From Acetobacteraceae bacterium (lineage in GTDB: Bacteria > Pseudomonadota > Alphaproteobacteria > Acetobacterales > Acetobacteraceae): a stretch of 33,520 nucleotides of DNA. The stretch spans positions 1-33,520 of the forward strand of contig JANXTL010000332.1 in assembly GCA_025352375.1 (NCBI GenBank), given 5' to 3'. How positions within the stretch are numbered: the stretch's first letter is position 1; each line of letters opens with the position of its first letter. Made by a program: the position numbers and the translations under genes. Under the pieces are notes generated by a model that saw nothing but the letters and a program-made list of their open reading frames with translations, ran no database searches and was not told the origin of the DNA. This document shows positions 1 through 33,520 of this stretch, one piece after another.

Positions 1-58
1 GCTTAGGCCCTGTCCGATCCGCATGATCGATTCGATTATCTTTGGACAGGGCCTAAGC
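1..58. mobile_element. 58-bp palindromic repeat, copy 1 (MITE-like)
   Basis: The arms at 1-15 and 44-58 are perfect 15-bp inverted repeats around a 28-nt loop. The core, GGCCCTGTCC to GGACAGGGCC, and the whole loop recur identically at 8377-8434, so this is a dispersed element. The ends resemble terminal inverted repeats of IS5-family elements, but there is no room for a transposase; a very short non-autonomous element is an inference. The hairpin lies at the 3' end of the minus-strand algH gene and supplies its last sense codon and its stop codon (TAG at 55-53). It could also act as a transcription terminator. It starts at the window edge, so sequence further left is unseen. Confidence 0.7.
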
Positions 59-673
59 GTGTCCCGCAGCCGCGGACAGTAACAACGGGTCCACGTTCAG
101 CTTGGCAAACGCCCGGCGCCAATGCGTGCCGTGGTCGCCGCCGAACACCAGCGCCTCATCGGCTGGGACCGACAGCCATGCGTTGTCCTGGATTTCGCGG
201 TCGAGCTGACCCGGACCCCAGCCAGCGTAACCCAGTGCCAGCAAACATTCGCGCGGACCCGCGCCCTCGGCGATAACCTTCAGCACGTCCAGACTAGCGG
301 TCAGAGCGACCGATTCGTCCACCCGAAGGCTGCCGTCCCCGGTCCAGTCGGCGGTGTGCAGGACGAAACCCCGGCCATTCTCGACCGGCCCGCCAGCGCA
401 CAGGCGGATCTGCCGCACCGCCGGGACGGGATCGACCTTCAACTGTTCCAGCAGTTCATCGAAGGTTGGGCGAACGACGGGGCGGTTGAGCACCAGACCC
501 ATCGCGCCCTCGGCCGTGTGGGCACAGAGGTAGATGACAGTCTGGGTGAAACGCTCGTCCGCCATGGACGGCATCGCGATCAGAATCTGCCCGGTCAGGA
601 AGTGGTCGGGCGACGGGGGGACGGGCGACGGGGGGACGGGCGACGGGGAAACGGGGGGGGTACGGCTGGCCAT
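53..673 (-). CDS. algH: AlgH/YqgE (UPF0301) family protein
   Basis: This encodes about 206 residues of the AlgH/YqgE family, a conserved protein of poorly defined function named for a regulatory role in Pseudomonas alginate production. The family opening is clear: an LTGQILIAMPSM segment, then an FTQTVIYLCAH segment and GAMGLVLNRP. Later come CAGGPVE and a GYAGWGPGQL motif near the C-terminus. I chose the ATG at 673. A GTG at 706 would add 11 residues and neither start has a clear ribosome-binding site. The first ~20 residues are a low-complexity Pro/Ser/Val run encoded by a 15-bp tandem repeat, absent from typical members, which start close to the LIAMP motif. The stop codon lies inside the palindromic repeat at 1-58. 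Family assignment is firm; the cellular role is not. Confidence 0.9.
   Translation of the reverse strand: MASRTPPVSPSPVPPSPVPPSPDHFLTGQILIAMPSMADERFTQTVIYLCAHTAEGAMGLVLNRPVVRPTFDELLEQLKVDPVPAVRQIRLCAGGPVENGRGFVLHTADWTGDGSLRVDESVALTASLDVLKVIAEGAGPRECLLALGYAGWGPGQLDREIQDNAWLSVPADEALVFGGDHGTHWRRAFAKLNVDPLLLSAAAGHA
611..655. repeat. 15-bp tandem repeat, three units, in the algH 5' end
   Basis: Units CGACGGGGGGACGGG occur at 611-625 and 626-640, with a third unit at 641-655 carrying two substitutions, followed by a G run. Each unit is in frame and encodes five residues of the Pro/Ser/Val-rich AlgH N-terminus. Copy number could vary by slippage without breaking the reading frame. Confidence 0.85.
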
Positions 674-824
674 GGTTGAAATCTGCGGGCAGACGGGCCG
701 AAGCACAAGACGGCTGTTAGTGTCTTACCGCCCAACTCTTGTTCCGCGTCCACGGCGGCGAAACGAACCGCGACGTATACCCAGAAGCGGCGGCGCATCC
801 GGAAATGTAATATGGAAATCGAAT

Positions 825-856
825 AAACCCCGCCGGCCGGCTGACTGACGGGGTTT
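825..856 (-). terminator. Hairpin, probable terminator
   Basis: An 8-bp perfect stem (AAACCCCG at 825-832 with CGGGGTTT at 849-856) encloses a GC-rich loop. Read on the minus strand the stem is followed by an AT-rich stretch, so it fits a terminator for the minus-strand dehydrogenase and mini-ORF upstream of it. It could also work in the other direction. Confidence 0.55.
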
Positions 857-870
857 CTTAATCGGACTAC

Positions 871-903
871 TCACGAACCCGGCTTGGTTTCCTGAGCGCT
901 CAT
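871..903 (-). CDS. 10-codon mini-ORF with strong ribosome-binding site
   Basis: On the minus strand, an AAGGAGAG ribosome-binding site sits 5 nt before an ATG at 903. The reading frame encodes MSAQETKPGS and stops at TGA (873-871). It begins 27 bp after the stop of the short-chain dehydrogenase gene and is followed by the 825-856 hairpin. A near-consensus site in front of so short a frame is unusual. It may be a genuine hydrophilic micropeptide, the remnant of a longer gene that lost its 3' part, or chance. No family is recognised and nothing shows that it is translated. Confidence 0.3.
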   Translation of the reverse strand: MSAQETKPGS

Positions 904-930
904 GGCAACTCTCCTTACCTCATGCGGCGA

Positions 931-1845
931 TCAAACCGGATCCCAGTCGAACACCTCACCGGACCGATCCAACGGCATGAACGCGGTTTTCAGCGCCGGC
1001 CCGGCGTGCGAGGCGATGCTTTCCGGGGTCCAACCCTCGGCCTTGTGCACGATACGGATCGGACGGGGGGAGGAGAACAGGATCAGCTCGTTCATCCGTG
1101 TGCCGAACACCTGGCCGGTGACGTAGTTGGACGCGTCGGAGGACAACCACACGGCGGCCGGCGCATTTTTATCCGGCGTCATCTGCTGGATCTTCGCCAC
1201 ACGCGCCTGCTGCTCGGGGGTCGAAGCGGGGATCGACGACGTCATACGGCTCCACGCGAACGGCGCGATGCAGTTGGAGCGCACGTTGTAGCGCGCCATG
1301 TCCAACGCGATCGATTTCGACAATGCGGTGATGCCGAGCTTGGCGGCGGAGTAGTTCGCTTGTCCGAAATTGCCGATGAGCCCCGACGTCGAAGAAATGT
1401 GCACGAACGTGCCACTTTCCTGCTTGCGGTAGTGTTCGGCGGCGGCGCGGCTGACGAAAAACGACCCGTTCAGGTGCACGGCGATGACCGACAGCCAATC
1501 GTCTTCCGTCATTTTGTGGAAGATCACATCCCGGAGAATGCCGGCGTTGTTCACCACGGCGTCGATGCGGCCGAAATGGTCCATCGCGGATTGCACGATC
1601 TTCTGCGCGCTGCCCCAGGCGGCGACGGATTCAGTGCATATCTCGGCAACGCCGCCGGATTGCTCGATCAGCGCCTTGGTCTGTTGCGCTGGGGTGGCCG
1701 ATCCGCCCTCCCCGCTCAGGGACGCGCCGATGTCGGCCACGATCACTTTCGCGCCCGACTTGGCCATCATGATGGCGATTTCTCGCCCGATTCCGCCGCC
1801 GGCGCCGGTCACGATCGCGACCTTGCCTTCCATCATACCTGCCAT
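931..1845 (-). CDS. MFE-2-type SDR, probable (3R)-hydroxyacyl-CoA dehydrogenase
   Basis: This is a classical short-chain dehydrogenase of 304 residues. The NAD(P)-binding motif TGAGGGIG is at about residues 13-20, NNAG at 99-102, and the catalytic Ser152, Tyr165 and Lys169 are present. The stretch around NNAGILRD and GNFGQANYSAAKLG is very like the dehydrogenase unit of eukaryotic multifunctional enzyme type 2, which oxidises (3R)-hydroxyacyl-CoA in beta-oxidation. The C-terminal ~60 residues after the Rossmann fold match that subgroup's extended tail. Start at 1845 is chosen because GGGAGAAA lies just upstream; an earlier in-frame GTG/ATG at 1893 lacks this. Substrate is inferred. It is divergent from the SUF operon. 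Confidence 0.85.
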   Translation of the reverse strand: MAGMMEGKVAIVTGAGGGIGREIAIMMAKSGAKVIVADIGASLSGEGGSATPAQQTKALIEQSGGVAEICTESVAAWGSAQKIVQSAMDHFGRIDAVVNNAGILRDVIFHKMTEDDWLSVIAVHLNGSFFVSRAAAEHYRKQESGTFVHISSTSGLIGNFGQANYSAAKLGITALSKSIALDMARYNVRSNCIAPFAWSRMTSSIPASTPEQQARVAKIQQMTPDKNAPAAVWLSSDASNYVTGQVFGTRMNELILFSSPRPIRIVHKAEGWTPESIASHAGPALKTAFMPLDRSGEVFDWDPV

Positions 1846-1949
1846 GGTGCTTTCTCCCGTTTGCAATGCCCACGTTCGTAGAGGGCCGAGCATTTCGGTT
1901 CAAGGGAAGGTCTTGACGCCGGGGGGGCGATACGCCATTTCCCACCAAT

Positions 1950-1968
1950 CAGGACCCATCCGGTCCTG
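1950..1968. promoter_or_regulatory. Inverted repeat upstream of the SUF operon, candidate operator
   Basis: CAGGACC (1950-1956) and GGTCCTG (1962-1968) form a perfect 7-bp inverted repeat with a 5-nt spacer, 27 bp before the start of the Rrf2 regulator gene. Rrf2 proteins bind such dyads as dimers and commonly control their own operon, so this is the best operator candidate. It does not match the E. coli IscR type 1 consensus, and binding is untested. Confidence 0.4.
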
Positions 1969-1995
1969 TTACCTGATTTAAGGTTTCCAACGGAC

Positions 1996-2460
1996 ATGCT
2001 CAGGCTGTCGAAACTGACGGATTACGCGGTCGTGGTCATGGTGCGCCTAGCCGAGGTCTCGCCGGGGTCGAACCCGGATTTGCAGACCTCGCCGGGCATC
2101 GCCGCAGCGACCGGGGTGCCGGAACCGACCGTGGCCAAGGTTTTGAAAACACTGGCGGCGACCGGCTTGGTCACGTCGCAGCGCGGCGCCCGTGGCGGGT
2201 ACCGGCTGGCGCGCTCACTGCATGACATTCCCGTCTCGGAGGTGATTGCCGCCGTCGATGGACCGATCGCCCTGGTCGCCTGCGTCGATGGATCGCTGAT
2301 CGAGTGCGAAAGCCAGGGCCTTTGCCCGGTGCGTGGCCGGTGGGACCCGGTGAACGACGCGATCGAGCGGGCTTTGAGCGGCATTACCCTTGCCGATATG
2401 CGCGAAGCCGCGATTCCGCCGATGTTCCGCGTGCCCGCCGCCATGCAGGCCGCCGAGTAG
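1996..2460 (+). CDS. Rrf2-family SUF operon regulator
   Basis: This 154-residue Rrf2-family transcription factor opens the SUF operon. Its N-terminal winged helix-turn-helix runs over about residues 1-75 (LSKLTDYAVVVMVRLAE, then VPEPTVAKVLKTL and RGARGGYRLAR). Three cysteines, C96, C104 and C110, sit where IscR-like members bind an Fe-S cluster, so it probably senses Fe-S status. It resembles the SUF-system regulators found upstream of sufB in Xanthomonas and many alphaproteobacteria. Its ATG at 1996 lacks a strong ribosome-binding site. The gene ends 9 bp before sufB, consistent with one transcript. Whether it represses or activates is not visible. Confidence 0.92.
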   Translation: MLRLSKLTDYAVVVMVRLAEVSPGSNPDLQTSPGIAAATGVPEPTVAKVLKTLAATGLVTSQRGARGGYRLARSLHDIPVSEVIAAVDGPIALVACVDGSLIECESQGLCPVRGRWDPVNDAIERALSGITLADMREAAIPPMFRVPAAMQAAE

Positions 2461-2469
2461 GATTCGAAC

Positions 2470-3942
2470 ATGTCAACGACCACGGAAGCCCTCGACACCA
2501 TCAACTCCGGCTACAAGTGGGGTTTCGAGACCGATATCGAGATGGACCTCGCCCCCAAAGGGCTCAACGAGGACATTATTCGGCTTATTTCCGCGCGCAA
2601 GGAAGAGCCGGAGTGGATGCTCGAGGGGCGCCTGAAGGCTTTTTCCCAATGGCAGAAAATGGCGGAGCCGGTGTGGGCACGCGTCGATCATCCCCCGATC
2701 GATTACCAGGACCTGCATTATTACGCCGCGCCGAAGAAGAAGCCCGGGCCCAAAAGCCTGGACGAGGTCGATCCCGAGCTGTTGAAGATGTACGAGAAGC
2801 TGGGGATTCCGTTGAAGGAACGGGCCATTCTGGCCGGCGTCGAGGCGGACCCGGATGAGCGTCCGCAGATCGCGGTGGACGCGGTGTTCGACAGCGTGTC
2901 GGTGGCGACGACATTTCGGGAATCCCTGGCGAAGGTGGGCGTGATCTTCTGCCCGATCAGCGAGGCGGTGCGGGATCACCCCGATCTGGTGCGGCAATAC
3001 CTCGGCACCGTTGTGCCGGTCGCGGATAATTATTTTTCCGCGCTCAACGCCGCCGTCTTCACCGATGGCAGCTTCTGCTACATTCCCAAGGGCGTGCGCT
3101 GCCCGATGGAGCTGTCGACGTATTTCCGCATCAACGCACGCAACACCGGCCAGTTCGAGCGGACGCTGATTATCGCCGAGGCTGGCGCCCACGTGTCGTA
3201 CCTGGAAGGCTGCACAGCGCCTCAGCGCGACGAAAACCAGTTGCACGCCGCAGTGGTCGAGCTGATCGCGATGGACGACGCCACCATCAAATACTCCACT
3301 GTGCAGAACTGGTATCCCGGCGACGAGAACGGTCGCGGCGGCATCTACAATTTCGTCACCAAGCGCGGCGCCTGCCGTGGTGCCCGTTCGAAGATTTCCT
3401 GGACCCAGGTGGAAACGGGTTCGGCGATCACCTGGAAATATCCGTCCTGCGTGCTGATCGGCGAGGACAGTGTCGGCGAGTTCTACTCGGTCGCGGTGAC
3501 CACCCATCACCAGCAGGCCGATACCGGCACCAAGATGATCCACATCGGCAAGGGTTCGCGCAGCACCATCGTGTCGAAGGGCATCAGCGCCGGGAAGTCG
3601 AACAATACATACCGCGGGCTGGTGCGGATGCTGCCGTCCGCGACCGGTGCTCGGAATCACACACAGTGCGACAGCCTGCTGATCGGCGACCAATGCGGCG
3701 CGCACACCGTGCCATACATCGAAAGCCGCAACCCCTCGGCCAAAGTGGAGCATGAAGCGACCACGTCGAAAATCGATGAAGAAAAATTGTTTTATTGCCG
3801 CCAGCGCGGCCTGTCGGAAGAAGACGCGGTAAACCTGATCGTGAACGGGTTCTGCAAGGAAGTGTTGAAGGAACTGCCGATGGAGTTCGCCGTTGAGGCG
3901 CAAAAACTACTGGCGGTTTCTCTCGAAGGATCGGTGGGATAA
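2470..3942 (+). CDS. sufB: SufB, Fe-S cluster scaffold subunit
   Basis: This 490-residue protein is SufB, the core scaffold of the cytosolic SufBC2D complex that builds Fe-S clusters from persulfide sulfur delivered by SufS and its partner. Length is normal for the family. Diagnostic stretches include [56 protein letters not shown] and the C-terminal [20 protein letters not shown]. Cys409 in GDQCGAH is probably the counterpart of the essential E. coli Cys405; that assignment is by eye. An AGGA lies just upstream of the ATG, and sufC follows after 5 bp. Confidence 0.98.
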
Positions 3943-3947
3943 TCGGT

Positions 3948-4697
3948 ATGTTAGAGATTCGCGGCCTTGCCGCCTCCATTGGCGATAAGCTTATTCTCCG
4001 GGGGATCGACCTGAATGTTCCGGATGGGGAAGTACACGCCATCATGGGGCCGAACGGGTCGGGCAAATCGACCCTGGGCTACGTGCTTTCGGGGCGGGAC
4101 GACTTCACCGTGACGGGTGGTTCCGTTCTGTACAACGGCCTCGATCTGCTGGACATGGCGCCGGAAGCGCGCGCCGCCGCCGGGGTATTCCTGGCGTTCC
4201 AGGCGCCGATCGAATTGCCCGGCGTGAACAACGCCAATTTCCTGCGCACCGCGCTGAACGCGATTCGCCGCGCCCACGGGGAAAGCGAACTGGATGCCGT
4301 ACAGTTCCTGAAGCTGGCTCGGGCGGAGACCAAGCGCTTGGCGATGCCCGACGACATGCTGAAGCGCAACGTCAATGTCGGCTTCTCCGGCGGCGAGAAA
4401 AAGCGCAACGAAGTCCTGCAAATGGCGCTGCTGCGGCCATCTTTGGCGATCCTGGACGAAACCGATAGCGGCCTGGATATCGACGCGCTGAAAATCGTCG
4501 CCGATGGGGTGAACGCGCTGCGCTCACCCACGTTCTCGGCGCTGGTGATCACGCATCATCAACGGCTGCTGGATCATCTGGTGCCCAACCGCGTGCATGT
4601 GCTGGCCGGCGGGCGGATTATTCGTTCGGGTGGGCCGGAACTGGCGCGCGAGCTGGAAAAATCCGGTTACGCCGGTGTATTGGCGGAGGCCGCGTGA
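3948..4697 (+). CDS. sufC: SufC, SUF complex ATPase
   Basis: This is a 249-residue ABC-type ATPase that powers the SufBCD scaffold; it is cytosolic and not part of a transporter. The Walker A motif GPNGSGKST is at about residues 35-43, the signature is SGGEKKRNE, and the Walker B region reads LAILDETDSGLDIDALK, all typical of SufC. The short spacer after sufB and the GTGA overlap with sufD indicate translational coupling. Confidence 0.98.
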   Translation: MLEIRGLAASIGDKLILRGIDLNVPDGEVHAIMGPNGSGKSTLGYVLSGRDDFTVTGGSVLYNGLDLLDMAPEARAAAGVFLAFQAPIELPGVNNANFLRTALNAIRRAHGESELDAVQFLKLARAETKRLAMPDDMLKRNVNVGFSGGEKKRNEVLQMALLRPSLAILDETDSGLDIDALKIVADGVNALRSPTFSALVITHHQRLLDHLVPNRVHVLAGGRIIRSGGPELARELEKSGYAGVLAEAA

Positions 4698-5881
4698 GCA
4701 TCGTCCAACAAACCGGCGCCGCGGGTTTTCTCGCCTGCTTCGAGACGCTGAAGGACGCCCTTCCCGGCGATCCGGTGGTGCGTGAGAAAGCGGCGGCCGC
4801 GTTCCGATTGCTGGGACTGCCCGGCGGCACGTCGGCGCGGCGCAGCGAGGCGTGGAAATACACCAGCCTGCGGCCGGTCGCGGAAACCGCGTTCATGACG
4901 CCGGTCGTGAGCGGATTCGACGTCGATCTTTCAGCCTCAACGGCCAGCTTCTCGCGTTTCGCTGAAAATCCCGTTTTCGGCCCCCTCCCCCGCCCGGATC
5001 GCGATCCGATGGTCGCGCTGAACACCATGCTGGCCGAGGACGGCGCCATCCTGCGCGTGCCCGCCGGGGTGGACGCGGGGATCGTGCGGATCGACAGCCA
5101 CGGCAACGGATCGCACGCGTTGCATCCTCGCCATGCCGTCCATCTGGGCCCCGGCGCGACGTTGGTCTTGCTGGAAATCGCAACGGGTACAGGCGGCTAT
5201 TTGCACAACGCCGTCACCGAGATCGCCATCGGCGCCGGCGCGCATTTGACGCATATCCGGTTGCAGGACGAATCCCGCGACGCCTTTCACTTCGCGACGA
5301 TCTACGCCGACGTTGCCGAAGGCGGCACCTACGACGGATTTTCGCTCGTGCTCGGCGGCCGGATCGCGCGCACCGAAATCCACGTCGGATTAACCGGCAA
5401 GAACGCCGTTGCCCACATGAACGGCGCGCAACTGCTGACGGGTACGCAGCACGCCGATTTTTCGTCCATCGTCCGGCACGCCGCGCCAAACTGCACATCC
5501 CGCCAGACGGTGAAAAACGTGCTGAATGGCCGCTCGCGCGGGGTGTTCCAGGGCCGGATCGAGGTCGCCCGCGACGCCCAGAAAACCGATGGCTATCAAA
5601 TGAATCAGGCACTGCTGCTGTCCCCCGACGCCGAGATCGACAGCAAGCCCGAATTGGAAATCTTCGCCGACGATGTGAAGTGCTCGCATGGTGCGACGGT
5701 CGGCGAATTGGACGCCGAACAACTTTTCTATCTCCGCAGCCGCGGCGTGCCGGAAAATGAGGCGCGCGCCATGCTGGTGCGGGCCTTCCTGACCGAAGCC
5801 CTGGACCTTGTGACCAACGACGCCATTCGTTCGATGCTCGGGGAGAAAATCGACCTGTGGTGGGAAAGGCAAGCCGCATGA
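4694..5881 (+). CDS. sufD: SufD, scaffold partner of SufB
   Basis: This 395-residue protein is SufD, the SufB paralogue in the SufBC2D complex. The C-terminal beta-helix region is well conserved, including NQALLLSPDAEIDSKPELEI, then DDVKCSHGATVGELDAEQLF. The His in KCSHGAT probably corresponds to E. coli His360, proposed to bind the nascent cluster with SufB. It starts with GTG at 4694, overlapping the sufC stop by 4 nt, and ends overlapping sufS. The N-terminal third is less conserved, as is usual for SufD. Confidence 0.96.
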   Translation: MSIVQQTGAAGFLACFETLKDALPGDPVVREKAAAAFRLLGLPGGTSARRSEAWKYTSLRPVAETAFMTPVVSGFDVDLSASTASFSRFAENPVFGPLPRPDRDPMVALNTMLAEDGAILRVPAGVDAGIVRIDSHGNGSHALHPRHAVHLGPGATLVLLEIATGTGGYLHNAVTEIAIGAGAHLTHIRLQDESRDAFHFATIYADVAEGGTYDGFSLVLGGRIARTEIHVGLTGKNAVAHMNGAQLLTGTQHADFSSIVRHAAPNCTSRQTVKNVLNGRSRGVFQGRIEVARDAQKTDGYQMNQALLLSPDAEIDSKPELEIFADDVKCSHGATVGELDAEQLFYLRSRGVPENEARAMLVRAFLTEALDLVTNDAIRSMLGEKIDLWWERQAA

Positions 5882-7110
5882 CCGCCTCCTTCGACGTCGC
5901 CCGCATCCGGGAAGACTTTCCAATTTTGCGGCAAACCATTCGCGGTAAGCCGCTGGTGTACCTCGACAGCGGCGCGTCCGCGCAGAAGCCGCGCGTGGTG
6001 ATCGATGCGATGGTGCAGTGCATGGAAACGCAATACGCCAACATCCATCGCGGCCTGCACTGGATGAGCGAGCGCACCACCGACGCCTACGAAGCGGCGC
6101 GCGATGCCGTTGCCACACTGATGAACGCGCGCGACCGGTCCGAAATCGTTTTTACGAACAGCGTCACAGGCGCGTTGAACCTTGTCGCCCACAGCTACGG
6201 GCGGGGGATTTTGAAGCCCGGTCAGGCCGTGGTGATTTCGGCGATGGAGCACCACTCCAACATCGTCCCCTGGCAGATGCTGCGGGACTCGCACGGCATC
6301 GAGCTGCGCGTGGCGCCGATCGACGATGCCGGCGAGCTGGACATGGGCGCGTTCGAAAGCCTGTTGGACGATGGCAAGGTCGGGCTGGTTTCGATTACCC
6401 ACATGTCGAACGTCCTCGGCACCGTCACGCCGGCCGAACGGATCGTAAAAATTGCCCATGCGCACGGTGCGAAGGTGCTGTTCGACGGCTCCCAGGCCAT
6501 CGTGCACCGCCGCGTCGATGTGCAAGCCATCGGATGCGATTTTTACGCCTGGACCGGCCACAAGCTGTATGGCCCCACCGGCATCGGCGTGCTGTGGGCG
6601 CGCCGCGAGATCCTCGAAGCGATGCCACCGTTCATGGGTGGCGGCGACATGATTTCGTCCGTCACCTACGAGAAATCCACCTGGGCTCAGGTGCCGCACA
6701 AATTCGAGGCCGGCACGCCCGCGATCGTCGAAGGCATCGGCCTGAAAGCGGCCGTCGATTACGTGCAAAGCATTGGCTACGAGGCCATGGCGGCGCATGA
6801 GGCCACCCTGACCGACCATGCCATCGCCCGCCTCTCGGCCATCGAAGGCATCAAAATATACGGCCGGGCACAGGATCGGGGCGGAGTCATTTCGTTCACG
6901 CTGGATAAGGCGCATGCCCACGACGTGGCGACGTTGCTGGACCGGCAGGGCATCGCGGTGCGGGCGGGCCACCACTGTGCGCAGCCGCTGATGCAACGGT
7001 TGGGTGTCGATAGCACCTCCCGCGCAAGCTTCGGCGTCTATACGACATTGGAAGAAATCGACGTCTTGGCAGACACGCTGACCCGCGTGCGGGAGTTCTT
7101 TACCCGATGA
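5878..7110 (+). CDS. sufS: SufS, group II cysteine desulfurase
   Basis: This 410-residue PLP enzyme removes sulfur from cysteine as a persulfide and feeds SUF assembly. Lys229 in TGHKLYGPTG is the PLP-binding lysine, and Cys367 in RAGHHCAQPLM is the catalytic cysteine in the short loop of group II desulfurases. EHHSNIVPW and the DGSQAIVHRRVDV stretch are also typical. I start it at the ATG at 5878, which overlaps the sufD stop (ATGA). A start at 5857 would add 7 residues inside sufD. It ends in another ATGA overlap with sufU, the probable sulfur acceptor. Confidence 0.97.
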   Translation: MTASFDVARIREDFPILRQTIRGKPLVYLDSGASAQKPRVVIDAMVQCMETQYANIHRGLHWMSERTTDAYEAARDAVATLMNARDRSEIVFTNSVTGALNLVAHSYGRGILKPGQAVVISAMEHHSNIVPWQMLRDSHGIELRVAPIDDAGELDMGAFESLLDDGKVGLVSITHMSNVLGTVTPAERIVKIAHAHGAKVLFDGSQAIVHRRVDVQAIGCDFYAWTGHKLYGPTGIGVLWARREILEAMPPFMGGGDMISSVTYEKSTWAQVPHKFEAGTPAIVEGIGLKAAVDYVQSIGYEAMAAHEATLTDHAIARLSAIEGIKIYGRAQDRGGVISFTLDKAHAHDVATLLDRQGIAVRAGHHCAQPLMQRLGVDSTSRASFGVYTTLEEIDVLADTLTRVREFFTR

Positions 7111-7580
7111 CCGAAACATTCGACGATTTGAGGGACCTATACCAGGAAGTCATTCTCGACCATGGCCGCCGGCCAAGGCATGGGCGGCGACTGGAGACTT
7201 ACGACGCCACCGCCAAGGGCGACAACCCGATGTGCGGCGACCGGGTGCAGGTCTGGCTCCGCTACGCCCCCGACGGCACCATTGCCGAGACCGGCTTCGA
7301 GGCCAGGGGTTGCGCGATCAGCGTCGCCTCCGCCGATCTGATGGCCGAAACGGTGCAAGGCCGGTCCAAATCCGATACAGCCGCATTGTTCGCCACGTTC
7401 CGCGAAATGGCCCGCACCGGCGTTTGCCCCGCCTGCGACCCAACCATGGAACGATTGGCGCCGCTGTCGGGCGTGCACGAATATCCCTCGCGCGTGAAAT
7501 GCGCGACCCTGCCCTGGCACGCGCTTGTCGCCGCGCTGGCTGGGACCCCAGGGGACATAAAGGAGACCAGCAGTGAATGA
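7107..7580 (+). CDS. sufU: SufU-type sulfurtransferase
   Basis: This 157-residue protein belongs to the SufU/IscU-like family. The ligands expected of zinc-dependent SufU are present: Cys43 and Asp45 in NPMCGD, Cys69 in RGCAIS, and Cys132 in RVKCATLPW. In Gram-positive bacteria SufU takes persulfide sulfur from SufS, a job done by SufE elsewhere, and no sufE gene is seen here. The family insert before the last cysteine carries an extra CxxC (Cys107, Cys110) in GVCPACDP, which I do not recognise as a general SufU feature. The start overlaps sufS (ATGA), and the end overlaps the sufT start. Confidence 0.92.
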   Translation: MTETFDDLRDLYQEVILDHGRRPRHGRRLETYDATAKGDNPMCGDRVQVWLRYAPDGTIAETGFEARGCAISVASADLMAETVQGRSKSDTAALFATFREMARTGVCPACDPTMERLAPLSGVHEYPSRVKCATLPWHALVAALAGTPGDIKETSSE

Positions 7581-7926
7581 CGTGACCCATTCCGCCTGGA
7601 CCCCCGACGGGGAAACCGTGGCGAAGCCGACAGAGGACGCGATCATTGCCGCGATCCAGACCGTGCACGACCCGGAAATTCCGGTTAATATCTACGAACT
7701 CGGCCTGATCTACGCGATCGAGATCGACGATGACGGCGGCATCAAGGTCGAAATGACTCTGACGGCGCCGGCGTGCCCCAGCGCGCAGGAATTGCCGGAA
7801 ATGGTGCAGAACGCCGTGCTCATGGTGCCGGGGGTCACGTCCTGCTTCGTCGAAACCGTGTGGGAACCGCCATGGGACCAGTCCCGCATGAGCGAAGAAG
7901 CGCGACTACAGTTGAACATGTTCTGA
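7573..7926 (+). CDS. sufT: SufT, MIP18/DUF59 Fe-S maturation protein
   Basis: This is a 117-residue MIP18 (DUF59) domain protein. The family core is clear: VHDPEIPVNIYELGLIYAIE, then EMTLTAPACPSAQELPEMV with the conserved Cys, and a C-terminal VWEPPWDQSRMSEEAR. SufT proteins help mature Fe-S proteins and often sit in SUF operons. The start is GTG at 7573, preceded by AAGGAG at 7560-7565 and overlapping the end of sufU by 8 nt. A TTG or ATG start within the next codons is less likely because of the spacing. Confidence 0.95.
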   Translation: MNDVTHSAWTPDGETVAKPTEDAIIAAIQTVHDPEIPVNIYELGLIYAIEIDDDGGIKVEMTLTAPACPSAQELPEMVQNAVLMVPGVTSCFVETVWEPPWDQSRMSEEARLQLNMF

Positions 7927-7950
7927 TCGATTACCATATTGGACAGCATC

Positions 7951-8319
7951 ATGAGCACCACCACAACCACACCTCGGAAAGTCCGTGCCCTGCCCCCGCT
8001 GATGTCGGTAACCGACGCGGCGGCCGAGCGGCTACGGAAACTGTACGCCAGCGGCGAACAGGGCAAACTGTTGCGCATCGGCGTCAACACCAAGGGCTGC
8101 TCGGGGTTGTCCTACGACATGACCTGGACCGACGAACCCGGCTCCGGCGATGAAGTTGTGAAGGACAAGGACGTCACCGTCCTGGTCGACCGCAAGGCCA
8201 GCCTGTTCCTGATCGGCACCACGATGGATTACGAGGTGAAGGCGCTTACCGCCGGCTTCACCTTCACCAATCCGAACGAAAAAGGCCGCTGCGGCTGCGG
8301 CGAAAGCTTCCACGTTTAG
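7951..8319 (+). CDS. sufA: A-type Fe-S carrier (SufA/IscA/ErpA family)
   Basis: This 122-residue HesB/IscA-family protein carries Fe-S clusters to target enzymes. The three conserved cysteines are Cys50 in TKGCSGLSY and Cys114 and Cys116 in GRCGCGESF. The last position in the SUF operon supports the name SufA, although sequence alone does not separate SufA from ErpA. I chose the ATG at 7951; a TTG at 7939 would add four residues. The Thr-rich first ten residues are probably disordered. A palindromic repeat 57 bp downstream may end the transcript. Confidence 0.93.
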   Translation: MSTTTTTPRKVRALPPLMSVTDAAAERLRKLYASGEQGKLLRIGVNTKGCSGLSYDMTWTDEPGSGDEVVKDKDVTVLVDRKASLFLIGTTMDYEVKALTAGFTFTNPNEKGRCGCGESFHV

Positions 8320-8376
8320 GCAACGCCGGCAAATAAGTGCGTCAGCACGCCGGCAAAGTTGCCGTTCAAAACAAGA

Positions 8377-8434
8377 GCTTAGGCCCTGTCCGATCCGCAT
8401 GATCGATTCGATTATCTTTGGACAGGGCCTTAGT
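8377..8434. mobile_element. 58-bp palindromic repeat, copy 2 (MITE-like)
   Basis: The left arm, loop and core of the right arm are identical to copy 1 at 1-58. The right flank differs. Here the 10-bp inverted repeats (GGCCCTGTCC / GGACAGGGCC) are flanked on both sides by TTA, the kind of 3-bp TNA target duplication made by some IS5-family elements. That fits insertion of a 48-bp unit at 8382-8429. It lies between sufA and the convergent zinc-ribbon gene and could terminate transcription from either side. Confidence 0.7.
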
Positions 8435-8484
8435 TACCCAACGACCGTCACGCTGGCGGTCGCACAAACGCGCCGCGTGCGTAT

Positions 8485-8751
8485 CTAAAGGCGCCGCAGC
8501 CACGATCGGGTTCGGCGCAACGCCTGTGCCGCGTCGGGCGTCAGATGCCAAGCTACGTCCTGCTCAACCGTCACGAGCTGCCACCGCGCACAAGCGGGGC
8601 AACGGACGTTCTGCTGGCCTTTATCGGGTTCGATGGACATGCGCGCACCGCAGCTCGTGCATAGGGTGCTCCGTCGCGGATCCTGCCGAGCTTCCTGAAG
8701 GACCTGCGTGAACCAGGGGCCACGGGTCATGGCGAACGGCAGGCATCTCAT
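8485..8751 (-). CDS. Small zinc-ribbon protein, function unknown
   Basis: This 88-residue ORF has two CxxC knuckles, CTSC and CPAC, about 20 residues apart, a standard zinc-ribbon spacing. A basic C-terminus follows (ALRRTRSWLRRL). Such proteins can bind DNA, RNA or protein, and no specific role can be assigned. The start at 8751 has a GGAGAGG about 11 nt upstream; an ATG at 8730 is also possible. It is convergent with the SUF operon. A plus-strand ORF over the same bases shows no recognisable protein features, so I prefer this one. Confidence 0.55.
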   Translation of the reverse strand: MRCLPFAMTRGPWFTQVLQEARQDPRRSTLCTSCGARMSIEPDKGQQNVRCPACARWQLVTVEQDVAWHLTPDAAQALRRTRSWLRRL

Positions 8752-8807
8752 GGGATATACGCCTCTCCACCCAGGTTAACGACGGCCGCACTGTCACATG
8801 CGCCGGG

Positions 8808-9299
8808 TTACTGCGCCAGTTCTTTCGCTCGCCTCGCGATCCCGTTGGCCAGCATCTGCCGCAGGCTTTCGATGCTGCGTTCCGCGATGTCGGCGATCCG
8901 CCATTGCCCGTCGACGGCCTCGAGCCGGTAATGCACTGTCATCTGCCCGCCGGCGTTATCCAGCGACACCGTCGCCTTCGCCCGTTTCGGACCGTCCGGC
9001 GCCACCTCGATTTTGGTGACCTTCAGGCCCGCCCAGTCCTGGCAGGCGCAAATCGGGTTGATATCGAGGATGCCGAGTTCGCCGAGCGCGAGCGCGCGAT
9101 CGGCGTTGATGAGACCGGCCAGGGCGGGCGTGAACAGCCGGCCGGGATCCTTCCCAATCGGATCGGGCACCTTCCGGCTCTTGGTATACCCATCGTAAAG
9201 AATCCGCAGAAACCGCTCGGCGGAGGTCATATTCTGCGAAGCTGCCTGGCCGGCGAGCGCCATGAGGCACAAGGCCGCGAGCACGAGGGTTTTATACAC
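8808..9299 (-). CDS. Secreted DUF3828-like protein
   Basis: This 163-residue protein begins with a signal peptide (hydrophobic residues about 4-17, then AGQAASQ). The mature part, with ERFLRILYDGY, then LFTPALAGLI and DINPICACQDW, resembles DUF3828 proteins, small periplasmic proteins of unknown function with an NTF2-like look. The two cysteines in ICAC could be redox-active or disulfide-bonded. It starts with GTG at 9299, 6 bp after the mrp stop, so it is probably co-transcribed with mrp. The family match is by eye. Confidence 0.75.
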   Translation of the reverse strand: MYKTLVLAALCLMALAGQAASQNMTSAERFLRILYDGYTKSRKVPDPIGKDPGRLFTPALAGLINADRALALGELGILDINPICACQDWAGLKVTKIEVAPDGPKRAKATVSLDNAGGQMTVHYRLEAVDGQWRIADIAERSIESLRQMLANGIARRAKELAQ

Positions 9300-9305
9300 T
9301 TGCTC

Positions 9306-10433
9306 TCATTCGATCGTAATGCGGGGTCCGGCGCCCCGTGCCGCGACGGACCCGCCTACCTTCTCCCAGACCCGCTTAGCCAGCGCGGCATAGGCTTTGG
9401 CCGCATCGCTTCCAGGCGCCGAGGCCGCGATCGGGGTCCCGGCGTCGGACGCAATGCGGATATCCAGCAGCAGCGGAATTTCTCCCAGGAACTCAGCCCC
9501 GATTCGCTCCGCCTCGGCCTTGGCGCCACCATGGCCGAAAATATTCGTCGTATGACCGCAGTTCGGGCAGCAGAAAAAGCTCATGTTCTCGACCAGCCCC
9601 AGCACGGGGACGCGGGTCTTTTCGAACATCTTTACGCCACGGCGGGCGTCGATCAGTGCGATGTCCTGCGGGGTGGAGACAATCACCGCTCCTGTCAGCG
9701 CCACCCGCTGCGCCATCGTTAGCTGGGCGTCGCCGGTGCCGGGGGGCATGTCCACGACCAGAATGTCCAGCGCGCCCCATTCGACCTGCCCCATCATCTG
9801 CTCGAGCGCGCCCATCACCATTGGGCCGCGCCAGACCATGGGGGTTTCCTCATCGACCAGGAACCCGATGGACATGCACGCCAGGCCCCAGGCGCTCAAG
9901 GGAATCATCTTGTCGCCCCGGACCTCCGGCTTGCGGTTCAGCCCGAGCATCCGCGGCAGCGACGGGCCGTAGATATCGGCGTCCAAAAGGCCGACCTTCA
10001 GCCCCTGACGGGCCAGCGACACGGCCATGTTGACCGCGACGGTCGACTTGCCCACGCCGCCCTTGCCGGACGCCACGGCGACGATGGTTTTCACCTCCGG
10101 CAGCAACATCGGCGCCTTCGCCGCTACGGGACCGGCGTGCGCATGGGCGTGCGGTTGCGGCGGCGGTGCCGGCCGCGCGCCCGGCTTGTGCGCGGTCAGC
10201 ACGGCGGTGGCGTTGGTCACGCCGGGTTGGCGTCCGAGCAGCTGTTCGGCCTCGAGGCGCACGGGCTCCATGGAGGCGGCTTTGGCGCGATCGGTCAGCA
10301 GACTGACCTGCACCAGCCCATCTCGTATCTCGATGCCCTCGACCAGACCGGCCGATACGATGTCTCGCCCTGTCGCAGGGTCCGTGATGGCCCGCAGCGC
10401 ATCGCGCAGCGCGTCCTGTGAAAGTGTCGTCAT
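9306..10433 (-). CDS. mrp: Mrp/ApbC Fe-S cluster carrier ATPase
   Basis: This 375-residue P-loop protein is Mrp/ApbC, which carries Fe-S clusters to apoproteins. An N-terminal MIP18-like domain (about residues 1-90, related to SufT) is joined by a Pro/Ala/His-rich linker (HAHAHAG) to the ATPase domain. The deviant Walker A reads GKGGVGKST and is followed by DADIYGPSLPRMLG. The CxxC that binds the bridging cluster is in FFCCPNCG, and DMPPGTGDAQLT is also typical. I start it at the ATG at 10433; a TTG three codons earlier is possible. It shares no transcript with suf but belongs to the same process. Confidence 0.97.
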   Translation of the reverse strand: MTTLSQDALRDALRAITDPATGRDIVSAGLVEGIEIRDGLVQVSLLTDRAKAASMEPVRLEAEQLLGRQPGVTNATAVLTAHKPGARPAPPPQPHAHAHAGPVAAKAPMLLPEVKTIVAVASGKGGVGKSTVAVNMAVSLARQGLKVGLLDADIYGPSLPRMLGLNRKPEVRGDKMIPLSAWGLACMSIGFLVDEETPMVWRGPMVMGALEQMMGQVEWGALDILVVDMPPGTGDAQLTMAQRVALTGAVIVSTPQDIALIDARRGVKMFEKTRVPVLGLVENMSFFCCPNCGHTTNIFGHGGAKAEAERIGAEFLGEIPLLLDIRIASDAGTPIAASAPGSDAAKAYAALAKRVWEKVGGSVAARGAGPRITIE

Positions 10434-10566
10434 TCCTTGCAAACCCTTTGCGTCCGGCCGATAAGCGCCCCGCGCTTCCCATATCCGCTCCTCCCATATG
10501 GCGTGCGGCGCCGAAACGCCAACGGCCTTCGTCGGATGGGACGTCAGCAGGAGTTATAGAGACAAG

Positions 10567-11829
10567 ATGCCCTGGAACAATGGCGACCCGAACCAAGGCC
10601 CAAGCGGCGGACCAAGCCCTTGGGGAACCGGTGGCGGTGGAAACGAAGGCCCTGGCCAACCCCCTCCCGGAGGACCCCAATCCGGTGGGCCGAATCGCGG
10701 CCGGCCACCGGGCGGTCCGCCGGATCTCGATCAGATCATCGCCCAGGCGCAAGCTTTCATCCGCAACCTGCTCGGCGGCGGGGGTGGCGGTAACGGGCGC
10801 GGCCCCGGCGGTTCGGGCGGCGGCGGTTTCTTGGGCGGCTTCTTCAGCAGCGGCCGCGGCCTGGCCACGCTGGCGCTGGCTGTCGTCGCCTTGTGGCTCG
10901 CCACCGGCGTCTATCGCGTGCAACCGGACGAACAGGGCGTGATCCTGCGGTTCGGCGCTTACGTCGACAGGACCTATCCTGGATTGCACTGGCATTTGCC
11001 CTGGCCGATTGAGGAAGCGCGCAAACCCGCCGTCACCCGCATCAACCGCACGGAGATCGGGTTCCGCTCCGGCCCCGCCGGCCTGATGGAAAGCGGCCGC
11101 GATGCCGGCGGGCGCGACGTGCTGGCGGAAAGCCTGATGCTAACCGGCGATGAGAACATTATCGACATCGATGTCGCGGTCTTCTGGCGCATCCGCGCCG
11201 GCGACGAACTCAGCGTTTCGCGCTTCCTGTTCAACGCCAGCCAGCCCGAAAATCTTGTCCGGGGCGTGGCGGAAAGCACCATGCGGGAGGTAATCGGCCG
11301 TACCCCCATCCAGCCCGCGCTGACGCAATTGCGGGCACAGATCGAAGCCGATGTGATGCGCCAGACGCAGCAGATTCTGGATCGTTACGACGTGGGCGTC
11401 GAAATCACCCAGGTACAGTTGCAGAAGGTCGATCCCCCGGCCGCCGTGATCGAAAGTTTTCGGGACGTGCAACGTGCCAATACGGACGCTGACCGGATGC
11501 GGAACGAGGCTGAGTCGTATCACAACGATATCGTGCCCCGGGCGCGTGGCGACGCGGCGCGGATCGTGGCTGAGGCGCAAGGCGTGAAGCAGGCCTCCGT
11601 CGCGCAAGCGACCGGACAGGCACAACGGTTCGAAAGCGTGCTGGCGGCCTATCAACTCGCCAAGGACGTGACCCTGCGACGGATGTATATCGACACCATG
11701 ACGGACGTGCTCATCCACGCGCACACGCTGGTGGTGGACGACAGGCTGAAGGGCCTTGTGCCCTTCCTGCCGCTGAACATCCCCACGGCCGTACCCGCCC
11801 CACCCACCGGCGCGGGAGCACCGAAATGA
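10567..11829 (+). CDS. hflK: HflK, FtsH protease modulator subunit
   Basis: This 420-residue SPFH-domain membrane protein forms with HflC the HflKC complex, which surrounds and modulates the FtsH protease in the inner membrane. The N-terminal ~95 residues are Gly/Pro-rich and cytoplasmic, followed by one membrane segment (LATLALAVVALWLATGVY). The SPFH domain begins at VQPDEQGVILRFGAYV and includes the family stretch PENLVRGVAESTMREVIGR. I chose the ATG at 10567 because the protein then opens with MPWNN, typical of HflK; an in-frame start 69 bp earlier is not. It overlaps hflC by 4 nt and is divergent from mrp. Confidence 0.96.
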   Translation: MPWNNGDPNQGPSGGPSPWGTGGGGNEGPGQPPPGGPQSGGPNRGRPPGGPPDLDQIIAQAQAFIRNLLGGGGGGNGRGPGGSGGGGFLGGFFSSGRGLATLALAVVALWLATGVYRVQPDEQGVILRFGAYVDRTYPGLHWHLPWPIEEARKPAVTRINRTEIGFRSGPAGLMESGRDAGGRDVLAESLMLTGDENIIDIDVAVFWRIRAGDELSVSRFLFNASQPENLVRGVAESTMREVIGRTPIQPALTQLRAQIEADVMRQTQQILDRYDVGVEITQVQLQKVDPPAAVIESFRDVQRANTDADRMRNEAESYHNDIVPRARGDAARIVAEAQGVKQASVAQATGQAQRFESVLAAYQLAKDVTLRRMYIDTMTDVLIHAHTLVVDDRLKGLVPFLPLNIPTAVPAPPTGAGAPK

Positions 11830-12704
11830 ACCGTCATTTGATCGCCGGGATCGCGGCGCTGGTCGTCATCGCCATCGTCGTGAATTCGAGCCTGTTCACC
11901 GTCAACCAGACCCAGCGCGTACTCATCGCGCAATTCGGCAAGGTCGTGAACACCATCGAAAGCCCCGGCCTGCATGCCAAAATCCCCTTCGTACAGGACG
12001 TCATCACCTTCGACCGTCGTTTGCTGAACGTCGAACTGCCGGGTGAGGAAGTGATCCTGGGCGACCAGCGGCGCCTGATCGTCGACAGCTTCACCGTCTT
12101 CCGTATCACCGACCCGCTCAAGTTCTACCAGGCGGTCGGTCCGATCCCCGATGCGATCAAGGGGCGCCTGAACTCGATCGTGACATCGTCCCTCCGCCGG
12201 GTGATGGGCAAAAACTCCCTGCTCGACGTGCTTTCGGCGGACCGCGAGCGGATCATGTCGACGATCCGCGAGCAGGTGAACGCCGACATGGCGAATTTCG
12301 GCGTCTCGATCGAGGACGTGCGTATCCGTCGCGCCGACCTGCCGGTGGAAAACACCCAGGCGATTTTGACGCGCATGCAATCGGAGCGTCAGCGAATCGC
12401 CGCCCAGGCTCGGGCGGAAGGCGCGGAAGCATCGGCCCGCATCAAAGCGGATGCCGAACTGGAACGCACCGTGTTGCTTGCCGATGCGCGTGCGACGTCC
12501 GACAAGCTGCGCGGCGAAGGCGAGGCCGAAGCCACCCGTCGCTATGCCGAGGCGTTCAATAAGGACCCGAAGTTCTTCGGCATCTGGCGTACGCTCCAGG
12601 CCTATCGCGACGTATTCGACGCAGGCGGCGCACGGTTGGTACTTACGCCGGACAACGAGTTCCTTCATTATCTGCAAGCCGCGCCAGCGCCCACGGGACC
12701 GTGA
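11826..12704 (+). CDS. hflC: HflC, FtsH protease modulator subunit
   Basis: This 292-residue partner of HflK has one N-terminal membrane segment (about residues 5-24) and an SPFH domain from VNQTQRVLIAQFGKVV. Family motifs include PGLHAKIPFVQDV, then LGDQRRLIVDSF and the coiled-coil ERQRIAAQARAEGAE region. The ATGA overlap with hflK indicates coupled translation. Length matches the family. Confidence 0.96.
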   Translation: MNRHLIAGIAALVVIAIVVNSSLFTVNQTQRVLIAQFGKVVNTIESPGLHAKIPFVQDVITFDRRLLNVELPGEEVILGDQRRLIVDSFTVFRITDPLKFYQAVGPIPDAIKGRLNSIVTSSLRRVMGKNSLLDVLSADRERIMSTIREQVNADMANFGVSIEDVRIRRADLPVENTQAILTRMQSERQRIAAQARAEGAEASARIKADAELERTVLLADARATSDKLRGEGEAEATRRYAEAFNKDPKFFGIWRTLQAYRDVFDAGGARLVLTPDNEFLHYLQAAPAPTGP

Positions 12705-12709
12705 AGCAA

Positions 12710-12749
12710 ACCGTGCCATTTCCCATGCCCCTCCGGGGGATGGCACGGT
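12710..12749 (+). promoter_or_regulatory. Strong hairpin between hflC and the protease gene
   Basis: ACCGTGCCAT (12710-12719) pairs perfectly with ATGGCACGGT (12740-12749), and a CCCC/GGGG stem sits inside the loop. There is no following T run, so it looks more like an intercistronic stabiliser, partial terminator or processing site than a classic terminator. Confidence 0.5.
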
Positions 12750-12795
12750 AGGCTAACCTCCCGATATGCGGCCCACCTGCCAGGAAAACCGATCC

Positions 12796-14355
12796 ATGCG
12801 CCTGCCAAACTCCTCCCTCCTCCGAACCGCTCTCATGGGCAGCATGGTGGCGTTCGCGCTGCCGGCCGTTGTCGCCCTGCCTCTGGCGTCAGCCGTGGCG
12901 CGTTCGGCGCCGGATAGTTTCGCCGATCTGGCCGAAAAGCTGCTGCCTGCAGTGGTGAATATCTCATCCTCGCAAAATGTCCCGACACGCCCCGGCACCC
13001 AGGGCGGCGGGCCGGAAGTGCCGTCGTTTCCCCCCGGCTCCCCGTTCGAGCAGTTCTTCAAGGACTTCATGAACCGCAACCGTCCGCCGGGCGGCGGCGG
13101 CGGTGGTGGCGGCAGTAGCCAGCAGCCGGCTCCCGAACGCCGGGCGCAGAGCCTCGGGTCGGGATTTATCATCGACCCCAGCGGTTATATCGTGACGAAC
13201 AACCACGTGATCGAGGGCGCCGACGAGATCACCGTGACGTTGCCGGACAACACGACGCTGAAGGCCACGCTGGTCGGCAAAGACGAAACCGGCGACATCG
13301 CGCTGCTGAAGGTCACGTCCGACAAACCCCTCCCATTCGTTGCGTTTGGCGATTCCGACAAGTCCCGCGTCGGCGATTGGGTGCTGGCCATCGGCAACCC
13401 GTTCGGGCTGGGCGGCAGCGTCACCGCCGGCATCGTGTCCGCGCGCAACCGCAATATCCATCAGGGACCGTACGACGATTTCATCCAGACCGACGCGGCG
13501 ATCAACCAGGGCAACTCCGGCGGCCCGCTGTTCAATATGGATGGCGAAGTCATCGGCATGAACACGGCGATCTATTCCCGCTCCGGCGGGTCGGTCGGCA
13601 TTGGGTTCTCGATACCGTCGAAGATGGTGAAGACCATTGTGGCGCAGTTGAAAGACGTCGGACACCCGGTGCGCGGCTGGCTGGGCGTGCGCATTCAGCA
13701 GGTCACCTCGGATATCGCCGAAAGCGTCGGTTTGAAGGAGACGACCGGCGCGATGGTCGCCGGTGTGAATGAAGGCGGTCCGGCGGATAAAGCCAAGATC
13801 CGGAACGGCGACATCATCCTGCGCTTCAACGGCCGTGACGTGAAAGACATGCCCGCTTTGCCGCGCGCCGTCGCGGAAACCGAGGTGGGTAAGGAAGTTC
13901 CCATCGTTGTCTGGCGCGACGGCAAGGAAGTCACCGTGACCGCGAAGCTCGCGGAAAAGCCCAGCGAGGCGGAACTCGCAGCGGGGGATACGACCGGCAA
14001 AGCCACACCGGATACCGCAAAGCCCGTGGATCTGGTTGGCCTTGGTCTGAAAATCGCACCGATCACCCCCGACCTGAAGGACCAGTTCCAGCTCGGTGAC
14101 GATCAAACCGGTGTCGTGATTGTCGAGGTCACCCCCAACAGCCAGGCGACCGAACGCGGCCTGAAACCCGGCGACGTGATCGTCGAAGTGCAGCAGACCG
14201 AAGTGAAGTCCGTCGACGATGTCAAAAAACGGATCGAAGCGGTGCGTAAGGAAAAACGCAAATCGGTGCTGATCCTGGTGAAAAACCGCGAAGGGCTACG
14301 CTGGGTGCCGCTGCCCTTGGCCAGCCCCGCCGACCGCGACAAGAAGCCGGGCTAA
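12796..14355 (+). CDS. degP: Do-like (DegP/HtrA) periplasmic serine protease
   Basis: This 519-residue HtrA-family protease degrades or refolds damaged envelope proteins. A signal peptide covers about residues 1-34. The catalytic triad is His137 (NNHVIEGA), Asp167 (DETGDIALLKV) and Ser241 (GNSGGPLF). Two PDZ domains follow (about residues 310-400 and 415-505). A Gly-rich linker before the protease domain resembles alphaproteobacterial Do-family members. Start at 12796 follows AGGAAA; an ATG at 12766 would put 10 extra polar residues before the signal peptide. The location downstream of hflKC is common in alphaproteobacteria and ties it to membrane quality control. DegQ would be an equally fair name. 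Confidence 0.95.
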   Translation: MRLPNSSLLRTALMGSMVAFALPAVVALPLASAVARSAPDSFADLAEKLLPAVVNISSSQNVPTRPGTQGGGPEVPSFPPGSPFEQFFKDFMNRNRPPGGGGGGGGSSQQPAPERRAQSLGSGFIIDPSGYIVTNNHVIEGADEITVTLPDNTTLKATLVGKDETGDIALLKVTSDKPLPFVAFGDSDKSRVGDWVLAIGNPFGLGGSVTAGIVSARNRNIHQGPYDDFIQTDAAINQGNSGGPLFNMDGEVIGMNTAIYSRSGGSVGIGFSIPSKMVKTIVAQLKDVGHPVRGWLGVRIQQVTSDIAESVGLKETTGAMVAGVNEGGPADKAKIRNGDIILRFNGRDVKDMPALPRAVAETEVGKEVPIVVWRDGKEVTVTAKLAEKPSEAELAAGDTTGKATPDTAKPVDLVGLGLKIAPITPDLKDQFQLGDDQTGVVIVEVTPNSQATERGLKPGDVIVEVQQTEVKSVDDVKKRIEAVRKEKRKSVLILVKNREGLRWVPLPLASPADRDKKPG

Positions 14356-14374
14356 GACACCCCCCTGAGGAGGC

Positions 14375-14404
14375 ATGCCGGGACGTGGTACACGTTCCCG
14401 GCAT
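14375..14404 (+). terminator. Hairpin after the Do-like protease gene
   Basis: ATGCCGGGA pairs with TCCCGGCAT, extended by CGTG/CACG after a single bulged base, with a 3-nt loop. It starts 20 bp after the protease stop codon. The T run is missing, so termination may be partial and could let transcription reach the SPFH-like gene. Confidence 0.5.
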
Positions 14405-14480
14405 ACCATAATTGGCTAATGACATAACCCCGAGCGGAATATATAAAGCATCGTGACGATCCGCCTTTAGGGGAAAACGA

Positions 14481-15710
14481 ATGTTCGCACGCATCATCGG
14501 ATCGCTGGTCGTGATCGGGGTCTATGAATTGGTCATGATCCTGCTGCTGCCACGCCTGCTGCTCGCCTCTGGGCAAGTCGCTGGCGCGCAATTCGACAAC
14601 AGCGATAATTCGTTCCTCTATGCCACGGTCCAAATGGGGTTGAATGGGCGGTACGGTGTGCTGCCCGCATGCTTCCTGTTCGTCGCGCTGCTGGCGATCT
14701 GGTGGGGCCCGATCGCGCGGCGCTTGGGCAACCGCACCACCGTCACCGCCATTGCGATGATGCTCGGGATCGGCCCGGCGCAGGCATACTACGACAAGAC
14801 CGACTACACCGAGGCCTACACGATCCTGCCGAATGAATCGGCGTTCTGGATCCCGGATGGCGGCGCCAATAAAGACAACCAGACCCAGTTCGATTCCGAG
14901 ACGTACCTGAATGCCAACAAGGTGCCCTTGAAGCGCTTCATCGTACCGCATGTGAAATTGCAGGGATCGGGCGGGTTTTACGATTTCTACGTCCCGGCCG
15001 GGCGGCTGATCATCGTCGACCGCACCACCTACAGCCGGGAGTGGGTCGATGCCACCGACCGCGGCACATCGAAAAAGAAAGAAGGCTTCCCCTGCCAGAC
15101 CGTCGAAGGGCTGAACATCACGGTCGGTATGTCGATCGGCGCTTCGGTGACCGAAAACAACGCGGCCAAATATCTGGGCCGCTTTGGGGTGGTGCCGATC
15201 ACGGGCGAACGTACCAATCCGGCGATCATCTTCAATTCGGTCTATTACAGCCGCCGCCTCCAGGACGTGATGGACGATGTCGGCCGCAAGAAGGTGCAGA
15301 CCCTCGTTTGCGCCGAGATCACCGCGCGGACGTTCGACCGAGCCAACGCCGAAGCCAATAAGATCATCGAAACGGTTTTAGCCAAATCCACCGAGTATTT
15401 CGCGTCGGTCGGCATATCGCTCGATTTCCTGGGCTGGGCGGATACGTTTACCTTCGACCACGACGTGCAGGACGCGGTGAACCGCCGCTATATCGCCGCG
15501 CAGGATAAGGAAATCGCGGCCGCGCTAGCGCCGCATGCCGATACGATCCAGAAGCTGGCAGCCGCCAGCGCACTGCGCTCGTTTGGCCTCCGCAGCGACG
15601 GCAAACTGCCCACCACGATCGTCGGACTGCCGCCGGACCTCGGGGGGTTGCTGGGGAGCTTGCTTAACGCGGGTGCGCCCCCGCCCCATCCGGCCCCGCC
15701 GGCGCGCTAA
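14481..15710 (+). CDS. Multi-spanning SPFH-like membrane protein, unassigned
   Basis: This 409-residue protein is not a named family I can recall. Hydrophobic segments lie at about residues 4-29, 59-77 and 87-104. They are followed by a domain that reads like an SPFH/band-7 fold: a GRLIIVDRTTYSR strand, then PCQTVEGLNITVGMSIGASV and ENNAAKYLGRFG. A helical stretch (RANAEANKIIETVLAKS) and GISLDFLGWADTFTFDHDVQ follow, matching the order seen in prohibitin/HflC proteins. The C-terminus is Pro-rich. Start ATG at 14481 has AGGGGAA upstream. Its location after hflKC-degP suggests a role in membrane protein quality control, which is an inference. The stop codon overlaps the convergent serB stop (CTAA, 15707-15710). 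Confidence 0.75.
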   Translation: MFARIIGSLVVIGVYELVMILLLPRLLLASGQVAGAQFDNSDNSFLYATVQMGLNGRYGVLPACFLFVALLAIWWGPIARRLGNRTTVTAIAMMLGIGPAQAYYDKTDYTEAYTILPNESAFWIPDGGANKDNQTQFDSETYLNANKVPLKRFIVPHVKLQGSGGFYDFYVPAGRLIIVDRTTYSREWVDATDRGTSKKKEGFPCQTVEGLNITVGMSIGASVTENNAAKYLGRFGVVPITGERTNPAIIFNSVYYSRRLQDVMDDVGRKKVQTLVCAEITARTFDRANAEANKIIETVLAKSTEYFASVGISLDFLGWADTFTFDHDVQDAVNRRYIAAQDKEIAAALAPHADTIQKLAAASALRSFGLRSDGKLPTTIVGLPPDLGGLLGSLLNAGAPPPHPAPPAR

Positions 15711-16579
15711 CCGATAAACTCGTCCGCCCGGTAACCCTGCGCGAACAGCAACGCGCGCAGGTCGGCGTGATCGACTCGAACACGCGCCTCGGCCGCAACA
15801 ATGGGCTTGGCGTGGTAGGCGACGCCCAGACCGGCCTCCCGCAGCATATCCAGGTCATTCGCACCATCGCCCACCGCCAATGTGGCCTTGAGTTGCACAC
15901 CGCGTTCGGCGGCGAGGTCGCGCAACGCGTCCAGCTTGGCGGTGCCATCCAGGATGGGTTCCGCCACGGTTCCCAGCAATATTCCGTCGGCGTGCAATAG
16001 TTCGTTGGAGCGGTGCAGCTCAAACCCCAGTTTTTCGGCGACGCGGCCGGTGAAGAAGGTAAAGCCGCCGGAGACCAACGCCGTCAGCGCACCCCGCGCC
16101 CGCATGGTCGCGACCAGTTCGGCTGCCCCCGGGGTCAGGCGGATGCGTTCCCAGGTTTGGTCCAGAGCATCGACGGACAACCCCTTCAGCATGCCGACGC
16201 GTTCGCGGAGGGCGTCCTTAAAGTCGATCTCCCCGTTCATCGCACGGGCCGTGATGGCGGCGATCTTTTCCCCGATGCCGGCGAGATCGGCGAGTTCGTC
16301 GAGGGTTTCGCCGGTGATGATCGTGCTGTCCATGTCGGCGATCAGCAGGCCTTTGCGGCGTCCCCGTGGCCGAACGGGGATGGCGTCCACTGGGGCGCCA
16401 TCCAGCGCGGCATGCACCAGATCCATGTCCGGGACCGAGGTCAGGGGGATATCGGCGGCCTCCCCAGGGGAGAGGATGACCGGCATCCCGGCGCGCAGGG
16501 CGTCACGGACGCGATTGACGATGGCTGGGGTAAGCGTCGTGGCTTCCCGGTTGGCGACGAGGGTCAGGATATAATGCAT
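15707..16579 (-). CDS. serB: Phosphoserine phosphatase SerB
   Basis: This 290-residue HAD-superfamily enzyme carries out the last step of serine synthesis, dephosphorylating phosphoserine. The nucleophile motif is DMDSTIITGETLDELA, motif II is ALVSGGFTFFTGRVAEKLGF, and motif III/IV is VGDGANDLDMLREAGLGVAYHAKP. The N-terminal ~85 residues form the small regulatory-type domain seen in proteobacterial SerB. I chose the ATG at 16579 (MHYILTLV); a start 48 bp earlier adds an Arg/Pro-rich stretch that does not fit. No clear ribosome-binding site is visible. Confidence 0.95.
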   Translation of the reverse strand: MHYILTLVANREATTLTPAIVNRVRDALRAGMPVILSPGEAADIPLTSVPDMDLVHAALDGAPVDAIPVRPRGRRKGLLIADMDSTIITGETLDELADLAGIGEKIAAITARAMNGEIDFKDALRERVGMLKGLSVDALDQTWERIRLTPGAAELVATMRARGALTALVSGGFTFFTGRVAEKLGFELHRSNELLHADGILLGTVAEPILDGTAKLDALRDLAAERGVQLKATLAVGDGANDLDMLREAGLGVAYHAKPIVAAEARVRVDHADLRALLFAQGYRADEFIG

Positions 16580-16754
16580 GCGGCGGAAACTGGCAGGGGG
16601 GGCGCGAGGACGCAATGGGGATGCCAACCGGATTGCGGGCTGGCTGCCGCCGCCGACGTTGGCGTGGAATCCGCATGATTGACCGCGAGAGGCGCAGAGG
16701 AAAGGAGGTCATTATAACTTCGGCGCATCGACCCGCTGTCCATTTTAACGGCGA

Positions 16755-17561
16755 TCAGCCCCCCATGATCGCCTTGCACGCCGCCGGCAGCACGCGGGGC
16801 GGCCGCGGGGTCGACGGTTTCGGCGGGTCGGGATGGTCGAGCTGATCGAACCACCATTGCAACGTGGCATCGCATCCGTCGCCGGGCGGCGGCGGGTTCA
16901 TCGGCACGCATTCGGTCTGACCGGCGGGGCACTTGAAGCTGATGTGCATATGCGCGCGATGCCCGTACCACGGGCGGATCAGCCGCAGCCAGGACCGGTC
17001 GCCCGTGACCTCATTGCACAGCTGCTTCTTGATCGCAGCGTTGACCAGGATGCGATCGACATCCGGTAAATTGGCGGCCAGCCGCAGCAGTGTTGTCACG
17101 CCCGGGGTCCACCGCGCGGGATCGACCGCGCGCTGGTCGCCGCGCACGACGCTGGTGACCTGGATGGCCTCGCGCTCGACGACGCTCAGCGCGGCTTTGG
17201 GGCGCGGGTCCAGCCCGATATCGGCGTCCAGCCCGACCTGATGCGCGGCGTGACCGCCCGCCATGGGGCCACCGCGGGGATTGGAGATATCCTCGACGTA
17301 GAAATCCGCCAGCCCGGCTTTATGGGCGAGGGCGCCGAGCATCTTGATGCGGTCGATGACGGGTGGCGCACCGTAGAAGCTGCTGGCGTTCAGGTGGATG
17401 GTCTGGAACCCTTCCCCCGACGATGGCAGGCGTTCGGCGCCGGCGATGCAGCCCCCGGTCCCGTCCCCGCCCACGATGCGCAGCGGGCCGAGCGCGGGGG
17501 TCGAGATCGGACCGGCGGCTGCCAGGAACAGGACCGATACGGCGAGGAGGAAACACCGCAT
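16755..17561 (-). CDS. mepA: Penicillin-insensitive murein endopeptidase MepA
   Basis: This 268-residue M74-family metallopeptidase cuts the D-Ala-meso-DAP crosslinks of peptidoglycan in the periplasm. A signal peptide opens the protein (MRCFLLAVSVLFLAAAG). Zinc-site motifs GGHAAHQVGLDADIG and WYGHRAHMHISFKCP match the family, and the C-terminus is Pro-rich. The true start is the ATG at 17561: the frame stays open much further upstream, but that part is antisense to other genes. It starts 2 bp after the polysaccharide-export gene stop, so the two are probably co-transcribed. Confidence 0.93.
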   Translation of the reverse strand: MRCFLLAVSVLFLAAAGPISTPALGPLRIVGGDGTGGCIAGAERLPSSGEGFQTIHLNASSFYGAPPVIDRIKMLGALAHKAGLADFYVEDISNPRGGPMAGGHAAHQVGLDADIGLDPRPKAALSVVEREAIQVTSVVRGDQRAVDPARWTPGVTTLLRLAANLPDVDRILVNAAIKKQLCNEVTGDRSWLRLIRPWYGHRAHMHISFKCPAGQTECVPMNPPPPGDGCDATLQWWFDQLDHPDPPKPSTPRPPRVLPAACKAIMGG

Positions 17562-17563
17562 GC

Positions 17564-18109
17564 TCAGAACCGCCGTTCGAAAATGGTGATGACATCGCCG
17601 GGTTGCACAAACGCCTGCCTGACGGCCTTGCCCTCGACGGCCTGCGCGCCTTGTGTCCGGACCACCGAAGCATACCCCTCCACCGCCCGGTATGTGAACC
17701 CGCCGGCGACGGCCGCGGCGGTCACCACGGTCATGCCGGGCTGGTAGGGATATTGGCCGGGCTTGTTGACCTCGCCCAGCACGAAGATCGGGCGGTAGGC
17801 AGTGATTTCCGCGACAACCGAGGGTTCGCGCAGCATGTTGCCCTTCTTCAGCGCGGTGGCGACGGCGGCCTCGAGCTGGTGCGTCGTCAGGCCGGCGGCG
17901 GGGATGGCGCCGATCAGCGGCACGGCGATGGCGCCGCTGGCGTTGACGTGGAACTCGCCGGTCAGCGATTCCTCCCCAAAGGTGATCAGGCGTACCGCGT
18001 CGCCGGGGCCGAGGCGGTAGTCGGACGGTGACGTGGCCGCCAGATCGGGCAACCCGCGCCCGGGGGCGCAGCCGGCCAGGAACAAAAGCAGCAAAAGGGT
18101 CGGACGCAT
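17564..18109 (-). CDS. Short Wza-like polysaccharide export lipoprotein
   Basis: This 181-residue lipoprotein has a signal peptide with lipobox LAGC at residues 11-14. The Poly_export domain follows (DYRLGPGDAVRLITFGEESL, then VPLIGAIPAAGLT), and a single SLBB-type domain (VLGEVNKPGQYPYQPGMTV) comes next. Wza proteins form the outer-membrane channel for capsule or exopolysaccharide; this one is short, with one SLBB unit and no long C-terminal helix. No polymerase, glycosyltransferase or tyrosine kinase genes are nearby, so the partner system must lie elsewhere. Confidence 0.88.
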   Translation of the reverse strand: MRPTLLLLLFLAGCAPGRGLPDLAATSPSDYRLGPGDAVRLITFGEESLTGEFHVNASGAIAVPLIGAIPAAGLTTHQLEAAVATALKKGNMLREPSVVAEITAYRPIFVLGEVNKPGQYPYQPGMTVVTAAAVAGGFTYRAVEGYASVVRTQGAQAVEGKAVRQAFVQPGDVITIFERRF

Positions 18110-18197
18110 GGCGGCCTCGCGGGGTCAGTGGTATCGTAGCGACCAACCATAACCCCGGACTGGTTAATAAATCGTTAACACCAGGAGGAAAATCCGC

Positions 18198-18644
18198 ATG
18201 TCCCGCCTCGTTTATGTGCTCAATGGTCCCAACCTCAACCTGCTGGGCAAGCGCCAGCCGCACATTTACGGGCATGAGACGCTGGCGGATGTGGAGCGGG
18301 ACTGCCGCGCTTTGGCAACCGAACTGGGACTGGCGCTGCGCTTCCACCAGAGCAACCGCGAATACGAGATCATCGACTGGATCCATGAGGCTCGGGAAAC
18401 CGCCTGCGGCCTGGCGATCAACCCGGCCGCGTTTACCCATACCTCGGTCGCGGTGCTGGACGCGCTGAACACCTTCAATCATCCGGTGATCGAGGTACAC
18501 ATCTCCAACGTCCACAAGCGGGAGGAATTCCGGCACAAGTCCTTCGTCTCGCTGCGCGCGGACGGAGTCATCGCGGGCTGCGGCACGCTGGGGTATCAGC
18601 TCGCCCTACGCTGTATCGCGCAGCTGCTAGATCGGGCGAAATAA
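18198..18644 (+). CDS. aroQ: Type II 3-dehydroquinate dehydratase AroQ
   Basis: This 148-residue enzyme converts 3-dehydroquinate to 3-dehydroshikimate in aromatic amino acid synthesis. The N-terminus [18 protein letters not shown] carries the catalytic Tyr24 on its lid loop. The substrate-binding stretches [17 protein letters not shown] and [17 protein letters not shown] are present. Length is standard for the dodecameric type II family. AGGAGGAAAA precedes the ATG, one of the strongest ribosome-binding sites in the window. Confidence 0.97.
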
Positions 18645-18658
18645 CATCCAGCGTCAAA

Positions 18659-18744
18659 GCCGGACTTGACCCGGCAAACGCCTGCGATACTAGGACGCGG
18701 AACCGCGTGCATGCTTCCGGCGGTGGTCGGGTCGAGCCCGACCA
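18659..18744. repeat. Cluster of three hairpins, REP-like element candidate
   Basis: Between aroQ and the importer gene lie three closely spaced dyads: GCCGGACTTGACCCGGC at 18659-18675 (one mismatch), ACGCGG/CCGCGT at 18705-18718, and TGGTCGGG/CCCGACCA at 18724-18744. The GTCGGG-TCGAG-CCCGAC style is common in dispersed palindromic elements of alphaproteobacteria. Only one copy occurs in this window, so repeat status is unproven; it may instead terminate aroQ. Confidence 0.4.
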
Positions 18745-18775
18745 TGACGGTTTTGCGAAGACCCAGGAGTTCACC

Positions 18776-19762
18776 ATGACCTACGCCATCACACGCCGCA
18801 CCCTCGGCGGTACCGCCATCGCCGCTTTCGCCATTGGGGGCGCCATTGGGGGCGCGATCGGGCGCGCCCGCGCCGCCGGACCCGAGGAAATCCGGGTAGA
18901 CTGGGCGACCTACAACCCGGTCAGCCTGATCCTCAAGGACCAGGGGCTGCTGGAGAAAGAATTCGCCGCCGACAAGATCGCCATCCGTTGGGTGATGTCG
19001 GCCGGATCGAACAAAGCGCTTGAGTTTCTGAACGCCGGCTCGCTGGATTTCGGCTCCACCGCCGGGGCAGCGGCACTGATCGCCAAGGTCAACGGCAACC
19101 CATTGAAGTCCATCTATGTGTTCTCCCGCCCGGAATGGACGGCGCTGGTGACCGGTAAGGACAGCCCGATCAAGACCGTCACCGATCTCAAAGGTCAGCG
19201 CGTCGCGGTCACCCGCGGCACCGACCCGCACATCTTCCTGGTTCGCGCCCTAGCCGGTGCCGGGTTGACCGAGAAAGACGTGAAGCTGGTGCTGCTGCAA
19301 CACGCTGACGGCCGCACGGCACTGGAACGCGGCGACGTCAACGCCTGGGCCGGGCTCGACCCGCTGATGGCGGCGTCGGAAGTCGAAAGCGGCGCCCGGC
19401 TGTTTTTCCGCAAGCCGGAGGCCAACACCTGGGGCGTGCTGAACGTGCGCGAAGATTTTGCGAAATCCAATCCCGCCTTGGTCAAGCGCGTCCTGACCGT
19501 TTACGAGACCGCCCGCAAATGGTGCCTCGCACACCCGGCCGAGCTGAAGGCGAGCATGATGGCGGCGACGAAGCTGTCGGACCCGGTGATTTCCAAGCAG
19601 TTGGAGCGCACCGATATCACCTCGGGCAAAATTGGCGCGGTGCAGGCGGCGACGATCGTCGAGGCCGGCAAGGCGTTGCAGGCCGCCGGCGTGCTGGACG
19701 AAAAGCTGGACATGGCGGCGATTACCAACGGCATGATCGACGCGTCATACCTCCCTGCATGA
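18776..19762 (+). CDS. ABC importer substrate-binding protein (SsuA/TauA-like)
   Basis: This 328-residue periplasmic binding protein belongs to the NMT1/SsuA/TauA superfamily, which binds sulfonates, taurine, nitrate or thiamine precursors. A Tat-like N-terminus (TRRTLGG) precedes a Gly/Ala-rich segment that contains an exact 12-bp tandem duplication (18830-18853). Core motifs include FLNAGSLDFGSTAGAA, VTDLKGQRVAVTRGTDPH and WCLAHPAELKASM. ATG at 18776 follows AGGAG. Its ligand cannot be read from sequence; an organosulfonate is a fair guess. It overlaps the permease gene by 4 nt. Confidence 0.9.
   Translation: MTYAITRRTLGGTAIAAFAIGGAIGGAIGRARAAGPEEIRVDWATYNPVSLILKDQGLLEKEFAADKIAIRWVMSAGSNKALEFLNAGSLDFGSTAGAAALIAKVNGNPLKSIYVFSRPEWTALVTGKDSPIKTVTDLKGQRVAVTRGTDPHIFLVRALAGAGLTEKDVKLVLLQHADGRTALERGDVNAWAGLDPLMAASEVESGARLFFRKPEANTWGVLNVREDFAKSNPALVKRVLTVYETARKWCLAHPAELKASMMAATKLSDPVISKQLERTDITSGKIGAVQAATIVEAGKALQAAGVLDEKLDMAAITNGMIDASYLPA
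18830..18853. repeat. 12-bp exact tandem duplication in a signal sequence
   Basis: GCCATTGGGGGC occurs at 18830-18841 and again at 18842-18853, in frame within the secretion signal of the importer binding protein. It encodes the repeated AIGG residues. Confidence 0.9.
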
Positions 19763-20514
19763 AGGCAATCGGGTTCATTATCCCGGTCGTCCTGGGTGTG
19801 GCGTGGGAGGTCGTGGTGGACAGCGGCCTCGCCGTCGGACGGCTCATGCCGCCGCCGTCCGTCCTTTGGCGCACGACCGCCGCTTTGGCCGCGTCGGGGG
19901 AATTGTGGACGCATGTGTCCGCGACGATGACCCGGATCGGCCTCGGCTTCCTGTTCGGCGCCGTCGCCGGCACCTTTGTGGGGGTGCTGACTGGCGCCAG
20001 CGGGTTTCTGCGGCAGTTGCTGGACCCTTCGATCCAGGCCCTGCGCGCCATCCCGTCGCTGGCCTGGGTGCCGCTGTTCATCCTGTGGCTGGGGATTTTC
20101 GAAACCTCCAAACTCGCGCTGATCGCCATGGGGGTGTTTTTCCCGGTGTATCTGGGGGTCCTCAGCGCGATCGAGGGCGTGGACCGCAAGCTTGTGGAGG
20201 TCGGCCGCGTCTTCGGTTTGACCGCCATGGGGATCGCTTTGCGCATTACCGGCCCCGCCGTCTTGCCGGCCTGGTTCGCCGCTTTGCGCACCGGCCTGGG
20301 CCTCGGCTTCATGTTCGTGGTCGCGGCCGAGCTGATGGGCGCGTCGGAGGGGCTGGGCTACCTGCTGCTCGATGGCCAGCAAATGGGGCGGGCGGACTCC
20401 ATCCTTGTGGCAATGATTGTGTTCGCCCTGTTGGGCAAGGCCTGCGACAGCGTGCTGGTGGCGATCAGCGTGCCCGTGCTGCGCTGGCAGGACACGGTGC
20501 GGGCGCGGCTATGA
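19759..20514 (+). CDS. ABC importer permease (SsuC/TauC-like)
   Basis: This 251-residue inner-membrane protein has about six hydrophobic segments and the BPD_transp_1 domain. The coupling region reads ELMGASEGLGYLLLDGQQ, the usual motif of SsuC/TauC permeases. RAIPSLAWVPLFILWLGI is also diagnostic. It overlaps both neighbours by ATGA junctions, so all three importer parts are translationally coupled. Confidence 0.94.
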   Translation: MKAIGFIIPVVLGVAWEVVVDSGLAVGRLMPPPSVLWRTTAALAASGELWTHVSATMTRIGLGFLFGAVAGTFVGVLTGASGFLRQLLDPSIQALRAIPSLAWVPLFILWLGIFETSKLALIAMGVFFPVYLGVLSAIEGVDRKLVEVGRVFGLTAMGIALRITGPAVLPAWFAALRTGLGLGFMFVVAAELMGASEGLGYLLLDGQQMGRADSILVAMIVFALLGKACDSVLVAISVPVLRWQDTVRARL

Positions 20515-21305
20515 CCCAGCTAACCATCAGCCACGTTGGCAAAACCTATGCCGATGGCACCGAGGCCTTGCGCGACATCCAGGTGCGCGCGGCCGAGGGC
20601 GAAATCGTCGCGATCCTCGGCGGCTCCGGCTGTGGCAAGACCACGCTGCTGCGGCTGGTGGCCGGGCTGGACGTGCCGAGCGGCGGCACGATTACGGTGG
20701 GCGGCGAGACTCTGAGCGGCACCCACCCGGCGATTAGCGCGGTGTTCCAGGAGCCTCGGCTGCTGCCCTGGCTGAAGGTCGGCGCCAATATCGCGTTCGG
20801 CGGACAACGACTGGAGGCAGCTGAGCGGCAACGGCGGACCGAGGCGCTAATCGAACGCATCGGGTTGGCTGGGTATGGGGGGCGTTGGCCCAGGGATTTG
20901 TCGGGCGGTCAGTCCCAGCGCGTCGCCATCGCGCGGGCCTTGATCGGGCATCCCGGCGTCCTGCTGCTGGACGAACCCTTTTCCGCACTCGACCCTTTCA
21001 CCCGTGCCAGCCTGCATGAGCTGGTGCTGGGCCTATGGACAGAGCTGAAACCCACCATCCTGATGGTGACCCATGACGTGGATGAGGCGGTGACGCTGGC
21101 CGACCGCATCGTGGTGATGAAGCCTCGGCCAGGGCGCGTGCATGACAGCATGGCGATGGATTTGCCCCGCCCCCGGGACAGACTGTCGTCGGCGTTCGAG
21201 CTGATGAAGCGCCGGGTGATGCGCACCATCGACCGGTCTTTGGCCGATGAGAGGCCGCCAGCCGCTCGGCCGGCAGGCCCCGGAGGCACGTCGCCCTGGT
21301 TGTAG
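20511..21305 (+). CDS. ABC importer ATPase (SsuB/TauB-like)
   Basis: This 264-residue ATPase energises the importer encoded just upstream. Walker A is GGSGCGKTT, the Q-loop is FQEPRLLPW, the signature is LSGGQSQRVAIARAL, and Walker B is LLLDEPFSALD, followed by THDVDEAV. These fit the SsuB/TauB group. The C-terminal ~20 residues are Pro/Arg-rich and not conserved. It is convergent with the GlcG-like gene, with only 7 bp between stops. It is the only importer ATPase in the window. Confidence 0.95.
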   Translation: MTQLTISHVGKTYADGTEALRDIQVRAAEGEIVAILGGSGCGKTTLLRLVAGLDVPSGGTITVGGETLSGTHPAISAVFQEPRLLPWLKVGANIAFGGQRLEAAERQRRTEALIERIGLAGYGGRWPRDLSGGQSQRVAIARALIGHPGVLLLDEPFSALDPFTRASLHELVLGLWTELKPTILMVTHDVDEAVTLADRIVVMKPRPGRVHDSMAMDLPRPRDRLSSAFELMKRRVMRTIDRSLADERPPAARPAGPGGTSPWL

Positions 21306-21312
21306 GGCCTGG

Positions 21313-21822
21313 CTACTTGAGCTGATCGGCGATTTTCAGGAGGCCAGCATTCGCGCAGGCCTCATCCTTGTCGGCGCCTGGCGCACCGCCGACGCCGATG
21401 CCGCCGATCGTCTCATTGCCGATCTTGATGGGCACGCCGCCGCCGAGCGAGATGACGCCTGGCACGTCTTTCAAACCCGCGGCGGCGGGAGTGGCGACGC
21501 GGGTCGCGAACTCCCCGCTCGTAATCCCAAAAGCCGCGGACGTGAATGCCTTGCGGCGGGACGTTTCCAGGGTTTGCGGACCGGCGCCGGCATCGCGGAT
21601 ATAGGCCTGTAGGTTGCCGGCGCGGTCGACGATGGCGACCGAGACCTTGTAACCGTCCTTACGGCACTGCTCCATGGCGGCCATGACCATGGCGTTGGCC
21701 GCGTCGGCTGTGAGTTGGCGGGTGGTAACGGTCGCACCCTGCGCCAGCACCGGCTGTGCGGCGGCGAGACTGGCGATGGCGAGACTGGCGATAGCGGCGA
21801 CGATGGTCAGATGACGGAACAT
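21313..21822 (-). CDS. Secreted GlcG/HbpS family protein
   Basis: This 169-residue protein carries a signal peptide and the GlcG/HbpS (DUF336) domain. Conserved stretches include VSVAIVDRAGNLQAYIRDAGA, then LGGGVPIKIGNETIGGIGVGGAPG and the DEACANAGL C-terminus. Family members include the heme-binding HbpS of Streptomyces and GlcG of glycolate operons; the role here is unknown. The start at 21822 is preceded by GGGAGG. The signal region contains an exact 15-bp tandem duplication (21763-21792) that repeats IASLA. Confidence 0.9.
   Translation of the reverse strand: MFRHLTIVAAIASLAIASLAAAQPVLAQGATVTTRQLTADAANAMVMAAMEQCRKDGYKVSVAIVDRAGNLQAYIRDAGAGPQTLETSRRKAFTSAAFGITSGEFATRVATPAAAGLKDVPGVISLGGGVPIKIGNETIGGIGVGGAPGADKDEACANAGLLKIADQLK
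21763..21792. repeat. 15-bp exact tandem duplication in a signal peptide
   Basis: GGCGAGACTGGCGAT occurs at 21763-21777 and again at 21778-21792. It is in frame within the signal peptide of the GlcG-like protein and lengthens the hydrophobic core by five residues. Confidence 0.9.
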
Positions 21823-21950
21823 GTGAGCCTCCCTTTTGGATCTCGGGCGATTACCCGCCCTTACAGAATAGACCACTCCGATGGCGGATTATTCCTCAAC
21901 GGTGTGTCGGTAAGTTCGATTCTTCCTGACGAACGCGGCCCGCGGCATGA

Positions 21951-21981
21951 GCCGCCGGTCGTCGCCTCGGCGACCGGCGGC
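21951..21981 (-). terminator. Strong GC hairpin downstream of the nuclease-like gene
   Basis: GCCGCCGGTCG and CGACCGGCGGC form a perfect 11-bp stem with a 9-nt loop, 26 bp beyond the stop codon of the minus-strand nuclease-like gene. It has no T run, so intrinsic termination is only probable. It separates that gene from the GlcG-like gene on the same strand. Confidence 0.5.
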
Positions 21982-22007
21982 GGTTTGCCTGCCTATCCCT
22001 GGCGGTA

Positions 22008-22784
22008 TTACGGCTCGTTGTGTATCTCCACGCTAAAAACCATGCGCGCCGGTGTATGCTGCCAATTTGCAATATTTACGCTCGGTGCGAAATTTGGCAT
22101 CACGACATTTTGAATATCCGCTGCACGCGGATCGCCCAACACGACGGGCACGCAGATATTTGGGGGTGCCGGCATTAAATGCGGCGCCATGAAAGCCGGG
22201 AATTTTGGTATATGAACAAACTGATAATCCAGGGTTAGGTCTGAATAAACATAGCTGTGCATATCGGCCGGGGCGACCAGATTCGCATAAGGGACGGCCG
22301 ATACGGCGACGGTATACTCTACGCCATACCACTCATTAAGGTTTGGATAGGTTTTGTCGATATTATAACACAACGTCAGCATGCGCTTGAGGTGTCCCTC
22401 GAACACGCGATGGGCGTTATTGGCAGCAGCCGTCAACGGCGTAAGATTTTGGTTCTGCGTGCCGCTGCCCCCCAATTCCGCGTTCAAGAGGTGGCCGGCC
22501 TTCCAGGTTTTGGCACTATTGGCATGCAGAAGCCCCATCAATGGCTGAAGACTGTTGGCGTTGGTCGGGGTGCCGCGCCGTTGCCCGTCGCCGAGATCCG
22601 GGCCAAGGATCGCCGTCATGGCCGAGCCGCCGGTTGGGATCATCTGGTTCGCCGGGACGGTCAACGGACAAGCGCCATATTGCCGCACAAAGCCGTAGTT
22701 AACGTCAACGAGTTCACGCCGGACCGAGGTTTTTCGGGTCCGCCCGAATGTACCGGGAGCGGGTGGAATCATTCTGGTCGCCAT
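22008..22784 (-). CDS. Putative nuclease/toxin-like protein (NUC/HNH-like motif)
   Basis: This 258-residue protein has no signal peptide or membrane segment. Its central stretch, WKAGHLLNAELGGSGTQNQN followed by LTPLTAAANNAHRVFEGHLK, resembles the catalytic region of DNA/RNA non-specific endonucleases and related toxin domains. In those, a His in GHLL-type motifs and a later Asn form a beta-beta-alpha metal active site. The flanks, including an NEWYGVEYTVAVSAVPYANL segment, are unfamiliar. The frame stays open upstream of 22784, but that part is antisense to ygfZ; ATG at 22784 has AAAGGG about 9 nt before it. Bases are visibly AT-richer here than in neighbouring genes, suggesting acquisition. 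No immunity or secretion gene is recognised beside it. Confidence 0.65.
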   Translation of the reverse strand: MATRMIPPAPGTFGRTRKTSVRRELVDVNYGFVRQYGACPLTVPANQMIPTGGSAMTAILGPDLGDGQRRGTPTNANSLQPLMGLLHANSAKTWKAGHLLNAELGGSGTQNQNLTPLTAAANNAHRVFEGHLKRMLTLCYNIDKTYPNLNEWYGVEYTVAVSAVPYANLVAPADMHSYVYSDLTLDYQFVHIPKFPAFMAPHLMPAPPNICVPVVLGDPRAADIQNVVMPNFAPSVNIANWQHTPARMVFSVEIHNEP

Positions 22785-22994
22785 GTCGCCGTACCCTTTC
22801 GCCGATACACCGCCACGAAAGATGCACAGGTCTAACGTGGCGTGCCAACCTGTTGCACATGCGGATTTCAGTGACAAGGGAGACACAGAGTCGTTTTTTG
22901 AATGAACGTCCGGCGATGTCGAAGCTCGGCTCGGGACAGCCTCGTTCTCCGGCCCCCACCTTGCACCGACGCCACGAACCCCTACCTTTCCACC

Positions 22995-23798
22995 ATGACA
23001 AACGTGGCGGAGCTGCCCGAACGGGGCGTAATCGAGATCGGGGGGGTGGATCGGGTGTCCTTCCTCCAAGGTCTGGTATCCAACGACGTGGCTGAAGCCG
23101 CGCCGGGCCGCGCGGTATGGGCGGCGTTTCTGACCCCGCAGGGCAAATGGCTGGCCGATTTTTTTGTCCATGCCGACGGCGACCGGCTGCTGCTGGACGC
23201 CGAGCGGGCGCAGATCGGAATGCTGGTGCCGCGCGTCCAGCGATATCGGTTGCGGGCCAAGGTTACGGTCGTGCCGGCGGACGGTCTCCGGGTTTATGCG
23301 GCTTGGGGCGGGCCTCCGCCGGAAAACCCCATCGTCGCCCCCGACCCACGCCTGCCCGAGGCCGGCTGGCGGCTGCTTTCAACCACCCCCATTCCCACCG
23401 ACGCCACCGCCGGAGACTACGACGCGCACCGCCTGTCGCTCGGGCTGCCCGACGGCTCCCGCGACATGGAACCCGAGAAAAGCATCCTGCTGGAGGCCGG
23501 ATTCGACGAACTGCACGGCGTGTCCTGGAGCAAGGGCTGCTACATGGGGCAGGAGCTAACCGCCCGCACCAAATACCGCGCGCTGATCAAGCGCCGGCTG
23601 GTGCCGGTCGCCATCGACGGGATCGCCCCCGCACCTTTCACACCGGTCTTCAAAGACGGCATCGACGTCGGCACAATGCGTTCGTCCCGCGGCCAAACCG
23701 GCCTCGCCGTCATCCGCCTGGACGCAATACACGCCAAACTCGCCTGCGGCGACGCCACCCTGACGCCCGTCATTCCATCCTGGATGCACGTCTCATGA
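22995..23798 (+). CDS. ygfZ: YgfZ/GcvT-domain folate-binding Fe-S repair protein
   Basis: This 267-residue protein is YgfZ, a tetrahydrofolate-dependent protein that supports the synthesis or repair of certain Fe-S enzymes. The signature KGCYMGQELTART with its conserved Cys is intact, as are VSFLQGLVSNDV and FLTPQGKWLADFFV near the N-terminus. Start ATG at 22995 is chosen because homology begins there; the upstream in-frame extension is Arg/Pro-rich and not conserved. It overlaps the next gene by ATGA. Functionally it belongs with SUF and Mrp earlier in the window. Confidence 0.94.
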   Translation: MTNVAELPERGVIEIGGVDRVSFLQGLVSNDVAEAAPGRAVWAAFLTPQGKWLADFFVHADGDRLLLDAERAQIGMLVPRVQRYRLRAKVTVVPADGLRVYAAWGGPPPENPIVAPDPRLPEAGWRLLSTTPIPTDATAGDYDAHRLSLGLPDGSRDMEPEKSILLEAGFDELHGVSWSKGCYMGQELTARTKYRALIKRRLVPVAIDGIAPAPFTPVFKDGIDVGTMRSSRGQTGLAVIRLDAIHAKLACGDATLTPVIPSWMHVS

Positions 23799-24391
23799 CG
23801 ACCATCGAGCCCGCTGCCGACTGGGAATCCCGCTACCGTGACGGCGCCACGGCGTGGGAGCGGCCGGGCCTCAATGACGCGTACCTCACCTGGCGCGAGC
23901 ACAGGGTGCTGAACCCCTGCCGCATTCTGATCCCCGGCGGCGGCCGAAGCGCCGAACCGCTGGCGATGGCGGAGGCTGGGTTCGACGTCACAGTCGTCGA
24001 CCTCGCGGAAAGCGCTGTCGCGGTGCAGCGTGCCCGCCTTGAACATTTGCACGTCCGGGCGCGGGTGGAACTCGCGAATCTGTTAATCTGGGAGCCGGCA
24101 GTCTCATTCGACGCCATCTACGACCAGGCGTTCCTCTGCGCGTTGCCGCCTGCCGCCTGGCCCGAGTATGAGCAACGCCTCCATCGCTGGCTCAAGTCCG
24201 ACGGCACGCTGTTCATTCTGTTCATGCAGACCCACACCGCCGGCGGGCCGCCATTTCACTGCGATTTGAATTCCATGCATAATCTGTTCCCCGCGACGCG
24301 CTGGCGCTGGCCTGAGCAACTGGAGCGACAGGTCGATCACCCCGCCGGTCGTTCCGAACAACCGGCGGTGCTGCACCCCATCGCCGCATGA
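23795..24391 (+). CDS. TPMT-like SAM-dependent methyltransferase
   Basis: This 198-residue protein resembles the thiopurine S-methyltransferase family. The N-terminus (DWESRYRDGATAWERPGLND) and the SAM-binding motif (RILIPGGGRSAEPLAMAEAG, then VTVVDLAESAVAVQRARL) fit, with FDAIYDQAFLCALPP after. The natural substrate is unknown; such enzymes act on thiols, selenium or tellurium compounds or halides. It is translationally coupled to ygfZ. Confidence 0.88.
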   Translation: MTTIEPAADWESRYRDGATAWERPGLNDAYLTWREHRVLNPCRILIPGGGRSAEPLAMAEAGFDVTVVDLAESAVAVQRARLEHLHVRARVELANLLIWEPAVSFDAIYDQAFLCALPPAAWPEYEQRLHRWLKSDGTLFILFMQTHTAGGPPFHCDLNSMHNLFPATRWRWPEQLERQVDHPAGRSEQPAVLHPIAA

Positions 24392-24882
24392 CCGACCGTC
24401 CGGCCGCCGCCATGCGGTACGGGCCGACCGTGTGCAGTCCGCCACGCTGGCGAAGCTCCCGTTGCCCTGTTGCCAAAATGTGGCTGCTTACTTCCGCTTG
24501 CAAGCGCGACCGTCATGGTTTAGTGGCAAACGTCGTGGACTGGGGGACATATGTCACCGGAACTGGTGTGCCGCCATTTGCCAACCCCGCGCCGCCCCGG
24601 CGGCCCGGCATCGGGCCCCGCTATTAAAATCCAACACCTGCCGCGCGACTGCGGCCAAACAATTTGGCATTCTGGCATGATCGCGTTCATCGACCCTACG
24701 ACAGCCGCGTGTTTGGACGCGACGGCACACCATGACGTGACGTTTACAGCGTTGCTCGGTCGCGGGGCCGAGATTATGCAAAGCCTCGAAAAGCCGACGT
24801 CGAAATATGCCCCATTTGCCGCCGCCCCCCCGCATCGACTTGTCCTGACCGCACCGATCGCCTCCGCCTGGGGTCAATTACA
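24392..24882. other. 491-bp gap upstream of the histidine kinase
   Basis: No convincing gene is seen here. One plus-strand frame (24551-24886) stands out: a G-rich ribosome-binding stretch precedes its ATG, which lies in the palindrome GACATATGTC, and its TGA overlaps the kinase start. The encoded 111 residues are Pro/Ala-rich at first and match no family I know. The stretch around 24620-24690 is AT-richer and is the likeliest place for the kinase promoter. No tRNA, terminator or repeat was recognised. Confidence 0.5.
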
Positions 24883-24886
24883 ATGA
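24551..24886 (+). CDS. Possible small ORF coupled to the kinase, unrecognised
   Basis: This 111-codon frame begins at an ATG preceded by GGGGG and ends in an ATGA overlap with the kinase gene. The kinase itself lacks a clear ribosome-binding site, so coupled translation from this ORF would make sense. An internal ATG at 24677 would give a 69-residue product without the Pro-rich start. There are no recognisable domains and the frame may be fortuitous. Confidence 0.25.
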   Translation: MSPELVCRHLPTPRRPGGPASGPAIKIQHLPRDCGQTIWHSGMIAFIDPTTAACLDATAHHDVTFTALLGRGAEIMQSLEKPTSKYAPFAAAPPHRLVLTAPIASAWGQLQ

Positions 24887-27096
24887 ATTATGGCGGGGGC
24901 ACGCAAATCGGGATCCTGGCGGGGCCATTCGTGGAGAGTGCCGAGGAGGTGCTCGACAACGCCCCATGCGGCTTCGTCTCCACGCTACCCGATGGAACAA
25001 TCGTCAGCGTTAATCGGACGTTCCTGGATTGGACAGGCCTTGAGCGGGACGACCTGCTCGCGGGGCAGAAATTTCAGGATCTGCTCATAATACCCGGCGA
25101 GAAGTCGTACGAAACCGTTTTTCTCCCATTGCTTCTTACACGGGGATTTGTGAACGAAATCGCGTGCCATATCTCCTGCGGCAATCGCGGCCCATTGCCG
25201 GTACTCGTCAATTCCAGCGTCAAGAACGATGCGGCAGGTCGCCCGCTCGCCATCCGCACGACGGTTTTCAACGCCGCCGAGCGCGCCAAATACGAACATG
25301 AACTGCGCCTGGCGCGAGAACAAGCGGATCGGCTCGCGACGATCGTGACGTCGTCGGCGGACGCGATATACAGCATGACTGTCGACGGTATCATCCTCAC
25401 TTGGAACATGGGCGCCGAGACCATGCTGGGATATCCCGCTGCCGAAGCGGTTGGCCGCAATGTCGTGGATCTTATTGTTCCACCGGGCAAATACGAAGAG
25501 TTCGCGGCAGTGAGTGCCAGGCTTCAGCTCGGCGAAACGCAGCAACTGGACACCATTCGCCTGCGGCGCGACGGGACGCTGGTCGAAGTCGCGGCCAGTG
25601 CCGCGCCTGTTTATGATGACAAAGGGACGATAGCCGCGTTTTCAGTGATATTACGCGATATAACGGATAAAAAACAGATTATGGCGGCTTTGCAGCAAAG
25701 CGAAGCCCGGTTTCGTGGCACATTCGAAAATGCCGCGGTTGGCGTTGCCCATGTCGCACTCGATGGCTCGTGGCTTCGCGTGAACGACACCCTGTGCCAA
25801 ATCGTCGGATATTCGCGCGAGACGCTTTTAACCAAGACTTATCGGGACATTACCGACCCCGACGACCTCGGCGCCGAACAATATCTGGTTGAGCGGCTCA
25901 TGGCGGGTGAAATAGGCAGTTATGCACTCGATAAGCGCTGCATCGGCGGCGACGGCTCAGCCGTTTGGACCGGTGTTACCGTCACCCAACAACGCCGCGA
26001 AAACGGCGATCCGGCCTACTTTATTGTCATAATCCGCGACATTGATGACCGCGTTCGCGCAACCGAGGCATTGCGTGAGAGTGAAGCGCGCCTTCTCTAT
26101 GCCGCCAAGAGTGCCAAACTGTCGTATGTCGTGGTGGACCTCGAACGACGCTTGGTCCAGGCAAGCGAGAACCAAGAAGCGGTCATGGGCTACGCCACAC
26201 CGGGCTTCGAGACTGGGATCGATCTCGATCGCGCGACATCGGTGTTTCTCGATCGCGTCGAGCAGGCGGATCGGCGACGCGTGCGCCGTTTCCTGCGCCA
26301 GGCGTCATCGGGCGACCCCGTTCCCAGCCTCGATTACCGCGTACGGGGCGATGACGGCCGCGAAAGGTGGATCGAGACCCGGTACAATCTCGAGGCAAGC
26401 AGGTACGGTCGGGCCATCCGGTTTTTCGTTACTAATATGGACATTACTGACCGAAAACGAACCGAGGAGCACATCCGCCTGCTGATGGGCGAGGTCAATC
26501 ATCGTGCGATGAACCTGCTGGGCGTCGTACAGGCCATCGCCTGGCAGACGGCCAAATCCCAGGAGTCCAAGACATATGTCGCGCGGCTGGCGGATCGTAT
26601 CAGCGGCTTGGCCGCAAGCCACGATTTGCTTGTGCGCGCCGATTTGAAGGGCGTCGAGATCACCGAACTCGTCCATACCCAGCTGCTTGGCTTTTCCGCC
26701 GGGATGGGAACGCGTATCCTGTCGGGCGGGCCATCGTTGCGTCTTTCGCCGGCCGCGGCGCAGGCGATCGGTATGGCGCTGCATGAACTTGCGACCAACG
26801 CGACCAAGTACGGGGCGCTGTCGAATTCTGAAGGGCGCGTTCACATTAGTTGGCAGGTCGCGGGCGCGGCGGACGGATTGTTCTCGATGAGTTGGATCGA
26901 GAGCGGCGGGCCGGCGGTCAAGCCGCCGACCCGTAAGGGTTTCGGCCAAGCGGTAATCGTGAGTATGGCGCAATCTGCGGTAAGCGGTCAGGTCGAACTG
27001 GAATACGCCGAGTCTGGCCTGTCTTGGAATCTGCGGTCGCCGGTTGCGAACACACTTGAAACAGAGGACGCGGGTGATTCCGCCGGTAACACATGA
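24883..27096 (+). CDS. HWE-family histidine kinase with four PAS domains
   Basis: This 737-residue sensor kinase has no membrane segments and is probably cytosolic. Four PAS domains are readable at about residues 15-130, 150-265, 270-393 and 397-525, several closed by the usual DITD or DIDD motif. The phosphoacceptor region is EVNHRAMNLLGVVQAIAWQT with His540. The ATP-binding domain contains HELATNATKYGAL (about 634-646) and MSWIESGG, typical of HWE kinases. None of the PAS domains carries the LOV photosensor motif GxNCRFLQ, so the signal is unknown. It overlaps its response regulator gene by ATGA. Confidence 0.93.
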   Translation: MNYGGGTQIGILAGPFVESAEEVLDNAPCGFVSTLPDGTIVSVNRTFLDWTGLERDDLLAGQKFQDLLIIPGEKSYETVFLPLLLTRGFVNEIACHISCGNRGPLPVLVNSSVKNDAAGRPLAIRTTVFNAAERAKYEHELRLAREQADRLATIVTSSADAIYSMTVDGIILTWNMGAETMLGYPAAEAVGRNVVDLIVPPGKYEEFAAVSARLQLGETQQLDTIRLRRDGTLVEVAASAAPVYDDKGTIAAFSVILRDITDKKQIMAALQQSEARFRGTFENAAVGVAHVALDGSWLRVNDTLCQIVGYSRETLLTKTYRDITDPDDLGAEQYLVERLMAGEIGSYALDKRCIGGDGSAVWTGVTVTQQRRENGDPAYFIVIIRDIDDRVRATEALRESEARLLYAAKSAKLSYVVVDLERRLVQASENQEAVMGYATPGFETGIDLDRATSVFLDRVEQADRRRVRRFLRQASSGDPVPSLDYRVRGDDGRERWIETRYNLEASRYGRAIRFFVTNMDITDRKRTEEHIRLLMGEVNHRAMNLLGVVQAIAWQTAKSQESKTYVARLADRISGLAASHDLLVRADLKGVEITELVHTQLLGFSAGMGTRILSGGPSLRLSPAAAQAIGMALHELATNATKYGALSNSEGRVHISWQVAGAADGLFSMSWIESGGPAVKPPTRKGFGQAVIVSMAQSAVSGQVELEYAESGLSWNLRSPVANTLETEDAGDSAGNT

Positions 27097-27464
27097 CATC
27101 GAATAGCGCACCGCAACCACGCATCCTCATCGTCGAGGACGAGCCATTGATAGCCTCGGTATTTTCCGACGCGATACTCGACGCCGGATACGCGGTCGCG
27201 GGGGTCGCCAGTAAAGTCGCCGATGCCCTTGCAATCATCGAGGCCGGCGCCTGCGATGGGGCCGTGCTGGATCCGACCCTGTTCGGGGTGAGTTCCGCGC
27301 CCATCGCTGACGCACTGGCCGCGCGCGGCATCCGTTACCTGGTGATTTCCGGTTTTACGCAGGAACAGCTACCGGACATATTCCGCGGTGCGCCGTATTT
27401 GCGGAAACCGGTTAGACTGCCCCAGCTCTTTGAGGCAATGGATACGCTTTTCCCGAAAAAATAA
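27093..27464 (+). CDS. Single-domain response regulator
   Basis: This 123-residue protein is a receiver domain with no output domain. Acidic residues VEDE (14-17) and the phosphoacceptor Asp60 in GAVLDPTLFG are present, with VISGF and the conserved Lys in LRKPV. The residues after Asp60 depart from the common DVNL/DxxM pattern. Overlap with the kinase gene makes it the cognate partner. Such proteins act by protein contact or as phosphate relays, as in alphaproteobacterial stress and motility pathways. Confidence 0.92.
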   Translation: MTSNSAPQPRILIVEDEPLIASVFSDAILDAGYAVAGVASKVADALAIIEAGACDGAVLDPTLFGVSSAPIADALAARGIRYLVISGFTQEQLPDIFRGAPYLRKPVRLPQLFEAMDTLFPKK

Positions 27465-27471
27465 TTGCCAT

Positions 27472-28164
27472 TCAGAACCGTTCTACCCAGGGTCGCAGTT
27501 CGACCTCCCAGGTCCAGGCGGAGCGGGGCTGGGTCGCGACGTGCCAGTAGCTTTCGGCGATGGCGTCGGGGTCCAGCAAACTGTCTGGATTATCGTTCGG
27601 GGTCGGCCGCGCGGCGCTGCGAATGCCGCCGTCGATCACGAAATGCGCGACATGCACGCCTTTGGGGGACAACTCGCGCGCCATGCTCTGCGCCAAGCCG
27701 CGTAGGGCGAACTTGCCCATGGCGAAGGCCGCGGACTGCGGGTAGCCCTTCACGCTGGCCGAGGCCCCCGTCAGCAGGATTGCCCCGCTCCCGCGCGCGA
27801 CCATGTGCCGCGCCGCCTGCTGCGCCACCAGGAAGCCGCCGAACGCGCTGACGGATATGGCGCGCGCCACCGCATCCGGCTCCAGATCGGTGATGGGGCC
27901 TCGGGCGCGGGCGGAGGCGTTGTAGACCACGATATCCGGCACACCCTGGGTCGCGATCACCACGTCGAATAGCGCGGCGACTTCCTCGGGTTCGGTGGCC
28001 TCGCACGCGAACGTGGCGCCGGCGATCTCCCCCGCGAGCGCGGCCAGTTTGTCGGTGTTCCGCGCGGCGAGCGCCACTTGCAGTCCGTGCCTGGCAAACA
28101 GGCGCGCCAACGAGGCGCTCAGCCCCGGCCCGGCGCCAACGATCAAAGCGGTTTTCAGGTCCAT
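27472..28164 (-). CDS. Atypical short-chain dehydrogenase, catalytic Tyr replaced
   Basis: This 230-residue protein has an SDR fold, with glycine motif GAGPGLSASLAR at about residues 10-21 and YNAS in place of NNAG. The catalytic tetrad region reads SAAFAMGKFALRGLAQSM: Phe147 occupies the usual Tyr position, while Lys151 and a nearby Ser135 remain. A subgroup of bacterial SDRs with a similar FALRGLAQSMAREL stretch exists, so the Phe may be characteristic rather than a decay sign. Activity as a classical oxidoreductase is doubtful. It starts 1 bp after the stop of the next SDR gene. Confidence 0.87.
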   Translation of the reverse strand: MDLKTALIVGAGPGLSASLARLFARHGLQVALAARNTDKLAALAGEIAGATFACEATEPEEVAALFDVVIATQGVPDIVVYNASARARGPITDLEPDAVARAISVSAFGGFLVAQQAARHMVARGSGAILLTGASASVKGYPQSAAFAMGKFALRGLAQSMARELSPKGVHVAHFVIDGGIRSAARPTPNDNPDSLLDPDAIAESYWHVATQPRSAWTWEVELRPWVERF

Positions 28165-28165
28165 G

Positions 28166-28912
28166 TCAGCGCCCTCCCGAGACGGGGACGATGATCCCCG
28201 TGATGTAAGATGCTTCGTCCGACGCCAGCCACAAGACCGCCGTCGCTACTTCGTTCGCACTGCCGGTGCGGCCCATCGGCACGCCACCGACCAATCTGAC
28301 CAGCCGGTCCGGCAAGCCGGCGCGGGCGTGCAGCTCGGTTTCGATCAGCCCGGGGCTGACGGCGTTGACCCGGATACCGCGCGGGGCCAGTTCGCGCGCC
28401 GATCCGACGGTCAGGGTGTCCACCGCGCCCTTGGAGGCGGCATAGTGGATCCACTCGTTCGCCCCACCGATCTCCGCCGCGCGGGACGAGATATTGACGA
28501 TGGCACCGCCCTTGCCGCCGAGGTCGGTGGCCATGCGCTTCACAGCCTCCCGCGTGGTCAGGAAGGGGGCGCGGACATTGACGGTCAGCACGTTGTCCAG
28601 CGCGTCCGCGGTGATCGCGTCGATCCTGCACACTGGGCCGGGGCCGCCAGCGTTGTTGACCAGGACCGACACCGGGCCGAGTTCGCGGTCGACCGTGGCA
28701 AACAGGGACACGATGGCGGCCTCGTCGGCCATTTCCGCCTGAATCGCCAAAGCCTTGCCGCCGCCGGCTTCGATGTCCCGCACCACCGCGTCGGCCAGCG
28801 CGCGATTGGACTGGTAGGTCAGCGCCACGGCATAGCCGCGCGCGCCAGCCAAGCGAGCGACAGCGGCGCCGATACCCTGGCTGCCTCCGGTTACGATCAT
28901 CGCAGGACGCAT
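28166..28912 (-). CDS. Short-chain dehydrogenase/reductase
   Basis: This 248-residue classical SDR has the cofactor motif TGGSQGIG, then NNAG, and a catalytic HYAASKG with Ser in NISSRAAEIG. The C-terminus SDEASYITGIIVPVSGGR is typical of FabG-like and glucose-1-dehydrogenase-like members. The sequence TYQSNRALAD after the second strand suggests NADP preference, as an inference. Substrate unknown. It is paired with the atypical SDR and divergent from an acyl-CoA ligase, hinting at lipid or CoA-ester metabolism. Confidence 0.92.
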   Translation of the reverse strand: MRPAMIVTGGSQGIGAAVARLAGARGYAVALTYQSNRALADAVVRDIEAGGGKALAIQAEMADEAAIVSLFATVDRELGPVSVLVNNAGGPGPVCRIDAITADALDNVLTVNVRAPFLTTREAVKRMATDLGGKGGAIVNISSRAAEIGGANEWIHYAASKGAVDTLTVGSARELAPRGIRVNAVSPGLIETELHARAGLPDRLVRLVGGVPMGRTGSANEVATAVLWLASDEASYITGIIVPVSGGR

Positions 28913-29001
28913 CCCAAATTCCCCTTCTTAGTGTCCGCGTTACCGGCCTATCATCGGCCCAGAAACACCGGGCGACAACGCCAGGAACCGGAGGCAACAT
29001 C

Positions 29002-30645
29002 ATGCTCGGCCTTATGCAGACTCAGAACCTTCTTATTTCGGGCATCCTCAGGCACGGCGCCCGACACCACGCGTCAGCCGAGGTCGTGTCGCGCACCCAC
29101 GAAGGCACCACCCACCGATACACCTGGGCCGAGGTCGAACGCCGGTCACGCCGCCTGGTGCGGGCGCTGCAACGGCTCGGCGTTGGCGAATCCGACCGGG
29201 TCGGCACGCTGGCCTGGAACGGCTACCGACATCTGGAGGTCTATTATGCCGCCCCCGGCATGGGTGCGATCTGCCACACCATCAACCCGCGCCTGCACCC
29301 CGACGATATCTGCTACATTATCAACCACGCTTTGGATCGCGTGCTGTTCGTGGATCTGAGCTTCGCGCCGCTGATCGACATCATCGCCGAGCGTGTCAAG
29401 GATTGCGTGCGCGACGTCATTTTCCTGTGCGATGCCGCGAGCATGCCCGCTGTGAAACTTGCCCCGGGCATGAAGCTGCACTGCTACGACACGTTGATGG
29501 ACGCGGCGGATGAGGACTACGTCTGGCCGGACTTCGATGAGAACACCGCCAGCGCGCTTTGCTACACGTCCGGCACCACCGGGCGGCCGAAAGGTGTGCT
29601 TTACAGCCACCGCTCCACCTATCTGCACGCCTACGCCGCCTGCATGCCGGATGTACTGTGCGCCAAGGCCAGCGAGCGCATCCTGCCGGTGGTGCCGATG
29701 TTCCATGTGAACGCCTGGGGCATCCCCTATGCGTGCGCGTTGACCGGAGCAGGGCTGGTGCTGCCGGGCCGCTATTTGGACGGGGCCAGCCTGGCGTCGT
29801 TGCTGAACGCCGAAAACGTCACTTTGACCTGCGGTGTGCCGACGATCTGGATGGGGCTGCTACAGCATTTGCGGACATCCGGAGAAAAGCTGACCAGCGT
29901 GAAGCGCATCATGACCGGCGGCTCCGCCACCCCGCCGCTTCTGATCGAGGCGTTTCGCGACGAACAGGGCGTCGGCGTCGAGCAGGGCTGGGGCATGACC
30001 GAACTCAGCCCGGTCGGCACCTACAACGCCCCCAAGGAGGCGCACCTGGAGCTGGTGGGGCCAGCGTTGTTGAAGCACATGCTCAAACAAGGCCGCATCC
30101 TGCCGGGCATCGACATGAAGATCGTGGATGGGGCGGGCAAGGAACTCCCCTGGGACGGGGTGGCGTTCGGCGACCTGATGGTGCGCGGCCCCTGGATCGC
30201 CAGCGCCTATTACGGCGACGAACCGGGTTCGGCGTTGGATAGCGACGGTTGGTTCGCGACCGGCGACGTGTCCACCATCGACGCAGCTGGGTTCATGGAG
30301 ATCACCGACCGGTCCAAGGACGTAATCAAATCGGGTGGCGAATGGATCAGCTCGATCGCGCTGGAAAACATCGCCGTGTCCCACCCCGATGTGCTGGAGG
30401 CCGCGGTGATCGCGTCCCGCCATCCGAAATGGGACGAACGCCCGCTGCTGCTGGTGGTGCCCAAGCCAGGGACCACGATCGATCCGGCCTCGGTGCTGAA
30501 GGTCTACGAGGGCCAGATCGCCAAATGGTGGCTGCCGGACGAGGTGCTGGTGGTGGACGAATTGCCGCATACGGCGACCGGGAAATTGCAGAAGACGACG
30601 TTGCGGACGAAGTATAAGGATTATTATATGGGGACGCCGGGGTAG
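29002..30645 (+). CDS. Fatty-acid (long/medium-chain) acyl-CoA ligase
   Basis: This 547-residue adenylate-forming enzyme activates a carboxylic acid to its CoA thioester. The P-loop [12 protein letters not shown] begins near residue 188. [10 protein letters not shown], then [12 protein letters not shown] and [13 protein letters not shown] follow, and the C-terminal catalytic Lys lies in [14 protein letters not shown]. The N-terminus and overall length fit the fatty acyl-CoA ligase group related to AlkK and FadD. GGAGG lies 7 nt before the ATG. The chain length of the substrate cannot be read. The adjacent SDRs may act on related substrates. Confidence 0.93.
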
Positions 30646-30660
30646 ATCGAAACAATGGTT

Positions 30661-30829
30661 GGGAAATAGGGCATATGCCGGACGGCATCGTGATTTCGCT
30701 CAGTCCCTTCGGCCGATGCGGGGTACCAGACCGTGATCCGCACCGTGTCTCGATGCTGTCAATCGCGCAATGAAGCGGTCGGTTCGGGGGCGACGCCAGC
30801 AGCAGCAACGCGGCAATCAGGCGCATCAT
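30661..30829 (-). pseudogene. Degraded alpha/beta-hydrolase-like ORF, candidate remnant
   Basis: An ATG at 30829 overlaps the permease stop (ATGA) and opens a signal-like stretch (MMRLIAALLLLAS). The frame then becomes low-complexity. In another minus-strand frame, 30743-30699 reads VRITVWYPASAEGTE, close to the WYPA start motif of secreted dienelactone-hydrolase or PAF-acetylhydrolase-like enzymes, but it is preceded by a stop codon. The rest of such a gene is absent because the acyl-CoA ligase gene lies there. A frameshifted, truncated fourth gene of the importer operon is the simplest reading. A small inverted repeat sits at 30675-30688. Confidence 0.35.
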
Positions 30830-31551
30830 GACGCACGGCGCAGCCGGCGGTCCATGGCCAGCAGCACAATACTAAGCGTCGCCGCGAACAGCACCAGCAA
30901 CAATGTGACCGCCATGATCACCGGCACATTCTGCAAGCCGATCGCGTTCATCAGCAGGTACCCAAGTCCCTTCTGAGATCCAAACATCTCCCCCAGCAAC
31001 GTCCCAATCAACGTCAACGAGAACCCGATGCGCAGACCAGAGAAAATTTCGGGGAGCGCGGCCGGCCAGACGATGCGGCGCAGCGTCTCGGTTCGGCTCA
31101 GACGCAGCGCCCGAGCAGTGCGGAGTAAGACCGGACTGACCTGGCGCACGCCGGCCATGGCGAAGATCGCCACTGGGATCACCCCGTGAATTGCCCCGAA
31201 CGCGATTTTCGCTGGCAGACCGATTCCGAAGATTAACAAAACGATGGGATATAGCACGATCTTCGGCACCGCGTAGGCCGATACCAGCAGCGGTTCGGCG
31301 ACCTCCGCCGCCATTTTATTCAAACCGAACGGCAATCCGATCCCCAGGCCAAACACCACCGACAACGCCAACGCCACGCTGAATGCGCGGGCGGTTTCCA
31401 GCAGATGGCCCCAAAATGGCGCCGTGCCCAGCAAGTGCCCCAAAAACATCGCCGTTTCGATCGGCGGGGACAAAGCATGCGCACCAGCGAACATAAACAG
31501 CGCCTGCCAAACGAGCAGCATACCGACCACGAGGAAAACTCCATTGCGCAT
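30826..31551 (-). CDS. ABC importer permease B (SsuC/TauC-like)
   Basis: This 241-residue membrane protein has about six hydrophobic segments and the BPD_transp_1 domain. The coupling motif GEMFGSQKGLGYLLMNAIG and the AYAVPKIVLYPIVLLIFGIG stretch are characteristic. The start at 31551 shares its A with the stop of the preceding permease (TGATG); an earlier in-frame start 36 bp upstream lies inside that gene. It is the third gene of the binding protein-permease-permease set, and the two permeases probably form a heterodimer. Confidence 0.92.
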   Translation of the reverse strand: MRNGVFLVVGMLLVWQALFMFAGAHALSPPIETAMFLGHLLGTAPFWGHLLETARAFSVALALSVVFGLGIGLPFGLNKMAAEVAEPLLVSAYAVPKIVLYPIVLLIFGIGLPAKIAFGAIHGVIPVAIFAMAGVRQVSPVLLRTARALRLSRTETLRRIVWPAALPEIFSGLRIGFSLTLIGTLLGEMFGSQKGLGYLLMNAIGLQNVPVIMAVTLLLVLFAATLSIVLLAMDRRLRRAS

Positions 31552-32300
31552 CAGCGGCCTCGGCGGATCAGTAAAATCCGCTCCCACGTGTGCAGCGCCA
31601 TGTTCAGCCCCGTGCTGAGCAGCAGGATCAGCAGGATCAGCGGATACATGATAGCATTATCGAAATTATTGTAGGCGAAATTTATCTCGTATCCCAGCCC
31701 GTCCCGCGACATGATGAATTCTGCCCCCACCACCCCGATGAACGCGTAGGACACCGCCAGTTTCACCCCCGTCACCAGGAATGGGGCGGCGCAAGGCAAC
31801 GTGATCCGCCGCGCGGTTTCCAGCGGCCCTAGCCGATACGCTCGGGCCGTGCGCAACAAAACACGCGGCACCCGGTCCAATCCCGCCAGGGTATTCATCA
31901 CCATCGCGATCATTGCTAGCATGAACCCGATCAGCACCTGCGGGGTGCTGCCGAGCCCGAACAGCACGATAAAAAGCGGGTAAAAAGCATAGACCGGGAT
32001 TGCATAGTACGTGGCGAACAATGGCTCCAAAGCATCCCGCAAGCCACGCAGCCGGTGAATCGCGACGCCGAGAACCATGCCGGCCACGACCGATAACGCG
32101 ACCGCAATCGCCACATCGTGCAACGTTTTTGCAATGGCGGCAGCCATGCTTCCGGTCCACAAAATACGCCCGAGATCGCGCACAACGATGCTCGGTGCCG
32201 GCATGGTGAACGGGGTGACGATACCGGATCGGCACAATCCCTCGATCGTCGCCAACAACGCCGCGAGGACCAGCAATCGATACAACCCGGCGCGGTGCAC
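31551..32300 (-). CDS. ABC importer permease A (SsuC/TauC-like)
   Basis: This 249-residue permease is homologous to its downstream neighbour. It has an N-terminal membrane segment, the stretch ATYYAIPVYAFYPLFIVLFG, and the coupling region GAEFIMSRDGLGYEINFAYN. The start is GTG at 32300, 3 bp after the binding-protein stop. Two separate permease genes, rather than one acting as a homodimer as in SsuC, distinguish this importer from the one at 18776-21305. Confidence 0.92.
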   Translation of the reverse strand: MHRAGLYRLLVLAALLATIEGLCRSGIVTPFTMPAPSIVVRDLGRILWTGSMAAAIAKTLHDVAIAVALSVVAGMVLGVAIHRLRGLRDALEPLFATYYAIPVYAFYPLFIVLFGLGSTPQVLIGFMLAMIAMVMNTLAGLDRVPRVLLRTARAYRLGPLETARRITLPCAAPFLVTGVKLAVSYAFIGVVGAEFIMSRDGLGYEINFAYNNFDNAIMYPLILLILLLSTGLNMALHTWERILLIRRGR

Positions 32301-32303
32301 GGG

Positions 32304-33290
32304 TTATTTATGCGGTTTCAGATCGTCGGGCAGGAAACCGGTGTCGACGAGCTTGCCCCAATCCGCGGTGCCGGAGAATGCACCGACCATGCTTTGCGCC
32401 TGGATCATGCGGTCCATGCCGGCGAAATCGAAATTGCCCGGGCCCCAATAGGGCGTGCCGGATTTGGCGGTCTTGGTCAGGCGGTTGACGGCCGCCCGCA
32501 CGATCGCCGGTTCCAGATTGTAGGCCTTGGCGATGATGTCGCTCGCCTCATCGGGGTGGGCATACATGAATTCCACTGCCTTGCGCCGCCCGCGAATGAT
32601 GGCCCGCACGAAGTCGGGCCTTCCTGTCGCGGCCGCGCCCGTGGTGACCCCAACCACGTCGCACAAGGGCGGCAGCACGTCGTCGGCGAACCCGATCGGC
32701 TGCAAGTCGCCGGCATTCTTCGACCAGACGGGATCGGCCAAAGTCGCCACGTCGATCGACCCGAGCCCGAGCGCCACCACCTGCTCCCCAAAGCCGCCGA
32801 CCCGCACCAATTCGACATCCGTGGGCTTCAAGCCGATGGTCGCGAGCATCAGAACATCGACCGCCTGACTGGTAGATTTGGGGTTGGTATAACCGATTCT
32901 CTTGCCCTTGAGGTCCGTCAACGCCCTGATCGGAGACCCTTTTTTGACCGCCCAGGCGAACTCGGCGACCGTCAGCGCGTTGTCGCTGACGATCCGCAGA
33001 TCGGCGCCCTGCTGGATGGCAGCGACGGTGCTGGCCAGCGCGATCTCGCCATACGCCAGATTGCCACCGAGCATGATGCGAACCGTGCTGCCGCCGCCGT
33101 CGGACGACAAAATGCCGGAGATATCCGCGCCTTCCTGGTGGAAGAACCCTTTTTCCATGGCGATGGCATAGGGCATCCCGTTCGCCGCCACCCCGTAATT
33201 GCTCACCACAATCTGCTCGGCTGCCTCAGCAGCGGACATGCCGAGCAGCAAGGTGCCGAGAACGGCGAGCGTGCGACGAAGGCGTGTCAT
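32304..33290 (-). CDS. ABC importer substrate-binding protein (NMT1/THI5-like)
   Basis: This 328-residue binding protein has a signal peptide ending near SAAEAAEQ. The NMT1/SsuA-like fold is supported by the stretches NGMPYAIAMEKGFFHQEGAD, LTDLKGKRIGYTNPKSTSQ and YAHPDEASDIIAKAYNLEP. Ligands of this superfamily range from sulfonates to pyrimidine precursors of thiamine; this one is not identifiable. GGGGAA precedes the ATG. It heads an operon with two permeases and no ATPase. Confidence 0.92.
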   Translation of the reverse strand: MTRLRRTLAVLGTLLLGMSAAEAAEQIVVSNYGVAANGMPYAIAMEKGFFHQEGADISGILSSDGGGSTVRIMLGGNLAYGEIALASTVAAIQQGADLRIVSDNALTVAEFAWAVKKGSPIRALTDLKGKRIGYTNPKSTSQAVDVLMLATIGLKPTDVELVRVGGFGEQVVALGLGSIDVATLADPVWSKNAGDLQPIGFADDVLPPLCDVVGVTTGAAATGRPDFVRAIIRGRRKAVEFMYAHPDEASDIIAKAYNLEPAIVRAAVNRLTKTAKSGTPYWGPGNFDFAGMDRMIQAQSMVGAFSGTADWGKLVDTGFLPDDLKPHK

Positions 33291-33354
33291 AGATGTTCCC
33301 CGGACTGTCGTGCGCCCAGTGTGTCCCGGCGAGGGCTTCCAGGGAAGGGGGCGG

Positions 33355-33520
33355 TCAGAGCTTGATAATGCCCGCCAGAATGGCGATTGCGGTGGCGAGC
33401 ATGAACCCCATTTTTACGGTCACCCGGTCTTCAAGGCTTTTTGTTGCTGCACCAATCTCCCGCCGGAATGCTCGGACTTCGTCCCGCACGGTGCCAATGG
33501 AACCTTCCAGTTCCCGCCGG
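33355..33520 (-). CDS. Partial coiled-coil protein with C-terminal membrane anchor
   Basis: The last 54 residues of a minus-strand gene run in from beyond the right edge and stop at TGA (33357-33355). The visible part has a charged heptad-like helix (RRELEGSIGTVRDEVRAFRR, continuing to KSLEDRV) followed by one hydrophobic segment (MGFMLATAIAILAGIIKL) that ends the protein. This layout resembles small DUF1640/CCDC90-like bacterial proteins. Family placement is tentative because the N-terminus is missing. Confidence 0.65.
   Translation of the reverse strand, partial: RRELEGSIGTVRDEVRAFRREIGAATKSLEDRVTVKMGFMLATAIAILAGIIKL

Follow-up and report, generated by a model that had tools for sequence, protein, structure and literature searches.

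An ORF encoding a protein of 409 amino acids lies downstream of hflK, hflC and degP in an Acetobacteraceae genome. The stretch of DNA containing it (contig JANXTL010000332.1, 33,520 nucleotides) is called the window below. A sequence-only reading of the window described the product as a divergent SPFH-like protein with three hydrophobic segments at its N-terminus, and proposed that it is a third member or regulator of the FtsH-HflKC assembly, or that it builds a membrane ring of its own. HflK and HflC have a single N-terminal anchor, which stays uncleaved, and FtsH as their partner. The locus raises the question of whether its gene order reveals what the protein does, or whether the protein belongs to a different system.

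Prokaryotic SPFH proteins comprise twelve subfamilies, and those of SPFH-NfeD operons and of HflKC-FtsH work with a membrane partner, according to the available extracts of PMC2636767. The words "phage" and "lipoprotein" are absent from the available text of PMC2636767 and from that of PMC13086221. SPFH proteins of phages occur, in the extracts available to us, as annotations or mass spectrometry entries (PMC1524935, PMC10892097, PMC6034870, PMC7760394, PMC10269572, PMC5834331), and a prophage SPFH protein has been studied as a Pasteurella virulence factor (excerpt of PMC9872710). In the literature extracts searched on phage SPFH proteins, there was no account of a two-transmembrane (two-TM) partner, a fused form or an internal signal peptide, and the literature searched assigned no role to phage SPFH lipoproteins.

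In this study, we describe the window protein as a fusion of two proteins that are encoded by separate genes elsewhere. The explanation that we favor, and consider probable, is that a periplasmic SPFH system of two parts occurs here in a fused version of the phage type, made as a precursor that is cleaved and encoded by a phage gene that the bacterium has kept.

Results and Discussion

The ORF and its immediate locus

The ORF runs from ATG to stop (Table 1). Pfam and NCBIfam matches identified the preceding genes as hflK (10498-11829), hflC (11826-12704) and degP, in this order; the 409-aa ORF follows degP, as the sequence-only reading had placed it, at a distance of 125 nt, and is convergent with serB. 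Six orthologues at the degP site had a pN/pS of 0.25, similar to DegP (0.25) and SerB (0.23), and the ORF is therefore under purifying selection and is not a chance reading frame. Within these degP-site orthologues, pN/pS was 0.15 for the SPFH domain and 0.55 for the two-TM module. So weak a constraint on the latter would be surprising in an essential partner and speaks against the explanation that we favor.

A hairpin between degP and the gene (-25.6 kcal/mol over a 64-nt stretch, z -3.1), which has no T run and is absent from the sequence-only reading, may represent the end of the degP transcript. Because of this strong hairpin, co-transcription of the 409-aa gene with degP is not evident, and the hairpin favors a transcript of its own for the gene in the bacterium. 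A single copy of the fused SPFH gene is present in the genome.

Table 1. Features of the 409-aa gene and its upstream region in the window
Feature	Residues	Positions	Strand	Evidence and remarks
Hairpin between degP and the 409-aa gene		14375-14404	+	folding energy; no T run
Whole gene (two-TM module, signal-peptide-like segment, SPFH domain, C-terminal helix)		14481..15710	+	full-length homologues, alignment; 409 aa, stop codon included in the range
Two-TM module	1-85	14481..14735	+	helices 2-36, 44-57, 60-84; separate gene in split relatives
AGxQFxNSD motif, predicted periplasmic loop	34-42	14580..14606	+	alignment; A34, G35, Q37 invariant
Signal-peptide-like segment	86-102	14736..14786	+	Ala102 at -1 in 31/31; predicted cut after residue 102
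SPFH domain	103-326	14787..15458	+	profile, AlphaFold, Foldseek, VIA-align; pN/pS 0.15
Cys205	205	15093..15095	+	28/28 fused rows
Cys277	277	15309..15311	+	27/28 fused rows
Long C-terminal helix	327-371	15459..15593	+	alignment, AlphaFold; DGKLP region and Pro-rich tail 3' of the helix

SPFH fold of the C-terminal part

The proposed SPFH nature of the C-terminal part was upheld, weakly by sequence and strongly by predicted fold. The Pfam Band_7 profile (PF01145) matched the window protein with an E-value of 6e-4 and 20.3 bits, below the cut-off of 23.6, which is passed by the related proteins gp65 (32.9 bits) and SSU5 (108.7 bits). Among PHROGs, phrog_200, named "lipoprotein", matched residues 199-361 (E 1.3e-7; 169 of 379 profile positions). 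No NCBIfam family matched at E up to 1, including the HflK and HflC equivalogs TIGR01932 and TIGR01933, which both neighbors pass, and a PDB sequence search yielded no credible relative. An MFS_2 match in Pfam (E 0.027, below cut-off) falls on residues 46-112, which are mostly hydrophobic, and an MFS transporter fragment was rejected.

Modeled alone from a 45-sequence alignment, the protein was predicted by AlphaFold with a mean pLDDT of 82.8. Foldseek searches of the PDB with this model placed prohibitin, stomatin, flotillin and HflK/C on top (E from 7.6e-9, for prohibitin, upward); the QmcA-YbbJ chain (structure 8z5g) was also among the fold matches. VIA-align gave Z up to 12.6 over about residues 102-383, and this part of the model has the SPFH fold.

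Position beside hflKC-degP

Could the protein join the FtsH-HflK-HflC assembly as a third subunit, or regulate it? It adjoins hflK-hflC-degP, HflK/C are among its best fold matches, and its SPFH domain is predicted to lie on the periplasmic side, as in HflK/C. Phages do target FtsH, as the available extract of PMC1838920 reports for CIII of phage lambda. We nevertheless regard either role as improbable, since the hflK and hflC models do not match the protein, its viral homologues lie among phage genes, and its position varies as follows.

The gene was present in 11 of 33 genomes of the genus. It lies beside serB in seven of them (with degP visible on the other side in six) and elsewhere in four. 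From the viewpoint of serB, 30 loci were examined in the genus: seven with the gene adjoining serB, seven with degP and serB and no gene between them, four with degP further off and the gene absent, and 12 without degP in the examined stretch. The empty degP-serB junctions span 51-213 nt between tblastn ends, and three of these seven genomes (G004, G007 and G013) carry the gene elsewhere. Other bacterial copies are found beside ATP synthase and glycogen-debranching genes (L027), beside purH and a heparinase-like gene (L028), or adjoining genes for a PLP enzyme and a short-chain dehydrogenase (L032); the neighborhoods of three GC-rich loci (L025, L026, L030) were not used, because a simple gene caller produced antisense calls there. 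The seven rows at the degP site form one clade in the tree (support 100/97), and no hflKC-degP matches to the neighbors in the window were found in the viral stretches L014-L019.

According to the tree, the degP-adjacent site was thus gained once. As the site was gained in a single clade, position does not define the gene, and its adjacency to hflKC looks accidental. Linkage to hflKC is limited to this clade, and the survey of gene neighborhoods in relatives therefore spoke against a role in FtsH-HflKC deduced from position, which was ruled out as the main reading. A putative membrane ring of its own, the other suggestion made from the sequence, is the direction we prefer.

A mainly viral family

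Full-length relatives of the protein are mostly 42-52% identical to it and are found on large tailed-phage contigs; in a viral collection, 22 contigs (up to 157 kb) had relatives. The gene occurred in 15 of 299 genomes and 7 of 102 genera in a sample of the family, in 2 of 385 genomes in the class sample (own genome included), and in 1 of 398 genomes sampled across the phylum, this one being the own genome. Viral neighbors were identified from ten proteins of five contigs (L015, L017, L019, L036, L039). On four of these, the neighbors are of phage type: UvsX-like recombinase, SbcC/SbcD-like subunits, single-strand binding protein, clamp loader, helicases and tail tube; the neighborhood on the fifth (L019) includes a ribonucleotide reductase. 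The family is mainly viral, and the window gene is a chromosomal copy of a mainly tailed-phage protein.

In two phage contigs, L019 (4408-5004, Pfam Abhydrolase) and L037 (2104-2688, by eye), the fused gene is immediately preceded by an alpha/beta-hydrolase-like gene; L038 repeats L037.

A bacterial gene acquired by phages, rather than the reverse, is an unlikely alternative origin. SPFH proteins are widespread in bacteria (PMC2636767, in the extracts available), and the base composition of the gene is not foreign (GC3 0.81, compared with 0.77-0.82 for its neighbors), so that odd composition as a sign of phage origin had to be discarded: GC and GC3 resemble those of the neighbors and give no support. 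Against a bacterial origin, viral sequences make up the split outgroup and the majority of the fused rows, the bacterial ones fall in several places of the tree, and the gene is rare in bacteria outside its own family. The tree labels "viral" and "other bacterial site" change four times each, and the fork uniting 13 bacterial rows has support of only 87/91. The suggested direction from phage to bacterium rests on this nesting and on the sampling.

Two genomes hold incomplete sequences of the gene. In G004, two pieces of it lie at contig ends (L013 1498-1833, N-terminal, 39-41% identical to the query; L010 46-969, C-terminal, 73% identical) and are perhaps two different copies. In G027, the contig ends within the gene (L031 1-699), which also contains an internal stop, reflecting either decay or an assembly error.

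Fusion of two proteins encoded separately in most related phages

Most related phages, which are more distant from the window protein than those with the fused gene, encode its two halves by adjacent genes. Two such ORFs, one for a two-TM protein (74-93 aa) and one for an SPFH lipoprotein, occur in phage G (gp64 and gp65), on a Paenibacillus plasmid and in a record of a faecal phage. By hhalign, the separate two-TM proteins match the fused protein over residues 1-85 (probability 97.9, E 3.5e-13). They share a motif of the AxxQLxDSDxAY type, in which QLxDSD is the counterpart of AGxQFxNSD in the fused form. The window protein is therefore a fusion of a two-TM module, a signal-peptide-like segment and an SPFH domain, with both halves homologous to separate genes; the fused form means that the two halves belong together. 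Modeled alone, the two-TM module had a pLDDT of 92.6 and no Foldseek match in the PDB at E < 0.001; its modeled fold is a plain helical hairpin and is uninformative.

Within the fused clade, the viral contig L055 carries the halves in a pair of ORFs that overlap by 8 nt at ATGACTAA. Its small ORF matches the fused two-TM module (hhalign E 1.2e-18), and the second ORF has AGGAG upstream and its own signal-peptide-like start. We read this single contig as a secondary split.

A two-gene module of phage SPFH lipoproteins

Pairing of the two genes was scored as an ORF of 45-135 aa with exactly two hydrophobic segments, ending between 170 nt before and 60 nt after the SPFH start. Such a neighbor was found in 26 of 37 non-redundant split SPFH cases, compared with 4 of 123 control genes from these loci (Fisher 2.9e-17), the latter taken from the gene caller that gave antisense calls at GC-rich loci. 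The sample consisted of 23 of 30 viral loci, L034, L035 and L055, and 16 of 17 GenBank phage loci, giving 42 cases, or 37 at 80% identity. Excluded were L068, L070, L074, L075 and L085 (match values duplicating kept rows), L087 (a fragment), L083 (fused) and L106 (frame broken). The GenBank loci comprised 16 from 60 of the 339 matching records, plus the query phage Meara (L090). Four of the 11 cases that failed appeared two-TM-like by eye (L061, L063, L064, L078), leaving seven without a clear two-TM neighbor: phiEa21-4, CcrRogue, PBS1, and viral contigs L065, L067, L071 and L072.

Close enterobacterial loci, which are near copies of each other, passed the test in 78 of 80 cases; their two-TM protein is PHROG_1130. 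The SPFH lipoproteins are widespread in phages, with matches to one query in 339 of 50,697 phage records. DNA resembling the SSU5 pair was present in 727 of 5,426 E. coli genomes, and in 195 of these the match extended over at least 80% of the pair. A two-TM neighbor is general for phage SPFH lipoproteins. The enterobacterial two-TM family, compared as a control, had no detectable homology by hhalign to the Gram-positive and fused type (E 0.22 and 0.014). A single common origin of all two-TM partners was rejected on this basis, and the pairing may thus have arisen more than once.

In the N4-type phage AlfredRasser, the two-TM/SPFH pair (L098 559-1983) is directly 3' of a gene labeled superinfection exclusion protein. 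The SPFH protein of PBS1 (L103 1123-1929), labeled lipoprotein, lacks an obvious lipobox Cys, and the ORF upstream of it has one hydrophobic segment.

Predicted export and cleavage

All three hydrophobic segments reported for the N-terminus are present (about residues 5-30, 60-81 and 87-101), but the third resembles a signal peptide and not a third anchor. We examined it in 31 rows, i.e., 28 fused proteins plus L029, L050 and L055; L031, L052 and L053 were left out because the region was absent or they were near copies. Position -1 is Ala in 31/31 rows and -3 is Ala in 25/31 (the others having V, V, P, S, C and T). Across residues 60-112, only W74, A102 and E111 are invariant in the 28 full fused rows, and the region is otherwise variable. 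The stretch before Ala102 has the form of a signal peptide: basic, then hydrophobic with a short core, then often containing Pro or Gly. The lipobox Cys of the split SPFH proteins aligns on or beside Ala102, the column shifting by one residue between alignments. In the AlphaFold model, confidence is lowest at residues 96-103 (pLDDT < 50).

A positive-inside charge pattern, found in 28/28 fused rows, places the SPFH domain outside the cytoplasm, and its export to the periplasm is well supported. The conserved Cys205 and Cys277, which in the alignment are candidates for a disulfide pair, suit this location.

Signal peptidase I probably cuts after Ala102. Alternatively, the third segment may be a TM anchor, giving one uncleaved three-TM protein with a periplasmic SPFH domain. 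HflK/C keep such an anchor, and cleavage of the window protein is a prediction; set against this are the invariant Ala at -1 and the predominant Ala at -3 within a variable stretch, the short hydrophobic core, the alignment with the lipobox Cys, a processing site in the split forms, and the low model confidence around the site. We consider the uncleaved form possible, at roughly one chance in three or slightly less.

Proposed mechanism and role

In the mechanism we propose, the precursor would insert in the inner membrane so that its N-terminus stays inside. Its two-TM hairpin would expose the short AGxQFxNSD loop in the periplasm and return to the cytoplasm, and the signal-peptide-like segment would export the SPFH domain. 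Cleavage would then yield two partners from one precursor, and the SPFH part would probably form a ring or cap around the two-TM partner, on the periplasmic face of the inner membrane. During infection, the phage pair may guard or reorganize the inner membrane; exclusion of other phages, or control of a machine in this membrane such as FtsH, is the most likely way. An Acetobacteraceae lineage would have taken the gene from a phage and kept it.

In its most specific form, the proposal is that of a tailed-phage "polyprotein", whose internal signal peptide would allow signal peptidase I to release two partners, one a two-TM protein and the other a periplasmic SPFH subunit, which would build a membrane dome together. 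It would be the fused form of an unrecognized two-gene module in hundreds of phages, and alphaproteobacteria would have captured the fused gene more than once and kept it. We put this version at slightly short of an even chance.

With regard to role, the leading options are exclusion of other phages, held tentatively, and control of FtsH or another inner-membrane machine, which is less likely still. A small TM protein combined with a lipoprotein is a common composition of superinfection exclusion systems, which the two-part organization resembles. The gene might accordingly act in exclusion or immunity in both settings, blocking genome entry of other phages and being kept by the bacterium for resistance. 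The filing of PHROG_1130 under moron/host takeover and the label next to the N4-type pair fit this possibility, which we rate as doubtful: that label is the depositor's, the fused forms of large phages have replication genes as neighbors, and PADLOC matched none of its families to five proteins, although a new system would escape the listed models.

Comparison with known systems

The closest known proteins are the members of PHROG_200, i.e., the SPFH lipoproteins of SSU5, P1-like, N4-type and rv5-type phages and gp65 of phage G. Like the window protein, they have an SPFH domain, are exported and carry a C-terminal G-K-L-P region. They differ in that their two-TM gene is usually a separate one just upstream, whereas the module is fused in the window protein, which has Ala102 at the lipobox Cys column and matches the profile only partially. 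Both gp64 and gp65 of Bacillus phage G are homologous to the corresponding halves, but they are two ORFs, and gp65 is a predicted lipoprotein (LAGC). HflK/HflC share the SPFH fold, the predicted periplasmic side and the inner membrane; with their single anchor and FtsH partner, they differ from the window protein, which their equivalog models do not score.

SPFH-NfeD operons such as QmcA-YbbJ also combine an SPFH protein with a small multi-TM partner (PMC2636767, in the extracts available). Unlike these, the window protein is fused and predicted to be exported, and NfeD was absent from the Pfam matches of its two-TM module up to E 1.

Recognizing the common phage SPFH lipoproteins as one half of a two-part membrane system makes them a concrete and testable object. 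Internal cleavage by a signal peptidase, as predicted from the fused form, would be uncommon in a bacterial protein, and the gene would exemplify how chromosomes acquire and retain a membrane gene of phages.

In GenBank, the labels of phage SPFH lipoproteins range from "lipoprotein" to "putative transposase" and "putative serine protease" (L091 and L090-type matches); the latter two, present in many records, are apparently wrong.
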